From Candidatus Zixiibacteriota bacterium (GTDB taxonomy: Bacteria > Zixibacteria > MSB-5A5 > GN15 > FEB-12), in contig JAHOYZ010000025.1 in the NCBI GenBank assembly GCA_019038695.1, positions 1-64,000 of the forward strand: a stretch of 64,000 nt of DNA, given 5' to 3'. The number at the start of each line of letters is the position of its first letter. The first letter of the stretch is position 1. The translations under genes and the position numbers were made by a program. The notes beneath the pieces are model-generated. The model saw only the letters and a program-made list of their open reading frames with translations. It was not told where the DNA came from and made no database searches. Positions 1 to 64,000 of the stretch are shown here, piece after piece.

Positions 1-463
1 CACGGATATTGACTGACGCAACTTTGTCAAACCGTGCCACACCATCCGCTACAAGTACGGCTACCATCCCCGGTGCCAGCCCGCAATCGGGCACAACGAT
101 CACACCAGCCTCTTCAGCCTCGTCGTTCATTTCCAATTGGCTGCGGACTGTATCGTTGTTTCCGCCAAGATCGACAAGATGACATTTGGCTCTTATGGCA
201 GCCCGAGTCAGACCCGGATTGAACTTGTAAGTCACACACGAAACGGCGGCATCATAGTCGGCCAGCAGAGCCGCGACAGCGTCTTCATCTCCAGCATCGA
301 GGGCGGCCGATACTTCTATTCCATTACCATAAGTCGTACCTGTTTGCTTCGCCAGGTCAGCATCAATGTCGAATACTCCAACCTGCTCAACTCCCTCACA
401 TCGAGCCAAATCATACAAAGCTGCTCGCCCCATCAATCCCGCGCCAATGACTGCTATCTTCAT
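1..463 (-). CDS. Saccharopine dehydrogenase-like oxidoreductase, N-terminal part (cut by window edge)
   Basis: This is a partial gene: 154 codons are visible and it runs off the left end. The protein starts MKIAVIGAGLMGRAALYDLA, a Rossmann GxGxxG nucleotide-binding loop. It continues through a CVTYKFNP segment, VDLGGNND, and VVPDCGLAPGMV at about residues 121-132. The pairing of the VDLGG and PDCGLAPG segments is typical of the saccharopine dehydrogenase / L-lysine dehydrogenase family, NAD(P)-dependent enzymes of lysine metabolism. The exact substrate cannot be told from the N-terminus. The ATG at 463-461 follows the purine-rich AGAAGAGG. It is divergent from the gene at 632, so the 168 bases between them probably hold both promoters. 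Confidence 0.8.
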   Translation of the reverse strand, partial: MKIAVIGAGLMGRAALYDLARCEGVEQVGVFDIDADLAKQTGTTYGNGIEVSAALDAGDEDAVAALLADYDAAVSCVTYKFNPGLTRAAIRAKCHLVDLGGNNDTVRSQLEMNDEAEEAGVIVVPDCGLAPGMVAVLVADGVARFDKVASVNIR

Positions 464-631
464 CAGGACCTCTTCTTTCTGCGGTTCATGGAACCCAATA
501 TATACCCCCGACTACTCAAGGCAAGGCCGATTATACGAGTTAGGCTGATTGGTTCCAAATCAGGCGCTCAAGTATGGGTTCCCACTGTCCGACACATACA
601 ACAAAAGGGCAAAATCAGCCAGACGGGAAAA

Positions 632-973
632 ATGGGCAACACTCGCATGACAGAAACACCTACCGCTGAGAAAACACGGGAAGAATTGGAGATATTTCGG
701 ATTCTCAAGCCCTATATCGCCGAGTGTCTCACGCTCAACCACGATCTCAATAACCAGTTGGCGGGGATAATTGGCTATACAGAATTTCTACTTCAAGACC
801 CAGAAGGCATGTCCGAGGAACAATGTGAATATCTGAATCAGATTGTCAACTGTACCCAGCGAATCAACCAACGTGTTAGTGCTTTGTCCACTGACAAGGT
901 TGCCTTGGGAGAGAAGGTCGATCTCAAGCGAATCATAGAAGACTACAAGAAAGAAGCATCGTCATCAAACTAA
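632..973 (+). CDS. Stand-alone histidine-kinase dimerisation/phosphoacceptor (HisKA-like) protein
   Basis: A small protein of 113 residues. Residues around 45-65 read NHDLNNQLAGIIGYTEFLL, which matches the H-box of histidine kinases (phosphoacceptor His followed by an Asn-rich helix). A second helix with QIVNCTQRINQ follows, as expected for the second helix of a DHp hairpin. No HATPase domain, receiver domain, sensor domain or membrane segment is present, so it cannot autophosphorylate alone. It could be a phosphotransfer intermediate, a dimerisation partner for a kinase elsewhere, or a remnant. The open frame extends upstream into the divergent gene, but the first credible starts are ATG 632 (after ACGGGAA) and ATG 647. 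Its last nine bases overlap the end of the convergent VWA gene. The family call is by motif only. Confidence 0.65.
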   Translation: MGNTRMTETPTAEKTREELEIFRILKPYIAECLTLNHDLNNQLAGIIGYTEFLLQDPEGMSEEQCEYLNQIVNCTQRINQRVSALSTDKVALGEKVDLKRIIEDYKKEASSSN

Positions 974-3133
974 CTGATTCATCTTCCTAATCAACCACTC
1001 CAATGATAATGCTCCCACGATAGTGAGCAACAGCCACAGTTTATTAAAGAACGTAATATCTTCGTCCTCTCGCTCCGCAACTGAAGTTAGATCGAGCATC
1101 CCAATCACCTGATCGAACTCTTCAAAAGTGAAGTAATTCCCACCCGATAGTCGTGCAATAGCTGCCAACTCTGAGGGGCGGCCACTCCGATCAAACTCCT
1201 CGATAGAGAATGACTCAATCAGAATCTCGCCATCGTCCGCCTTGAGAATACGTCCGTCCTGTTCTATGACTGCTCGGTAACTGTACTTGCCCGGCACGAG
1301 GTGATCAAAAACGGCCCGGTATTCTCCATCTCTGCGTTCGATCAGGTCCTGCACAAAGGGTTCGGACTTATCAGTCGGTCTTAACTCCACCGAACCTGTC
1401 GCACCGTCGATGGGGCGAAAACCGGGATCAAATGCATAGCCGTCAAACCGAACCGGTTCACCTCGGGTGAAAACCCTTTTCTCCGGTCCGATTCGGATCG
1501 GAGCCAGATCGTCGACGACCGTCAGCCAGCTGGCTACACCATCAACAAAACGATTGTAAGTCATGCCATCCTGTCCCAATCCCAGGGTTGTGAAACCCCA
1601 GGTCCAGAACGGCAGAGCTGCCTGGGCCAACAGTTTCCCCGGACCAAATCGTCGATAGCCCAGTATTGGCAACTGCCCCAAACGAGTACGGATAGAGCCT
1701 CGCACCAGGACCACGGCATTGGGTGCCAGACGATCACAAGGCACCAACTTCTGAAACGGCGGCAATGACGACCAAGTCTCCCTGATAGATGACGGATCGT
1801 CAGCCAGACGCACAGCAGGATGATAAAGCTGATCTTCCTGCGGCTCGCCATGATAGTCGAGGTAGCGCAATTCCTGCCGGGAGGTTGGATGGAAAGGCAA
1901 CAAACTATCAAACCATTCACATGGTCCACGAGCGGCATACCGACTGCCCATCAAAACCCATATGGCTCCCCCACGGTCTTCGAGATAGGATTTTATGATC
2001 CCGGCTCGATTTTCGAGCTGGTCCGGATCGGGGTCATGTAAAACCACCAGATCATACCGGTTAAGTTCCGTCTGGCGCGACGGAAACCGTCCGGCCAGAT
2101 TGCCGGCTTTTGATCCGGTCACGATCAACTCGGCATCGAACCGGTCGGACTGCTCGAAAAATCGCCGGAGAAAACCCAGCTCGTGATCGGGACTTTCGCT
2201 AACCATCAAAACCAGCAGGCGGCTCTTGAGTATTTTCATGGAGAAAGATCGTGAATTGTTATCAACCGTCTCCTCCCCCGTTAGAGGGGGCACACGCACA
2301 CTCATGAGTCTACGACCCGGAGAGGTCGGGATGAACTTCAGAGTCACCTCACCAAGTCCGCCATCCTGCACAATCTCAAACTCGGTCGCGTCCAGAACAC
2401 GACTAGAGTCCATCAATTCAAGACGAATTTTCCGCCCCAGACCATCCTGCCAGCCGAATTTGACTACAACTTCGGTCGGACGTCCTACAAACACGATCGG
2501 GTTGAACTCAATGTCGTTTATGCCCAGATCGAAACTACCTGCCCCGGAAGTCATGTCGATAGTCACAATCGGGGTTCGCATCGTAGTGGCAACCTCGGCG
2601 GGACTACGACCAGCGTTGGAGTTGCCATCGGAAAAAAGTAGCCACCAGTCATCCCGACGCTCCACCTGTAACCTGTCGAGCTGATGCAGGACATCCCCTA
2701 AAGCTGTTTGGTTCGTCATGACCTGGCTAGCGTCAGAAACCAGGTTGCCACCCAGATAGTAAGAGGTCACCTCAGCATCTTGAGTCACTCGTCGGAATAT
2801 TTGATCGGTCAGGAGTGAATCCATACGAGCTATCCTTGTTCGGCCGGATTCCTCTTTCTCCATGCTCAATGATCGATCAAGCAAGAGGCTGATCCGGCGG
2901 GGTCGCTCATATTCTCGAGTGTAACTGATGATCGGCTGTGAAAGGGCTAGTATCAACGCCAACACAGCTACCAGCCGCAAGGCTACCAAACTGGCGCGAA
3001 TCCATACCGATATTGGTGGATTCGTTCGTCGATAGAGCCACCAGGTCATGGCGATCAGAGCCACTGCTGCCAGGGCAACCAGGAAGGGGTGCTCGGTGAG
3101 TATCTCTACGGAGAAATCTTTCCAGCCAATCAT
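965..3133 (-). CDS. VWA-domain membrane protein (BatA/glutamine-amidotransferase-like)
   Basis: A 722-residue membrane protein with two N-terminal transmembrane segments (about residues 16-34 and 47-67). A von Willebrand A fold follows, with the MIDAS motif DRSLS in RISLLLDRSLSME near residue 85. A long extracytoplasmic region comes next, including a segment near residue 308 (LLVLMVSESPDHELGF) like the class I glutamine-amidotransferase-like domain found in large VWA proteins. A single C-terminal transmembrane helix (WLLLTIVGALSLEWLI) ends the protein. Related proteins in planctomycetes and FCB bacteria are of unknown function and are often linked to Bat-type or MoxR systems, but no MoxR gene is seen here. 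It lies downstream of the polyprenyl synthase at 63 bases' distance, possibly in one transcript. Confidence 0.7.
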   Translation of the reverse strand: MIGWKDFSVEILTEHPFLVALAAVALIAMTWWLYRRTNPPISVWIRASLVALRLVAVLALILALSQPIISYTREYERPRRISLLLDRSLSMEKEESGRTRIARMDSLLTDQIFRRVTQDAEVTSYYLGGNLVSDASQVMTNQTALGDVLHQLDRLQVERRDDWWLLFSDGNSNAGRSPAEVATTMRTPIVTIDMTSGAGSFDLGINDIEFNPIVFVGRPTEVVVKFGWQDGLGRKIRLELMDSSRVLDATEFEIVQDGGLGEVTLKFIPTSPGRRLMSVRVPPLTGEETVDNNSRSFSMKILKSRLLVLMVSESPDHELGFLRRFFEQSDRFDAELIVTGSKAGNLAGRFPSRQTELNRYDLVVLHDPDPDQLENRAGIIKSYLEDRGGAIWVLMGSRYAARGPCEWFDSLLPFHPTSRQELRYLDYHGEPQEDQLYHPAVRLADDPSSIRETWSSLPPFQKLVPCDRLAPNAVVLVRGSIRTRLGQLPILGYRRFGPGKLLAQAALPFWTWGFTTLGLGQDGMTYNRFVDGVASWLTVVDDLAPIRIGPEKRVFTRGEPVRFDGYAFDPGFRPIDGATGSVELRPTDKSEPFVQDLIERRDGEYRAVFDHLVPGKYSYRAVIEQDGRILKADDGEILIESFSIEEFDRSGRPSELAAIARLSGGNYFTFEEFDQVIGMLDLTSVAEREDEDITFFNKLWLLLTIVGALSLEWLIRKMNQLV

Positions 3134-3196
3134 ATCGACAATTATACGCCCCTCGTTGGGCTATTGTTCACGTAAGTTGAATCGAGAATGGCTCGC

Positions 3197-4186
3197 TCAT
3201 GAAACCCGCGCAGTTGTGAACCTAACCATGCTCACCAGACAATCGAAATGTTCTGAAGAAGGAAGGTGCGAGATACCTTCAAGACCATCCTCAATTAGTT
3301 TATTGGCCTTATCATAAGCATACTCAAGGCCACCATTCTCAGTAATGAACTGACTTACTTTCTCAAATGAATCCGGTGAATCATTCTTACGCAGGAACGA
3401 TACCATTTCCTTACGGCCCGTTTTCCCTACCTTCCGCAACGAATAGATAAGCGGCAGAGTAACTTTTCCCGTTAAAACGTCGTTGCCCGGCTCCTTACCT
3501 GTAACGGTAGCATCTCCGACATAATCCAGCAGGTCATCGACAATCTGAAACGCGACACCCACCTTCTCTCCAAACTGGGAAAACTTGCGGCGTTCGCGTT
3601 TCCCACAGTCGCCCAGAATAGGGCCAATCTCACACGAAACATTAAATAGTGAAGCCGTCTTGTCGGCAATTATTGTAAGGTACTCGTCCTCAGATAATTC
3701 GTAATTCCCCGTCTCTTCTATCTGGCGCAACTCGCCCACCGACACACGTTCCGTGGCTCGCGATATCGCTTTCATCAGATCTATCGACTCCGCCTCAACC
3801 ATTATCCGAAACGCTTTGGCAAAAAGGTAATCACCCATGAGCACCGAGATCAGATTGGTCCATTGGGCGTTTACCGTTTCCTGTCCGCGACGCATGTTCG
3901 ACTCATCAACAACATCATCATGAAGCAATGTGGCCGTATGAATCAACTCCACCGCGAGCGAAGAGTCGACAGTGTAGGGCGTGAAATTGCCAGCCGCCCG
4001 CGAAGACAAAAAAAGAAAGGCCGGGCGCACACGTTTTCCACGGGCACGAAGGAGATGCTGGGCAATCGATGAAATCAACGGAGAATCGCCGCGAAGATGA
4101 TCGTGGAGCTTCTGATCGAACTCTTCCAGATCAGACTGAATCGGCTTTGTGTATTCAAGCAACTGCTGGCTGTCTAAAGTACTCAC
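3197..4186 (-). CDS. ispB: Long-chain polyprenyl diphosphate synthase (octaprenyl/heptaprenyl type)
   Basis: A 329-residue protein of normal family length. The first aspartate-rich motif is in LLHDDVVDESNMRRG (about residues 88-102) and the second in FQIVDDLLDYVGD (about residues 213-225). Both DDxxD motifs bind Mg2+-diphosphate. The upstream GKRVRPAF segment and the MGDYLFAKAF segment also fit. It condenses isopentenyl diphosphate onto an allylic diphosphate to make the side chain of a respiratory quinone, in the cytoplasm. Chain length cannot be read reliably from sequence, so octaprenyl, heptaprenyl and nonaprenyl products are all possible. Start ATG 4186. The next gene downstream on this strand is the VWA protein. 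Confidence 0.9.
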   Translation of the reverse strand: MSTLDSQQLLEYTKPIQSDLEEFDQKLHDHLRGDSPLISSIAQHLLRARGKRVRPAFLFLSSRAAGNFTPYTVDSSLAVELIHTATLLHDDVVDESNMRRGQETVNAQWTNLISVLMGDYLFAKAFRIMVEAESIDLMKAISRATERVSVGELRQIEETGNYELSEDEYLTIIADKTASLFNVSCEIGPILGDCGKRERRKFSQFGEKVGVAFQIVDDLLDYVGDATVTGKEPGNDVLTGKVTLPLIYSLRKVGKTGRKEMVSFLRKNDSPDSFEKVSQFITENGGLEYAYDKANKLIEDGLEGISHLPSSEHFDCLVSMVRFTTARVS

Positions 4187-4288
4187 ATCGCTCTCTCTTG
4201 TCTTCTCCGTTCAGGAATGGCAATAATAGCCTTTGATTCTGCGGTTGTCAATGAGTTTGGCCGTAAGTGGTTATTCCCCCCGTATTCG

Positions 4289-4313
4289 GACGGAATCCCC
4301 TGGTGATTCCGTC
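4289..4313. repeat. Perfect 9-bp palindrome, REP-like
   Basis: GACGGAATC, seven bases, then GATTCCGTC form a perfect 9-bp hairpin in the spacer between the polyprenyl synthase and the C_GCAxxG protein gene. There is no adjacent T-run, so it is not a typical intrinsic terminator. It resembles short dispersed palindromic elements. No other copy was recognised in this window. Confidence 0.45.
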
Positions 4314-4452
4314 AGGCATTACCTGTTTTCTGGCAGGAGCGAAAATGGGTCCTGACCTGCAACTACTGCAGCGCTTTGTTAGGTTTGGATACTGAAGATA
4401 GATATGATATCACACAATACCTTCCGCCGTTATAGAATGCTCAAACTGCAGA

Positions 4453-5295
4453 TCATTTGGCAGCTAAAACCTCGATGATTTCCGAGCAACCTCCGTCGCG
4501 CAAATAACAGGCATGGTCGTCAACATTCTCAAACTTCCGTCCGACTATTTCGGAGCACTCGAATTTGAAGTCGGTGCATTTCACAAACCTACCAATCGCA
4601 TCTATGGCTCCGGGATCATTAGAAACAATCTTACCACCTCGTTCCTTGTGGCGATTCATTCCGGTAATCCATATCGCGGCTCCCAATGCCCCACAGGCAC
4701 CCCCGCATAAGCCGATTCCGCCGGCAAATCCCGCCGCCATTACTGTATGCATGTCGGATGCGCCCATCTTTTGTGCCAACATTGCCGCACAACTTACCGG
4801 AGGGGAGGGCGCTTCGATATGTTCTTCGGAAAGAGCGGTGTTTATCTCATTGAATGCTACCGGGGCATATCTTGCCGCCATGCGAAAGCAGCCTATGGTC
4901 CCGCCTTTTAAAAGGAAGAATGTAATCATCTGCATTGTTGATGATGACTTGTCTATATCAGTTATTTCGAAGCAATTTATGTTGTTGTTGAGAGCACGGA
5001 AAGACTCTACAAGCCTATGTGCTGCAACAATCGCCTTAGATTCAGCCTGTGGTCCCGGACCAAGAAGTCGATACGCCTGCGCCCCTGCGGCAAGCGTTGC
5101 GCCCCAAATCATGCCGCACTGGTAGCCATATTGCATTATTCCGCCTGCTAAAGGCATAGCGGCGCGCTCCTCAAGTTTCAACGGGTGATCGAATGCACGG
5201 CCGAGAACTCTCGACAGTGTTTCCGATCATGTCCCACTTGTAAGAAATGCAAGCGTTGTTCCTGTCGATGATATCTCACTTTTTGATTTGGACAT
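4453..5295 (-). CDS. C_GCAxxG_C_C family redox protein, duplicated, with a disturbed 5' end
   Basis: The ATG at 5295-5293 follows AGGAG with a five-base gap and heads an open frame of 280 codons. From LSRVLGRAFDHPLKLEER (about residue 27) onward the sequence is a good two-domain C_GCAxxG_C_C protein, a presumed redox-active or metal-binding family of unknown substrate. Domain 1 has QCGMIWGATLAAG, INCFEI and IGCFRMA. Domain 2 has SCAAMLAQ, CGGACGALG, FECSEIVG and GGCSEII. Residues 6-25 in this frame are rich in Arg, His and Gln and do not look like the family. The neighbouring frame reads SEISSTGTTLAFLTSGT, then a TGA (5230-5228), then SE, and rejoins the main frame if the A4 run at 5284-5281 had one more base and the A4 run at 5223-5220 one fewer. 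The TGA falls where domain 1 should have its first Cys. This may be a selenoprotein with sequencing errors, a gene with a compensated frameshift, or a decaying gene. Confidence 0.72.
5196..5230 (-). promoter_or_regulatory. Candidate UGA-selenocysteine codon with SECIS-like hairpin
   Basis: On the minus strand a TGA (5230-5228) is followed 18 bases later by a four-base loop AGTT closed by GTCGAG/CTCGGC. A T-C mismatch and a further CAC/GTG pair extend the stem over 5219-5196. Bacterial SECIS elements are hairpins starting shortly after the UGA with a G among the first loop bases, so the geometry fits. The TGA lies in the frame that reads family-like upstream, not in the open frame from the ATG. 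A chance hairpin cannot be excluded, and no sel genes are in the window. Confidence 0.4.
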
Positions 5296-5339
5296 CACGT
5301 CTCCTCTTGTCTTTCAAACCAATTGTACCAGTCTTGTAG

Positions 5340-5363
5340 GTCGAAACTGTCTTCAGTTTCGAC
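5340..5363. repeat. Perfect 10-bp palindrome
   Basis: GTCGAAACTG, TCTT, CAGTTTCGAC form a perfect 10-bp stem with a four-base loop. It lies upstream of the C_GCAxxG gene and downstream of the DUF4340 gene is on the other side, within a 135-base spacer. Only AAATATA follows, so a terminator role is weak. A dispersed palindromic repeat is more likely. Confidence 0.5.
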
Positions 5364-5375
5364 AAATATAACTGG

Positions 5376-5396
5376 ATGCCGGATCAAGTCCGGCAT
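5376..5396. repeat. Perfect 8-bp palindrome, REP-like
   Basis: ATGCCGGA, TCAAG, TCCGGCAT form a perfect 8-bp stem, 12 bases after the previous palindrome. Elements of this form (TGCCGGATCAAGTCCGGCATGAC) are common as dispersed palindromic repeats in several bacterial groups. The double arrangement could be a small mobile repeat unit. Confidence 0.5.
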
Positions 5397-5430
5397 GACA
5401 AGTCTGCTTGCCGGTCCGTCAAGAAAACTA

Positions 5431-6798
5431 CTACTCGCTTTTCTTCACCACCAGTTCCCCGCGCGAACGATGCAGTTTGTCAAAACTGTCAGATGAGATA
5501 ACGAAATACCAATCAGCAAAACGGTCATTGAGAGCCTGAGTTGTCTCTCGGCCTCGACTGAAATCTCTTTCCCATTTGGTGTGAACGTCATAGAGGGCTT
5601 TGTTAGACCGATCCTCTTCGGTTCGTAAAGTGTCGGCAACCTTAAGGAAATTAGTGTTACTCGGTTTGGGCGGTTCGGGGAAGGCACTTGCTTCGAATTG
5701 AGCTGATACAAACAAGTACCGATTCTGAGCCGCGGCACCACTCGGGGATGCAGCTCCATCGTCACTGGAGCCAGCCGTTACAGCCAGCCCAGAGCCATGA
5801 ACAACCTCACCAAACCGCAATGTGTATGCAACACCGCGCGTGGTGTGAACGAGTAATTCACCTTCGTTGGACATCAATTGTCCGTCACCGGTGAAGTAGT
5901 ATCCTTTACCCTGTAATGACCGCTTGTCGGCCTGGGAAACATCGATCGCACTTTCATCCTGTCTGAGACTGGCAGACAGTCCCGCTGGTTTGGGGCGCAC
6001 ACCGACAATGGGAAGTTCATCGAGAGTGGCCAGCAACTCATCCATAACAGTCGAATCGACCTGCTGGCTGTTCTTCATCCCACGAGCAGACCATACGTCT
6101 CCATCAAGTGCAAGCTGGATATTGTCGCGTCGGTCCACCGAACGGGTGCGCTCGTTGATGTTGTAATCGTTGAGAATAACAGTCTTCACATCACCCCGAG
6201 CAAGCTGTAACAGATCGGTCTCAATCCAGTCCTCGAAACGGGTGGATATATCGATATCCATTCGGACAGCATAGACCCGCTTCTGATCCGGTACCCTAAC
6301 AAACCGCATCCCTGGTCGTTGTTCGACGAAGTTACCAACGATAAAATCAGCCAACACCTTCCCACCTGCTCCCTTGATCGTGATCCGCTTACCCCGTCCA
6401 GTCAGGCTGGCAGATTCGTCCAGAGGATCGATCACTCCCAGCGCCTCGTGGTCGGAAGCATTGTCGGAGCGGAAGTCGTCTTTGACGATACCAATTACGC
6501 CAGCCGCAGTCTGAGCCAGACGTTCCTTTCCATCGGCCGGATAGTTGTGATGCGACGGGATTGTCCACCGACCATTCTCAAAAGTGACTTTGAAAGCGCG
6601 CGGTGAACCGGTTGTCATATCAAACTCGACAACCTCAAGGGTGGTCGCCTCGTTGGGGTCCGTAAAGTCAACAAAGAACGCTTCACCCTGATCAAGGAAC
6701 GCATCCGGGGTAATTCTCTTGGGCGCAAAGATGAAGGCCAGCAACGCCAGGCCGACGGCCACGCCAACAAATACGATTGTCTTCTTGGTTTCTGTCAT
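5431..6798 (-). CDS. DUF4340 domain protein of the GldFG-type ABC operon
   Basis: A 455-residue protein with one N-terminal membrane anchor (about residues 8-25, IVFVGVAVGLALLAFIF) and a large extracytoplasmic part. The repeated pattern of short beta-rich segments, such as FKVTFENGRWTIPSHHNYPADG and ITIKGAGGKVLADFIVGN, is typical of DUF4340. Genes of this family usually follow ABC-2 transporter genes of the GldA/GldF/GldG type, as here: the ATG lies three bases after the stop of the GldFG fusion, which provides the GGAG ribosome-binding site. Its biochemical role is unknown; an accessory role in assembling or opening the envelope transporter is inferred from context only. Confidence 0.8.
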   Translation of the reverse strand: MTETKKTIVFVGVAVGLALLAFIFAPKRITPDAFLDQGEAFFVDFTDPNEATTLEVVEFDMTTGSPRAFKVTFENGRWTIPSHHNYPADGKERLAQTAAGVIGIVKDDFRSDNASDHEALGVIDPLDESASLTGRGKRITIKGAGGKVLADFIVGNFVEQRPGMRFVRVPDQKRVYAVRMDIDISTRFEDWIETDLLQLARGDVKTVILNDYNINERTRSVDRRDNIQLALDGDVWSARGMKNSQQVDSTVMDELLATLDELPIVGVRPKPAGLSASLRQDESAIDVSQADKRSLQGKGYYFTGDGQLMSNEGELLVHTTRGVAYTLRFGEVVHGSGLAVTAGSSDDGAASPSGAAAQNRYLFVSAQFEASAFPEPPKPSNTNFLKVADTLRTEEDRSNKALYDVHTKWERDFSRGRETTQALNDRFADWYFVISSDSFDKLHRSRGELVVKKSE

Positions 6799-6801
6799 GG
6801 C

Positions 6802-9483
6802 TTAGCTCCTCAATCTCCTTGCGGCCGCAGCCCCTTCCTGCTCACGACGACGACGCTTCATAAAGACCATCACTCCCACTACGAATACCGGAATGGGAGG
6901 TAATAACACAGCCAGCGTTCTAATGCGGGTTTGGATACTGCGAATTTCTGCTTCCATCTCCGCATGTCCACTGGCAATCTGGGCTTCCTTCTGAGCCTCA
7001 ATATCAGCCTTGAGTGCTTCGAAACGACGATTCTCAACTTCCTGAAGGTTCTGCATCATAATTCGCTTAGTCTGCTCGTCAAGGTCAGCTCGATCACGAA
7101 CCTGATTTACTTTCTCATTAAGCCGGTTTTGTGCCTGAGTGAGTGCCGTCTGGGCATCCGTCTCAGCCAAACCCTCCTGCTCAATCCGCCGCTCGATAAA
7201 CTCCTGCGTCTGAGCTTCTACTGTCTCGAGAGTACGATGTTTCACTCGCTTCTTGCGCAAACCGATGAATGATTCGTCACCTACCAGCATGTCCATACAG
7301 TTTAGGAAAAACGGGACATTATCAAAGTTCATCCCTTCAAATCCCTGCATCCGTATCTGGAAAAACTGACTGGAGATGAAATCGATGTCGGCTATAATAA
7401 TAGCGTTGACTGTGGCCGTTGTACTCGTGGCGTCTTCAACTGTCGGGGCCGTACCTGAAGATCCCATCACTCGAGCGGCCAGAATATAGCTTTCACTGGT
7501 CGGTACGCGGCGGGGATTACGATTTAGGTTGAAGCCCATTCCGAAAAATCCACGCTGAACCAACCCCTGGAAAGGCAACAATCCTGACAAACGACCTGAG
7601 CGCAGCAATGGCTGGAATTCATAAGGACTCTCGATCCCCTTGTACAAGTATCCGGGATAGAGCATAACCAGTTCTTGTAGACCAGCACTGGCCGGGTGCA
7701 ACTCGTTGAACGCCTCGGACGTCTCGTTACCCTGACCAACAAAAATGATTTCCGGTTGTAACTGGCTGAGATCGGGATGTGGATTGTATGTGTCCCAGGC
7801 AACCTGACTCGGATTCCAGTTCACACCAATGTCCGACATCAAAGCCACTATGTTTCCCTTTGGCGGAGGCGGGGGTTGGCCCTGACTCATCATAGGATTG
7901 CGGTCGGCTCCGGCGGGAAGTAATGGCGACAGAGGAATGCTGAAAGTCGGCAAAGGATCGACAATGAATAATGTTGGAAGTCCGGATAGAACATACTTTC
8001 TGAGATTGTCCATCGCATCCTGAGTCAGCGACGACGGCAGTACCACCAGCAAACCATCCAGTTCTTCGCTGATCGGTTGGTCGGGTGCCACCTGAGTCAC
8101 CTCGTATTGTTTCTCCAACTCGGAAACGACCAGCCACGGAGGTGTGCTGCTCATGGCGCTGAAATCAAACCCGCCAAAAATCTTGGCCTCGGTCGTCAAT
8201 ACCCCGATCTTCTTGCGTTCAGTCTTGGCCGCTACCCTGATAGAACGAAGTAATTCATACTCGACCGGCAAACCGCGATCAAGGAATGGTATCACTTCCT
8301 CACCGGCTCCGCAGGTAAACGCCACTCCCAGAAAAATATCGGCAGTACTGGTACGCGCCGAACCAGTACTCATGACCTTGCGAGGTGCCATGCCAAACTT
8401 CTCACGAGCATCCCGGGCCTCAGCCGTGTACGGCTCGGTGTCATGGATCATGACCTGAACCTTGTCACCGCCGACAGCATCCATTTCCTGGAGTTTTCCA
8501 ATGAGATTGGCCCGCGTCTCAACAAACTCGCGCGGCACTTCCGGTGAAATAAAAGCCTGCACAAACACCGGGCGATCGCTGCTTAGCTCATCGAGCATCT
8601 CTTCGGTTTCATCCGATAGAGAATGCAGTTGTTCTGCTGTGACATCAAGCCGCAGCCATGGAGCGGAGAAGAGTGAGTTGAACGCGATAATGGCCATTAC
8701 CAATGCCACGCCTCGCACCAGATGATGCGCCCAGAATTTGTAACCTCCTGCCTCTACCGGCCAGTGACGACGCCCGATGAGAACAGTATTGATATACAAA
8801 CTGACAGCCGCTATCGAGACGAAATACAGCAAACCCGAGAAACTGATTACACCCCGTGCAAAATCCCCCAGGTGCGGGTATACCGAGAGTGTCGAAAGAA
8901 ACCGTCGAAATCCTCCGTTGGCTCCCCATGTGGCGGAGTCAACGAATATTAGCACAGAGCAGAGCACCGCGCCCAAAACAAAAGCCACTGTTATATTCGC
9001 CGTCAGAAGTGACGCCAGCATCCCTACCGCCAGCATGGCCGCTCCTATCAACCAATAACCAAAATAATTAACGAACATTAGTCCAAGGTCGGGACTGCCC
9101 AGCCAGTATAGCACCAGCACATGACTCAGCGACAGCGCCAGTGAGACAGAGTAGATGCCCAATACCGCGAGATACTTGCCCATCACTATTTCCAGATCAG
9201 TGGCTGGTAGTGTCAACAGCAATTCATCAGTACCATAACGGCGTTCATCAGCCCAGACACCCATTGTCAGGGCCGGGACAAAGAACAGCAACAAAAGCGG
9301 AAACATACCGCTGAGTTGGTCCAGGTTCGCCAGATTGGCCGCAAAGAAATGCTCTTGCCAGAACGCCGCCGATGCACTGAGGAAAATAAACAATGTAATA
9401 AACACATAGCCGGTAGGACTCGCGAAATAGGAAAGCAGATTGCGCCGGGCAATAACCGAAATTACACGCGTGTTGATTTTCAT
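6802..9483 (-). CDS. Fused ABC-2 permease (GldF-like) and GldG-like auxiliary protein
   Basis: 893 residues from ATG 9483, which overlaps the TGA of the ATPase gene as ATGA and is preceded by GGAGG, so translation is probably coupled. Residues 1 to about 240 hold six transmembrane helices with the ABC-2 segment [18 protein letters not shown] seventh helix near 260 leads to a periplasmic GldG-like domain beginning [16 protein letters not shown], with the core [14 protein letters not shown] coiled-coil (about 740-850, rich in Gln, Glu and Arg) and a last membrane helix ([14 protein letters not shown]) follow. GldF and GldG are separate proteins in Flavobacterium and serve gliding/secretion-linked export; here they are one chain. 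The exported substrate is unknown. Confidence 0.85.
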
Positions 9484-10247
9484 GCCGACACCTCCTCTCC
9501 GCCATCTGCACCCAGCGTGTGCTGCCCGGTCAGTCGGTAGAAACTGTCCTCCATAGTCGATCCCCCACACAGTTCGTCGGGCGTTCCATCGAACACCAGG
9601 CGACCATTATGCACCACCAGCACCCGCTCCGCCACCGCCTGGACTTCCTGCAAAATATGGGTGGACAGCAAGACTGTTTTCGACTTGCCGAGACGGCGAA
9701 TGTTGTTTCGGAAATCATGAATCTGATTCGGGTCCAGCCCGGCTGTGGGTTCATCCATAATGAGCACTTCCGGGTCGTGCAACAACGCTTGAGCTAGTCC
9801 TACTCGTTGGCGGTAGCCGCGCGATAGTTTCCCAATCGGTTTTTCCAAAACCTGTTCAAGAGCACAGACTTCATTGACCTCATCGATCCTGCGCTTTAGA
9901 GCAGAACCCTCGATTCCCCGAGCCTCACCGAGAAAACGTAACATCTCCAGCGGCGTCATATTGTCGTAGAGTGGTCCGTTCTCAGGCAGGTAGCCCAATT
10001 TCCGCGCAGCTTCCAAACGATCCGCACCCACGTTCAGTCCGGCTAGAAAAGCAGCACCGCTGCTGGGCGCCATAAAGCCACTGAGGATCTTCATAGTCGT
10101 AGATTTTCCTGCCCCATTGGGGCCAAGAAAAGCCACAATCTGTCCTTTAGGAATTGCAAAAGAAATGTCCTCTATAGCCACAAACGAACCATAGTATTTG
10201 CAAAGTCCACGAGCCTCAATCATGTTCTCCATTGAACCACCTGTCAT
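9480..10247 (-). CDS. ABC transporter ATP-binding protein (GldA-like)
   Basis: A 255-residue ATPase with all ABC motifs: Walker [10 protein letters not shown] (residues 42-50), the signature [13 protein letters not shown] near 140, Walker [14 protein letters not shown] near 160, and the H-loop in LLSTHIL. It should energise the permease encoded directly downstream. Overlap of four bases (ATGA) with that gene supports a single complex. The start may be ATG 10247 (after GAGG) or the internal ATG five codons later (MENMIEARG, after AGGTGG). The [11 protein letters not shown] start resembles export-type CcmA/GldA ATPases of the ABC-2 class. First gene of a three-gene operon. Confidence 0.9.
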
Positions 10248-10410
10248 ATATCAATCCTCATATCTTCACCAAGTTGCAAAGGCTTACCGCCGATAATATC
10301 CATGCTGGTTATACCAGAGGTTCCTCAAGAATGTGCAAATTATATGTGACCGATTCGGTCTTGTCAAGATCGCCGAGACGAACTATAACGGCCCAATAAT
10401 GCACTTGAGT

Positions 10411-11661
10411 TCAGCCTTCGGGATGCTCCGCCAGAGCACGTTTCTCAACCGATTGAATGGTCTTTGTCAGATCATCGATAGTCTGTCTATTTCTACAGTG
10501 GGTATCAGTTATCAGCACGAACTCGACGTTCAGCGGTTTGTTTGAAAAACGCTGCGAACTCACTCGATATCTTTTGTACTGCCGTTTGACAACTCTCACC
10601 CTGCCGCAGCGAATATTCTCGTGGAGCATCACTTCTAGCGGAATAATACCGTCGGTGGAATAACTTGTAAGAATGTATCTCGCGTTTAGAGTCTCCAGCA
10701 ATCTCGTGTAAGCATCCAGAGCCTCAGCCCGATAATTATAAGCGCTGCGCCGTTCGGTCCGCCAATCGGTGCGGATCGCGGACTTCTGGCCAGGTGTAAT
10801 CTGCTGGCTGAGTTCCGGCTTGTCCCAGAGAGCTATGCTGTTGAGAACATGATAGTTGCTTCCATACGGATGCTGATTATAGGGTGGATCGAGATAGACA
10901 ACGTCAACTTCGCGGTCAGCCAACTGTTCGGCCAGATGCATCGCATCCATCTTGTGAACTTCATTTTCCTGCCCGTTATCATAGAATACAGCTTGGCTCA
11001 ATCTCAGGTCAGCCGCAATACGATACAGCGCAGTACCAGTCTTTCCTCCCCAACCATTATGAAACCCTTTGAACACACCACTGGTGTTGCTGTTGTAACA
11101 GGCCTGATACAATAGTGGTGCAAGAAGGCAAGCCTCTTCGTTGTTGTTTATTGTCCCCTCATCCCGCCAACTCTTGATCTGCTGGCGGATGGCATCGATG
11201 CGCTGGCCGTTCTTTCGCATATAGAACATGCGGTCCAGCTTGATATCGAAATCATTGTCATCACGGGGACACAGATGCTCCGTAATCCAGCCCGCCACTG
11301 GCGGGAGATTGTTGAGTGTGTCTATCGCTTTGTCATAGCCGCCCAGCGCATCGAACTCCGGTGCTTGATTGCATCCGATGAAACACTGGTTGATGGCCTC
11401 GGCATACGGTTCCCAGTCATTGGCGATCACACGATAGCCAAGCTGTTTCGCCAGACGCGATACAACGCCGGACCCGGCAAACAGGTCCACGAACACATCA
11501 CCGGAACTGGTATCAGTAAGACGCAGGGCGTCTTGAATAAGGCCGAGAAGTTTGCGCTTGTTGCCAATGTAGGGAATTAGCTGGTTGAATAGATAATTGC
11601 TGGTTGTGGCTGCAGTGTCTTTCCCGCGACGGTATTCCAGAGATGTTCGTATTGTCTTCAT
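10411..11661 (-). CDS. D12-class adenine-specific DNA methyltransferase
   Basis: 416 residues. The N-terminal PYIGNKRKLLGLIQ and the SAM-binding FVDLFAGSGVVSRL (about 57-70) are followed by the catalytic motif IV in VVYLDPPYNQHPYGSNYH (near 250). The order (FxGxG first, DPPY later) is that of the D12/alpha class of N6-adenine methyltransferases, such as Dam and DpnM. The recognition sequence cannot be predicted. No restriction endonuclease lies next to it, so it looks like an orphan methylase, or the partner lies elsewhere. It stands alone between the ABC operon (163 bases away) and the dockerin-tailed protein. Confidence 0.85.
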   Translation of the reverse strand: MKTIRTSLEYRRGKDTAATTSNYLFNQLIPYIGNKRKLLGLIQDALRLTDTSSGDVFVDLFAGSGVVSRLAKQLGYRVIANDWEPYAEAINQCFIGCNQAPEFDALGGYDKAIDTLNNLPPVAGWITEHLCPRDDNDFDIKLDRMFYMRKNGQRIDAIRQQIKSWRDEGTINNNEEACLLAPLLYQACYNSNTSGVFKGFHNGWGGKTGTALYRIAADLRLSQAVFYDNGQENEVHKMDAMHLAEQLADREVDVVYLDPPYNQHPYGSNYHVLNSIALWDKPELSQQITPGQKSAIRTDWRTERRSAYNYRAEALDAYTRLLETLNARYILTSYSTDGIIPLEVMLHENIRCGRVRVVKRQYKRYRVSSQRFSNKPLNVEFVLITDTHCRNRQTIDDLTKTIQSVEKRALAEHPEG

Positions 11662-11732
11662 GCTGTTGGAAGCATGATACGAAATACTATGAACGCAGAC
11701 AACCCTTGAGGGAGGGCTGCTATATATACAAT

Positions 11733-13346
11733 CTATGGACAGGGTGGCGGTTCGGGGCCACCAATGAATAAATACGCCACCAGATAGGTTAGATCAGCCA
11801 CGTTTATCGGCCCCCCCGTACCGCCAATGCCATCGACATTCCCCTCGATAATACATGGAGGTTCCAGTCCCCCTATAAAGAGGTATGCCACAAGATATGT
11901 GAGGTCAGCCACGTTTATCGCCCCCCCCGTACCGGTTATCCGATCGACATTGCCGCGCTCCTGACAACAACCGTCACCGCGGTCAAACCAGGCTTGATAG
12001 TCACTGCTTACATAAGCGATACCATATTCGTCGTCACCGATATACTCAATGTCCTGCTGAAAGGCGGTCCAGTTGTCGGTATATTGGACAGCTGGCTCAC
12101 CGCTGAGATGAATTGAGTCCTGGGAAACCCACCTGAACCGACCTGTTCTGACTGGAGCCATTACTTGTCGACTGTAGGCCCGGGCCAATCCTGCACCGCC
12201 CCGCATTGTCAGTGAGGGACTGTACGCCGGCGGTTCGAGATTCCGCGTATCCCAGGTCACTCCAATATCGGTGCTATAGGATTCATACAGAATGTGCGAG
12301 CCGGCTTGGTATTCGTAGATACAGACAACATCCATGCCATAAACATCAATCGCCGTTTCATCTTGAACACTTCCGCCCACGTAGGCTGTACGCTTCGTCT
12401 CAAACTGACTCGTGGTTCCCTGATAACGAGCTATCGTGCAATAGTCGGAAGGGCTGATGTAAGAGGCAAAGATCGGGTACCAAATGGATGGTGATACCGC
12501 TGCATCAAGTCCTCGGTCGAAATCAGTAATCCCCGAGGTCATGCCGTGCAGGGTTATCGCCGGGTCGATGCGAAAGAGATCAACGGTGCCGGTCGCTTCG
12601 CCTACGGCAATGTAGAGGAAATCATTGTCGGGGAACCCGTCGTTACAGCGTAGCACAACTTCAGTGGCATATGTACTCGGAATGACATCCCAGGTTGACC
12701 CACCGCTGGGAAAACTTCCTGTGAGTCCAGTGTCCCAGCGAAAGCGCCGCAGTTTCACCCAGCTACCGTCGTAGTTAGCTACGTAACAATGATTGTGCCA
12801 AACTGCGGCAGTAACCGAGTGCATTACCCAGCTGACACCGAGCCACTGCTTCTCGTACCAGGTGGCCCCACCGTCAGTGGAAAGAACGGAAGACATCGTA
12901 GTCGTCCAGCCATCACCCTCGTTCATAATGATCGCCATCAAGTTACCCGAGGGGCGATGAATTTCCATCTCAAGGGTCCTAACAGAATCCCGGGTGCTGA
13001 TGAGAACATCGGTTCCAAACCGGTCGGGCGAATTGGTTAGCACCGGCGTCCGCCACGTGCCCCATACCGACGCCCGACTAAGATCAGTTAGAGTTGCCAA
13101 TTCGTCGAACAGATGCAAGGCTTCGTCAAATGAACCTTTGTTCCACAACTCTTCAATCTGACGGGCAACAGCTTGCGCGTTTTCGCTGGACCCGCTTTCG
13201 AGATCCAATTGGATTTCAGCATTCTGTTTCTCCGCCGGGGTCAACAGTTCAAGACCCCTTTGAACCGGTTGCTCGACCGCAAAGCCGGTCGCGAACAACG
13301 TCAAACAGATTATGGATACTAATAAGAGTATGTGGATTCGGAACAT
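11733..13346 (-). CDS. Secreted sialidase-like protein with two dockerin-like C-terminal repeats
   Basis: 537 residues with a clear signal peptide (MFRIHILLLVSIICLTLFATGFA). The middle (about 90-455) has repeated Trp-rich beta segments such as STDGGATWYEKQWLG and STDIGVTWDTRN, resembling Asp-box/BNR propellers of sialidase-like proteins. The last 75 residues are two 37-residue units, each with GNVD, a short Gly-rich turn and INVADLTYLVAYLFIGG. These look like type I dockerin calcium loops and are abundant in exported proteins of Zixibacteria-like genomes. The function is probably extracellular or cell-surface, with anchoring through the repeats; no cohesin is in the window. A run of eight C (eight G in the coding strand) in the second-last repeat is prone to slippage. 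Confidence 0.75.
   Translation of the reverse strand: MFRIHILLLVSIICLTLFATGFAVEQPVQRGLELLTPAEKQNAEIQLDLESGSSENAQAVARQIEELWNKGSFDEALHLFDELATLTDLSRASVWGTWRTPVLTNSPDRFGTDVLISTRDSVRTLEMEIHRPSGNLMAIIMNEGDGWTTTMSSVLSTDGGATWYEKQWLGVSWVMHSVTAAVWHNHCYVANYDGSWVKLRRFRWDTGLTGSFPSGGSTWDVIPSTYATEVVLRCNDGFPDNDFLYIAVGEATGTVDLFRIDPAITLHGMTSGITDFDRGLDAAVSPSIWYPIFASYISPSDYCTIARYQGTTSQFETKRTAYVGGSVQDETAIDVYGMDVVCIYEYQAGSHILYESYSTDIGVTWDTRNLEPPAYSPSLTMRGGAGLARAYSRQVMAPVRTGRFRWVSQDSIHLSGEPAVQYTDNWTAFQQDIEYIGDDEYGIAYVSSDYQAWFDRGDGCCQERGNVDRITGTGGAINVADLTYLVAYLFIGGLEPPCIIEGNVDGIGGTGGPINVADLTYLVAYLFIGGPEPPPCP
11764..11945 (-). repeat. Two 111-bp tandem units coding the dockerin-like repeats
   Basis: The minus strand carries two related units with a period of 111 bases (37 codons): TCAGCCACGTTTATCG begins at 11794 and again at 11905 on the plus strand. 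The units differ by scattered substitutions and carry C7 and C8 tracts at the same place, coding the Gly-Gly turn before INVADL. Confidence 0.8.
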
Positions 13347-13517
13347 GGCTTCCTCCTGGCCCGCACGGTGGTTGTATCGCTTTCTATGCTGGTGCGATCA
13401 TGGTACTGGTCAAATCCTGCCCAGATCAAAGTACTAGTATAAAATACATAACAGCAGGGGTTATGTCAAGACGGAGTAACGAAGCGAGGGTTTTGGGTAA
13501 TATCTTTAGAATTGTGT

Positions 13518-13558
13518 AAAAAACAAAAGGAAACCGGCGGTGTGGACGCAACCGCCGG
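13518..13558 (-). terminator. Rho-independent terminator
   Basis: A perfect 8-bp GC-rich stem (CCGGCGGT/ACCGCCGG, loop of nine) is followed on the minus strand by TTTCCTTTTGTTTTTT. It ends the candidate RNA or stops read-through from the nuclease gene at 14111. Confidence 0.75.
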
Positions 13559-13810
13559 CTCTACTCATCTGATCAAGATCCTGTCACGTGATCAGAATAC
13601 CTCTCCCCCCTCAACACAACCTCTATACGTCACCAGGTCAAACATCATCGTGCAGCACACCGATGCAGAACCGTGGAGCATACCCCCGCTGCCGACAGTC
13701 TGACCCCAAAAGGTCAGCCTGTTACACCGAACAGACATGGTCGGGCGGGACGCCTTACCACACTCTGTTAAGCGCGGAATCGCAGCTAGGAAAACCTAAC
13801 TCACTGCTGA
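13518..13810 (-). ncRNA. Candidate structured non-coding RNA ending in an intrinsic terminator
   Basis: This stretch has no good coding frame but folds on the minus strand into a chain of hairpins. They are GTTAGG-TTTT-CCTAGC (13800-13785); TGGT-aa-GGCG-tcc-CGCC-cg-ACCA (13760-13738); CAG-g-CTGACC-ttttgg-GGTCAG-a-CTG (13721-13696); CATCG-g-TG-tgctg-CA-CGATG (13665-13646); and a terminal CCGGCGGT-nine bases-ACCGCCGG stem (13558-13534) followed by a T-rich tract. The flanks are AT-rich while this segment is GC-rich. It could be an independent small RNA or a leader/attenuator for the dockerin gene 170 bases further on. I do not recognise it as 4.5S, 6S, RNase P, tmRNA or a known riboswitch. Confidence 0.45.
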
Positions 13811-13819
13811 CTTATTAAC

Positions 13820-13853
13820 AAATAGTGTGCCAATTTACACAACATTGTAAATT
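13820..13853 (-). promoter_or_regulatory. Palindromic operator over a putative promoter
   Basis: AATTTACA, six bases, TGTAAATT (13832-13853) is a perfect 8-bp inverted repeat. On the minus strand it overlaps TTGTGT, which with GTTAAT 17 bases on would make a sigma-70-like promoter. TTGGCACACTATTTGTT in the same place resembles a sigma-54 site (GG and G of the -12 box ten bases apart, with GT instead of GC). Both predict a transcription start near 13810, just before the candidate RNA. Confidence 0.35.
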
Positions 13854-14110
13854 ATGTGTATCTTATTGATCTAATTAACGTTAACATCATGCCATGACTA
13901 CCCCACAGACAGCAAGCAGGTATTATATACCGCATTGTGCCTCTCCGTAACGGGTACAATATACCTATCAACTTCACAATCATCAGTCTTTGCAGGAATA
14001 ATCGTAATGTCTACATCTCAACACCAACAGTATGATCAAACGCCAACTCAGCCGACTCTCCGCACTGAGTGTTACAGTCTGTCTCTGTATCCTCGGATAT
14101 CAGCCCCCCA

Positions 14111-15340
14111 TTATTCCGGGTCGGGTTGCTTGTTCCGTCGGGGAGTTACCCGGTGGGTCTCTTTTGGGACAACGAAAGGGGTGAGTTTTTCCAGCGACTC
14201 CTTATCGAGTCGTTGCTTACGGAAAACTTCCTTCATTAGGGTAGGACCATCGAGTTTGAAATAGTCGTCGAGTTCCAACTGCCTGGCAACGAATGAAAGC
14301 TCAGCAAACGCCTTAGGATTACTCGTCTTGGTAACAAATTTCTCGTCACGCGAACTTTTGACCGTTACATACCCGCCCTGCCCTTCAATCCGGTTGACAC
14401 TAAGTTCGCCGCTAAGACGAACGAGATCAGACTTGAGCGCGTCGGTCTCAGCCTTGAGCTGTTTCAATTGGTCACTCTTATCGAGCAGTTCGGTCGCCTT
14501 CTCAAATGCCTGTTGCTCTGGTAACCCGGAGAGTCCTTCTTCTTCCTCCTCGCGCCCCAGCATCAGCCTATGACGTTTGGCTGGACAAAATTCAAGAAAA
14601 TTGCAAAAGTTGCAGAGTGGCCCTTCCTTGGTCGGGAAATCATCTCGCCGCTCAGCCTCAATAGTTTCGACAACCGACAACCGTAAATCCTCGATAAGTT
14701 GATCGATCCGTTCGGGAGTCAGTCGGTCTGCGACAACCTCATCCATTTTCAAGAAGTGCTGAGCCAGCTCGATTTGGTTCCACTGAGGGAAATTGGCCTG
14801 GACCGCGAGTTGATACAATCCCATCTGATAGTAGAAATCCGGATCGGAAGCACGGACAATATGACGCCCAGTCTTGTAATCGCAGATTTCGACCGTGCCG
14901 TCATCCTTCTTGAGCAATCTGTCAATCACGCCTGAAAACTTGAAATCCGTTCCCGGTAAAGTGAAGCTGAGTTTCCGTTCCACATCCAGCAACGTATGTT
15001 GATCAAAGGGGTGGTATTTCTGATGGAAAGTGGTCAGCATTTTGTGACCGTTGCTGATATAGTCGTCAATCCCCATGTAGTCCGAACCGACCGATATTGT
15101 GTGTTTATCAACAGCAGACCAGCTTGATTCGTAGAGAGCGAGGGTATCGTCGAGTGACACAGGCACGCCATCAGCACTACGTCGGTAAACCTGCTTGAGA
15201 ACATCGTGAACAATGTTACCCAGACGAAGATCAGCTGTCTCTACCCTTGGCGTTACCACTCGCTTGATGTATTGAAACTGGAATTTCTGAGGACAGTCGC
15301 GAAACGACCTGAGAGAACTGAAACTGAAACTCTTTAGCAT
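14111..15340 (-). CDS. PD-(D/E)XK nuclease family protein with probable Fe-S cluster
   Basis: 409 residues. The nuclease core is GVIDRLLKKDDGTVEICDYKTGR (about 145-170), which holds the catalytic D and the D-x-K motif; it is of the RecB/AddB/Cas4 type. Four cysteines typical of the iron-sulfur staple are present: C16 in FRDCPQKF and the C-terminal trio CNFCNFLEFC near 240. A coiled-coil/beta tail follows (about 265-409). Relatives serve in recombinational repair. No helicase gene such as addA and no cas genes lie nearby, so the pathway remains open. The gene is 37 bases downstream of the glycosyltransferase at 15378, probably by chance of orientation. Confidence 0.8.
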   Translation of the reverse strand: MLKSFSFSSLRSFRDCPQKFQFQYIKRVVTPRVETADLRLGNIVHDVLKQVYRRSADGVPVSLDDTLALYESSWSAVDKHTISVGSDYMGIDDYISNGHKMLTTFHQKYHPFDQHTLLDVERKLSFTLPGTDFKFSGVIDRLLKKDDGTVEICDYKTGRHIVRASDPDFYYQMGLYQLAVQANFPQWNQIELAQHFLKMDEVVADRLTPERIDQLIEDLRLSVVETIEAERRDDFPTKEGPLCNFCNFLEFCPAKRHRLMLGREEEEEGLSGLPEQQAFEKATELLDKSDQLKQLKAETDALKSDLVRLSGELSVNRIEGQGGYVTVKSSRDEKFVTKTSNPKAFAELSFVARQLELDDYFKLDGPTLMKEVFRKQRLDKESLEKLTPFVVPKETHRVTPRRNKQPDPE

Positions 15341-15377
15341 CGGGTCACCCCCGGTTAATAGTAGACTTCGTCACTTG

Positions 15378-16433
15378 TTATATTAGTGACAAAGACTGGC
15401 TGTCGGATTTTGAACGCGGGTTTCGTGGACCGGTCAGTCGCTCAATCAGGCCAGAGAGAAAGCCAGCTCCCAGGCCGATGTGGATCGTGGGAAAAATCAG
15501 CGGTCCATACAGCAGGCAACCGAGGTGCTTTTCTTTGGCGGTTAAACCGGCGGAGAACAATACGACAACCAGCAAATACAGCGCCACCAGTGATTTGAAC
15601 AAACCAAATGCGGGCGTATACAGAAATGACAGCAATAATAGAAAGCCCATACCAACCACGCCCGCCAGGGTGATCCATTGCACCGGCGCTATCAGATTGT
15701 GTTTGCGTGCAAAACGGAACCGCCCAAATCCGTAGCGGAACATCTGCTGCCACAATGCTTGCAGACTCGACCGTGGGTAATTGAACACTGTCAGTTTGGG
15801 TGAAAGATAAGACTTCAGTCCGACCTGTTTCACACGATGATTGAAATCAACATCCTCGCAAGCGTCAAACTGCTCGTCGAAGTACCCGATCCGGTCAAAT
15901 GTCTCCCGTGTCCACATACTACCAAACGAAGTAGGGTCAACTTCACCCTCGTAATCGGCACAAATCTCGGATCCCGGTCTGTGGCCCAATAATGACGATC
16001 GACACAATGCCACGGACAACTCGAACTCGTTTAGACCGGGCGCTGTCGGGGGTTGCAGACGACACAAACAGGCAGCTTGCGAGGTTTGAAAAAGATCGAC
16101 AATATCACGCAGGAGAGTATTTCCTGGGATATGAACATGCCCATCAATCACCACTATATAGGGTGCTGTGCTGTTTTTGACACCGGCATTTAGACCGGAG
16201 GAAGGCCTGCGAGTTGGATTCGTTAGTAACTTGAGCGAACCGAAGCGGCTCTTGTAGGATTCGACGATCTCGCACGTCCGGTCGGTCGATCCGCCATCGG
16301 CGATCACGATCTCCAATTTGTCCATTGGAAAATCCTGCTGGTACAACTGCTCCAGAGTCCGACCGATGAACTTCTCTTCGTTGAGCACGGGCATCACGAC
16401 GGCGAGTTCAAACTTGGATTTCTGTGCTGTCAC
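15378..16433 (-). CDS. Family 2 glycosyltransferase with C-terminal membrane helices (ExoA-like)
   Basis: 351 residues. The GT-A fold starts AVVMPVLNEEKFIGRTLEQL, followed by the UDP-binding IVIADGGSTDRTCEIV and the metal site in VVIDGHVHIP. ACEDVDFNHRVKQVG is the acceptor/catalytic region. After about residue 255 three hydrophobic segments (LAGVVGMGFLLLLSFLY, SLVALYLLVVVLFSAGL, and a last near 320) anchor it in the inner membrane. The arrangement is like succinoglycan ExoA, which adds sugars to a lipid-linked oligosaccharide. It probably belongs to polysaccharide synthesis with the other glycosyltransferases at 16652 and 17798. Confidence 0.85.
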   Translation of the reverse strand: MTAQKSKFELAVVMPVLNEEKFIGRTLEQLYQQDFPMDKLEIVIADGGSTDRTCEIVESYKSRFGSLKLLTNPTRRPSSGLNAGVKNSTAPYIVVIDGHVHIPGNTLLRDIVDLFQTSQAACLCRLQPPTAPGLNEFELSVALCRSSLLGHRPGSEICADYEGEVDPTSFGSMWTRETFDRIGYFDEQFDACEDVDFNHRVKQVGLKSYLSPKLTVFNYPRSSLQALWQQMFRYGFGRFRFARKHNLIAPVQWITLAGVVGMGFLLLLSFLYTPAFGLFKSLVALYLLVVVLFSAGLTAKEKHLGCLLYGPLIFPTIHIGLGAGFLSGLIERLTGPRNPRSKSDSQSLSLI

Positions 16434-16651
16434 GTTCGTCTTCCTCCGGCTTCAGGTTGGCCAGTGTGCAATTTGCACGATTTTCGCTGCGGCGAACAAG
16501 ACCAGCCCACCCATTTGAAACAACCTGAGCCTAATATCCAGAAGGACACATGCAAATCAACAATAACAGTGACAACAGTCTCTTAACTAACCAGGGGGAC
16601 ACAAGTGTTGCAGGACAGAACCTGCTTGGTGGTTCTGCCAGTCCGAGAAGG

Positions 16652-17620
16652 CTACTTGCTACCCTTACCGGCGGCTTCAGATAGCCTGGTAACCAGGGAG
16701 GGGTTCTTGACCAGTTCGATGATCCGATCCGCCAGAGCATGATGATCATTAATCGGTACCAGCAGACCGTTGATCCGATCATCAATGATCTCGGAAATCT
16801 GTCCCGCGTTGGTGGTCACGACCGGCAAGCCAGCCCTGAGTGCTTCCAACATTGACAACGGCAGACTGTCGATGGTGGACGCATTGGCATAAAGATCAGC
16901 GGCTGTAAAATGGCGCGCCACCTCTTCATGACTCACCCGACCGGCCAGAGTAACGCCATGGATGTGTTCAGAATCGATAAACCACTCAAGCCATTCACGC
17001 TGGGGGCCATCACCCAGAATAGTCAACTCCGCTCGAGGATATTTCTGTTTTATGAATCGAAAAGCTTTGATAAGCCCGACTATGTTGCTTCCCCTCTCCA
17101 GACGACGCGCTGTCACAATCCTCGGTTGCACGATCATTCGAAGACAAAACGAGAACAGGTCATCATTCACCACTGGTGGCACAACCGTCGCTTTGAGATT
17201 GTACCGACGAAAAACACGTGCTGCATGGTCGCAGGGCACTTCGATACGATGAAACAGCCTCAGGAAAGGCTGCATGCCCCGACCGTAGTCTTCCAGCTCT
17301 GCCTCGGCTCGGTTAGAGCGATAACTGAGGATCAACTCACGACCGAAGAACCGACCCAATAGAGCAGCTGGAACGATTTCCGAAAAGAAGTTCGCCCCCG
17401 ACCGGTATGTAATCCGAATACGTCGGTAACGAGGAATACTCTTCAGGAGCATGATCAGTCGGATAATCCAATTCCGAAAGCTCGGCCAGAGAGCATGATT
17501 ACCAGATGCACATGGCTCCTTGCCGTCTCTGTATGCAGAATCGGCCATTGAGATGGCGGGTCTGTCTCCGGTCGTCAGACGTCTTGATTCTATAATAAAC
17601 TCTTGATCAGTCAGTGCCAT
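16652..17620 (-). CDS. Family 4 glycosyltransferase (GT-B), short N-terminus
   Basis: 322 residues, shorter than the usual 360-400. The C-terminal half is a clear GT4 Rossmann domain: ARRLERGSNIVGLIKAF, ELTILGDGPQREWLE, VTLAGRVSHEEVARHF, and the E-x7-E motif in SMLEALRAGLPVVTTNAGQISEII. The N-terminal half has FGRELILSYRSNRAEAELEDYG and a membrane-like helix at 50-60, but the usual first beta strand with a glycine-rich loop is not evident in residues 1-55. Either the start is non-standard or the gene has lost its 5' end. A 57-codon frame overlaps its start (17611-17784). It likely transfers a sugar to a lipid-linked or protein acceptor in envelope polysaccharide synthesis. Confidence 0.8.
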   Translation of the reverse strand: MALTDQEFIIESRRLTTGDRPAISMADSAYRDGKEPCASGNHALWPSFRNWIIRLIMLLKSIPRYRRIRITYRSGANFFSEIVPAALLGRFFGRELILSYRSNRAEAELEDYGRGMQPFLRLFHRIEVPCDHAARVFRRYNLKATVVPPVVNDDLFSFCLRMIVQPRIVTARRLERGSNIVGLIKAFRFIKQKYPRAELTILGDGPQREWLEWFIDSEHIHGVTLAGRVSHEEVARHFTAADLYANASTIDSLPLSMLEALRAGLPVVTTNAGQISEIIDDRINGLLVPINDHHALADRIIELVKNPSLVTRLSEAAGKGSK

Positions 17621-17784
17621 ACAGTATCCCTGAACCCAATCCGGTTTCGCTCTACGGCCTTGGCCGTTTCCTCTCTCTGCTTGTACGTCTCACCATCAAT
17701 TCCGTTCGGCCATATTACCACATATTTGCCACCGTCAGATGATCCCGGCTGCCAACCTCCTGATTGACCTGCACCATCAATCAC
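17611..17784 (-). CDS. Possible small protein upstream of the family 4 glycosyltransferase
   Basis: A 57-codon frame from GTG 17784 to TGA 17611, overlapping the glycosyltransferase start by ten bases. The sequence includes GGKYVVIWPNGIDGETYK and QREETAKAVERNRIGF, which has the residue balance of real protein rather than random frame. No family is recognised. It may be a genuine small protein translated in tandem with the glycosyltransferase, or the remnant of an older gene. An in-frame TAA directly upstream rules out a longer version. Confidence 0.3.
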   Translation of the reverse strand: MIDGAGQSGGWQPGSSDGGKYVVIWPNGIDGETYKQREETAKAVERNRIGFRDTVWH

Positions 17785-17797
17785 AATATATTAGGCT

Positions 17798-19294
17798 ATG
17801 GCGGACAGAATCTTTCGACTGACACATCTATGGCGACAGTACGTATCGCTGGTTGAAAACCATCCGGTGATAGTGCTGGTCGTATGTTCCTCTCTTTTTC
17901 TGTCGCTGGGATGGTGGCAGAACGGGATCAATCTCGACTCCACGACTTATTCGGTCATAGCCCGCAACATGATGGACCATGGCCACTGGTTCAACCCAAC
18001 ATATACAACATACTCTCATCCTAACTTCGCCGAACATCCGCCGCTGGTTATGTGGGCACAAGCAGTCCTTTTCTGGTTGTTTGGAGCAACCGACAGCACC
18101 GCCCGACTATTCGGAGCAATATGCACAACGGGTTCAGTCCTGGCAGTTTTCTGGCTGGGTCGGAGCGTTGGTGGAAAGAGGCTGGGCCTGTTGAGTGGGC
18201 TCGTATTGATCCTCACCTACAATTTCATGCAAGGGGGTAACTCAACACTGCTCGATTACCCAATGACCTTTTTTGTGCTCATGGCATTGGCCGGTCTGGC
18301 CCATATATCTTCAGAAGAAGATAGAGTCATCCCACGATGGGCTTATGTGGTCACGGGTTTAGCTCTGGGTTGTTCATTCCTGACCAAAGGAGTCGTATCC
18401 GGTCCGGTCTGGATTGGCATGTTCACAGGCTTCTTGCTTCATCATCACTGGTCCATAACACCCCGTGTCGAGACACCACATGCAAGGACACACTATGTCT
18501 GGCTAATACCGGGAATCGCCATCTTTCTTGTGGGAGCGTACTTGGTCCTTGACCAGTGGTTCGCAGATGGACACTTCCTTGAGCACTATTTCCTGATCCA
18601 GATTGGGCGACGTTTTATGGGTGGTGGTCCTAAGATTCACACCGACTGGTACGAGTTCCTGTTTCGGTTCGCCAAACTTTATCTTCCCTGGATTATTCTC
18701 CTTCCGGTCGGCGTTTATTCGGTCGTAAAGAAAAAGGTGACCATGCTACTGCCTCTGAGTATTACGCTGATCCTGTACATTATCTCATATTCGAGTGCCG
18801 CCAAGCTCTACTATCACTATTTCGCACCGGCCTATGCGTTGTCAGCAGTATTCGTGGCTTTGGGTCTGACCACCTTCATTAAAATGAGAATGGTCCCCAC
18901 AATCGCAGCTGTCTTTCTCATAATCTGGATGTCATTGGGTATCGGAGTGACAGCGGCAGGAGTCAAAATACACCATATCCGATGCACTACAGTGTACAAC
19001 TTGACGGATAAGATGACAGACCTGTTCCGACAGTCAGAAGGACGCAACGGTATCATGGTTTGTCCCCATCAACCTGACTGGGATATTATCGCCAAGACTG
19101 CCTGGTATTGGCACTCCGATGTTGCCTGGACAAATAGTCTCGAAGATGCTGGCGAAATTGTTCGCACTAATCCGGACTTCTCGTATCTGCTCCTTCCCCC
19201 GGAAGACGGGCAGTTATCAACGACCCATCAACCCGATAATTTCACGTTGTATGCTGGCGACGATAAGCTGGCTGTATACATCCCCATTCAATAG
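17798..19294 (+). CDS. Family 39-type (PMT_2/ArnT-like) membrane glycosyltransferase
   Basis: 498 residues with about ten to twelve transmembrane helices. The first loop has NGINLDSTTYSVIARNMMDHGHWFNP, the acidic motif that in GT-C enzymes (ArnT, PMT) follows helix 1 and holds the catalytic Asp. NFAEHPPLVMWAQAVLFWLFG matches the conserved HPPL region of that family. It would transfer a sugar from a polyprenyl-phosphate donor to an acceptor on the periplasmic side. The family is broad, so ArnT function (lipid A modification) should not be assumed. It is divergent from the family 4 glycosyltransferase, with only 13 bases to the small upstream frame on the other strand. Confidence 0.85.
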   Translation: MADRIFRLTHLWRQYVSLVENHPVIVLVVCSSLFLSLGWWQNGINLDSTTYSVIARNMMDHGHWFNPTYTTYSHPNFAEHPPLVMWAQAVLFWLFGATDSTARLFGAICTTGSVLAVFWLGRSVGGKRLGLLSGLVLILTYNFMQGGNSTLLDYPMTFFVLMALAGLAHISSEEDRVIPRWAYVVTGLALGCSFLTKGVVSGPVWIGMFTGFLLHHHWSITPRVETPHARTHYVWLIPGIAIFLVGAYLVLDQWFADGHFLEHYFLIQIGRRFMGGGPKIHTDWYEFLFRFAKLYLPWIILLPVGVYSVVKKKVTMLLPLSITLILYIISYSSAAKLYYHYFAPAYALSAVFVALGLTTFIKMRMVPTIAAVFLIIWMSLGIGVTAAGVKIHHIRCTTVYNLTDKMTDLFRQSEGRNGIMVCPHQPDWDIIAKTAWYWHSDVAWTNSLEDAGEIVRTNPDFSYLLLPPEDGQLSTTHQPDNFTLYAGDDKLAVYIPIQ

Positions 19295-19329
19295 CACATT
19301 ATCCCCCAGGGGTTCTTCTCCACAGTTGC

Positions 19330-19357
19330 TCAATGACCCCAATCCCGGGGTGATTGA
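19330..19357. repeat. Palindrome with one mismatch, REP-like
   Basis: TCAAT-G-ACCCC, AATCCC, GGGGT-G-ATTGA form an 11-position stem with a single G-G mismatch, between the membrane glycosyltransferase and the VWA gene. No T-run follows. It may be a dispersed repeat or a weak terminator. Confidence 0.45.
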
Positions 19358-19439
19358 ACATTTCCGGGAAGAAACCCGTCTTTAGGTTGTATTCCCCTCA
19401 AGGCCAGTAACAGTACCCTTTTTGGACAGGAGGTGGAAT

Positions 19440-21566
19440 ATGCACTCCACACGAAAGACAGTCGTAATGATTCTCCTCATCCCGGTTCTTCTGATCGCCA
19501 ACGCGCTGCTCTATGCCGCCGCAACCGGCAAAATCACCGGAACGATCACCGACAAAGCAACCGGCCAGCCTATGATCGGAGTCTCCATAATAGTTGTTGG
19601 AACCGACCGGGGAGCTATGACCGACTTTGATGGTAAGTATGTCATCCCGCAATTGGAGCCGGGGACGTACACGTTGCGGATCAGTTCTGTCAACTTCACG
19701 ACTATTGAAGTAATAGATATAATTGTCAGAGCGGATATCACTATCGTGGTTTCGCAGAGCATGGAGGAGTCCACAACAGGGTTGGACAAAGTCATCACTG
19801 TCAAAGGCAGACAGGATCAACTCCAGATTCACGACACTGCCACCAAGCAGACCATCACAAAAGAGGAAGTCGCGAGAAAACCAGTGACGACCGTCGATGA
19901 ATTGCTGACACAATCGTCGGGCGATATGACGAACAGTAAGGGAGAAGTCTTCATCCGTGGCGGTCGCGCCGGGGAAGTGTCCTACATCGTGAACGGTGTT
20001 CCGCTTAATAATCCCCAGGGAGGACTCGAACCTGCTGGAGATCAAGCTGGTTGTGTGCTGGGGAGCCCGAAAATCATGATATCTCCGTCTACCCAGACAC
20101 CCAGACGTAAACGAGAAGTCAGATGTCCGTCTCCTCCAATTCGCCCCCCTTACCCTGATGAATATATTCCTCCTGTTCCCGACGCTATGTATTTTCAGGA
20201 TTATGGTGTGAACAATTTCACCGACACTCGGGTCGATCATCTCTCAACTTTCGCCATTGACGTTGACGACGCATCATATGTGATGACCCGATCCTACCTC
20301 GAACGCGGACAACTGCCACCGTCCGAGGCAGTACGCGTGGAGGAGTTTGTCAATCGTTTCGATTATAACTATGATGCGCCTCGCCATGATGCCTTTCGGG
20401 TTCACCTCGAAGGAGCCCCTTCACGGTTCGGACCTGGCACTCAATTACTTAAGATCGGAATCAAAGGGTTAGATTTCTTTGAAGAGGAACGCCAGCCGGC
20501 CAACCTGGTGTTTGTCGTGGACGTTTCCGGTTCGATGGGCAAGGAGAATCGTATCGGGTTGGTCCGTCGATCATTGCTGATGCTTCTGAACGAACTGGAC
20601 TCTCAAGACCAGGTAGGTATTGTAGAATATGGTACCGGTGGCCGGATTGTTCTCGAACCAACCAGCGTGCGGGACAAGCGCCAGATAGAACAGGCGATCA
20701 TGTTGCTGACCCCGGGTGGTTCCACGAATGCAGAGGCGGGACTCCGATTGGGTTACAAGATGGCCAAGCGACATCTCGATCCCAACCGCATCAACCGCGT
20801 TATCCTGTGCAGTGATGGTGTTGCGAACGTGGGACGCACTACTGCCGACGAACTATTGAAGAAAGCTCGCCGGTGTGCCGATTTGGGCATCACGTTGACG
20901 ACCATCGGTTTCGGTATGGGCAACTACAATGACGTTCTCATGGAGCAACTCGGCGACAAAGGCAACGGTAACTATGCTTATGTCGATGGATTGGATGAAG
21001 CCAAACGCGTGATGGTCGAGAACCTGACGGGAATGCTGCAGGTGATCGCCCGCGACGTCAAGATTCAGGTCGATTTCGATCAGCGCGTTGTACGTAGCTA
21101 TCGTTTGCTGGGCTATGAGAACCGCGACGTGGCTGACCACAAATTTCGTGATGACAAAGAAGACGGCGGCGAGATTGGGGCTGGACACGAAGTGACCGCC
21201 CTCTACGAAATCCAGCTAACCGGGAAACGACATCGCGGGAATATCGGCACTGTGCATATCCGCTACAAACAACCGGACATTACAAATGTCTCGCAGGCCA
21301 GAGCTGCCGAAGTCACATGCCCGATCCCGGTGAGGATTCTTGGGAGCGATTTCAACCGAGCCACTCGCGGTTTCAAGCTGGCGGCTGCGGCAGCTGAGTT
21401 CGCGGAGATTCTCCGTGGATCGCATTGGTCACAGGGATCTGATCTGTATGATGTCCTCGCTCTGGTCGAGGAGATATCCAGGGGAAATCGCTGTCAGGAA
21501 ATCAACGAACTGAGAAACCTGGTTTCGATGGCTGCAAACAGTGATCAGCAGTTGGCCGAATGGTAG
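19440..21566 (+). CDS. Carboxypeptidase-like regulatory/TonB-plug domain fused to YfbK-type VWA protein
   Basis: 708 residues from ATG 19440, which sits six bases after AGGAGG; an upstream in-frame TTG is less likely. Signal peptide: about residues 1-25. Next is a carboxypeptidase-regulatory-like beta domain (ITGTITDKATGQPMIGVSI), then a TonB-plug-like stretch (KEEVARKPVTTVDELLTQ, EVFIRGGRAGEVSYIVNG). A Pro-rich linker leads to the YfbK N-terminal domain (VDHLSTFAIDVDDASYVMTR), a VWA domain with perfect MIDAS VVDVSGSMG, and the C-terminal domain seen in YfbK. There is no beta-barrel, so it is not a transporter. It is a likely periplasmic or surface binding protein of unknown partner. Such fusions are seen in FCB bacteria. 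Confidence 0.8.
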   Translation: MHSTRKTVVMILLIPVLLIANALLYAAATGKITGTITDKATGQPMIGVSIIVVGTDRGAMTDFDGKYVIPQLEPGTYTLRISSVNFTTIEVIDIIVRADITIVVSQSMEESTTGLDKVITVKGRQDQLQIHDTATKQTITKEEVARKPVTTVDELLTQSSGDMTNSKGEVFIRGGRAGEVSYIVNGVPLNNPQGGLEPAGDQAGCVLGSPKIMISPSTQTPRRKREVRCPSPPIRPPYPDEYIPPVPDAMYFQDYGVNNFTDTRVDHLSTFAIDVDDASYVMTRSYLERGQLPPSEAVRVEEFVNRFDYNYDAPRHDAFRVHLEGAPSRFGPGTQLLKIGIKGLDFFEEERQPANLVFVVDVSGSMGKENRIGLVRRSLLMLLNELDSQDQVGIVEYGTGGRIVLEPTSVRDKRQIEQAIMLLTPGGSTNAEAGLRLGYKMAKRHLDPNRINRVILCSDGVANVGRTTADELLKKARRCADLGITLTTIGFGMGNYNDVLMEQLGDKGNGNYAYVDGLDEAKRVMVENLTGMLQVIARDVKIQVDFDQRVVRSYRLLGYENRDVADHKFRDDKEDGGEIGAGHEVTALYEIQLTGKRHRGNIGTVHIRYKQPDITNVSQARAAEVTCPIPVRILGSDFNRATRGFKLAAAAAEFAEILRGSHWSQGSDLYDVLALVEEISRGNRCQEINELRNLVSMAANSDQQLAEW

Positions 21567-21592
21567 GCATGGGGGCTTAACTGAACCGAACT

Positions 21593-21624
21593 CCGGCGGG
21601 TGGACGAGGATGTCCGCCTGCCGG
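21593..21624. terminator. Shared hairpin between convergent genes
   Basis: CCGGCGGGTGGAC, six bases, GTCCGCCTGCCGG form a 13-bp stem with two G-T wobbles, midway between the ends of the VWA gene (21566) and the SbcD-like gene (21639). There is no long T-run on either side, but position and stability suggest a two-way terminator. Confidence 0.5.
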
Positions 21625-21638
21625 GGGGAACTTGTGTG

Positions 21639-22754
21639 CTATTCTTCTTCACTCAGATATTTCATCGCCTCGGTTTTCAATCTTTCCCGATCGAACCCCT
21701 TCAAATCGACTACTTCCAGAAACTCCAGAAACGACAAATCGAGCCGCCCGATAGACGCCCGTCCAAATGATTGATCCGAGTCATCCCGTGATACTTTCTG
21801 GAAGCTAATGTCCAAGGCGAAGGAGTCTTGTTTCAGACCCGAAATAACATCGCCCGGCATTGTCTTGAGCGTCTCCTCGGTCACACCCTCCACCCGAACC
21901 CGTACAATTTTGTCGCCGCTACCGACCGCTTCGACCTTTTCCTTGATAATCGTAGCCAGTTGGTCGCCTCGTTTTCCTGTGGCGTTGATGGTCTGGATAT
22001 CCACCATCCCCCGGCTGCGTACTTTGTGAAATGTCGTCTTGAATGGCTCCAAATCGACCTCAAGAAACCCCTTGTCAGCCCCTCGTTCAGCTTGTGACAA
22101 ACGTTCGGTTGAGCCACAATACCAGGCTCTACGGGCCACCTTAGTAAAATTGTGAAAATGACCCAGGGCTACATAATCAAAACCGTCAAAACAGCTCTTG
22201 GGGATCTCCTGTTCACCGAGGTCGGCCATAGCAAACTCAGGCATCCCAGCGACGACTCCATGCGCTACAAGGATATTGTGGGTGGCAGCACTATCGGGTT
22301 TGGCGTTGCGCAACTCCTCTTGCAGCAGTTCGCCGGTCAGACAGTGTGGGACAGCGTGAATACAGATCTCACCGACTCGACAGGTTTCGAGAGCACTCCC
22401 GGTCACTACATACAGGTTGTCGATCTGCCGAAACACGTCCAGCGCCGCGCCCTGATGCGGCTGTTTGGGAGCATCATGATTGCCACTGATCACGACCGTA
22501 GGAATGCAGTGCTGCTCGGCTAGACGGTGAAACTGTTCAACTGCTACGGCCATGATCTTGTTGAGGGGACGGACCCGATCAAACAGATCTCCGGCATGAA
22601 CACAGACATCTGGTTTGATGGCAATAATGCCGTCAATGGCCTCGACAAAAGCGTTGATGATATCTTCCTGACGTAGTGTTAGTCCGCTTTTCCCTCGTCG
22701 GGGATGACCGGCGCCGGCATCAAGATGAGTGTCAGCGATGTGGCATAGTTTCAT
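21639..22754 (-). CDS. SbcD/Mre11-like metallophosphoesterase (DNA repair exonuclease subunit)
   Basis: 371 residues. The calcineurin-like phosphoesterase motifs are all present: D-x-H in HIADTHLDAG (residue 8-10), HAGDLFDRV, VISGNHD, AHGVV and ALGHFHN. The order and spacing fit the SbcD/Mre11 nuclease family, which processes DNA ends with the SbcC/Rad50 ATPase. The C-terminal 130 residues contain a capping-like domain (VRVRVEGVTEETLKTM). No sbcC lies in the window, although the gene usually pairs with it; it may be elsewhere on the chromosome. Convergent with the VWA gene. Confidence 0.85.
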   Translation of the reverse strand: MKLCHIADTHLDAGAGHPRRGKSGLTLRQEDIINAFVEAIDGIIAIKPDVCVHAGDLFDRVRPLNKIMAVAVEQFHRLAEQHCIPTVVISGNHDAPKQPHQGAALDVFRQIDNLYVVTGSALETCRVGEICIHAVPHCLTGELLQEELRNAKPDSAATHNILVAHGVVAGMPEFAMADLGEQEIPKSCFDGFDYVALGHFHNFTKVARRAWYCGSTERLSQAERGADKGFLEVDLEPFKTTFHKVRSRGMVDIQTINATGKRGDQLATIIKEKVEAVGSGDKIVRVRVEGVTEETLKTMPGDVISGLKQDSFALDISFQKVSRDDSDQSFGRASIGRLDLSFLEFLEVVDLKGFDRERLKTEAMKYLSEEE

Positions 22755-22830
22755 GGGAGCAATATACTATGCACCTGGCCGGGTCGTAAATCACAAAATG
22801 GGTGTTGCGGAAGTTACGAATGAATGATGC

Positions 22831-24264
22831 TTAGTAGATATTGAAGCGTGAGATACGGTCGCGGAGGGTATTACGAGAGATCCCCAACGCTTCGGAGGTC
22901 TTGACCTGATTGCCGTCAAACTGCTGCAGGCAGGACGAAATGACGGCCCGCTCGAATGATGATTCAAGAAAATGGAATATCTGACCGGGTGAGTTCAGGA
23001 TCAACTTGGGCATGATCGGACCAACAATCTTGCGGAAAGCGTCGGTGTAATCTTCCTGCAAATCATCCAGGTCAATCTTCTCACTGCCACTGCCTTCGGT
23101 GAGAATCGGAAAGTCTTCCGGCTGAAGGATATCACCCTTCGACATCACGATCGCGGTGTGGACGTTATTCTCCAGCTCGCGCACATTACCGGGCCACTGA
23201 TACTGAGTGAGCATCTGCATGGCTTTCTTGGAGACGGTCTTCTCTCGCTGACTCGTCTGTCCAGAGTACTTCCGAATGAAGTGTTCGACTAACTGCGAAA
23301 TATCTGTTTTGCGTTCGCGGAGCGGCGGCAGGAATATCGAGAACACTTTCAGACGGTAGAAAAGATCAACCCGGAACGAGCCTTCCTTCATCGCCTGTAC
23401 CAGTGATTTGTTCGTCGCGGCAACGATACGGACATCGGCCTCAATACTGTCATTGCCGCCCACGCGCTCGAACTTTTTCTCCTGAAGAACACGCAGAAGT
23501 TTTGACTGCGTGAGCATCGACATGTCGCCGATCTCGTCGAGGAACAACGTGCCTTTGTTCGCCTGTTCGAATTTACCAATCCGCTTGAAGTAGGCTCCGG
23601 TGAAAGCGCCCTTCTCGTGACCAAAGAGTTCCGATTCCAGAAGTGTCTCGTGCAGAGCGGCACAATTGACCGACAGGAATGGCTTGGAGCGTCGATTAGA
23701 ATTACGGTGAATGGCACTTGCAACGAGTTCTTTACCGGTTCCGGATTCACCAAAAATCAGGACCGCGGCTTCTGCCTTGGATACCTGACCGATCATCTTG
23801 GCTATCTCAACGATCTCTGGTGAGCGACCAATGATCTCATCGTCGTCGCCTAAACCTGGCTCCTCGTGAATCTGCACAGGAGTTCCCGTTCTGCTTCGGT
23901 AGGTATGGCCGCAGGCTTTGCTCACCGTGGCTAGAAGTTTGTCAACTTCAAAAGGTTTGGTCAGGTACTCGTAGGCACCCTCACGCATAGCCTCGATGGC
24001 ATTTTCTGTCGAGACAAAACCGGAGATCACGATAACAGGAAGCTCGTCCCTGATCTCCTTGATCTGCTTGAGTACTTCCAACCCGGAAAGGGTGGGAAGG
24101 TTGACATCGAGCATCACTAGGTCCAGATCGGTGTTCTCCTGAACAACCTCACTTACCCGGTCGCCGTCTTCCAGAAAACTGAAAGAAAACTGATCGCTGT
24201 CAAACAAATTGGCCAGCGATTGCGATAACTCTTTGTCGTCGTCAACTAGTAGAATCTTCTTCAT
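22831..24264 (-). CDS. NtrC-family sigma-54-dependent response regulator
   Basis: 477 residues from ATG 24264 (MKKILLVDDDKEL); an in-frame ATG eight codons earlier is possible but has no ribosome-binding site. A receiver domain has its phospho-acceptor in VMLDVNLPTLSG (near 50). It is followed by the AAA+ domain with Walker A GESGTGKE, the sigma-54 contact loop ELFGHEKGAFTGA and LFLDEIGDM. A Fis-type HTH_8 at the C-terminus reads QVKTSEALGISRNTLRDRISRF. It activates sigma-54 promoters when phosphorylated. No cognate histidine kinase is adjacent; the lone HisKA-like protein at 632 is the only kinase-like piece in the window. A broken copy of a similar HTH lies just upstream. Confidence 0.92.
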   Translation of the reverse strand: MKKILLVDDDKELSQSLANLFDSDQFSFSFLEDGDRVSEVVQENTDLDLVMLDVNLPTLSGLEVLKQIKEIRDELPVIVISGFVSTENAIEAMREGAYEYLTKPFEVDKLLATVSKACGHTYRSRTGTPVQIHEEPGLGDDDEIIGRSPEIVEIAKMIGQVSKAEAAVLIFGESGTGKELVASAIHRNSNRRSKPFLSVNCAALHETLLESELFGHEKGAFTGAYFKRIGKFEQANKGTLFLDEIGDMSMLTQSKLLRVLQEKKFERVGGNDSIEADVRIVAATNKSLVQAMKEGSFRVDLFYRLKVFSIFLPPLRERKTDISQLVEHFIRKYSGQTSQREKTVSKKAMQMLTQYQWPGNVRELENNVHTAIVMSKGDILQPEDFPILTEGSGSEKIDLDDLQEDYTDAFRKIVGPIMPKLILNSPGQIFHFLESSFERAVISSCLQQFDGNQVKTSEALGISRNTLRDRISRFNIY

Positions 24265-24317
24265 CTTCGACAATACCTCTTTTGGCATATGGGTATTATC
24301 GGCGGGAAGAGCGATTC

Positions 24318-24524
24318 TTATAGGCTGGAGTTCAAGATTTCCAGAGAAAACTCAATATTGGTAGTCTTTTTTTTATCGTATTTCTCAATGAACTCATAAA
24401 GAATAGTTCGACTGATAGACAAACGGCGACCGACCTGGGAGATGTTCCAGTTTGAAGCAGTTAAGGCTTTCTTGAGATACTCCTTCTCGCCCTCCTCACG
24501 AACATCATGACGGGTTGACGTTGA
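24318..24524 (-). pseudogene. Remnant of an NtrC-type regulator: Fis-family HTH_8 fragment
   Basis: A minus-strand frame of 68 codons, with a TGA immediately upstream (24527-24525) and no ATG, GTG or TTG before the domain. It reads GEKEYLKKALTASNWN then ISQVGRRLSISRTILYEFI, a good HTH_8 DNA-binding helix-turn-helix as found at the end of sigma-54 activators. No AAA+ domain precedes it. It looks like the decayed 3' end of a second regulator gene next to the intact one at 22831. Confidence 0.65.
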
Positions 24525-24676
24525 TCATCTGAACTATGTCACCGTCAAATTTCTAACCCCTTGCCTTGGTTCTCCTCAGCAAGACAATTTTAGATGCAAT
24601 TGGTTAGAGAGATGATACCATCCTGTGCTCATGCAGGGATGGCAACCCAAAAGACAGTCTTAGCTACCGACAACGA

Positions 24677-25522
24677 TTATTCTTCTTCGGCAACCAGCAG
24701 CCGAACCACGACTCCCATCCAGATGAAATGGACAATCATATCAAGCGCCAGCCCTGCCACCATTACCCAGTAGACAAGCTCCGGTTTGAATAACTCAACT
24801 ATTCGTGTGGGATTGCCAGAGATACCTGAGACCACAATCGGTCCTGTCAACACACACGCTGCGATTACAAGGCAGGTTATTGGATTGGCCAGAAACAGGC
24901 GCAATGAACGCCGCAAAGCCTGAAGAGCGTTATCTCGGTAGATAACGACCGACGGTACTAGAGCCAACAACCACGCCACGATAAAGACAAATAGCGATGG
25001 TAGAATAACCCATTCGAAGAACAGGACCCGACGCGGACCATACCGCAACCATTCCGACAGTGCCGCGGTCAGCCCCATACTCGCTGCTATCAGGATAATA
25101 TTAAGTAAGGCATAGACCAGCACCAGATGAATCCAGCGCGACCACAACTGTCTGGCTTTGAACCGGTCCTCTTCGGCAACCTGTACATAGCTCTCATAAA
25201 ACAACAGCGATGCCGCACCAAGGAACAAACCTTCGACTATAAGACCCAAATACAGTTTGGCCCATTCAAAGAAATACGGCAGTAAAAGAAAATGCCCGGG
25301 GTAATGAGTAAAACCGATCGCCTCCTGTTCGCCGAACAGCCCCGTCCAAGCTGACATGATGCCAAAGAGAAACTGCGAAGTAAACTGCCGGTGTGCTTCC
25401 AGAAGTAACCATTGCAGAGCGAAATACGACAGTAGCCACAACCAGATGCGCCATCGCCCCATCTGCCTGAATACATCCAAGAAGAGCCCGATTAGCCTGT
25501 TCGTACCCGCCATGAAACTCAC
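24677..25522 (-). CDS. Integral membrane protein of unknown function
   Basis: 281 residues with about six transmembrane helices, for example IWLWLLSYFALQWLLLEA (near 24-41), LYLGLIVEGLFLGAASLLFY, IHLVLVYALLNIILIAASMGL and VILPSLFVFIVAWLLALVPSVVI. The arrangement is like the broad class of DUF-type membrane proteins with a YIII-R-DNALQALRRS loop before the last pair of helices, as in the glycerophosphoryl diester phosphodiesterase membrane domain. I do not assign a family. The ATG lies six bases after the FN3 lipoprotein stop, so the three genes from 27882 are one operon. Confidence 0.65.
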   Translation of the reverse strand: MSFMAGTNRLIGLFLDVFRQMGRWRIWLWLLSYFALQWLLLEAHRQFTSQFLFGIMSAWTGLFGEQEAIGFTHYPGHFLLLPYFFEWAKLYLGLIVEGLFLGAASLLFYESYVQVAEEDRFKARQLWSRWIHLVLVYALLNIILIAASMGLTAALSEWLRYGPRRVLFFEWVILPSLFVFIVAWLLALVPSVVIYRDNALQALRRSLRLFLANPITCLVIAACVLTGPIVVSGISGNPTRIVELFKPELVYWVMVAGLALDMIVHFIWMGVVVRLLVAEEE

Positions 25523-25528
25523 AGACAG

Positions 25529-27136
25529 CTACTCCCCTGCTGGTGCTGGAGCACTCACAGTGTTACTGGCATCTGATTTCTCACCGTGCTTGTCGAAAAC
25601 GTACAGAACAAAGAAGTAGTTCCCGGTGGCGACAGGCAGGCTGATGCCAGCCCTCAGTAACTCATCAATGTCGTTACCCTTCCACACAAGAGTCGTGAAC
25701 ATAACCAGCGATGGCTGAGAAACTAGCGCCGAAGCCGGGCGGTAAATCCGATATGAATCGAAGTCCGACTCGGTGCTCTTCGTCCAATGCAGTTCGGTCG
25801 TTGTTTCGCTACCGTTGTCCACCACAAACAGCTCTACCGGGTCAGGGGTAGTGTTGACCAGCGTGCGCGCAGTCGCCACATCGGAAGCTGCGCTCAGACC
25901 GGATTTGTCATAGATATAGTGGCGGTAGTAATACTGCATATTGTCGTCAAGATCGGTATCCGTGAAATCAGTACTAGTAGATGTACTCGTGGCGTAAACC
26001 AACGTGGATGACTCCGACACAGCCGAAGTAGTATGCCTGTAAATCCGATAGGCAGCAAAATCAGCCGCGCTGCTGGTCGTTTGCGTCCATGTCAGGCTAA
26101 TCTCAAAAGTAGAAAGAGGCGAGGCTGTCAGGATCACTGATTGAGGCGGTGTAAATATGGTCAGAAAGTTGGACGCCGTGAAGTCAGGGGCGCTATTACC
26201 AGCCTCGTCGGTGAAACGACCGGTTACTTCACCATGATCCAGTGTATATGATACAGGTACAACCCAAGCGCCATAGTATATACCATCATCGGCTTCCGGA
26301 TCAACACCGACACCATCATCGTACAAGTCAATGCGGCCCGACAACCCACCATCAAATGAAATGCTCGCATCACCGCCAGCCTCACCGCTTGTTACTCCAA
26401 ATGTTATAGTTTCTCCCACAGTGAAATACTCGCCATTGGCAGGTACCGTAAAGAAAACGCTATCGATAGTAGCCCGGGTATCCACTACTATAGAGTCGCT
26501 GAGAACGTTTCCAGTCCTGGATCCATCATCAAACTGCAACCGGGCATATAGCCATTTGGTACCATCACCGTCAGACAGCTCATAATTGATTACCGTACCC
26601 TCAAAAGGGATCCAAATATCAGTTGCAAAAGTCTGGTCTTCCGAAAGCATAATATGCGACGTCTGAGTCGGGGCGTTGATATTGACCCGCACCGATAGCC
26701 CCTTAACCAGCTCTCTGCCTGATTCAATAGCGATCGAGAGGTATGTAAACACGGCTTTCACCGCTTCTGACTGTTCCCACTCCAACCCCGAAGTTGATAC
26801 AGCGGCCACTTTGATATAATAGCTTTCGTTAATCAGCAACTGGTCTAGCTGAATGGATCTCGCAGCTGTTGAGTCACGGAGAACGAAGTCAGATTCCTCA
26901 CCCACTCTTGGTTGAACTGCAGCATATATACGATACATACCCACAACCTCAGGATTGGCAATCTCCCAACTGAGAGAAATCGATTGGTCGTTTAGCAAAA
27001 CGGTTAGATTTTTCGGTACCGGGCCGCTATCAGGGATTGATCGAACCGGATCACGAGAATCGATATACCGATCGCAACCTCCACCCAGAGCCAGAAGCAT
27101 CAGAAGCAGAAAGAGTGTGATTATTTTCGTATTCAT
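25529..27136 (-). CDS. Lipoprotein with fibronectin type III-like domains
   Basis: 535 residues. The N-terminus is a lipoprotein signal peptide ending LALGGGC, with Cys about residue 21. At least three FN3-like beta-sandwiches follow: near 40-125 (ISLSWEIANPEVVGMYRIYA), near 355-430 (LSLTWTQTT-like ISLTWTQTTSSAADFAAYR) and near 440-525 (TELHWTKSTESDFDSYRIYR). A middle region carries a Ca-dockerin-like or REJ-like module with DDGVGVDPEADDG. It is probably on the periplasmic face or the surface. It may bind glycan or protein; no catalytic motif is seen. Middle gene of a three-gene operon. Confidence 0.75.
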   Translation of the reverse strand: MNTKIITLFLLLMLLALGGGCDRYIDSRDPVRSIPDSGPVPKNLTVLLNDQSISLSWEIANPEVVGMYRIYAAVQPRVGEESDFVLRDSTAARSIQLDQLLINESYYIKVAAVSTSGLEWEQSEAVKAVFTYLSIAIESGRELVKGLSVRVNINAPTQTSHIMLSEDQTFATDIWIPFEGTVINYELSDGDGTKWLYARLQFDDGSRTGNVLSDSIVVDTRATIDSVFFTVPANGEYFTVGETITFGVTSGEAGGDASISFDGGLSGRIDLYDDGVGVDPEADDGIYYGAWVVPVSYTLDHGEVTGRFTDEAGNSAPDFTASNFLTIFTPPQSVILTASPLSTFEISLTWTQTTSSAADFAAYRIYRHTTSAVSESSTLVYATSTSTSTDFTDTDLDDNMQYYYRHYIYDKSGLSAASDVATARTLVNTTPDPVELFVVDNGSETTTELHWTKSTESDFDSYRIYRPASALVSQPSLVMFTTLVWKGNDIDELLRAGISLPVATGNYFFVLYVFDKHGEKSDASNTVSAPAPAGE

Positions 27137-27144
27137 ATGCTCAC

Positions 27145-27882
27145 CTAAAACCCGGTTGTAATTGCCAGTCCCACGCGATCTGTACCGGCTGTTGGTTCGA
27201 GAGTTAGACCTTTGACTGAGAAAATGCCACGTTCCTCTGGAAAGAAAAATAGCACATCAATCAGATTGATAACCCAAATGCCTATCGCCAAACCAATCGT
27301 GGCTCTTCTGACGTTCTCCGCATCATAGGCCTCATTCTGAGCTGCATCCAATCCCGCCTGTAAACTGAGCAACTCGCTGATATTACCATGTACAGCAACA
27401 GAATCACGCTCCGCCAGACGGTATTCATAAACCTCGTATTTGTCATCAAAACTCTTGTCGGCCAAATAGTAGCTGATACCAGCCCCCACTGCCAAACCAG
27501 CCAGAAGAAAGGCTTTTCTATTTTGAGTAGTGTACTTCTGGCCCCACCCGGGAATGAAAAACGACCGCGCAACTGCCTTGAGTCGGGTCTTAGGTACAAG
27601 ACTTATGTCTACGGCGAGGGGTTTACTCGGATCGAGCACCAACCGCGTGGAGTAATCTTCGTAGCCGTGCTTCATTACCGTGAGTTTGTAATCACCCACC
27701 ATAAGATGTCCGAATCGAGCCGGCGTAATGCCCGAAACAACAGCGTCACCACTGAGAATCACCTGGGCTCCAGGTGGATTAGACCGCACGGTTAGATTCC
27801 CCTGAGTTGTCGATTGCGCCCAACAGAGCGTCGACCATCCCAAAAGAAACACAACAGTCGCCAAAGTCCTTTTTAGCGTCAT
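27145..27882 (-). CDS. PEGA-domain membrane protein with DUF5683-like C-terminus
   Basis: 245 residues with a signal peptide ending near STLCWAQ. Residues about 28-95 are a PEGA domain, with VRSNPPGAQVILSGDAVVSG and GDYKLTVMKHGYED as the landmarks. The second half (ARSFFIPGWGQKYTTQNRKAFLLAG) is the FxPGWGQxYxxxxxKA motif of DUF5683, followed by two membrane helices. These proteins are of unknown function and are thought to be envelope-associated. It is the first gene of an operon with the FN3 lipoprotein eight bases downstream. Confidence 0.75.
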   Translation of the reverse strand: MTLKRTLATVVFLLGWSTLCWAQSTTQGNLTVRSNPPGAQVILSGDAVVSGITPARFGHLMVGDYKLTVMKHGYEDYSTRLVLDPSKPLAVDISLVPKTRLKAVARSFFIPGWGQKYTTQNRKAFLLAGLAVGAGISYYLADKSFDDKYEVYEYRLAERDSVAVHGNISELLSLQAGLDAAQNEAYDAENVRRATIGLAIGIWVINLIDVLFFFPEERGIFSVKGLTLEPTAGTDRVGLAITTGF

Positions 27883-28036
27883 AATCCCTACAAGTTAATG
27901 AACGAGTTTATCTAAACTATTGTATCGGTAAATGTATGGAAAAGTTTGAATCGTAACAAGTCATAAAAGATAAAGGATCGCAACCTTGTTACAATCCTGA
28001 TAGTATCTATCCGTTAGTGTACAGTCCGGTTTGATC

Positions 28037-28972
28037 TCAGCAAGATCCCCTTCCTGTCAGAACAACTACTACTGTCCGTAGCAATATCTTGATATCAGCC
28101 CAGAATGACCAAGTGCGGATGTACTCAAGATCACGGTCCACCTTGCGAACCACCGAATCCAAACTGGAATCGTAACCGGTCTCGACCTGCGCCAATCCGG
28201 TCAGCCCCGGTTTGACATCCAGACGAGCAGTATAGTTTTCCACTTTGGTGGCAAGATCGGCTACAAAACTGGGGCGCTCAGGTCGAGGACCTACCAGTGA
28301 CATTTCCCCCCTGAGAACATTGATAAACTGAGGAAACTCGTCCAGTCGAGTCTTTCGTAAAAACCGCCCAATTCTCGTAATCCGCGGATCGCCCTTAGTA
28401 GCCCAAACAGGACCACACTGCTTCTCGGCGTCATGAACCATCGTCCGGAACTTGATCACCCGGAAGGTACTACCCATTGCGTTCTCCCGACGACGTTCCC
28501 GCGACCGATGATCTGTGCTGTCACTACGCTGATGATACCGTCGATCACTCCGCCGACGGTTCCTGCCTACTCGCACCTGGGTATAGAACACAGGGCCTGA
28601 CGAGTCGAGTTTAATTAGAATCGGAACAAGGATGAAAATTGGAATAGACAACAAAAGCCCGACAAACCCTCCTACAATATCCAGCGTTCTTTTCATGAAT
28701 TGACCAACCATAGCCGTAACCCTTTCAGGTCTGGTCATTGTTGCTGGTATTGCAAGCGCAAATAACAACGAACATGCTACAAATAACAAACCATGTATGT
28801 ATTCACAAGAAAAATGTCTGAGCTGCTCAACAAACGGGACATATCCGGCTGTAGTCGATGCTCCGCGCAATGAAGTGCCCCCAACTGCAACTCCATAATC
28901 GAACTGAGTCTGTACCATTGCTCCAGCACTGTCGCTTTGCTGATGGGCTGAACTGTTCAATTCACTACTCAT
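28037..28972 (-). CDS. Bacterial sugar transferase (undecaprenyl-phosphate sugar phosphotransferase)
   Basis: 311 residues from ATG 28972; a GTG 38 codons further upstream is possible but without a ribosome-binding site. A first membrane helix near 85-105 (LLFVACSLLFALAI) is followed by the catalytic sugar-transferase domain. That domain contains MKRTLDIVGGFVGLLLSIPIF, a membrane helix, then VIKFRTMVHDAE and the hallmark ITRIGRFLRKTRLDEFPQ and LVGPRPERPSF. It transfers a sugar phosphate to undecaprenyl phosphate, the first step of polysaccharide or O-antigen synthesis. Between VRVGRN and FRVIKF lies an Arg-rich insert of about 27 residues. It is the start enzyme for glycan assembly together with the glycosyltransferases near 15-19 kb. 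Confidence 0.85.
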   Translation of the reverse strand: MSSELNSSAHQQSDSAGAMVQTQFDYGVAVGGTSLRGASTTAGYVPFVEQLRHFSCEYIHGLLFVACSLLFALAIPATMTRPERVTAMVGQFMKRTLDIVGGFVGLLLSIPIFILVPILIKLDSSGPVFYTQVRVGRNRRRSDRRYHQRSDSTDHRSRERRRENAMGSTFRVIKFRTMVHDAEKQCGPVWATKGDPRITRIGRFLRKTRLDEFPQFINVLRGEMSLVGPRPERPSFVADLATKVENYTARLDVKPGLTGLAQVETGYDSSLDSVVRKVDRDLEYIRTWSFWADIKILLRTVVVVLTGRGSC

Positions 28973-29308
28973 TAGGTATGCTTCTATCAACAATCTCTTG
29001 TTTATTAAATTTACTACCTCACACGAAGCAAAAGGATTGCCAAAAGTACACAATTGGAGTACTACGAACCGCGTCCCACAGGACACGCTGCGTAACGGGC
29101 TGTCTCCCCTTTAGTTACACAAATTCCATAATCACTCATAAGAGGTAATCTTATTTCTCTCTCACAAAATAATGACAACTCACACACACCCATCCCTCAC
29201 TTAACACATATTGTGCAACGGATTGCGATGTGAATGGCGACTGTAACCAACAAAAAAACCAGCCTTCCGGCTGGTTTCTCACGGGTCAATTGAAGATTGT
29301 TATGTCCG
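28973..29308. other. Intergenic region with one terminator
   Basis: Between the sugar transferase and the PorV-like gene. AT-rich, with no credible coding frame except the possible longer start of the sugar transferase. It holds the terminator at 29251-29277 and presumably the sugar transferase promoter. Confidence 0.6.
29251..29277 (-). terminator. Rho-independent terminator of the PorV-like gene
   Basis: On the minus strand AACCAGCC, GGAA, GGCTGGTT form a perfect 8-bp stem with a tetraloop, followed by a T-run. It lies about 32 bases after the PorV-like stop codon. Confidence 0.9.
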
Positions 29309-30253
29309 TCAGTCGGTAATTTTGAACACCAGGGAGAAGCGATGAAGGTCCTCGGATGAGTAGTGTTCGCTCGGTGTATAGGCGTAGTCAAGCTGGGCTC
29401 GACCAAACTGCACACCGGCACCAAAGGTGATCCCGGTCCCGAACGAACGATTATCCTGACCGGGATAATAGTTGTAGCCACTACGGATAAAATATTGGTC
29501 TGAGAATCCAAACTCGAATCCCTGACGAATAACACTTCCGCCGTGGAATCGTTTTTCCAGTTCAATCGAAGTGAGCAGGTCTGCCTTCACTGGACGAACC
29601 GCCACACCCAGACGGCCAGCTGACGGAAGGGGTTCGACGACGCCATCGAAATCCATGTCTGGACCCATGTTGATGAGAACCGCAGCCACTGAGAATCTCT
29701 CCTGCTGGTATTTACCACCAATATCCACAGCGAAAGAAGATCCGTTGAGATCATCCAGTTTCTGCGTGATGAACTTCCCGGTGAAGCCAACGCTGATTTC
29801 CGGGGATAGAGCATAACCAGCCGAAACACCGCTGTAAAAATCATAGGCACTGATTTCACCGAGAGACACACCGTTGACATCGCGACCGTCAATCGTCCCA
29901 TAGCCAAGGTAGCTGATTGACACCGCCAGGGTTGTTTTGTCACTCACCTGCCACGCTACCGATCCATGCTCCATTTTGATATCCTGGTACCAAGAGAAAT
30001 GCCCCAGGATTACTTCGCCCCTGTTAACAGATGTCAATCCTGCCGGATTCCAGTATGCGGCATCGACGCCATCACTGACTGCGCTATTGGCTCCCCCCAT
30101 TCCAGCCGCCCGAGCACCTACACCAATCAGTAGAAAATCGGCGGCTGTCTGACCAGCATTTGACGCCGCAAAAGATACTCGCCCGAACAGCGATACCAGA
30201 ATCAGTAGGAACAAAAACCCCAGGAAGACTCTCTTAAGCGTACGTCGGTACAT
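29309..30253 (-). CDS. PorV/PorQ-like outer-membrane barrel protein
   Basis: 314 residues with a signal peptide (about 1-29). The mature N-terminus carries the family motif GVGARAAGMGGANSAVSDG, with DAAYWNPAGLTSVNRGEV next. The rest is alternating hydrophobic beta strands ending in FSLVFKITD, a barrel C-terminus. The family includes PorV/LptO, a subunit of the type IX secretion machinery, and relatives found widely in FCB bacteria. The T9SS link is inferred from the sorting tail on the M28 peptidase at 40819; PorV-type function is not proved here. It is followed by a clear terminator. Confidence 0.75.
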   Translation of the reverse strand: MYRRTLKRVFLGFLFLLILVSLFGRVSFAASNAGQTAADFLLIGVGARAAGMGGANSAVSDGVDAAYWNPAGLTSVNRGEVILGHFSWYQDIKMEHGSVAWQVSDKTTLAVSISYLGYGTIDGRDVNGVSLGEISAYDFYSGVSAGYALSPEISVGFTGKFITQKLDDLNGSSFAVDIGGKYQQERFSVAAVLINMGPDMDFDGVVEPLPSAGRLGVAVRPVKADLLTSIELEKRFHGGSVIRQGFEFGFSDQYFIRSGYNYYPGQDNRSFGTGITFGAGVQFGRAQLDYAYTPSEHYSSEDLHRFSLVFKITD

Positions 30254-31065
30254 TCAATACCCTTTCACACCGAGCTGTTTGCTTGTGAACAAAGGCAACC
30301 CGAATGCCAACATCGCTTCTATTCAATGCTATATTCGATCCTGTCACTAATATCCTTGTAGTTACATAACCAATTGAGAGGCAATACATTCTCGCAACAC
30401 ACCTCTCGCGCTATGCTGTCCTTCGGCGACTCCGGTGAGCCCTCTTCTGACAGCACCAAATGCGCCGTCGCTCAATCCCTGAGCAGTCTTCCAATCTACC
30501 TCACCGCAATCTCATATAATGTGTTGCCACTAAGCGGATTATCGGCACTGTAAAACTTTCAATCACTCTTTTACAGAATGTTCCAAAAACACGCACACTT
30601 CAAACCTGATATAGGACGTTTCCTACGCCTACATTAGATACTTCCAACACTCCCATAAACCATCAGGGTCTCATATGGATACTGCCATCATGCAAGAACC
30701 AATGAGTTGTTTTTCGTTTCCGTTCTCAGCGGTGGAACTGCCATAACAATACCTGACGGCTCTTCGCAAGGCCTCTCGCCACTGAGGATTTTCTGTTATG
30801 ACTTGGTAGCCCAATCCCCTTGTCCAGTCAACAAAAAACAGCCCACGGGGGAACATTTTTCCGTGTTGTAACAGGCCATATCTCATCACGTTACGTCATT
30901 GTGTGTGGTGTTGTCAAATTAAGTCAGAAACAATGTCCCGCTCGGAATGATTTTCCATCAAATAGCCAGTTTAATACCCCCACTTTTGTCTGTCGATGGC
31001 AACCAGAGAAGGGAATGACTGGAAGTGATATTTGACAGTATTCCAGCCATTGGGTATAGTATATC
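30254..31065. other. Long intergenic region with no recognised gene
   Basis: 812 bases between the PorV-like gene and the GT-C/TPR gene, which are divergent. I see no coding frame with protein-like composition; a 72-codon minus-strand frame at 30671-30889 is unconvincing. Around 30410-30480 there is imperfect pairing (GCTGTC on one side and GACAGC on the other), too weak to call. Promoters for both flanking genes should be here. Confidence 0.5.
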
Positions 31066-33132
31066 ATGCACTTCGGAGAATCAGCATCAACCCGCCCGTT
31101 GTTGGCAGCCATCATCGCCTACAACATCATGCTCATTGCGTTTTTCGTAGCGTCCTTCTTCCCTGAGACACGAATCTGGGGCTTCAATCAGTGGGCATAC
31201 TTCCCCCTATGGATACGAGCAGGCGTTCTCGGTCTGGGTGTTCTGGCCGGTATGCTGGTGTTGTTCTGGAAGCCAAGCAACGATGACCGCACCGACGAAA
31301 CCTCAGACCCGAAAGCTGATCGGAATTATCTGCTGATCTCCATATCACTTGTCATCGTGGCCGGAGTCCTCTTCTACTTCTTCCGTGCCCGGACACATTT
31401 CCTGGGCGATGGATACACTGTCCTAAGCCTACTCGCCGCCGATGAGCCATTGATCAAGTCCAGAGAACTGGGGGAAGCCTACGCGCATATCTGGCTCAAG
31501 AACATGATTGGCGGTGACGGTCAGAGCGCCGCCTTGGCCAGTTTCCGGATAATCTCCATCGTATCCGGTCTGGTATTCGTTTCGATAAGTGCTCTCGTGA
31601 GTAGTCGTCTGTTTGATGAGAATACAAGACGAGTCTTGTTTCTGTTGGGACTTGTCACCGGCGGCTACATGTTATTGTTCTTCGGATACGTTGAGAACTA
31701 TTCCCTATTTGTTCTCAGTGCCATGATCTACGGATTGATTGGTCTGGCTGTTGCGTTGGGAAAAATGAGAATCTGGACAATTATCCCCGCACTTTTTACC
31801 ACAATCTTATGCCATATATTTGGGGTCGTGCTGATTCCAAGTGCGATCTACCTACTTACACGACGAACCCATACCGGTCGCCGGCTTTCCCGCACCTCCA
31901 CCAAAACCAAATTGCTCATTGCTGTAGTGGCCTGTATAGCAGGTGGGGCCGTGTTCCTGCATTTCTACCAATCCAATCTATTCTTCCGTTTTGCGATTGT
32001 GCCACTGATTGGTAACAGGTTCACTGCCGGCGGATATACATTATTCTCGCTTGATCATCTGATCGACTATGCCAATCTCCTGATTATTCTATTGCCTGGC
32101 CTACCAATCCTGTCTCTTGCGGCCACACACAAGAACTGGCGACGCCAACTGAGTCAGCCGCAAAATCTATTTCTGGGCATCTTTCTGTTGTCAGCCCTCG
32201 GAGCCGTTTTCATCTTTGATCCTAAGCTGGGCATGGCTCGTGACTGGGACCTGTTTGCGGTCAGCGGTATCCCCATGGGCATGCTGCTCTATTACTGGCT
32301 CTTTGACGGTCCACACTCAGACGCACTCCGAACGAAAGTAATCGTATTTGCAATTTTATTGGGCGCAGTCTCTTTGTCAGGAAGAGTTGCGAACGTAAAT
32401 ACAGCCGATGTTGCTGTCGAGCGATTCAGAGACAACCTCTACCTTGATCAAGCACGGGGAAGGAACGCCTGGAGTCTGCTTGTCGAATACTACAGGGAAA
32501 ACAGCGACAGCACAATGGCTACGCAGATAAAAAGAGAATGGGATGTTGCTCATCCAGAGCGAGGGTTCTATTTCAAGGCACACTATCTAATGAATAACGG
32601 CCAAATTGTAGCCGCCACCAAAATGCTTGAAGCAATTGCTTGCGCGTACCCCATCTACGCTCTTGCTTGGAGCAAATTGGGAGAATGTCTACTGTACAAA
32701 AACAAGCTGGATAGTGCCATCGTGTGTCTGCACATTGCTCTCGGGTTAAATCCGCATGAAATATATGCCTACAATAACCTCGGGACATGCTACCTCAAAA
32801 TGGGACGACCCAACGATGCTCTTAAACCTTTAACAGAAGCCCTCTCTCTTTCAGATTCTGTATCCCAGATTCACTGTAATCTCGCTGATACATATGATAT
32901 GCTCCGCGATCAGGAGAAGTCTCTTTATCATATGTCACAGGCAGTTGCCGACCCGGATGCCCCACTTACTGTCGTCAAGCGGGTTGCTGGGAAGTACGCC
33001 CGGTTGCGAGATTACTTTCGAGCGGCGGAGCTGTATCAACGCGCCCTCAAGCGCGGTTTGGATAGTTCCGTTGTTGCATCACAGATAGAAAAACACCCTG
33101 ATCTGAGACGATACCTGTCGGAATTCAAGTAG
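31066..33132 (+). CDS. Polytopic GT-C-like membrane protein with C-terminal TPR repeats
   Basis: 688 residues. About 11-12 transmembrane helices fill residues 10-440; the first extracytoplasmic loop has ARTHFLGDGYTVLSLLAADE, like the acidic loop of GT-C glycosyltransferases. Residues from about 510 hold four TPR units, such as AWSKLGECLLYKNKLDSAIVC and AYNNLGTCYLKMGRPNDALK. The layout matches TMTC-like or O-mannosyltransferase-like proteins of unknown acceptor. No catalytic residue is proved. It is divergent from the PorV-like gene and convergent with the M48 protease, whose end is 11 bases away. Confidence 0.75.
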   Translation: MHFGESASTRPLLAAIIAYNIMLIAFFVASFFPETRIWGFNQWAYFPLWIRAGVLGLGVLAGMLVLFWKPSNDDRTDETSDPKADRNYLLISISLVIVAGVLFYFFRARTHFLGDGYTVLSLLAADEPLIKSRELGEAYAHIWLKNMIGGDGQSAALASFRIISIVSGLVFVSISALVSSRLFDENTRRVLFLLGLVTGGYMLLFFGYVENYSLFVLSAMIYGLIGLAVALGKMRIWTIIPALFTTILCHIFGVVLIPSAIYLLTRRTHTGRRLSRTSTKTKLLIAVVACIAGGAVFLHFYQSNLFFRFAIVPLIGNRFTAGGYTLFSLDHLIDYANLLIILLPGLPILSLAATHKNWRRQLSQPQNLFLGIFLLSALGAVFIFDPKLGMARDWDLFAVSGIPMGMLLYYWLFDGPHSDALRTKVIVFAILLGAVSLSGRVANVNTADVAVERFRDNLYLDQARGRNAWSLLVEYYRENSDSTMATQIKREWDVAHPERGFYFKAHYLMNNGQIVAATKMLEAIACAYPIYALAWSKLGECLLYKNKLDSAIVCLHIALGLNPHEIYAYNNLGTCYLKMGRPNDALKPLTEALSLSDSVSQIHCNLADTYDMLRDQEKSLYHMSQAVADPDAPLTVVKRVAGKYARLRDYFRAAELYQRALKRGLDSSVVASQIEKHPDLRRYLSEFK

Positions 33133-33143
33133 GACAGATGAGC

Positions 33144-33974
33144 CTACGGCTTCTTCTTCGCGGGGAGGCGTTTGAGCATCTGCTGATAGCGTGTCCGTCC
33201 GTCGGTAAGGCCACTCCGTAGCGGCTGCATTTCGGCGATTTGCGTTCTGGCATTTGCAATACGTTCCTGCGTGTCAGGATGAGAAGACATCAAACCTTCA
33301 AAGACGCCGCCGTGCCCTGCTCCTCCCAAAGCGGCCAACCGATCGAACATCCCCAATGCTCCCTGTGGATCATACCCGGCTTTTACCATGTAATGAATGC
33401 CATAGCTGTCGGCCTCACGTTCGTTGTCTCGGGAATACTTTGAGAAAATAAGGTTCATGCCTAACCCGACAGCAACTTCGAGCACCTGACTATCTTTTCC
33501 ACCTAGTACTAGATCATATGCAGCCGCCACGCCAAGAACGGTCTGCAATCGCTTCACTCCATGACGCGCTACGACATGGGATATCTCGTGGGCAATCACA
33601 GCCGCCATCTCGCCCTCGGTTTGCATCTCGCGCAACAGGCCAGTATAGAAATAGATGTATCCCCCAGGTGCGGCGAAGGCATTGATCTGATCCGATTCGA
33701 TAACTCTGAAATGATACTCAATATCACGACGGTCGCACCCGGCCGCAATCTTCTGACCGACTTCGTTGAGATAGTTCTGCCAGACAGAATCGGTCAGGAT
33801 CGTCTCTGAGGCCTCGACCTGTTCAGCCATACCGGCCCCAATCGACACTTCCTGACTTGAGGGGATAATGATCAGGGATTGCTTGCCACCCGGTCCGGTA
33901 GTGGCACAGCCGACCAGAAGGCATACCATCGTTATTAACAAGAAACGGGATATATGTGATGTGGTTCTGTTCAT
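33144..33974 (-). CDS. M48-family metalloprotease lipoprotein
   Basis: 276 residues. A lipoprotein signal with LLVGC (Cys about 23) precedes the domain. The zinc motif HEISHVVARHG (near 128) and the third ligand in EREADSYGIHYM (near 190) are intact. Related Gram-negative lipoproteins (BepA, LoiP) act in outer-membrane protein quality control. The gene continues from the DUF4870-like gene at 34034 on the same strand. The C-terminal segment SSHPDTQERIANARTQI is the usual family end. Periplasmic location at the outer membrane is inferred. Confidence 0.85.
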   Translation of the reverse strand: MNRTTSHISRFLLITMVCLLVGCATTGPGGKQSLIIIPSSQEVSIGAGMAEQVEASETILTDSVWQNYLNEVGQKIAAGCDRRDIEYHFRVIESDQINAFAAPGGYIYFYTGLLREMQTEGEMAAVIAHEISHVVARHGVKRLQTVLGVAAAYDLVLGGKDSQVLEVAVGLGMNLIFSKYSRDNEREADSYGIHYMVKAGYDPQGALGMFDRLAALGGAGHGGVFEGLMSSHPDTQERIANARTQIAEMQPLRSGLTDGRTRYQQMLKRLPAKKKP

Positions 33975-34006
33975 CGTAACCTCGGTTTGATTCTTTCGGC
34001 AGAATC

Positions 34007-34029
34007 GTAGCGCAGGGCTCCTGCCCTAC
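34007..34029. repeat. Palindrome with one mismatch, REP-like
   Basis: GTAG-c-GCAGG, GCT, CCTGC-c-CTAC: nine paired bases around one C-C mismatch, in the short gap between the M48 protease and the DUF4870-like gene. No T-run. It resembles the dispersed repeat type GTAGGGCAGGAGCCCTGCGCTAC. Confidence 0.45.
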
Positions 34030-34033
34030 TTGG

Positions 34034-34450
34034 CTAGAGTTTCGACTTCTCGGCGATGTCCCCAATGATCGGCAGGCGGTAGTTCTTCCCCTGCACGGCG
34101 AAGATAATCCCTGCCACCGACAATGCAGCAGCAAACACGATGAACACTTTGAAAACGAAGTCAGCTATGCCGTCGATGAGAAATAAGGCCGCGACCAATT
34201 CAACGAGGAACAGCATTACGCCCTGACGAGCATGAAAACGAGCTTCCTTATTATCGCGCATGTTCAATAGTGGGATGAAACACAGAAATGGAATATAGGC
34301 CAATATGGCCGCCATACGCCCTTCCTCGGTCGCAAATTCATTACCTCCCGAAGATGCCTGGCCCGAATCACCAGAGTTCGGTTGTTCGAGCTCGGGGATT
34401 ACGCCCGCCTGCTTGTCGCCGGGGTCATCTTTGAAGAACGACTCATTCAT
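34034..34450 (-). CDS. DUF4870/Tic20-like small membrane protein
   Basis: 138 residues from ATG 34450, seven bases after GGAG; a longer frame starting inside the GH57 gene is not credible. A polar, acidic N-terminus of about 45 residues (GVIPELEQPNSGDSGQ) leads to RMAAILAYIPFLCFIPLL, a short loop with NKEARFHARQGVMLFLVEL, two more helices, and IGDIAEKSKL at the end. HARQG followed by two helices is the DUF4870 landmark. Function is unknown; it is a small inner-membrane protein. It follows the GH57 gene by 19 bases. Confidence 0.8.
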   Translation of the reverse strand: MNESFFKDDPGDKQAGVIPELEQPNSGDSGQASSGGNEFATEEGRMAAILAYIPFLCFIPLLNMRDNKEARFHARQGVMLFLVELVAALFLIDGIADFVFKVFIVFAAALSVAGIIFAVQGKNYRLPIIGDIAEKSKL

Positions 34451-34469
34451 GAGATACTCCTCTTTCGCC

Positions 34470-36602
34470 TCATCCCGCCGGCCAGAACAACTCCAGGCTC
34501 GTCTGGTAAACCGGGAACTTAATCGGCTCATCTTCCGGCCAGCTTTCGAGGGTCGCCTGGCCATCCAGAAAAGCGACTTTGAGTCCCAACTCGCCAAAAC
34601 CTTCTGGCCAAATGTAGCTTCGTGGGACCGCTATCTCCAACACCTCTTCCAGTACCGCCTGATTCACTCCATCTATCTTGGACCAGTCGTCCGAGTCTCG
34701 AAGCGACAACGAGATGACTTTCTTGTCTGGAGCATAAAGACTCAACTGCAGCACCGGTTCCTTAACTGATTCTACCCCGTTTGTGTTCGTGAAGTCAAGC
34801 CTAATATAGAGATTGTCATGATCGTAGGCGAAGAGAATTTCTTTGAGGTATTGCTTGGCCCGATGCATCGCACTTCCAGCCTCAACACAATTAAACGATC
34901 CCGCCCCGGCCCATTCATAGAAATGGGTCCTGCAGCCGTCCACAATTGGCGTGACCAGATCATCGGCCAGAACAACATGCGCCCGAGGGGTACCGCGAGA
35001 AATTGGCGTCAGCAATGCCATCGGAACATCCAGCTCCAGAAGTTCATAGAGATTGACAAGATGCCTTCGGAAGATGGCATCGAACTGGGCATTGAAGGCG
35101 CCACGATGTTCATCACCATACCACCAGCACCAATCCGACCCCTCGGCGATATAAACCTGCCGCCACGCCGCTTTTAGTCTGACAGCATTGAAATCGGGAT
35201 GGAGCGTCTCAAATTTGATGAGGGCATTTCGCGCAATCGCCAGAAGATCCCAGGCCAGATTGTCTTCGGGATGTCCGATCCAAATGCGAAAGTTGTGATT
35301 GATCCACGACCCGGCGAAGATCGTTGGCAGCACACGACTATTGATGCCGGCCGCTGCTTCGGTCATTGTGACCGTTTGTATTTCCGGATCGCTACCCAGC
35401 CGGCGATAAAGCTCGTCGAGGAAATCGTGACCATCATTGGGATAATACTCCCAGGCGTTTTCTCCATCGAGAATAACCGGAATTACGACATCGTCCAGAC
35501 GGGAACCATTAAGGTCACCGATCTTCTTTATGTGTCCTATGAAATCATCAACGGCCCGATCGGCATCCCACCCGGAATACACGAACCCGATCCTGTCTGA
35601 CAGGGCATGATCACGGAAAAAGAGCTTCAGGCCAGGACCATATTCGTAGACACTATGTAAAGAGTTTTGCTCATGGCTTAAGCCAGCCTTGCTGAGTGAA
35701 TGAAAGAGAATCTCCTCGTCGGATGCAATCCACTTCACGCCCAGCTTCATGCAGATCCTGGCTACTTCCTCCGAAATGGAACCTTCCGAAGGCCACATGC
35801 CTTGCAGTGGTCGGCCGAAGAGTTCCTCGTACTTATCCATCGACATTGCGATTTGGCGCTCAGCGTCTTCGGGGTGCTGGAATCGTGTCTTGGGAAGCGA
35901 GATACCAGGCAGAGCTTCGCGAGCACATTCGGTATCGACCAGGAGCGGCAGTATGGGATGGTAATACGGCGTGAAAGAAACGTCAATTCTCCCCTCATTA
36001 AGGAGATCACGATGAGTCGGCACTATTTGCACCATAACCTCCAACTGCCAGTCGAGTAGCGCCTGCTTGTCTTCCTCAGAATAATGACGTCCTTTTTGCA
36101 GGAGCGACCGAATCGGCTCATCATCAAAAAACATTGGATCAATCCAGGCCAGGTTGGACCAGACTTGCAGATCCCGCATTTCCTCAGAGGAAAACAGGGC
36201 TGGCAGAACTGAATCTTCAGGACAACTGCACTTCTTTCGGTATAGCTCCCGGTAACGATCATACGGCTCAATCATCTGTGGCGGATGAGCTGAGAAGAAT
36301 GTAGCCAGAATGTCTCTACGCTGATCCTCGGAGAGGAAATCGGCTCTCAGGCGGCTGAGGTCCAGATGGTCATCACTGCCACCATCAAGGTAGATCTGTA
36401 ACTGATCCAGAAGTGACGGAACGAGATTGAAAGTTGTATGGACGTTTTCATGACGGGCCGCCAGTAGCGGCATATCAAGATAATCCTTGGTGGCGTGAAA
36501 ACGAACCCAGGGCAGGACCATCCGATTAGAACCCGGTTCCTGATAATTAGGCTGATGCATGTGCCACAGGATGGCAACTTTAATTGAGGGAGATATGGCC
36601 AC
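34470..36602 (-). CDS. Glycoside hydrolase family 57 protein
   Basis: 710 residues. The beta/alpha core has WHMHQPNYQ (residues 13-21), GMWPSEGSISEEV (near 268-280, containing the proposed catalytic Glu 273) and VILDGENAWEYYPNDGHDF (near 385-403). These are the conserved regions of GH57 alpha-glucan enzymes, in the cytoplasm (no signal peptide). A C-terminal beta-rich domain from about 560 to 700 may bind carbohydrate. It likely acts on glycogen or maltodextrin as an alpha-amylase, amylopullulanase or branching enzyme; the exact reaction cannot be fixed. The DUF4870-like gene follows by 19 bases. Confidence 0.85.
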   Translation of the reverse strand: MAISPSIKVAILWHMHQPNYQEPGSNRMVLPWVRFHATKDYLDMPLLAARHENVHTTFNLVPSLLDQLQIYLDGGSDDHLDLSRLRADFLSEDQRRDILATFFSAHPPQMIEPYDRYRELYRKKCSCPEDSVLPALFSSEEMRDLQVWSNLAWIDPMFFDDEPIRSLLQKGRHYSEEDKQALLDWQLEVMVQIVPTHRDLLNEGRIDVSFTPYYHPILPLLVDTECAREALPGISLPKTRFQHPEDAERQIAMSMDKYEELFGRPLQGMWPSEGSISEEVARICMKLGVKWIASDEEILFHSLSKAGLSHEQNSLHSVYEYGPGLKLFFRDHALSDRIGFVYSGWDADRAVDDFIGHIKKIGDLNGSRLDDVVIPVILDGENAWEYYPNDGHDFLDELYRRLGSDPEIQTVTMTEAAAGINSRVLPTIFAGSWINHNFRIWIGHPEDNLAWDLLAIARNALIKFETLHPDFNAVRLKAAWRQVYIAEGSDWCWWYGDEHRGAFNAQFDAIFRRHLVNLYELLELDVPMALLTPISRGTPRAHVVLADDLVTPIVDGCRTHFYEWAGAGSFNCVEAGSAMHRAKQYLKEILFAYDHDNLYIRLDFTNTNGVESVKEPVLQLSLYAPDKKVISLSLRDSDDWSKIDGVNQAVLEEVLEIAVPRSYIWPEGFGELGLKVAFLDGQATLESWPEDEPIKFPVYQTSLELFWPAG

Positions 36603-36633
36603 CGGATCTGCCCGCCCTATATTAAGTCAATCG

Positions 36634-37311
36634 CTAAGGCTGTGACTTTTCGGCGAAATTGCGAGCAACGCGTTTGTACAACTCCGTCGACTCGTATTTC
36701 TCCTCAATGACACCGAGTTGAGCACGTGCCTGCTCAATGTCTCCAACCAACAGATAGTTGCGTACGGCACCAGCAAGATAGTCGCCCTCTAGAGGGCCAT
36801 CTTCAAATGCGGCGGCCGCTTCAACAAAGTTGGTGGCAGCTTCGGCGAACTGAGCCTGATTCTCATAGACCGATGCCAATCCGGCCATTGCCGCTGATCG
36901 ATTGAGAGGATTGTCATGGAACTGAGCAATGTACATCTCCCAATACCGAATTGCCTCGGGATAGTTGCGAGTCTCGAAGTTGATATTGCCTAAAGCGTAA
37001 ATACTCTTCTCAAGTAATCCTTTGTCCGAAATCGTTTCGATCGCTTGCGTCAGGCTAGCCAATGCCACCTGTAGATTCCCGCTCCGATATTCCATCATAG
37101 CCCGGGCATAAGAATCGGATTCCCGAAGGGCTGCCTCTTTCTGGCTGTCCAAATAATAGGCTCCAGCAACACCAATGAGGATGACCACCACAATGCCGAT
37201 CACCAGGAATTGCCAGTTGTCCGACACATGCTGCCGGGAACTCAAGACAAAAGTTGTGAACTTGTCTTCTTTGATCTGTCTTTTGGTCAGTTTGACCTTG
37301 CCGTCATACAT
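36634..37311 (-). CDS. Membrane-anchored TPR protein (YfgM-like)
   Basis: 225 residues: a basic cytoplasmic N-terminus (KVKLTKRQIKEDKFTTF), one membrane helix (about 35-52, FLVIGIVVVILIGVAGAYYL), then four TPR-like units such as SIYALGNINFETRNYPEAIRY. The layout resembles YfgM, a periplasmic chaperone co-factor of the SecYEG/PpiD complex. The identity is by layout, not by a unique motif. It lies upstream of the GH57 gene with 31 bases between and could share its transcript. Confidence 0.7.
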   Translation of the reverse strand: MYDGKVKLTKRQIKEDKFTTFVLSSRQHVSDNWQFLVIGIVVVILIGVAGAYYLDSQKEAALRESDSYARAMMEYRSGNLQVALASLTQAIETISDKGLLEKSIYALGNINFETRNYPEAIRYWEMYIAQFHDNPLNRSAAMAGLASVYENQAQFAEAATNFVEAAAAFEDGPLEGDYLAGAVRNYLLVGDIEQARAQLGVIEEKYESTELYKRVARNFAEKSQP

Positions 37312-37370
37312 TCAATACTCTCCAGCAATAACTCTCTATAGATTATCGGCAATCCACGGATGCGGGTTAG

Positions 37371-37408
37371 AAAAAAAACACAGCGGGTGCCCCGGTTGGG
37401 TCACCCGC
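37371..37408 (-). terminator. Rho-independent terminator of the FadL-like gene
   Basis: Minus strand: GCGGGTG-A-CCC, AACC, GGG-G-CACCCGC with one mismatch, then TGTG and a run of eight T. It lies about 14 bases after the FadL-like stop codon. Confidence 0.85.
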
Positions 37409-37422
37409 CCGAAAAACTCCAT

Positions 37423-38820
37423 CTAGAAATATCCAGTAAACATCAGATTGAGATGATGATCTTTGCTATTGATGCTAAAAAATCCATATTCGTCATAATC
37501 AAAAGAGCTGTAAGTGTAAGCGGCATCAAGATGAATCTGCTCCCACCAAATACCAGCGCCAAGTGACATGGTGGTGCGCCCTGTCCGGGACTTCGTTCCT
37601 TCGGCATTGTAACTGGGCAAAATCAGCGGAACATACCCAAACCCAGCTCGCAAAGGAATCCGTCCAATGGATGACTCCATCATGTATTCACCACCCAGTC
37701 GGAGATGAAACACATCGTCCCACTCAGGATCTCTCTCGTCAAAAAACTCAGTATTCTCACCACCGGGATCGAGGAAGAGCGAGTCTCGGACATCTATCTT
37801 CGAGTTCCCGAATGAGCGTAACTCACCGTCCGCAGCCAGAGTTAGCTTGTCGGTCGGTCGGTACGCAACACCAGCAGCGACAATCCACGGAACATCATAC
37901 TTGATAAGGTTATCATCAAAATAAAGGGTGTCAGTAATATTGTCAACCGGTAGCCCATTGATCTTATTTATGATGTACAACGAACGACCGGTCTTGGCAT
38001 TGAGCGAGAACGGAGTCCTTATGATACCACCGAAGTCGAACTTCTCGCCGCTATACTTGACCCCCAGAGTAAAGTTGAAACCTGAGAATTTGGTGGAATC
38101 AAGACTCTGGACAGTCAAAACCATCTGACGGGTCTGCCCGTCAACAGGATCCATGTGAGGTTCCGACAGGGACAACTGCCGCCAATCTCGAATCATCGTA
38201 CCAGAATAAATATTTAAAGCCACTCCAGCGGCAAAATTGCCGAACACTCTGGTTCCAGCCCCAAACGAAATCGACTCCAAACCACCACTTAGTTCTGTCT
38301 CTCTGTTTTCTTCAAACGGGATAGTATCGATTATGTACTGAGTCCGCCCTTCAACATCGAGAGGAATACGGTTGATGACTATTGAATTCATGGACAAGAG
38401 AATAGGCAGGTATTCATTAGAATTGCGGGTAAAACTGACAGAACCCACAAACTGGTGTCCTTTGACTCGAAGTGGAGCCACAAAGTTCATTGCTGATACC
38501 GAAGAGAAGGAACCACTGTGAACCCGGGTATCATCGCCAATCGTAATTATCGTGCTGGACTCTCCACGCGGCCTCAACGAACTCCACGCAAGAGAGATGA
38601 TCGGCTTCTCCAGTCCGTACAGACCAGCGGGATTCCAGCTTCCGGCGGTAACATCATCGGACACGGCAAGGAAAGCATTCCCCATCCCTTCGGCCCTGGC
38701 ACCACCACCAGTAAACTCAAGTCGATAGGGCTCAGGGTTCACCTGGCTGAAGCCCTGCCCTAATCCGGACACGGCCAACAACAGTACAATTGTAACACTT
38801 CTGACAATCAACGACGTCAT
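37423..38820 (-). CDS. FadL/OmpP1-like outer-membrane protein
   Basis: 465 residues from ATG 38820 (MTSLIVRSVTIVLLLAV, signal peptide), with AAGGAG nine bases upstream; a longer frame from 38898 is not needed. The mature protein starts FTGGGARAEGMGNAFLAVSDD, WNPAGLYGLEK, matching the hydrophobic-substrate porin (FadL/TodX/OmpP1) start. The rest is antiparallel beta strands ending AYTYSSFDYDEYG and NLMFTGYF. It shares the GARAxGMGxAxxAVSDD motif with the PorV-like protein at 29309, so the two belong to one broad barrel group. The substrate is unknown. Confidence 0.8.
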   Translation of the reverse strand: MTSLIVRSVTIVLLLAVSGLGQGFSQVNPEPYRLEFTGGGARAEGMGNAFLAVSDDVTAGSWNPAGLYGLEKPIISLAWSSLRPRGESSTIITIGDDTRVHSGSFSSVSAMNFVAPLRVKGHQFVGSVSFTRNSNEYLPILLSMNSIVINRIPLDVEGRTQYIIDTIPFEENRETELSGGLESISFGAGTRVFGNFAAGVALNIYSGTMIRDWRQLSLSEPHMDPVDGQTRQMVLTVQSLDSTKFSGFNFTLGVKYSGEKFDFGGIIRTPFSLNAKTGRSLYIINKINGLPVDNITDTLYFDDNLIKYDVPWIVAAGVAYRPTDKLTLAADGELRSFGNSKIDVRDSLFLDPGGENTEFFDERDPEWDDVFHLRLGGEYMMESSIGRIPLRAGFGYVPLILPSYNAEGTKSRTGRTTMSLGAGIWWEQIHLDAAYTYSSFDYDEYGFFSINSKDHHLNLMFTGYF

Positions 38821-39235
38821 GCGTTCGATCTCCTTATGGCAATAACAACACTTACTATCAATCCTATAGACGCACCAACAGCGCAAAGTAATTAACAAAT
38901 ATATTGTGGATCGGTAAGCGTGTCAAACACTTTCGTTGTTATTTTCCAGTCATATCTCGTTGTCTTGCATGGATTTATCAATTTAGCTATCCGGCGACAG
39001 TTATCATGACAACACAAAAAAGATGATATTAACATTCCGAAATCACATTTCTGCGCCACTTCCTGACCCGTGACCGCTTGCAACCAGACCCTGGATCGTG
39101 TATTATTGGCTACTGGGAATTAGTCCGAGACGGCCGAGGTAATGATCGGGATCTGGTTGTAATCGGATCCGAAACCACAAGGTACTCCGTTTGGGATGAC
39201 TAGTCGGTAACACTTAGTAGTGATTGGATTAACCG
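38821..39235. other. Intergenic region, divergent promoters expected
   Basis: 415 bases between the FadL-like and PspC genes. The 5' half is AT-rich and contains the AAGGAG site for FadL. I see no gene; a 63-codon minus-strand frame ending in it is not protein-like. A GC-rich block near 39115-39190 shows no clear hairpin. Confidence 0.5.
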
Positions 39236-39430
39236 ATGAGCAAAAAATTGTATCGATCAGTTACAGACCGCAAGATTGCTGGTGTCTGCGGAGGGTTTGG
39301 TAGCTACTTTGAAATCGATCCTACCATAGTACGACTACTCGCAGTAACCTTCGTACTGGCTGGCGGCTCAGGTCTTCTTGCGTATATCATCGCGTGGATC
39401 GTTGTTCCGGAAGAAACTCCCGCAGAGTAG
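39236..39430 (+). CDS. pspC: PspC-domain protein
   Basis: 64 residues, almost entirely a PspC domain: [51 protein letters not shown]. PspC-type proteins are small inner-membrane proteins of the phage-shock or envelope-stress response. No other psp gene is adjacent. Stand-alone copies of this length are common. It is convergent with the antiporter gene. Confidence 0.9.
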
Positions 39431-39485
39431 ATGACACTTGATTCCCGTGCTTGATAGCATGTGAGACTGACAGCACCAATGCCCC

Positions 39486-40709
39486 TCACGAGGTTAGCAG
39501 CTTCTTGATCGTCAAACCCTGCACTAGAATCGAGAAAACAACGACCACGTATGTTATTGATACGATTAGATCTCTGGTTTCACCAGGTGCCAACGACAAG
39601 GCCAGAGCGATAGAGATACCCCCCCGCAAACCGCCCCAAGTTAGAATAAGAATCGCATTGTCGCTAAAACTTCGAAACAGCTTCAGACCTGTGATCACTG
39701 ACCAAACACTACCAAACCGCGCAGCCAGAGTCAACGGAATGGCTATCAAGCCAGCCAGCAAATGTGATGTGGCAAAGGAGAGGACCAGAATCTCCATGCC
39801 AATCCAGACAAACAGCACGGCGTTGAGAACCTCGTCGATCAGCTCCCAGAATTTGTCAAGATGCTCACGAGTGGTGTCGGACATAGCCAGATTGCGTCCA
39901 TAATTGCCGATTAGTAAACCTGCCACTACGACCGTGAGGGGACCCGAAGTATGCAAGCCGGAGGCTAGGGCATAGCCACCACAAACCAATGCCAGAGTCA
40001 TTAGCACTTCCACACTGTGATCGTTTACATGACGCAATAGATAGAACGCCGTCCCGCCCAAAACCAGCCCCAGCAGAACTCCGCCGATCGCTTCCTGAAA
40101 AAACATCAACACAACCTGTCCCACCGACAGCGAACCACCGCCGACAGCCACACCAACCAGCATGGTGAAGACCACGATGCCGACCCCGTCATTAAACAGC
40201 GATTCACCAGCGATCTTGGTTTCGAGAGACTTACTGACCTTGACCGATTTGAGAATCGAAAGCACTGCCACCGGGTCCGTAGGCGCAATGAGCGACCCAA
40301 ATATCAGGCAGTAGATAAACGGCAACGACAAATCCAACAACATCAATCCAAAATACATGCCGGTACCGACAATCAGAGTTGTAAGCACCACTCCAAACGT
40401 AGCCAGAGTACTCACTACGAATTTTTGATTGACCAGATCGTAGAGATTGATTTTTAGTGCCCCGGCAAAGAGAAGAAAACTCAGCATCCCCTTCATTAAT
40501 GTCTCACCGAAATCAACGCGGTTCAGAACCCGTGTAACAGGTGTCTCGATATCAACACCCAACGCACTCAATGCGATCAGACCAAGCGAGATCAACAAAC
40601 CAACGACCATCAGACCGATAGCGCTAGGTAACCTGACAAAACGATAGTTAATGTAGCTGGACAGAGCAGCGACAGTAATGAAAACTGCCATGATAGCAAA
40701 GACACTCAT
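39486..40709 (-). CDS. CPA1-type Na+/H+ antiporter (NhaP-like)
   Basis: 407 residues with about 12 transmembrane helices. The N-terminus FAIMAVFITVAALSSYINYR, the region VDFGETLMKGMLSFLLFAG, the ion-binding stretch APTDPVAVLSILKSVKV and the following ESLFNDGVGIVVFTML (ND motif) are typical of CPA1 Na+/H+ exchangers. WGGLRGGISIALALSL is the C-terminal hallmark. It exchanges cytoplasmic Na+ or K+ for H+. Regulatory cytoplasmic domains are absent. The gene is monocistronic, with its start near a short AT-rich gap. Confidence 0.9.
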   Translation of the reverse strand: MSVFAIMAVFITVAALSSYINYRFVRLPSAIGLMVVGLLISLGLIALSALGVDIETPVTRVLNRVDFGETLMKGMLSFLLFAGALKINLYDLVNQKFVVSTLATFGVVLTTLIVGTGMYFGLMLLDLSLPFIYCLIFGSLIAPTDPVAVLSILKSVKVSKSLETKIAGESLFNDGVGIVVFTMLVGVAVGGGSLSVGQVVLMFFQEAIGGVLLGLVLGGTAFYLLRHVNDHSVEVLMTLALVCGGYALASGLHTSGPLTVVVAGLLIGNYGRNLAMSDTTREHLDKFWELIDEVLNAVLFVWIGMEILVLSFATSHLLAGLIAIPLTLAARFGSVWSVITGLKLFRSFSDNAILILTWGGLRGGISIALALSLAPGETRDLIVSITYVVVVFSILVQGLTIKKLLTS

Positions 40710-40818
40710 GGACGGTCAAATCTTCTCCGTAAAACCAACTTGAATATGAGAGGAAGTATAGACTGTAACAAGTTAGATGTAAAGACCCGTTAGCAATGAG
40801 AACCACTAACTGGCACGT

Positions 40819-43722
40819 TTACTTCAGCAGCAGCATCTTCATCGTCTGCTCAAAGTCGTCCGTTTGCAGACGATAGAAATATAAACCACTGGCAACCGTC
40901 CTGCCCGAACTATTGCGCCCCTTCCATTCCAGCTCATGTTGACCGACCTTCTGTTGTCCGTTGACCAGGAGCTTCACTTCCTGCCCAAGAATATTATAGA
41001 TGGTCAGTCGCACATCAGTTGTTCGTTGCAAGTAGTAACTAATCCGGGTAGTTGGGTTAAACGGGTTGGGATAATTCTGGTAGAGCACAAAAGAATGTGG
41101 TAGACCGTCATTGTTTGCATCGTCATCTATAGCAGTTTCTAAATTCGTAACATCCGCCACAGCCCTTCGCAGAGTGCTGATGGCGTTGTCTCGGTCCATA
41201 AACGACAACGGGATATCCATAAAGATGTAGCGATAGTCTGAACCAATATACCGCCAGGCCATCGGCTGACCCTCGGAGAACGGATCATCATCGCCCGAAT
41301 CATAAGTGTACAACACCTCGGTCCCCGGTGTACTAAGGCTAACAAATGACGCGTAAGGTATGCCACTATATGAAGCAAGGGGATCACAATGGCTGGCCGT
41401 CGCAACGGAATCCCAGGTTAGGCTGGGATAGCCAGGCATATTACTTACTGCCCCAACCAGATCACAGATGAACCCGTCAGTATGGGTAAGCAAAGTACGC
41501 GTGGAAACTCGATAGTCAATATGGAAATAATCGTAAAAGGCGTTGTCGTATGTTTCCGGAGTTTCGAGATAATCAAAGGTATCGGGTTCATTATATTCTC
41601 CAAAACGACCGAACACAATCACTTTACCCCCAATTGACATATAGTATGCCAGCGTATCGAGAATTCCTCCCATATTTGGTTCTTCACTAATCACGCCACC
41701 ACGGCCAGATTCGTCGCCAAGAATAATCAGTTCGTAGTCGATCATGTCGTTTAATGCAAGAGTCAAACCCGGCTTGGCACTCACTGCTGAATCCGAATAA
41801 TACAAATAGTCAAATCCTTCCAGAGCCTGGCGCATAAAAACCCCTGTCTCAACTTCATCAACCCAAATTCCCCCCCGAATCGATGACCGATTCACCGCTA
41901 GATACTTACCCACCTCAAGGCTTGCTATGCGGGCAGAGATCGGTTCAACGCCAGTCGTATCGGACCAATTGCCATCGTCATCTACCGCCACAACCAGATA
42001 GTCGTGCAGATAGTCGCCGAGCGTTGGGTCGTAGTCATCGTACTCGGTGTCAGTCGTGGTAGCAATCTCAAGTCCGTCTCGAATAATGGTATAGTGGGAA
42101 AAATCAAGTTCGTTATTGAACTGCTGCCACCTGAGTGTGACACCATCGAACAAAGGCAGAGCTACAAATCCATACGGTGCTCTGGGAAGAACATCCGGGG
42201 TGCCGTGGAGTTCGTCAAAAGCATACGAAGTCTGTCCCTGATCATCAAATGCTTGCACAAAAAACGCGTATTTAGTTCCGTCTACAAGACCCCCCACCAT
42301 CACACTGGTATCACTCAAAGGTACATCAATCAAAGACACCGAAGACGGCGAAATAACAGGATAGTAGCCAACGCGATAATAGTCGATAGGACCCGTAGAG
42401 ATTGGGTGCCATGTCACAAGTTGCGACTGTCCGTCACCGGGTTCCCCTATGGAAACCATATTGACTGGGGGAGGTACATTTATGACGGAATAAGCAGTGG
42501 CTGCGGACGCCTTCACCATACGCGTCATATAGTCGAAGTTAATATAGGTTGTGCTGTCGGAACTTAAATGATAGCGGTTTGAGAAAACGTACTCTTGCAC
42601 AAAGATTACGTCAAATCCGGCATTCTGAAATGGCAGATGATCCGAGCCGATGCTACCACCAAGGTAACCTGTAATTCCCACCAAAGGTTGAGCGAGATCA
42701 TCCCAGAGCAAAGCATACGCTGTCTCGGCTCCATGGTATATATTGGCATTGGCATCGTTCGGTAGATGGCCGATCATATCCATGTTGAGCATGAAGACGA
42801 TATCATCTCCACGGGCCACTGCCTGGTCTACATAATACCCGGATCCAATTATTCCAGATTCCTCAGAATCAAAAGCAATGAGGACAACCGTCATGGGCAG
42901 GTCGTAGTCGTATAGAACTCGCGCTATTTCCAGTACTCCTGCAGTACCTGAACCGTTGTCATCAACTCCGGGACATTCGGGAACGGCATCAAAATGAGCG
43001 CCGATCACAACTTGCTTGTCGGGATACACCGAACCTTCTTTATAGACAATAACATTGTGGCAAGGGACCTCACCACCTCCGATTTGAATGCCTGTGAAGC
43101 TGTCGATCCAAACGGAATCATAGCCGAAAGAGAGAAACTTGGTCTCGATCCAGTCACGGGCGGCGTAGTTGGAATCGGTCCCGGATAGCCGGCGATAGAA
43201 TGCCTCCAAACGATGCAAATACGAATCGAGCGAATCCTGGCTGATCTTGTTGATCAAAGTTTCGAGACCGTCAACCTGGGCAACCCTGGCCGGCAGGTCA
43301 ATCTTCGGAGGTGAGTACTGGATCGAGTAAATGGATCTCCGAATAGGATAAGCATCGATCCGTGGCACACCGAGCGCCTGCTCTGCTCCGGCAATCAGCA
43401 ATAAACGTAACTGATTTTCCTCATACAGGACCGGAAAACGCTCGGCATTGACGCGATCACGTCGATCATCAATCGCCAACTGATCAATCGTAACACTCGA
43501 CCGTAACAACAGTAGATCAAGTCCTGACTCCTCAAGTTGCTTCCGGGTCGCATCACCATTCAGGATGAGATACCCATCGCTAATCTGAAGCAATGGAGCG
43601 ACTCCAAGAGAAGTTGCCTGCCGAGCCTCGTTATGGTCGTGCAGAGTCAACTTGTAGAGTTCATCAGCCCCAGCAGTGATAGCGAGGCCGAGTACGGTCA
43701 GGACGATAACAACTGTTTTCAT
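40819..43722 (-). CDS. Secreted M28 peptidase with FN3 domain and type IX sorting tail
   Basis: 967 residues with signal peptide MKTVVIVLTVLGLAITAGAD. The M28 core holds GAHFDAVPECPGVDDNGSG (zinc ligands His and Asp), AFDSEESGIIGSGYYV (catalytic Glu pair) and GSDHLPFQNAGFD. A central FN3-like domain (near 455-560) and a segment like a glutamine-amidotransferase-like fold (near 640-700) come next. The last 85 residues are a Por-type sorting domain: YQNYPNPFNPTTRISYYL, VRLTIYNILGQEVKLL, GLYFYRLQT. Such tails direct export by the type IX system and are cleaved on the surface. Secreted aminopeptidase for protein nutrition is the likely role. No secretion genes are adjacent, except PorV-like proteins elsewhere in the window. 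Confidence 0.88.
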   Translation of the reverse strand: MKTVVIVLTVLGLAITAGADELYKLTLHDHNEARQATSLGVAPLLQISDGYLILNGDATRKQLEESGLDLLLLRSSVTIDQLAIDDRRDRVNAERFPVLYEENQLRLLLIAGAEQALGVPRIDAYPIRRSIYSIQYSPPKIDLPARVAQVDGLETLINKISQDSLDSYLHRLEAFYRRLSGTDSNYAARDWIETKFLSFGYDSVWIDSFTGIQIGGGEVPCHNVIVYKEGSVYPDKQVVIGAHFDAVPECPGVDDNGSGTAGVLEIARVLYDYDLPMTVVLIAFDSEESGIIGSGYYVDQAVARGDDIVFMLNMDMIGHLPNDANANIYHGAETAYALLWDDLAQPLVGITGYLGGSIGSDHLPFQNAGFDVIFVQEYVFSNRYHLSSDSTTYINFDYMTRMVKASAATAYSVINVPPPVNMVSIGEPGDGQSQLVTWHPISTGPIDYYRVGYYPVISPSSVSLIDVPLSDTSVMVGGLVDGTKYAFFVQAFDDQGQTSYAFDELHGTPDVLPRAPYGFVALPLFDGVTLRWQQFNNELDFSHYTIIRDGLEIATTTDTEYDDYDPTLGDYLHDYLVVAVDDDGNWSDTTGVEPISARIASLEVGKYLAVNRSSIRGGIWVDEVETGVFMRQALEGFDYLYYSDSAVSAKPGLTLALNDMIDYELIILGDESGRGGVISEEPNMGGILDTLAYYMSIGGKVIVFGRFGEYNEPDTFDYLETPETYDNAFYDYFHIDYRVSTRTLLTHTDGFICDLVGAVSNMPGYPSLTWDSVATASHCDPLASYSGIPYASFVSLSTPGTEVLYTYDSGDDDPFSEGQPMAWRYIGSDYRYIFMDIPLSFMDRDNAISTLRRAVADVTNLETAIDDDANNDGLPHSFVLYQNYPNPFNPTTRISYYLQRTTDVRLTIYNILGQEVKLLVNGQQKVGQHELEWKGRNSSGRTVASGLYFYRLQTDDFEQTMKMLLLK

Positions 43723-44208
43723 AATCTCCTTGATTCCAAGTTCTATATAGTATACAGACGAAGCACATGTCTCGTGTGTGCAATATAAGTGATTATTGCA
43801 ATTGGCAAAGGGAAGATTGTGGGGGCACCCGACAGGGTTCTCTCGAAAAGCCGTTCCAAAACCGCAATAGTAGTAGTTGGTTCAGCCTGCGATCATATCC
43901 GAAAATCGGCAGACAAGATAGGGCATCGGGCAGGTAACTAACAAATACCCTCGGCCACCATGAAAACGCTTTACTTATGTGGCGAAACGACTATATTGGC
44001 AGCGTTTTTTTGCAATCTCGCCCGACGGACACCGCTCCACGAGTGAGCATGTGTGAGGATGTGTATTATGAAAATCGCTTTAAAGTCTGCGATAGCTGAC
44101 ATCCAGGGTTCATACCGTGGTGGGGTAGGACATTGTGACTAATATTAACAAATCAATATATGGCTGTTCTCTTTCTGAAAACGGCCGCCAGTCTGCAGGA
44201 AGGAAAGG
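43723..44208. other. Upstream region of the NuoEFG-GltB operon
   Basis: 486 bases divergent between the M28 peptidase and the NuoE-like gene. A bulged hairpin CTG-CGAT...ATCG-g-CAG lies near 43889-43913. TTGGCAGCGTTTTTTTGC near 44000 looks like a sigma-54 box but its spacing is two bases too long. No gene is seen. The NuoE gene has GGAAAGG before its ATG. Confidence 0.5.
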
Positions 44209-45060
44209 ATGAACCCTGACGAGATCACTGCCATAGTGGAACGACATCAAGACGATAGGGGAGCCCTGATTTCTATCTTGGAGGAGATTCAGGCTAAGTA
44301 CAGTTATCTGCCAGAGGCCAGTCTGAGGACGGTGGCGGAGAAGACTGGACGTTCCCTCATAGATGTCTATGGTGTAGCCACTTTCTATAAGGCTTTCAGT
44401 CTTAAGCCTCGTGGAAAACACCTCGTATCGGTGTGCCTCGGAACGGCGTGCCATGTGCGAGGCGGACCGGCCATTGCTCAGGAGTTGGAACAGCAATTGG
44501 GTGTTCGAGCCGGCGACACTACCTCTGACAATGAGTTCACTCTGGAGACGGTGAACTGCCTTGGGGCTTGTGCCCTGGGACCAGTGGTAGTCGTGGACGG
44601 TCGGTATTTCTCCAAAGTCCAGGTCTCCGGTGTATCTGGAATCCTTGACAAAGCCCGCACCGGCCTTGACAAGATTGATATCGCTACCGACGACAGAATA
44701 TTCCCTATTGATGTCAGTTGTGCCAGATGTAATCACAGCCTGATGGATGCCGAGCACCAAATCGACGGTCATCCTTCCATATCGGTAACAGTATCGTTCG
44801 GTCAGAAACATGGCTGGATCAGGATTTCTAGTCTGTGGGGCAGCTACAAGGTCAGCTCCATGCACGAGATTCCCACCGACACTATCCTCCACATATTCTG
44901 TCCACACTGCCACGCCGAACTTATTGGTGGAGGCAGTTGCAGTGATTGTGAGGCCCCGATGGTGCCAATGATAATCCGTGGTGGTGGAGTTGTACAACTC
45001 TGTTCCCGCCGAGGATGTAAAGGTCACATTCTGGATTTGGGTGGGACACCAGTCGACTAA
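44209..45060 (+). CDS. NuoE-like [2Fe-2S] subunit with zinc-ribbon C-terminal extension
   Basis: 283 residues. Residues 1-155 are a thioredoxin-like [2Fe-2S] subunit, as in NuoE and bifurcating hydrogenase HndA. The cluster cysteines are 76 and 81 (VCLGTACHVRGG) and 117 and 121 (NCLGACALGP). The last 125 residues are extra, with three CxxC pairs (171/174, 231/234, 244/247) and C265/C270: zinc ribbons or a further Fe-S site. The subunit passes electrons between NAD(P)H/FMN and Fe-S clusters. The extension is not part of normal NuoE. First gene of the four-gene operon ending at 50573; the next gene starts 37 bases after its stop. Confidence 0.85.
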   Translation: MNPDEITAIVERHQDDRGALISILEEIQAKYSYLPEASLRTVAEKTGRSLIDVYGVATFYKAFSLKPRGKHLVSVCLGTACHVRGGPAIAQELEQQLGVRAGDTTSDNEFTLETVNCLGACALGPVVVVDGRYFSKVQVSGVSGILDKARTGLDKIDIATDDRIFPIDVSCARCNHSLMDAEHQIDGHPSISVTVSFGQKHGWIRISSLWGSYKVSSMHEIPTDTILHIFCPHCHAELIGGGSCSDCEAPMVPMIIRGGGVVQLCSRRGCKGHILDLGGTPVD

Positions 45061-45097
45061 TCGTCGGTAGCGATGTGCTACGAGGAGAAATATAGAG

Positions 45098-48000
45098 ATG
45101 AAGAGGCTCGAATCAGTAGAAGAGTTCGTTGGCTTTCGCAGACGCGTCCAAAGCGAGACGGAGGCCAAGTACACTCAGCCAACTCTGGTAGTGTGTGCAG
45201 GGACCGGTGGACAAGCCAGTGGTGCCAACGACGTTATTAGAATAATCAAGCGATACATTTTGGATCACTCCTTACAGGGAAAACTGGCTCTGAGAGTTAC
45301 CGGTTGCCAGGGATTCTGTGAGATGGATCCATTCATACTCGTCGAACCCGGTCGGCATTTGTATCCGAAATTGTCCATGAAGAACGTCCCTCGGGTCATT
45401 GAGGCAGCCGTCAAGAGCGAGATTGTGGAAGACCTGTTGTATCTGGATGAGCGCGAAGAAAAACGATATGAGTGCCAAAATGACATCATGTTTTTCAAGA
45501 AGCAGACACGCACCATCCTGGGAGACAATGAGAAACTCGACCCCATTCGCATCATGGACTATGTTGAACGCGGCGGATATGCTGCTACGGAGAAAGTCCT
45601 GACTGGTCTCGATCCGGATTCAATAATCCATGAGGTTAAGGAATCGGGGTTGAGAGGCCGCGGAGGAGCCGGTTTCCCGACCGGGACAAAGTGGGAACTG
45701 GCTAGAGCGGCTGGCAGGAAAAATCAGCAGAAGTACATCGTCTGTAATGCTGACGAAGGCGACCCCGGTGCTTATATGGATCGTAGCCTTCTCGAAGGCA
45801 ATCCACATGCGATCATCGAGGGGATGTCAATAGCAGGCATAGCCATCGGCGCCACGCAAGGATACATCTACGTTCGTAGTGAATACCCTCTGGCCATCAA
45901 ACATGCTCTCATTGCACTGAGACAGGCACGCGAACTTGGTCTTCTTGGTGATAACATTCTTGGCACCGGTATCAATTTCGATATCAGCATCGTGCGTGGA
46001 GCCGGCGCTTTTGTTTGCGGCGAGGAAACCGCTCTTATCAAATCTATTGAAGGATACATGGGTGAGCCAAGACAGAGACCTCCTTACCCCATTGAGAAGG
46101 GAATCGGGGGCTATCCAACATGTATCAACAATGTAGAAACTCTCTCAAATATCCCGGTGATTATCAACCAGGGCGGCAAGGAATACGCCAAGATCGGCAT
46201 CCCCGGCAATACCGGCACAAAGATATTTTCCCTGGTGGGGAAAATACGAAACACTGGTCTGGTCGAGGTGCCACTGGGTACAAAGCTAAGCGAAGTCATC
46301 TATGACATCGGTGGCGGCCCAGTTGGCAAGTCCAAGATCAAAGCAGTCCAGACCGGCGGACCATCGGGTGGTTGCATACCAGCCAGCATGTTTGATATCT
46401 CGATTGATTATGACAGCCTTGCCAAAGCCGGATCGATCATGGGATCGGGCGGCATGATTGTTATGGATGAAAATACATGCATGGTCGATCTGGCCAAGTA
46501 TTTCATGAATTTCCTTATGAATGAGTCGTGTGGCAAGTGTTTCACCTGTCGCAAGGGCACTCAGCGTATGTACGAGATTCTCGATGGTATCAGCAAGGGG
46601 AAAGCAACTCTTGAAGACCTCGATCTGCTGGAAGAACTTGCCCATGTAGTCAAGGACACCAGCATGTGTGGTCTCGGACAGTCGGCGGCCAATCCTGTAC
46701 TCAGTACTCTGCGCTATTTCCGTAAAGAATTTGAACGTCACATTATTGACAAGCGATGCGATGCCTTTGTCTGTCGCGATCTTGTTGGTGCTCCCTGCCA
46801 ATCGGCTTGTCCGCTCGGCACCGAGCCGTGGCGCTATATAGCTCATATCGGTGACGGAAATTACAAAGAAGCCTATCGCGCTATCCGCGAACCCAACCCG
46901 TTCCCGAGCGTTTGTGGTAGAGTCTGTCATCATCCTTGTGAGGAACGTTGCCGCGCTGGTCAGACCGGCGCTGATCAGATAGCTATCCGGTCCCTCAAGC
47001 GATTCATTACGGATCGCATTGATCCATCGACATTCGTACCGACTCGTGAAGCTTGGACTGAAGGTGAACCACCTCGGGTAGCGGTTGTTGGAGCCGGACC
47101 GGCCGGACTAACTACTGCCCACTACCTGTCCCTTAAGGGATACAAGGTAACAGTGTTTGAGGCCGAATCAGAACCGGGCGGGATGCTTTTCTGTGCAATT
47201 CCGACCTATCGGTTACCTCAGGAGATCATCAAACGTGAAATTGATGCATTGATCGATGACAACATTACGCTGAAGTGCAATACCAGACTCGGGACCGACT
47301 TCACTGTTGACAGCCTGATGAAAGAAGGATTCAAAGCTGTGCTGTTGGCTCTCGGAGCCCATAAGAGCAGACCTCTCGCCCTCGAAAACGAAGATGTCGA
47401 GGGCGTCTATCCTTCAATCGATTTCCTCAAGGCCTTCAATCTCCGCGGCGAAAACCTGGCCCAAGGTCACGTTGGTGTTATTGGTGGTGGTAACTCCGCC
47501 ATTGACGCCGCTCGGACAGCTCTTCGTCAGAAGGATATTGAGAGCGTCACCATTCTGTACCGACGCACACGCGAGGAGATGCCTGCCTTCGCTGAAGAAA
47601 TCGAAGCGGCCGATCAGGAAGGGATCAAGATCGTGACCCTGGTCACTCCGACAAAGGTCGTAGCTGACAAGGGTCGCCTGACCGGTGTTGAGTTTGTCAC
47701 CAATGAACTGGGCGATACTGATGCCAGTGGGCGACGTCGTCCGGTCAGGATTGAAGGAACCGAACATGTTATTAAACTCGATACGCTGATTGTAGCCATC
47801 TCCGAAGATGCCGGCGTTGATGCCATCGGACCGGCTAAATCAAGTGGCATTGAGACTACTAAATGGAACACTGTGAAAGCGGACGAGGGAACTCTTCTTA
47901 CTAACCGGCTGGGCGTGTTCGCCGCCGGTGATGTTATCAGAGGACCCAACACAGTCGTTGAGGCTATCGCCGACGGCAAGCGAGCAGCCCTGATGATTGA

Positions 48001-48295
48001 CCGTTATGTACGAGGGGAAGCACTGATACGACCTTCGCAACCACTGCTACCGCAGAAGTACATTCCACAGGTCGAAATACCGAAGGGACAAGAACCTTTT
48101 ACCGGGCGAGTCGAGACACCTCGCGCTCCGGCCGAATGGCGCACGCGCAACTTCGCCGAAGTGGAAGTATCACTCTCTACCCAGGAAGCCTATCACGAAT
48201 CGTGCCGCTGTCTGCGTTGCGATCTGGAATTTACTAAGCCATGTGAATGCGAAGAACCCGTTGAAGATGTGGCAACAGGAGCTAAAGTAAAATGA
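45098..48295 (+). CDS. NuoF-GltD fusion flavoprotein
   Basis: 1065 residues. Residues 25-110 are a thioredoxin-like [2Fe-2S] domain with C33, C70 and C74; the usual fourth cysteine is Gly 38. Next comes the NuoF FMN/NADH domain: GLRGRGGAGFPTGTKWELA, CNADEGDPGAYMDRSLLEG, RGAGAFVCGEETALI. The 4Fe-4S site is ESCGKCFTCRKGT and TSMCGLGQ. From about 555 a GltD-like module follows: Cys-rich N-terminus CQSACPLG and CGRVCHHPCEERC, FAD site VVGAGPAGLTTAHYL, NAD(P)H site VIGGGNSAIDAARTAL, and GVFAAGDVIRGP. The C-terminus has CRCLRCDLEF and CEC. It should bind FMN, FAD and several Fe-S clusters, as in NuoF-type bifurcating enzymes, and link them to a GltD flavin. Confidence 0.88.
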   Translation: MKRLESVEEFVGFRRRVQSETEAKYTQPTLVVCAGTGGQASGANDVIRIIKRYILDHSLQGKLALRVTGCQGFCEMDPFILVEPGRHLYPKLSMKNVPRVIEAAVKSEIVEDLLYLDEREEKRYECQNDIMFFKKQTRTILGDNEKLDPIRIMDYVERGGYAATEKVLTGLDPDSIIHEVKESGLRGRGGAGFPTGTKWELARAAGRKNQQKYIVCNADEGDPGAYMDRSLLEGNPHAIIEGMSIAGIAIGATQGYIYVRSEYPLAIKHALIALRQARELGLLGDNILGTGINFDISIVRGAGAFVCGEETALIKSIEGYMGEPRQRPPYPIEKGIGGYPTCINNVETLSNIPVIINQGGKEYAKIGIPGNTGTKIFSLVGKIRNTGLVEVPLGTKLSEVIYDIGGGPVGKSKIKAVQTGGPSGGCIPASMFDISIDYDSLAKAGSIMGSGGMIVMDENTCMVDLAKYFMNFLMNESCGKCFTCRKGTQRMYEILDGISKGKATLEDLDLLEELAHVVKDTSMCGLGQSAANPVLSTLRYFRKEFERHIIDKRCDAFVCRDLVGAPCQSACPLGTEPWRYIAHIGDGNYKEAYRAIREPNPFPSVCGRVCHHPCEERCRAGQTGADQIAIRSLKRFITDRIDPSTFVPTREAWTEGEPPRVAVVGAGPAGLTTAHYLSLKGYKVTVFEAESEPGGMLFCAIPTYRLPQEIIKREIDALIDDNITLKCNTRLGTDFTVDSLMKEGFKAVLLALGAHKSRPLALENEDVEGVYPSIDFLKAFNLRGENLAQGHVGVIGGGNSAIDAARTALRQKDIESVTILYRRTREEMPAFAEEIEAADQEGIKIVTLVTPTKVVADKGRLTGVEFVTNELGDTDASGRRRPVRIEGTEHVIKLDTLIVAISEDAGVDAIGPAKSSGIETTKWNTVKADEGTLLTNRLGVFAAGDVIRGPNTVVEAIADGKRAALMIDRYVRGEALIRPSQPLLPQKYIPQVEIPKGQEPFTGRVETPRAPAEWRTRNFAEVEVSLSTQEAYHESCRCLRCDLEFTKPCECEEPVEDVATGAKVK

Positions 48296-48969
48296 TTACT
48301 TTGACCATCAACGGCCTGGAAGTGAAGGTTGAGAAGGGAACCACAATTCTGGAGGCCGCGAAGTTTCTGGGATTCCCAATTCCTACCTTGTGTCATATGG
48401 AAGGGCTTTCACCTTACGGAGCCTGCCGACTTTGTGTCGTGGAAATTGGTGAAGCACCTCGCTCAAAAATGGTGACATCATGTACCTATCCTGCCGAGGA
48501 AGGCCTCAAGGTGCGAACCTCTTCCGGACGAGTTGTTAAGGCTCGCAAGATGATCCTTGAACTGCTGCTGGCAACCTGCCCGCAGTCGAAGATAATTCAG
48601 GACCTGGCCTCGAAGCACGGAGTCATTCAACAACGCTTCAAACAGGAACACGATGACTGCATTCTGTGCGGCCTATGTGTGCGTATGTGCAAAGAGCAGA
48701 TGGTTGCCAAGGCCATCGGGTTTCGCGGACGCGGCCAGGAAAGAACTATCGGAACCCCATTTGATTTGAAATCGGAAAACTGCCGTCTGTGTGGCGGTTG
48801 CATGCATGTCTGTCCGGCCTGTTCGCTTCGGTGTACATATACCGACCCTGACAAAGCTATCTGCGGCGGCTGTGGTAACCACGGTCTGCCCTGTTTGGAT
48901 AAGGACAAATTTGACGACATGATGTGCTATATGAACCCGTGCGTTGCATGCGAAATAGAAAAAGACTGA
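48292..48969 (+). CDS. NuoG/HndD-like ferredoxin subunit, no catalytic domain
   Basis: 225 residues. The ATG overlaps the preceding TGA by four bases (ATGA). The N-terminus is a plant-type [2Fe-2S] ferredoxin: C34 (TLCHMEG), then GACRLCVVEI and TSCTYPA. Two [4Fe-4S] sites follow (CILCGLCVRMC and CRLCGGCMHVCPACSLRC). The tail CGGCGNHGLPC and CYMNPCVACEIEKD adds more cysteines. This corresponds to the electron-entry part of NuoG or HndD, but the hydrogenase H-cluster domain is lacking. It would wire the flavin subunit to ferredoxin or to the GltB-like subunit encoded next, 20 bases downstream. Confidence 0.85.
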   Translation: MITLTINGLEVKVEKGTTILEAAKFLGFPIPTLCHMEGLSPYGACRLCVVEIGEAPRSKMVTSCTYPAEEGLKVRTSSGRVVKARKMILELLLATCPQSKIIQDLASKHGVIQQRFKQEHDDCILCGLCVRMCKEQMVAKAIGFRGRGQERTIGTPFDLKSENCRLCGGCMHVCPACSLRCTYTDPDKAICGGCGNHGLPCLDKDKFDDMMCYMNPCVACEIEKD

Positions 48970-48989
48970 CAATATAAGGAGTGATGGAA

Positions 48990-50573
48990 ATGTCAATGAC
49001 GCGAGTAAATGCCTCGGCAGCCACGCTTACCAAGAACCGCACCGAAGACTCAGTTGTACCGACTTCGGGAATGTGTGTGACTTGTGTCGACGGCTGTGTT
49101 GGCATGTGTGAAATAGGCAAATCTGCCTATCGGGGCCATGAAGTAATCTACCCCCAGCCATTTGGTGTAATCACAACCGCAGCGGAAAAAGCCTACCCGA
49201 TCGACTATTCTCATTTCAACATTCTGGGAACGGCCGTAGGCGCTGAAGGTATTGAGGCCGATAGCGATAAAGCTATCTTCCCAAACGTCAACCTCGAAGT
49301 CCATTTCGGACATGACAAAGGTTTGAAGTTCAAACTCCCGATCATGATTCCTGGTATCGGTTCTACCGATGTGGCCAAGAATAACTGGGACGGTCTGGCC
49401 ATAGGCACTGCATTGGCTGGTACCGGTTTGACTATTGGCGAAAACGTAGTTGGCATGGACCCCGAAGCGGTCATTAAGAAGGGCCGGGTCGTTGACACTG
49501 TCGATCTCAAGCGACGCGTCAATCTGTTCAAAGATAATCAGATCGACGGCTGGGGCGCAACTATCGTCCAGTCAAACGTTGAAGATACCCGTTTGGGCGT
49601 TCAGGAATATGCCATTGAAACCCTTGGTGTCGAGTGCGTCGAATTGAAGTGGGGTCAGGGTGCCAAGAACATCGGCGGCGAAGTCAAGGTAAAAGACCTC
49701 AAAAAGGCTCAGTTGCTGTATAATCGCGGCTATGTGGTACTTCCGAATCCTACTGACCCCAATGTGATCGAGTCCTTTAAGGCTGGTGCCTTCAAGGAAT
49801 TTGAACGTCACTCACGAGTTGGAATGGTTACTGAAGAAGGGTTTGCCACTCGCGTAGAAGAGCTTCGTAAAGCTGGTGCAAAGTATATCTTCCTGAAGAC
49901 CGGTGCTTATCGGCCAAGCGATCTGGCTCGCGCCGTAAAGTTTTCATCCAAGTACAAAATCGACCTGCTTACGGTTGATGGTGCTGGAGGCGGTACTGGC
50001 ATGAGCCCCTGGCGGATGATGAATGAGTGGGGTATTCCTCCGGTGGAACTGCATTCCCTGCTTTACCAGTACACCAAAGAATTGGCAGACAGAGGCGAAT
50101 ACACAGCCCCGATCGTTCCGGCTGGCGGCTTTACCTTTGAAGATCAGATGTACAAGGGATTGGCTCTAGGAGCACCATTCTCGAAGTTGATCGGGATGGC
50201 ACGTTCTCCTCTGGCCGCCACAATGGTAGGTAAGACGATTGGCAAGACGATCGAAAGCCATCAGGTGCCGGTCTACATTGAACGTTTTGGCCAGACGTTG
50301 GATGAGATATTCGTCACCGCTTTCGACCTGCGCAATGAACTTGGCGATGCCAAATTCAAGGAGCTCCCGGCAGGCGCAATCGGTTTGTACACCTACTACG
50401 AGCGTTTGGCTCAGGGCCTGCGTCAGCTTCTGGCTGGTAATCGCAAGTTTGGGCTGGACTATATCACTCGGGATGACATCTGCTGCTTGACACCCGAAGC
50501 CGCGCATGTTTCTGGTATTCAGTACGTAATGGATGTTGACAAAGCTGCAGCACAGGAGATTCTTAAAGGCTAG
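48990..50573 (+). CDS. FMN-binding glutamate synthase (GltB)-like protein
   Basis: 527 residues from ATG 48990, eight bases after AAGGAG; GTG 48981 and ATG 48984 are too close to it. The core is the GltB FMN/2-oxoglutarate barrel, with GWGATIVQSNVEDTRLGVQEY, VECVELKWGQGAKN, FLKTGAYRPSDLARAVK and DLLTVDGAGGGTGMSPWRMM. A Cys set near the N-terminus (CVTCVDGCVGMCEIG) may hold an extra Fe-S cluster. The class II glutaminase domain is absent, as in archaeal-type stand-alone enzymes, and the 3Fe-4S cysteine motif of classical GltB was not found. It may reduce 2-oxoglutarate/ammonia to glutamate or act on another substrate, drawing electrons from the three upstream subunits. Confidence 0.83.
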   Translation: MSMTRVNASAATLTKNRTEDSVVPTSGMCVTCVDGCVGMCEIGKSAYRGHEVIYPQPFGVITTAAEKAYPIDYSHFNILGTAVGAEGIEADSDKAIFPNVNLEVHFGHDKGLKFKLPIMIPGIGSTDVAKNNWDGLAIGTALAGTGLTIGENVVGMDPEAVIKKGRVVDTVDLKRRVNLFKDNQIDGWGATIVQSNVEDTRLGVQEYAIETLGVECVELKWGQGAKNIGGEVKVKDLKKAQLLYNRGYVVLPNPTDPNVIESFKAGAFKEFERHSRVGMVTEEGFATRVEELRKAGAKYIFLKTGAYRPSDLARAVKFSSKYKIDLLTVDGAGGGTGMSPWRMMNEWGIPPVELHSLLYQYTKELADRGEYTAPIVPAGGFTFEDQMYKGLALGAPFSKLIGMARSPLAATMVGKTIGKTIESHQVPVYIERFGQTLDEIFVTAFDLRNELGDAKFKELPAGAIGLYTYYERLAQGLRQLLAGNRKFGLDYITRDDICCLTPEAAHVSGIQYVMDVDKAAAQEILKG

Positions 50574-50637
50574 TAGCTGACGACCAACACCTGAGAGCAA
50601 TCTCAAGAGTATGAGCAGTCATTTGCCGAAGACTGCC

Positions 50638-50682
50638 GACAACCGGTAAGCGCCCCTTGATGAGGGGTCCTTGCCGGTTGTC
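50638..50682 (+). terminator. Large hairpin after the NuoEFG-GltB operon
   Basis: GACAACCGG(T)AAG...CTT(G)CCGGTTGTC outer stem with an inner CCCCT/AGGGG stem, starting 65 bases after the GltB-like stop. There is no T-run, but its length and position suggest an operon end or a 3' stability element. Confidence 0.55.
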
Positions 50683-50834
50683 ATTGGTACGAATGTCTGA
50701 CTAAATCGGCAGCAATGTTTGTTAATGGAAACTAAATACCATGACCAGACGTTAGCACAATGGGTATGTTACAGCTCAGAAGTACTTTGCCGAAGGATGA
50801 ATGATACTCTTGGCCTTCACGAAATGATGTGGTG

Positions 50835-52982
50835 ATGAAAGATCGACAGGAACCATCGGATAACCAATTGGCTTCTTTACAGAAACGAGCCAGGGAATTG
50901 CGCTGTCTCTTTCTTGTAGAGGAGATACTAGCCAACTATAATGCCTTGTTGGTTGATGTTTGCCCTCAAATCCTACGTGCTATCCCCCCCGGCTGGCAAT
51001 ATCCTGATATTTGCCGGGTCAAGATCGAAGTTGAGGGGCAAACATTTTCGTCGGCTGATCTTGAAGAATCTACCTGGAAACAGCAGGCCGCAATTGTAAT
51101 CAACGACATGGAAATTGGTAACATCTCAGTTTGCTATTTAAAGGAGATGACAACCGAAGACGATGGCCCTTTCCTCAAGGAAGAGACCCGATTGTTACAG
51201 ACAATTGCCAACCTTCTTTCATCGTTCATTGCCTACCAGAGAATCAAACAGATAGTGGATCACCGTCGCATTAATAATAGCGGTGAGAAACGGGGAGCCT
51301 GGCAAACGATCATGGAGACCATCTCCGAGGCCGACACCGATCTTTACCTGAGCATTTCGCGGCAGATGCTCTGGCATCTTTGTGTGGTCGGCGCACCTGC
51401 AGCAGAAACGCTGTGTCGGTCGTATGGGATGGACATGCCACGGTCCCAGTTGATGGATGCTACCGATGAGGAAATCGACCACTCAGAGGAGCAGCTCTTT
51501 GACTTCACCCATGAGCGAGGAACGCGAGTATTCGAAATGGCATCCGAACATCTTGATGATCAGGAAATAATGAAGCTGATCAATGGCTGGATTCAGGATG
51601 ACCGACTCAGCGCCCTGGCCCAAGTGGCTAACCGCAACCTTCCTCTGTTCGAGGTTGCCGACGCCATCCGACGCTATTACCAACCATACGTCAGAGAGAC
51701 GGAGATCCCAACAGCCAGTATGAAAGGTATTCGGGTTTCGCTTGTCCGCAGACTGCTTTCGGATCAGTTGGAGTACATCAATGTCGCCAAGAAATTCATT
51801 ACCGTTCAGGACATAAACGACCTTCTGCAGAGCGTGATCTACGGTACTGAGAGCCAGGGCAAACTGGGCGGTAAAAGTGCGGCGCTCTTTCTGGCCCGGC
51901 AGATACTGAGAAAGAAAAGCCGTTCGGTCGAGCTTCTGAAAAACGTCACGATCCCCAGAACCTGGTATATTACATCCGATATTGTATCGGATTTTTTGCG
52001 CCATCACTCTTTGGGCCATGTGGTGGAACAGAAGTACAAAAGCATCGACCTGGTGAGACTCGAATACCCGCATATTGTCGAGGCATTCAGGTCTGGCCAA
52101 CTCCCCGATGGGATATCGAAAGCTCTGTCAACCGTCCTCGATGACTTTGGGAAACGGCCGCTTATAGTTCGCAGTTCGAGCCTATTGGAAGAGAGAATTG
52201 GGGCAGATTTCTCAGGTAAATACAAGAGCATCTGTCTGCCAAACCAAGGCTCCAAGCGCAAGCGCATGATCGCCCTGACCGATGCCATCACGGAAATCTA
52301 TGCTTCCACTTTCAGTCCGGAAGCAATTGAATACCGAGCCGAATGCGGACTCCTCGATTATGCTGAAGAAATGGGTATTATGATCCAGGAGGTCGTGGGC
52401 CGTCAGGCGGGAAAATACTTCCTGCCAACATTCTCCGGCACAGCGCTGAGTACTAATAAGATAGGCAAACTCTCCAATGCTCGTCGCAAAGATGGCCTCT
52501 TGCGATTGGTTCCCGGGCTTAGCACACTCGTCGTTGACGATTCTGAAGGCGATAATCCTGTACTAATTGCCCCGGTGAAATCCGGGCTTCGATTCACAAA
52601 TGAAGTTGTTGACATTATCAATTCTTCACCCGGGAACATAGGCGTCATCAATATGGAAACGGGCACTCTCGAAACCATGAAACTGGCCCAACTGCATAAG
52701 GAAGTGGGGAGCGAGATTCATGGTTTTGAGAATGTCATCTCAGTCGTAAAGGATGGCCACCTACACCCCCTGAAGGACAGCGATCTGAACTCCGAAGACT
52801 CCAATGTTGTGGCGGCTTTTGACGGACTGATCAAGAACACATCCTTTGTCGCTCAAGTAGAAGCCACACTGAAAACACTCGAGAAAGCGCTCGGATTTCC
52901 TGTACGTATCGAATTTGCCTGCGACGGAGAGAATTGGTACTTGTTGCAATGTGGTCAGCAGATGAAATCACGAACCATGTAG
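50835..52982 (+). CDS. PEP/pyruvate-binding domain protein with N-terminal GAF-like region
   Basis: 715 residues from ATG 50835 (two GTG codons just before are alternatives). Residues 1-135 look like a GAF sensory domain (TFSSADLEESTWKQQAAIVI, KEETRLLQTIANLL). A helical middle follows. From about 350 a PEP/pyruvate-dikinase N-terminal ATP-binding domain is evident: GKLGGKSAALFLARQILRKK, RPLIVRSSSLLEERIGADFSG, EMGIMIQEVVGRQAGKYF and VINMETGTLETMKL. The phosphohistidine and PEP-binding C-terminal domains of PPDK and PEP synthase are absent, so it is not a complete dikinase. It is probably regulatory or a phosphotransfer enzyme. Confidence 0.75.
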   Translation: MKDRQEPSDNQLASLQKRARELRCLFLVEEILANYNALLVDVCPQILRAIPPGWQYPDICRVKIEVEGQTFSSADLEESTWKQQAAIVINDMEIGNISVCYLKEMTTEDDGPFLKEETRLLQTIANLLSSFIAYQRIKQIVDHRRINNSGEKRGAWQTIMETISEADTDLYLSISRQMLWHLCVVGAPAAETLCRSYGMDMPRSQLMDATDEEIDHSEEQLFDFTHERGTRVFEMASEHLDDQEIMKLINGWIQDDRLSALAQVANRNLPLFEVADAIRRYYQPYVRETEIPTASMKGIRVSLVRRLLSDQLEYINVAKKFITVQDINDLLQSVIYGTESQGKLGGKSAALFLARQILRKKSRSVELLKNVTIPRTWYITSDIVSDFLRHHSLGHVVEQKYKSIDLVRLEYPHIVEAFRSGQLPDGISKALSTVLDDFGKRPLIVRSSSLLEERIGADFSGKYKSICLPNQGSKRKRMIALTDAITEIYASTFSPEAIEYRAECGLLDYAEEMGIMIQEVVGRQAGKYFLPTFSGTALSTNKIGKLSNARRKDGLLRLVPGLSTLVVDDSEGDNPVLIAPVKSGLRFTNEVVDIINSSPGNIGVINMETGTLETMKLAQLHKEVGSEIHGFENVISVVKDGHLHPLKDSDLNSEDSNVVAAFDGLIKNTSFVAQVEATLKTLEKALGFPVRIEFACDGENWYLLQCGQQMKSRTM

Positions 52983-53072
52983 GACTCGTCCAAGCGGATC
53001 GATGAGTGCTGTAAGTACAAAATGGCCGACTCAAGCTTGTTGGGCTCGGATAATTTGACGCGTGAGAAATCC

Positions 53073-53846
53073 CTACCTCTTACGGGCTACAATGCATACG
53101 CGGGTTGCATCACGGGTGGGACGCTCGAAGGTTGCACAACGAAATAGTCCCTTCACAGAAAAACCGGTCTTGCTCAGTATCTTCTTCAGTTCCGTATTGC
53201 TGTACGCCCGCTCGGTATGGCGTTCGTCGAATCGCTCCCAAAGTTTCCCATTTTTTGTGAAAACTGTCGTCACTACCGTGGCGGTTTTTGTGCGGGTGTG
53301 GTATTCGTTCTTCCAGACCCAGGCAATTTCATCTTGCGCATCAGCATACACCTGCCCACCCCAGATCGTTTTGAGCGAAGCAGGTGTATTCATATTAAAA
53401 ATAAACCAGCCCCCCGATTCGAGATGTTTCCCCACCGAGCGAAAAGTCGCCTCTAATTCCTGGGCATTGCGTAGATAGTTGAGTGAATCGTAGAAACAGG
53501 TGATAAGATCAAACGTTTGTGTCTTACGCGAGTTGTAATCGTCGATGATTCTAAACTTCGGCAGTGTCTTCTGATAGAGTTTGACTTTTAGCCCCTTGAG
53601 TTTCCTGGCTGCGACTGCCAGCATAGCCGCGCTACCATCAAGACCGGACATCTCAAGCCCCAGTTCCCGCATAAGAACGATAGCCGTCCCGGTGCCGCAA
53701 CAAAGATCAAGGCCACTAGTGGGCCTGATGTTGAACCTGCGGAAGATATTCTCGGTATATTCAACCATATTGATCGAATGATTATCAGCCCCCATCTGAT
53801 CGTAGACGGTGGCAAGTTTTGAATACGGAACACTCAGATTCGTCAA
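53073..53846 (-). CDS. Class I SAM-dependent methyltransferase
   Basis: 257 residues. The SAM motif I is GLDLCCGTGTAIVLMREL (about 40-57), followed by SGLDGSAAMLAVAARKL (motif II) and TCFYDSLNYLRN in the middle. The C-terminal KTGFSVKGLFRCATFE is the usual strand end. The substrate is unknown; the closest general type is the ubiquinone/small-molecule methyltransferase superfamily. Convergent with the PEP-binding gene. Confidence 0.82.
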   Translation of the reverse strand: MTNLSVPYSKLATVYDQMGADNHSINMVEYTENIFRRFNIRPTSGLDLCCGTGTAIVLMRELGLEMSGLDGSAAMLAVAARKLKGLKVKLYQKTLPKFRIIDDYNSRKTQTFDLITCFYDSLNYLRNAQELEATFRSVGKHLESGGWFIFNMNTPASLKTIWGGQVYADAQDEIAWVWKNEYHTRTKTATVVTTVFTKNGKLWERFDERHTERAYSNTELKKILSKTGFSVKGLFRCATFERPTRDATRVCIVARKR

Positions 53847-54041
53847 TTTATCTCCAATCTACAACACTCTTCACACTTACAAAAGATAGCCTTTGGCTGT
53901 TTCAATGTTGACAGTCAAGCAGATATAGCCTTTCCATCCGAAGTGATTGATTGTCCTGAATAAATCAGACAACTTTCGGTAATATGTATAACTATCCGCA
54001 CAACGGTTGTGTGAAAGTTATGAAAGTGTAAGGGTAACATC

Positions 54042-54473
54042 ATGTCGACTACTTTTTGGATCTGGATGGCGGCGGCGGTCGTTTTCCTAATTCTCGAACT
54101 TATGAGCCCCTCGCTGTTTTTCATCTGCTTTGTGGTTGGTGGGATCGCAGCGGGCATCCTGAGCTATTTCTCGCCCGATGCCTACTACTGGCAGATCGGT
54201 CTCTTTATCGTGGTTACGCTGGGTCTCTTGCCTTTGACTAGATCAATCGCCAAGAAAATCACCAAGCCAGCACCGCAAAAAAGCAACGTTGATGCCTTGA
54301 TCGGCCAGATAGCACTGGTCACCAAGGAGATCGACCCCGATCTGGGTGGCCAGGTACTGATCGGCGGCGAGACCTGGAAAGCACTCGCCGAACAACGTGT
54401 CGAACAAGACAGAAAAGTGAAAGTCATTTCGGTAACCGGCGTCCACGTAAAAGTGGAACCGGTAGATCAATAA
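54042..54473 (+). CDS. Short NfeD-like membrane protein
   Basis: 143 residues: two or three membrane helices (FWIWMAAAVVFLILELMSP, FFICFVVGGIAAGILSYF, IGLFIVVTLGLLPLT), then an OB-like soluble domain (ALIGQIALVTKEIDPDLGG, VKVISVTGVHVKVEPV). The helices and OB fold are those of the short NfeD type, which partners an SPFH protein. Stop and the next ATG are 14 bases apart, so the pair is an operon, in agreement with the NfeD-stomatin association. Confidence 0.88.
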   Translation: MSTTFWIWMAAAVVFLILELMSPSLFFICFVVGGIAAGILSYFSPDAYYWQIGLFIVVTLGLLPLTRSIAKKITKPAPQKSNVDALIGQIALVTKEIDPDLGGQVLIGGETWKALAEQRVEQDRKVKVISVTGVHVKVEPVDQ

Positions 54474-54487
54474 GAAAGGATACGATC

Positions 54488-55456
54488 ATGAATCCAGTAC
54501 TGTTATTTCTAGGTGTGGCGGTGGTGTTTTCGTTTGTCATCGTCTCGATGTCGATTCGAATCATCCGCCCGTTCGAACGTGGCCTCGTAGAGCGACTGGG
54601 TAAGTTCCAGCGCCTCCTTGAGCCGGGCTTAAACCTGATTGTCCCCTTCTTCGATACGGTAATCAAAATGGACATGCGGGAAGTGGTACTTGACGTTCCC
54701 CCTCAAATGGTCATCACCAAAGACAACGTCAATGTGGAAGTGGATGCTGTGGTCTACGCCCAGCTAACCGACCCGGCGAGGGCACGCTACGAGATCGCTA
54801 ATTATATTCTGGCTGCTACCAAGCTGGCCCAGACCAACCTCAGGAATGTAATCGGCGAGATGGACCTTGATGGCTGCCTGAGTTCGCGCGATGAGATCAA
54901 TGGTCAACTCCGAGACGTACTTGATCTGGCGACCGACAAATGGGGCGTCAAAGTCAACCGCGTCGAATTACAGCGTATTGATCCGCCGGCCGATATTACT
55001 GCGGCAATGAGCCGTCAGATGAAAGCGGAACGTGACAAACGGGCCGCGATTCTTGATGCCGAAGCTACCCGCCAGGCTGAGATCACCAAGGCTGAGGGTA
55101 GTCGTCAGGCACAGATACTCGAAGCTGAAGGTTATGCCGAAGGGGTCAAGAGAAAGGCAGACGCCGAGAAGTACCGCCAGATAGAAGTCGCAGCTGGTGA
55201 AGGTAAAGCCATCAAGACAGTGTTCCAGGCTATCCATGATGGCCGACCGGACGAGAAACTGATTACTCTCAAGTATCTGGAGATGCTGCCCAAGTTCGCC
55301 GAAGGCGATGCCAACAAGATATTCCTGCCCTTCGAAGCAACCGGTATCATGTCGTCGCTGGCGGCTATGGTGGAGATGGTCAAGCCTAACCACCCGACAG
55401 GCACAGGGGGAGCAGCACCTTCACCGCCAATTGAGGATGTCGGCGAACAGGTCTAA
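54488..55456 (+). CDS. SPFH/stomatin-like protein (paraslipin/QmcA type)
   Basis: 322 residues. One N-terminal membrane helix (LLFLGVAVVFSFVIVSMS), then the SPFH domain: RPFERGLVERLGKFQRLLEPG, DVPPQMVITKDNVNVEVDAVV, MDLDGCLSSRDEINGQLRDVLD. A coiled-coil with AEATRQAEITKAEGSRQAQILEAEG follows, and the C-terminus is flexible and Pro-rich. Stomatins form membrane-bound oligomers that organise microdomains. The gene follows NfeD by 14 bases with AAAGGA before its ATG. Confidence 0.92.
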   Translation: MNPVLLFLGVAVVFSFVIVSMSIRIIRPFERGLVERLGKFQRLLEPGLNLIVPFFDTVIKMDMREVVLDVPPQMVITKDNVNVEVDAVVYAQLTDPARARYEIANYILAATKLAQTNLRNVIGEMDLDGCLSSRDEINGQLRDVLDLATDKWGVKVNRVELQRIDPPADITAAMSRQMKAERDKRAAILDAEATRQAEITKAEGSRQAQILEAEGYAEGVKRKADAEKYRQIEVAAGEGKAIKTVFQAIHDGRPDEKLITLKYLEMLPKFAEGDANKIFLPFEATGIMSSLAAMVEMVKPNHPTGTGGAAPSPPIEDVGEQV

Positions 55457-55483
55457 ACGACAATATCGCGTGATGGAATATTG

Positions 55484-55512
55484 ACCGGACACCAAATGGT
55501 GTCCGGTTTTTC
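55484..55512 (+). terminator. Rho-independent terminator of the NfeD-SPFH operon
   Basis: ACCGGACACC, AAAT, GGTGTCCGGT form a perfect 10-bp stem followed by TTTTCTTT, 27 bases after the SPFH stop. Confidence 0.93.
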
Positions 55513-55523
55513 TTTGGGTCCAA

Positions 55524-56201
55524 TTATGCCTTAATGCCATCAAAGAGAAATGAAATAAGATAGCGCTCGGTCTCCTGTCGCGGCAGTCGGTCTGCCCGAA
55601 ATGTACTTCGCACGAGCGTCCCCATGACCAGTGAGACAAGTCGTCCGGTCAACTCGATATCGAAATCGCCACGAATCTCCCCCGTCTCCTCGCCGCGGCG
55701 AATGATCTCCTCGACATAGTTACTCACATGCCGTTCAAGATCGATACCCTCTAAAGCCACTGCCGAGTGGTCGAGTGCCCGAGTGGCAAATAGATAGAAA
55801 CGTTCTTCCGCCCGGTATAGCCGGGCATTGACAATCAGTGCTTCATACAGATGAAGCAATTTCTGCTTGACCAACGGCCCCGGCTCGGTTCGTCTGATCT
55901 CCGAAAGCAACTGCTTCAAATAATCATCGAAAATCAAAATAGCAAACTCCAGCAGATGGCTCTTGGAGGGAAAATACTGAAAGAACGATCCCTTGCTGAT
56001 CCCCGCTTCGCGGCAGAACTGATCGACCGACAGCCCATCATAGCCATATTCTCCGAACAACCGAATGGTGGTTTGATATAAACGTTGTTTCTTATCAGAG
56101 ACTAACCGCCGGAAAGTATCGGTCACCACGCTCTGTTGCACCAACTCTGCTACCGTATTCTCATTAATAGCCGGGACTGTATCTCGCGGTCTGGCTCGCA
56201 T
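55524..56201 (-). CDS. TetR-family transcriptional regulator
   Basis: 225 residues from ATG 56201 (MRARPRDTV), which has GGAG seven bases upstream; ATG 56207 two codons earlier is too close to it. The N-terminal HTH is IRLFGEYGYDGLSVDQFCREAGISKGSFFQYF. A helical ligand-binding domain follows. The gene is divergent from the inositol-phosphate synthase, with a palindrome in between, so it may repress itself and/or that gene. The ligand is unknown. TetR neighbours are often poor predictors of target; this one is unconfirmed. Confidence 0.9.
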   Translation of the reverse strand: MRARPRDTVPAINENTVAELVQQSVVTDTFRRLVSDKKQRLYQTTIRLFGEYGYDGLSVDQFCREAGISKGSFFQYFPSKSHLLEFAILIFDDYLKQLLSEIRRTEPGPLVKQKLLHLYEALIVNARLYRAEERFYLFATRALDHSAVALEGIDLERHVSNYVEEIIRRGEETGEIRGDFDIELTGRLVSLVMGTLVRSTFRADRLPRQETERYLISFLFDGIKA

Positions 56202-56215
56202 TGACATACTCCAAT

Positions 56216-56231
56216 ATGACTATCTGGTCAT
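56216..56231. promoter_or_regulatory. Candidate TetR operator
   Basis: ATGAC, six bases, GTCAT: a perfect 5-bp inverted repeat just upstream of the TetR start and within the divergent promoter space to the inositol-phosphate synthase. Short, so only a candidate. Confidence 0.3.
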
Positions 56232-56351
56232 TATATATATACTAATTATGTATTTAATAATACGTAAGTCAATTTGAATTTGACACCAAATACAGCGACT
56301 TCTATATTTGTACCACTTGAGCTAACACATTCCAGGAATGGAAGGGAAGTA

Positions 56352-57560
56352 ATGGGTAAGATCAGGGTAGCAATAATCGGAGTCGGCAACTGTGCCTCAT
56401 CGCTGGTACAGGGTGTCGAATTTTATAAGAAGGCCAAGGAAGAGGATCAGGTCCCCGGTCTGATGCATGTGAACCTGGGTGGCTATCACATCCGCGACAT
56501 CGAGTTCTCGGCTGCCATAGATATTGACAAAAACAAAGTTGGCAAGGATCTGTCTCAGGCCATTTTCACCAAACCGAATAACACGTATGTGTTTTCAAAA
56601 GTACCCAAGACAGGTATTACCGTACAGCGCGGAATGACCCACGACGGCCTTGGTCATTATCTCTCTCAGATCATTGAAAAAGCACCCGGGGATACGGTAG
56701 ACATCGTCAAGCTGTTGAAGGATACTGGTACCGATGTAGTCATCAATTACCTGCCGGTTGGCTCGGAAGAAGCCACCAAGTGGTATGTAGAGCAGATTCT
56801 GGAAGCCGGCTGCGGCATGGTCAACTGTATTCCAGTGTTCATTGCTCGCGAGAAGTACTGGCAGAAACGATTCGAGGAGAAGGGCCTGCCGATCATCGGC
56901 GACGACATCAAATCGCAAGTTGGCGCCACCATTACGCACCGCGTTCTGACGCGGCTGTTCCTCGATCGCGGTGTTAAGCTCGAACGCACCAGCCAACTCA
57001 ATGTCGGCGGCAACACCGATTTCCTCAATATGCTTGAGCGCTCTCGCCTGGAGTCTAAAAAGATATCCAAGACCAGCGCTGTAACAAGCATGCTCGACTA
57101 CGATATCGGCGAAGGGAACATCCATATTGGTCCCTCCGATTATGTCTCCTGGCTCGATGATCGTAAGTGGGCACATATCCGTATGGAAGGTACCACCTTT
57201 GGTAATGTCCCGCTCAACTGCGAGATGAAGCTGGAAGTCTGGGACAGCCCGAACTCGGCCGGTGTAGTCATTGATGCCTTGCGCTGTTGTAAGCTGGCGC
57301 TCGACAATGGTGTGTCCGGGGCACTGATTGGACCATCTTCATACTTCAAGAAGTCTCCTCCCGTGCAGTATCCTGACGATCAAGCGCACCGGCTAACGGA
57401 GGAATTCATCGCCGAGTATGGTTGGAAGCAAGCCAAACCGGCGAAGAAGCGGAAAACTCGGGCTGCGGCCAAGAAACCGACCACCGCTAAGCCAGCCATC
57501 AAGAAGACCAAAGCTGCGGCGAAGAAGACTTCGCGTCGCGTAGTTCGGAAGAAAAAATAG
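56352..57560 (+). CDS. Inositol-3-phosphate synthase with Lys/Ala-rich C-terminal tail
   Basis: 402 residues from ATG 56352 ([21 protein letters not shown]), preceded by a purine-rich stretch; a longer frame from 56274 is not credible. The Rossmann glycine loop [40 protein letters not shown] and [17 protein letters not shown] are landmarks of the myo-inositol-1-phosphate synthase family (actinobacterial/archaeal type), which turns glucose-6-phosphate into inositol-3-phosphate using NAD. The last 40 residues are almost only Lys, Arg, Ala, Thr, with [20 protein letters not shown], a histone-H1-like tail not needed for catalysis. Followed by a strong terminator. Confidence 0.9.
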
Positions 57561-57590
57561 TCGATTCGCATCTTTGATTTGACTACGTTA

Positions 57591-57625
57591 CCGGCGATGG
57601 AGACAATCCATCGCCGGTTTTTTTG
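57591..57625 (+). terminator. Rho-independent terminator of the inositol-phosphate synthase gene
   Basis: CCGGCGATGG, AGACAAT, CCATCGCCGG form a perfect 10-bp stem followed by a run of eight T, 30 bases after the stop. Also about 20 bases before the tmk start, so it separates the two units. Confidence 0.95.
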
Positions 57626-57645
57626 TGGTTTGATAGAAAGGAACT

Positions 57646-58299
57646 ATGCGAGGGAAAACCAGCAGATCTGGTCTGTTCATTACTTTCGAAGGCATCGACG
57701 GTTGCGGCAAAACGACCCAGGCAATGCTCACGAGCCAATACTTGGCCGCGCGAGGTCTGGTCGTTACGCTATTGCGCGAACCGGGATCAACAGGTGTCGC
57801 CGAACGCATTCGAGAGATTCTTCTGGACCCCGAACTCACAGTCGGAGATACATCCGAGCTACTCCTCTACGAGGCCGCCCGGGCTGAACTCGTCCAGCGT
57901 GAGATCGGTCCTGTTCTGCGACGCGGCGAGGTGGTTCTATGTGATCGTTTCTACGACAGCACCACTGCCTATCAGGGTTTCGGCAGGAAACTTGATGTGT
58001 CTATGGTCCGACGCTTACACCGAGTGGCGGTGGGAGATATCATTCCCGACCTGACGCTCATTTTTGATTGTGATCTGGATACTGCACAATCCCGCAGAAA
58101 AGGCAAGCCAGACCGTTTGGAAGCCCAGTCGCGAGCTTTTTTCAATCGGGTGCGACGCGGCTTCCTTGAAATAGCCCGTAAAGAACGGAGGCGGGTGAAA
58201 GTCATTGATGCGAGTCTGTCCGTTGATGCTGTTTTCGCCGAAGTCCAGAAAGTACTAAAGAGAAAACTCAGATCCTATGAATCCCACCTCGCTCGCTGA
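57646..58299 (+). CDS. tmk: Thymidylate kinase
   Basis: 217 residues, normal family length. P-loop FEGIDGCGKTTQ (about 13-24), LLREPGSTGVAERIREILL, the DRF motif in VLCDRFYDSTTAYQGFGR, and the lid region RRKGKPDRLE. It phosphorylates dTMP to dTDP in the cytoplasm. The catalytic acid/base and LID arginines are present. The stop overlaps the next gene by 23 bases, suggesting a shared transcript and coupled translation. Confidence 0.95.
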   Translation: MRGKTSRSGLFITFEGIDGCGKTTQAMLTSQYLAARGLVVTLLREPGSTGVAERIREILLDPELTVGDTSELLLYEAARAELVQREIGPVLRRGEVVLCDRFYDSTTAYQGFGRKLDVSMVRRLHRVAVGDIIPDLTLIFDCDLDTAQSRRKGKPDRLEAQSRAFFNRVRRGFLEIARKERRRVKVIDASLSVDAVFAEVQKVLKRKLRSYESHLAR

Positions 58300-59863
58300 T
58301 CGCAAGGCGCTTCTTCTTTCACTGGTCATAATCATCCTGTTAATCCTGTTGTGCGGTGGGATGAGTGCCTACCTAGTGTCAGATCCAACCATGGGGCAGG
58401 CGTATGCTCTGATGAGAGCCGCTCAGACTATAGATACCAGACATATTGACGGAACAACCAGTGAACAACTGGTCCGCACTGCTCGGAATGAGATGTTGGA
58501 CCTGCTCGATCGTTATTCGGGTTACGTCACCGCCGAGGAGTTTGACCAACTCAGGGAAGAAATGACCGGTGCCTATGCCGGGCTGGGAGTTAGTGTTATC
58601 AGGCATGACCTAGGTCTTCTGATTGTGTCTGTGCGCCGGGATGGACCTGCCCGCGAAGCCGGCCTCGAGGCGGGTGATATCATACTGGCGGCTGATTCCA
58701 TTGAGTTGGCTGGTCTCAGGTCCGCTAAATCCACGAAGCTACTGCGCGGAGAAGACAGCACCAGAGTTCTGGTTAGAGTTCTTAAGCCTCTGTCCCAGGA
58801 CACAATTGAGGTTTCCATCACTCGTGCAGAAATGCCTCTTATCCATGTATCATACGCCGGATTCACTTCCGACTCGGCCATCTATATTCGACTGACCAAC
58901 TTTGACGCCGGGGCCAGTGAACAGCTGAAGGCAGCAATTGACTCACTTCTGGAGCAATCCACTTTTCAACCGACCGGACTGATCCTCGACCTGCGCGGTA
59001 ATCCCGGGGGACTATTCCGGGAAGCCTGGGAGTCTGCAAACCTGTTTCTTACTGAGGGAGCTTTCGTTGTCGGCACTGACGCTCGTTCGCGATGGAACAG
59101 TAATGAAATCCACGCCTTGGGTCCGGACATCACAGGCGACCTCCCGCTAGTCCTGCTCGTAGACCGTGGTTCGGCCTCATCGTCGGAAATCCTTGCCGGG
59201 GCTTTGCAACAAGCTGATCGAGCCTGGCTGGTGGGCGACACAACTTTCGGAAAAGGGCTGGTACAAGGGTTTGTGACCTTCCCCGATGGCGACGGTCTGC
59301 GCCTGACTATCTCACGGTTCTACTTCGATAACGATGTCTATATCAACGAATTCGATACGGCTCTCAGTGAAATCGGTCATGGTCTCCCACCCGACTATCT
59401 TTTCGATTTCCCGGAGCGCGGCGAGTATGTTCGGGCTGTTGAGTACTCGCTGCTACTGCACCAGTTTGCTCGACTTCACCAACAGGATATCGTCTCCTCG
59501 CGGGGAGACGATCAGGCAACATCGGCATTGATTGACAGCCTGGAGAGCTTCATGAACCTTGAGGGGTTTGTGTTCGTATCCTCTCGTAGAGAAGAGCTAA
59601 GCGACATGCTTCACGCAGCACGGTCAGACAGCTGCACAAAAGCAACCGATCGTGTCATCAGCGAAGCTCTCGAATTATCAGTGAGAGAGGATTCCAACCT
59701 GCTACGCCTCAATGCAGCCTATCTCACAATGCGATTGCAGGAGATTGCATGGGAACAGACATACGGCACTTACCGCACTTACCATGAAATCACAGTTCCT
59801 CAGCGAGCGGATATTCGTTATGCGGAATCCCTGTTGCGGGATCTCCTGATTGATAATAGATAA
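58277..59863 (+). CDS. C-terminal processing (S41) peptidase with PDZ domain
   Basis: 528 residues: N-terminal membrane anchor (LLSLVIIILLILLCGGMSAYL, as start of the signal), a helical region, then a PDZ domain (GAYAGLGVSVIRHDLGLLI, GPAREAGLEAGDIILAADSI). The S41 catalytic domain has LILDLRGNPGGLF, then the nucleophile in RGSASSSEILAGAL (Ser) and the base in FGKGLVQGF (Lys). These are the hallmarks of Ctp peptidases (Prc/CtpA) that trim periplasmic proteins. The C-terminal 140 residues are helical. The start is inside the end of tmk; the ATG follows AGAAAACTC, a weak site, which supports coupling. Confidence 0.88.
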   Translation: MNPTSLADRKALLLSLVIIILLILLCGGMSAYLVSDPTMGQAYALMRAAQTIDTRHIDGTTSEQLVRTARNEMLDLLDRYSGYVTAEEFDQLREEMTGAYAGLGVSVIRHDLGLLIVSVRRDGPAREAGLEAGDIILAADSIELAGLRSAKSTKLLRGEDSTRVLVRVLKPLSQDTIEVSITRAEMPLIHVSYAGFTSDSAIYIRLTNFDAGASEQLKAAIDSLLEQSTFQPTGLILDLRGNPGGLFREAWESANLFLTEGAFVVGTDARSRWNSNEIHALGPDITGDLPLVLLVDRGSASSSEILAGALQQADRAWLVGDTTFGKGLVQGFVTFPDGDGLRLTISRFYFDNDVYINEFDTALSEIGHGLPPDYLFDFPERGEYVRAVEYSLLLHQFARLHQQDIVSSRGDDQATSALIDSLESFMNLEGFVFVSSRREELSDMLHAARSDSCTKATDRVISEALELSVREDSNLLRLNAAYLTMRLQEIAWEQTYGTYRTYHEITVPQRADIRYAESLLRDLLIDNR

Positions 59864-59935
59864 ACTACGAACAATGCCAACTGAGTGGGGATCGGTTCTG
59901 CTTGGCACCGTCTGGTTGAGGGTGTATTATGCCAC

Positions 59936-60613
59936 ATGAATAACACTAAAGTGGCTGTCTTCTGCGACTTTGACGGCACCATTGCTCGCCGGGATGTGGG
60001 CTACAGCATCTTCCATCATTTCTCCGGGGGACGTAACGACGAACTGCTCCCGGATTGGAAGGCGGGACGACTTTCGAGTCGAGATTGTCTCCTTAAGGAA
60101 GCACAGATGTCTCCCCTGACCAAGGAAAAGCTCTATCGCTATCTTAACCGGTTCGAACTCGACCCTGGCTTCCCACAGTTCGCCCGGAAATGCCAGGAAG
60201 CGGGAATTGGGCTGTTCATTCTGTCCGACGGACTCGATCTGTACATTGACTACCTGCTCAGACGCGAGGGTCTCGAACACTTGCCAGTCATAGCCAACCA
60301 CGGCTATGTCGAGGATAACCGACTGATTATTGAATTCCCGCACACAAATCACAACTGCACCAAGTGCGGGAGCTGTAAGGGGGAGAGAATCCGGGAATAC
60401 CGCCAAAGCCAAGAGGGGGAATTACAGATCGTGTTTGTCGGAGATGGCTTCTCAGATGCCTGTGCGACGACCGAAGCGGATATACTGTTTGCCAAAAAAG
60501 ACCTTGAACAGCACTGCCGCATGAACAATATTGATTTCCAGTTGTACGATAACTTTTTTGACGTGTCCGAGTACATGGACAGGACATGTCTTTTTGTCGA
60601 GCATAAACTCTGA
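59936..60613 (+). CDS. HAD-superfamily phosphatase (MtnX/SerB-like)
   Basis: 225 residues from ATG 59936 (MNNTKVAVFCDFDGTIARRD). Motif I CDFDGTIA (both aspartates), motif II SDGLDLYID, motif III Lys region and VFVGDGFSDACAT (motif IV) are complete. MtnX-like phosphatases have the same CDFDGT...RDVG spacing, so 2-hydroxy-3-keto-5-methylthiopentenyl-1-phosphate phosphatase is one option; phosphoserine phosphatase-like activity is another. TNHNCTKCGSCKGERI is an unusual Cys-rich stretch before motif III. It sits in the operon between S41 peptidase and nucleotidyltransferase. Confidence 0.8.
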   Translation: MNNTKVAVFCDFDGTIARRDVGYSIFHHFSGGRNDELLPDWKAGRLSSRDCLLKEAQMSPLTKEKLYRYLNRFELDPGFPQFARKCQEAGIGLFILSDGLDLYIDYLLRREGLEHLPVIANHGYVEDNRLIIEFPHTNHNCTKCGSCKGERIREYRQSQEGELQIVFVGDGFSDACATTEADILFAKKDLEQHCRMNNIDFQLYDNFFDVSEYMDRTCLFVEHKL

Positions 60614-60628
60614 TTCCGGAGCAATTGA

Positions 60629-63130
60629 ATGAAAGCGATCGTCATGGCCGGCGGGTTTGGAACCAGACTCCGTCCACTGACTATTAACCTTCCCAAACCG
60701 ATGGTTCCCATTGGCAACATCCCAATGATGGAACACGTAGTATCTCTGTTACAGAAGCATGGAATTTCCGACATTACTGCTTTGCTTTATTTTCAGCCGG
60801 AGAAGATTCGCGACTATTTCGGCGACGGGTCCAATTTCGGTATCTCTATGCAGTATGTCCAGCCCGATGACGACTATGGTACCGCCGGTGCCGTGCGTTG
60901 CGCGCTAAGTAGTGTGACCGAACCGGTGCTGATTATCTCAGGCGACTTGATCACCGACTTTGATCTTACTGCGGCTATAGCCTGGCACGACGAGAAGAAA
61001 GCCGATGCGACTATCCTGCTGACCAGAATGGAAAACCCTTTGGCCTATGGAATTGTCATCACCGACGAGGATGGCAGGATCAATCGTTTTCTGGAGAAAC
61101 CATCCTGGGGAGAGGCATTCTCAGACACAATTAATACCGGCATATATATCCTGGGTCCCTCAGCCATTGAGTTAATCCCGCCGCGAACTAATTTCGATTT
61201 TTCCCAGAACCTTTACCCGCTTATGCTGTCCCGGGAAATGGGACTGTATGGGAAAATCATGAAGGGATACTGGAAGGATGTTGGCAATGTCGACGAGTAC
61301 AAACGGGTACACATCGACTTTTTCAGCGGCAGGCTGGACCTCGACATGAAGAAAACTCCGGAGACCTCCGAGGATAGCATTGTCTATCAGGGGAGCGGTG
61401 TCCGAATTGACGAAGATGTAACTATGACCGGACGGGTAGTGCTCGGCAATGATGTGTTTCTTGAATCCGGTGTGAAGCTTCATAATTGCGTTATAGGTCA
61501 TCGCAATCGTATCGGAACCGGCACCGAAATGAAAAACTGTGTCTTCTGGGCAGATTGTGCAATCGGGGCAGAGAGTAATCTTTCCGGAAGCGTGATCGGC
61601 AGTAGTGCCCGGCTGGGACGCAATGTACAACTGATAGATGATGTGATTGTCGCGGACGATACGGTTATCGGCGACGGAGCTACGATTAAGGCCAACTGCA
61701 AAATATGGCCCGGCAAGACGGTTGACCCGGGAGCTATTGTTTCTTCATCCTTGGTTTGGGGTGACCGTTGGAACCGGGAACTATTCACGAATTCGAAGAT
61801 CACCGGCCTGGCTCTTACTGAGATCACGCCGGAGATGACAGTCAAAGTCGGTGCTGCTTTTGGCGCCTTCCTTGGAGCCGGTACGGAAGTTCTAACAAGC
61901 CGCGACGCCTCTGATATTTCGCGCCTATTGAAACGTGGTTTAATGTCAGGCCTGCTGGCCTCGGGTGTCGATGTCGCTGACCTGGAAGCCCAGCCTATCC
62001 CGGTAGTGCGGTACGGTCTTCGTAGAGGGAATTACGCAGCTGGCATCTTTGTGCGACACAACCCAAACGACTATCGACTTATCGACTGTATCTTTTTCGA
62101 CGGCTCCGGACTCGACATGCCGACCAGCAAGCTCAAAAAAGTGGAGCGCATGTATTTCGGCGAGGATTTCGAACGGGCCTCGCTGGATAACATCGGTCAC
62201 CTGGATATGGTGCACCATGTGCTCGAGGATTATCGGGAAGATTTCCTGCGGAATGCCAACATTGAACTGATTAAACAGGTCGGTTTTAAAATCGTGATCG
62301 ATCACTCCAATGGCTCCTCCAGTCAGGTTTTCCCTGACCTGTTCAGCCAGTTGGGTGTCTCGACCGTGGAATTGAATGCCAATCTTAACCCCCGCAAATT
62401 CTCAACTTCACCTGAAGCGTATGCCCAGGCTACCGTTCAACTCTGCTCGATTGTGTCCTCACTTCATGCCGATATCGGCTTCCTGCTTAACCCTGTGGCT
62501 GAGAAACTCGCTGTGGTTGATGAGGAAGGCCGCCCGATGGACAGCCAACTCCTGTTACTGGTGATCCTCGATTTATTTCTGCGCACGAGTGAAGCGAGAA
62601 AGATTGCGGTGCCGGTCGGCGCCTCAATGGGCGTCGAGGAAATTGCCGATAAGCATAGTGTCGAAGTAGTAAGGGTGGCCAACGACCATCTATCTATGAT
62701 GGAAATATTCCTGCGCGGCGAAGTTGATTTTGTCGGTGGCACCCGTGGCGGGTTCGTTTTCCCCGGTTTCCAGATGGGTTCTGACGCCATGGTGGCTCTG
62801 GTCAAACTGCTGGAGATGATGGCTCATACACGGACTCATCTGGGGGACCTCCGCAAGAAATTCGAACACCTGACCCGAAAGTCAGTATCGATCCCCTGTC
62901 CCTGGTCAAAAAAAGGGATGGTCATGCGCAAGCTGATAACCAATTCCGAGAACAAACAACGCCAACTGGTGGATGGCGTCCGTATCCGCGAAGATTCCGG
63001 CTGGGTGCTGGTTGTGCCGGACCGCCTGACTGCCGCTTTCGATATCATGGCCGAAAGTCATTCACAGAAGGACACAAACGAACTAATCACCCGTTATCAG
63101 AAATTGTTAGAGGAGTGGCAACAGGACTAA
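60629..63130 (+). CDS. Sugar-1-phosphate nucleotidyltransferase fused to a degenerate phosphomannomutase domain
   Basis: 833 residues. Residues 1-235 are a nucleotidyltransferase: MAGGFGTRLRPLTINLPKPM, DYGTAGAVRCAL, NTGIYILGPSAIELIP. A left-handed beta-helix (about 250-365, hexapeptide repeats such as VVLGNDVFLESGVKLHNCV) follows. Residues 385-833 have the phosphohexomutase fold, but the catalytic TASHNP is FVRHNP, the metal-binding DGDADR is NPVAEK, and the sugar-binding GGEQSGH is GGTRGGF. The third domain is therefore probably inactive. The enzyme likely makes GDP-mannose or another NDP-sugar for glycan synthesis. Gene spacing (15 bases) places it in the HAD operon. Confidence 0.88.
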   Translation: MKAIVMAGGFGTRLRPLTINLPKPMVPIGNIPMMEHVVSLLQKHGISDITALLYFQPEKIRDYFGDGSNFGISMQYVQPDDDYGTAGAVRCALSSVTEPVLIISGDLITDFDLTAAIAWHDEKKADATILLTRMENPLAYGIVITDEDGRINRFLEKPSWGEAFSDTINTGIYILGPSAIELIPPRTNFDFSQNLYPLMLSREMGLYGKIMKGYWKDVGNVDEYKRVHIDFFSGRLDLDMKKTPETSEDSIVYQGSGVRIDEDVTMTGRVVLGNDVFLESGVKLHNCVIGHRNRIGTGTEMKNCVFWADCAIGAESNLSGSVIGSSARLGRNVQLIDDVIVADDTVIGDGATIKANCKIWPGKTVDPGAIVSSSLVWGDRWNRELFTNSKITGLALTEITPEMTVKVGAAFGAFLGAGTEVLTSRDASDISRLLKRGLMSGLLASGVDVADLEAQPIPVVRYGLRRGNYAAGIFVRHNPNDYRLIDCIFFDGSGLDMPTSKLKKVERMYFGEDFERASLDNIGHLDMVHHVLEDYREDFLRNANIELIKQVGFKIVIDHSNGSSSQVFPDLFSQLGVSTVELNANLNPRKFSTSPEAYAQATVQLCSIVSSLHADIGFLLNPVAEKLAVVDEEGRPMDSQLLLLVILDLFLRTSEARKIAVPVGASMGVEEIADKHSVEVVRVANDHLSMMEIFLRGEVDFVGGTRGGFVFPGFQMGSDAMVALVKLLEMMAHTRTHLGDLRKKFEHLTRKSVSIPCPWSKKGMVMRKLITNSENKQRQLVDGVRIREDSGWVLVVPDRLTAAFDIMAESHSQKDTNELITRYQKLLEEWQQD

Positions 63131-63292
63131 CGAGCCAGAGCAAAAGTCGATCCCACATCTATCTCGAAAGCTCATATCATTCCCGCACGGACGGAAAAGT
63201 ACCCACCACTACAGGTTGCTTTTCTATTTTACTGGGGAGTAACCCGCTTCCGTCTCAACAGCAGTAATATCGAGAATGCCAGCTAATCAGCC

Positions 63293-63553
63293 TTAGGCTT
63301 GTGACTGAGATTCTTCTTCACCCATCTCATCTTTAAGCGATGGATCCTTAATGATCAGGGCAATGGGAATCAGAACACAATAGCCAATCACAAGCAACAA
63401 CGGAGACAGAGTTATTGAACCCTGCCCGAGAGTGATATAGCCCAGGATAATCACCGCCAGAGCAATCGCAAAAACGATATAGTTCCTGGTACCAAAAGGC
63501 CATCTCACATCTTTTTGAGTCGGATCGTTTGTCTTTTTATCTTTTGTAGCCAT
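63293..63553 (-). CDS. Small two-helix membrane protein (DUF3098-like)
   Basis: 86 residues with a charged N-terminus (ATKDKKTNDPTQKDVRWPFG), two membrane helices (NYIVFAIALAVIILGYITLG and LSPLLLVIGYCVLIPIALII), and an acidic tail (EMGEEESQSQA). The shape is that of the small DUF3098-type proteins, of unknown function. It is downstream of, and on the same strand as, the O-antigen ligase end. Confidence 0.6.
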   Translation of the reverse strand: MATKDKKTNDPTQKDVRWPFGTRNYIVFAIALAVIILGYITLGQGSITLSPLLLVIGYCVLIPIALIIKDPSLKDEMGEEESQSQA

Positions 63554-63609
63554 AGTTATCAGCCTCTATAAAGGGGAGTTTATTCTCTCCTGTCAAGGTG
63601 TTTTGCTCC

Positions 63610-64000
63610 TCACGAACCTACCGGAACTTTCTGATTATACCACGCTCCAAGCCCTACCGCCCAAACCAACATCAACATCTCACGTACTTCTTCGTCAGCA
63701 AAGGCGGCCTCAGGCACCGATGCCACCAAAAAGACAACTGAGGCTGTCAACGCTGCGGACATGTAGCACCGCAGAGGATTGCCTCCCGGTGGTCCGCGTC
63801 GACCCATCCAGAGCTTGGAGAGAATAATGAACCAGAATCCCATATAGAACAACAGAGCCGGGATACCCGCGTTGGCGGCGATATTGATCAGGTCACAGTG
63901 AGCGTGGACATGTTTCTTCTTCGGTTCTACGTCAACTGGCAGACCCGTGGCGTAGGCCGCTTGGAAATTATTAAGTCCAACCCCAAATACCGGATTCTCG
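63610..64000 (-). CDS. O-antigen ligase family protein, C-terminal part (cut by window edge)
   Basis: 130 codons are visible; the start lies beyond the right end. It reads ENPVFGVGLNNFQAAYATG, then HVHAHCDLINIAANAGIPAL, then several membrane segments ending GAWYNQKVPVGS. The FGVGLNNF and HAH-D...AANAGIP sequence is the conserved periplasmic loop of the Wzy_C/O-antigen ligase family, which joins or polymerises polysaccharide on a lipid carrier. Here the usual HAHND is HAHCD. It fits the other polysaccharide genes of the window. Confidence 0.85.
   Translation of the reverse strand, partial: ENPVFGVGLNNFQAAYATGLPVDVEPKKKHVHAHCDLINIAANAGIPALLFYMGFWFIILSKLWMGRRGPPGGNPLRCYMSAALTASVVFLVASVPEAAFADEEVREMLMLVWAVGLGAWYNQKVPVGS

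Follow-up and report, generated by a model that had tools for sequence, protein, structure and literature searches.

A predicted two-domain C_GCAxxG_C_C selenoprotein encoded in a Candidatus Zixiibacteriota genome

C-GCAxxG-C-C proteins are listed as a selenoprotein family, with a "form 1" and a "form 2", in two reviews of prokaryotic selenoproteins (PMC9312934, PMC13188914), and the NCBIfam name of TIGR01909 is likewise the C-GCAxxG-C-C family "(seleno)protein". For this protein family, we found neither a structure nor a tested function. Here, we analyzed a stretch of 64,000 nucleotides from a Candidatus Zixiibacteriota genome (referred to as the window) containing a gene for a tandem form of these proteins, in which an in-frame TGA is almost certainly a selenocysteine (Sec) codon. 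It is very probable that this gene encodes a two-domain C_GCAxxG_C_C selenoprotein, with the UGA at codon 23 decoded as Sec via SelB, tRNA-Sec, and a hairpin in the message. This reading is strongly supported, because a TGA or Cys codon occupies the same position in the homologues, a SECIS-like hairpin accompanies the TGA, and the genome contains complete Sec machinery. The features of the locus are collected in Table 1.

Table 1. Coordinates of the features of the two-domain gene within the window
Feature	Position	Strand	Basis
Two-domain C_GCAxxG_C_C (PF09719) gene, predicted selenoprotein	4453..5295	-	Single frame with TGA read through, 280 residues plus stop
In-frame UGA, predicted Sec23 codon, at the first conserved Cys of domain 1	5227..5229	-	TGA or Cys codon in 27/27 aligned sequences
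AGGAG ribosome-binding site, 5 bases upstream of ATG	5301..5305	-	Direct reading of the sequence
SECIS-like hairpin, 44 nt from the TGA	5186..5229	-	-21.9 kcal/mol, z -3.75; compensatory changes
Domain 1, with predicted Sec23, Cys60, and Cys108	4948..5229	-	Alignment; PF09719 at 4948-5193 (genome), residues 23-116 (protein)
Domain 2, all-Cys	4456..4800	-	Alignment; PF09719 at 4456-4788

On the minus strand, one frame runs from the ATG at 5295-5293 through the internal TGA at 5229-5227 to a TGA stop at 4455-4453, and translation from this ATG reads MSKSKSEISSTGTTLAFLTSGT-U-SETLSRVLGRAF..., in the same frame throughout. As described in the initial annotation, the TGA lies within a C_GCAxxG_C_C gene, with SE after it and LSRVLGRAF downstream; the sequence around codon 23 is MSKSKSEISSTGTTLAFLTSGT-TGA-SETLSRVLGRAFDHPLKLEE... 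That annotation had also proposed two opposing frame disturbances at A4 runs on either side of the TGA, to be repaired by adding one A and removing another, and had left the choice between a selenoprotein with sequencing errors and a gene that escapes the UGA by a compensated double frameshift. Counting the bases on the minus strand gave runs of A5 (5284-5280) and A3 (5222-5220) rather than A4 and A4, so there is no base to add or remove: the sequence already reads as the repair would have it, no frame disturbance is present, and the Arg/His/Gln-rich "ATG frame" VRYHRQEQRLHFLQ is the +1 frame that arises from the miscounted runs. Given these run lengths and the match of close homologues to the direct frame from residue 1 onwards, compensated frameshifts or homopolymer errors around the TGA are extremely improbable. 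What survives of the earlier interpretation is the selenoprotein, which is backed by codon conservation, the hairpin, and the Sec machinery.

Homologues were collected from 194 genomes around the source genome and from the GTDB genome collection, and mostly shared 38-79% identity. Whether C_GCAxxG_C_C homologues have Cys or Sec at this column had been raised in the initial annotation, and both were found: codon 23 is TGA in 19 of the 27 aligned rows (window included) and TGC or TGT in eight. Every homologue covering the site, down to 38-40% identity, has either TGA or Cys there, and no internal stops other than codon 23 were present among the 27 sequences. The Sec forms come from records labelled Chloroflexota, Armatimonadota, Ignavibacteriota (Ignavibacteriaceae), and Zixiibacteriota. 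The Cys codons of the eight homologues are consistent with a pseudogene in which a nonsense mutation or sequencing error converted TGC or TGT to TGA, but 18 further genes, taken from separate assemblies, share the TGA at codon 23 while their frames are otherwise intact, and the hairpin accompanies the TGA form, making this explanation very unlikely. It is also highly improbable that translation starts after the TGA, at the TTG at 5181 (242 aa), with the upstream codons serving as a leader; this TTG is the mechanical start in the list of open reading frames, but close homologues retain the protein sequence of the 22 codons ahead of the TGA, the frame of the Cys forms crosses this stretch uninterrupted, and PF09719 begins at residue 23. 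Finally, reassignment of UGA to another amino acid, as in a code of the table 4 or 25 type, has nothing in its favour and a negligible probability, given that the gene's own stop is a TGA, that there is a single internal TGA, that homologues lacking the TGA invariably have Cys in its place, and that the genome encodes a full Sec system.

Decoding of codon 23 as Sec would be directed by the hairpin that begins at the UGA. A bacterial SECIS element is a hairpin that follows closely on the UGA and carries a G in its apical loop, and this geometry served as our yardstick. The stem-loop with loop AGTT that had been noted after the TGA is indeed present, as an interrupted hairpin with a lower stem (5229-5222 with 5193-5186) and an apical stem (5215-5210 with 5205-5200) closed by the loop AGUU (5209-5206), which contains a G and lies 17 nt after the UGA, consistent with the bacterial SECIS geometry. 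The fold is more stable than those of shuffled sequences (Table 1). Over the whole hairpin, 93.6% of cells are paired in an alignment of ten related Sec genes, compared to 20-51% in slid versions, and the apical stem reaches 100%; because these ten sequences are related, the shuffle counts cannot be read as probabilities. Changes on both sides of a pair were observed for two apical-stem pairs (alignment columns 17-28 and 18-27) and one lower-stem pair (6-39). The hairpin has been lost from the four closest Cys genes, where half of the cells in the apical stem do not pair and the fold z ranges from -0.9 to +0.9. In two distantly related Sec homologues, L040 and L045, no convincing hairpin of this shape follows the TGA, and other Sec clades have differently folding hairpins after the TGA. 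A second hairpin type, which differs in both apical stem and loop, was seen after the TGA in L050, L049, L051, L054, and L052, mainly Chloroflexota Sec homologues. An Rfam scan of the window returned no match at gathering scores.

The genes for Sec synthesis and insertion that the initial annotation had suggested looking for, selA, selB, selC, and selD, were all found in the source genome. selA (7e-149) and selB (1e-86) adjoin each other on contig C29, selD (3e-113) is on contig C10, and selC, the tRNA-Sec with anticodon TCA, is on contig C39; SelB and this tRNA would be the factors that decode the UGA at codon 23. The selD gene (L057:1501-2424, equivalent to G000:C10:49792-50715) itself contains an in-frame TGA, in CAGUASKL, the familiar Sec site of SelD. 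It is therefore a selenoprotein gene in its own right and independently points to the decoding of UGA as Sec in this genome. A tRNA-Sec and a selA match were detected in all 17 of the 17 genomes examined, including those with Cys copies (the selA match is partial in G104). Since the Cys-copy genomes also have selA and tRNA-Sec, the machinery alone cannot separate Sec from Cys genes, and loss of the Sec system does not account for the Cys forms.

Mapping Sec and Cys onto a maximum-likelihood tree requires five changes between them (three to five over bootstraps); most inner branches are poorly supported, and the well-supported branches force at least two changes, indicating that, as judged from this tree, Sec and Cys have been exchanged more than once. 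Together, the Sec and Cys homologues form a natural experiment in how the two residues replace each other and in how a SECIS hairpin is maintained within coding sequence. In genome G137, the two-domain gene occurs twice in tandem (L032:563-1390 and L032:1501-2331), each copy having TGA at the codon equivalent to codon 23. A gene for a zinc-type MDR oxidoreductase adjoins or lies near the homologue in seven of 25 loci (L049, L050, L053, L054, L032, L038, and L040), upstream or downstream and beside Sec and Cys forms alike; the one such neighbour tested has PF13602/PF00107/PF08240, and the gene is absent from the window. Elsewhere in the window, a gene at 11733-13346 ends in two GNVDxIxGTGGxINVADLTYLVAYLFIGG-like repeats resembling dockerin-type repeats.

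PF09719 matches the protein twice (60.7 bits against a gathering score of 27, 1.9e-16), and the conserved Cys pattern of this family is present in both domains (U/C23, C60, and C108 in domain 1; C169, C201, and C247 in domain 2). Cys60, Cys108, and Cys136, the last just beyond domain 1, are invariant among homologues in the first half alongside Sec/Cys at 23, while in domain 2, Cys169 and Cys201 are invariant and Cys247 and Cys270 nearly so. Cys169 is the Cys that had been reported at the place in the second domain matching the TGA. Direct BLASTP of the two halves against each other gave no convincing alignment, and in a profile comparison AGGI...CG and the following Cys-E-I motif aligned with a low probability of 6.6%, so the two PF09719 matches carry the case for duplication. 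In an AlphaFold2 model (mean pLDDT 78.9, pTM 0.84), the protein is entirely helical; nothing significant was found among solved structures by sequence profile or by the fold of this model, and plasmid records contained no match.

Judged solely by the name of its family and its conserved Cys residues, the protein is a putative thiol/selenol redox protein. Sec23, in place of the first Cys of domain 1, would probably be the reactive selenolate of a redox centre, with conserved Cys60, Cys108, or Cys136 as its partner, and the all-Cys domain 2 may pass on electrons or be structural. It is conceivable, if rather unlikely, that the two-domain form represents a distinct and widely shared selenoenzyme subfamily in which electrons are relayed between the Sec domain and the all-Cys domain, with occasional coupling to a zinc-type (MDR) NAD(P)-dependent oxidoreductase encoded nearby, and whose members switched between Sec and Cys several times while their genomes retained the Sec machinery. 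Automatic annotation would end this gene at codon 22 or begin it at TTG 5181, losing the likely catalytic residue.

Compared with described families, the protein resembles PF09719, which it matches above the cut-off in two stretches and which has known Sec-containing members. It differs from TIGR01909 in having two domains in tandem, and the whole protein scores 38.3 bits, below the NCBI cut-off of 47.4, so TIGR01909 would not name it and the two-domain form may escape annotation. Residues 45-118 weakly match another Sec-containing family, NF045501 (HUGP/GUXX-star fusion selenoprotein; E 0.0038), but membership is ruled out at 16.7 bits against a cut-off of 325. Domain 2 resembles NF045669 (DVU_1555 family C-GCAxxG-C-C protein; E 1.8e-7), at 31 bits and under the cut-off of 103. 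Sec is thus already known in PF09719, to which this gene adds a two-domain member.
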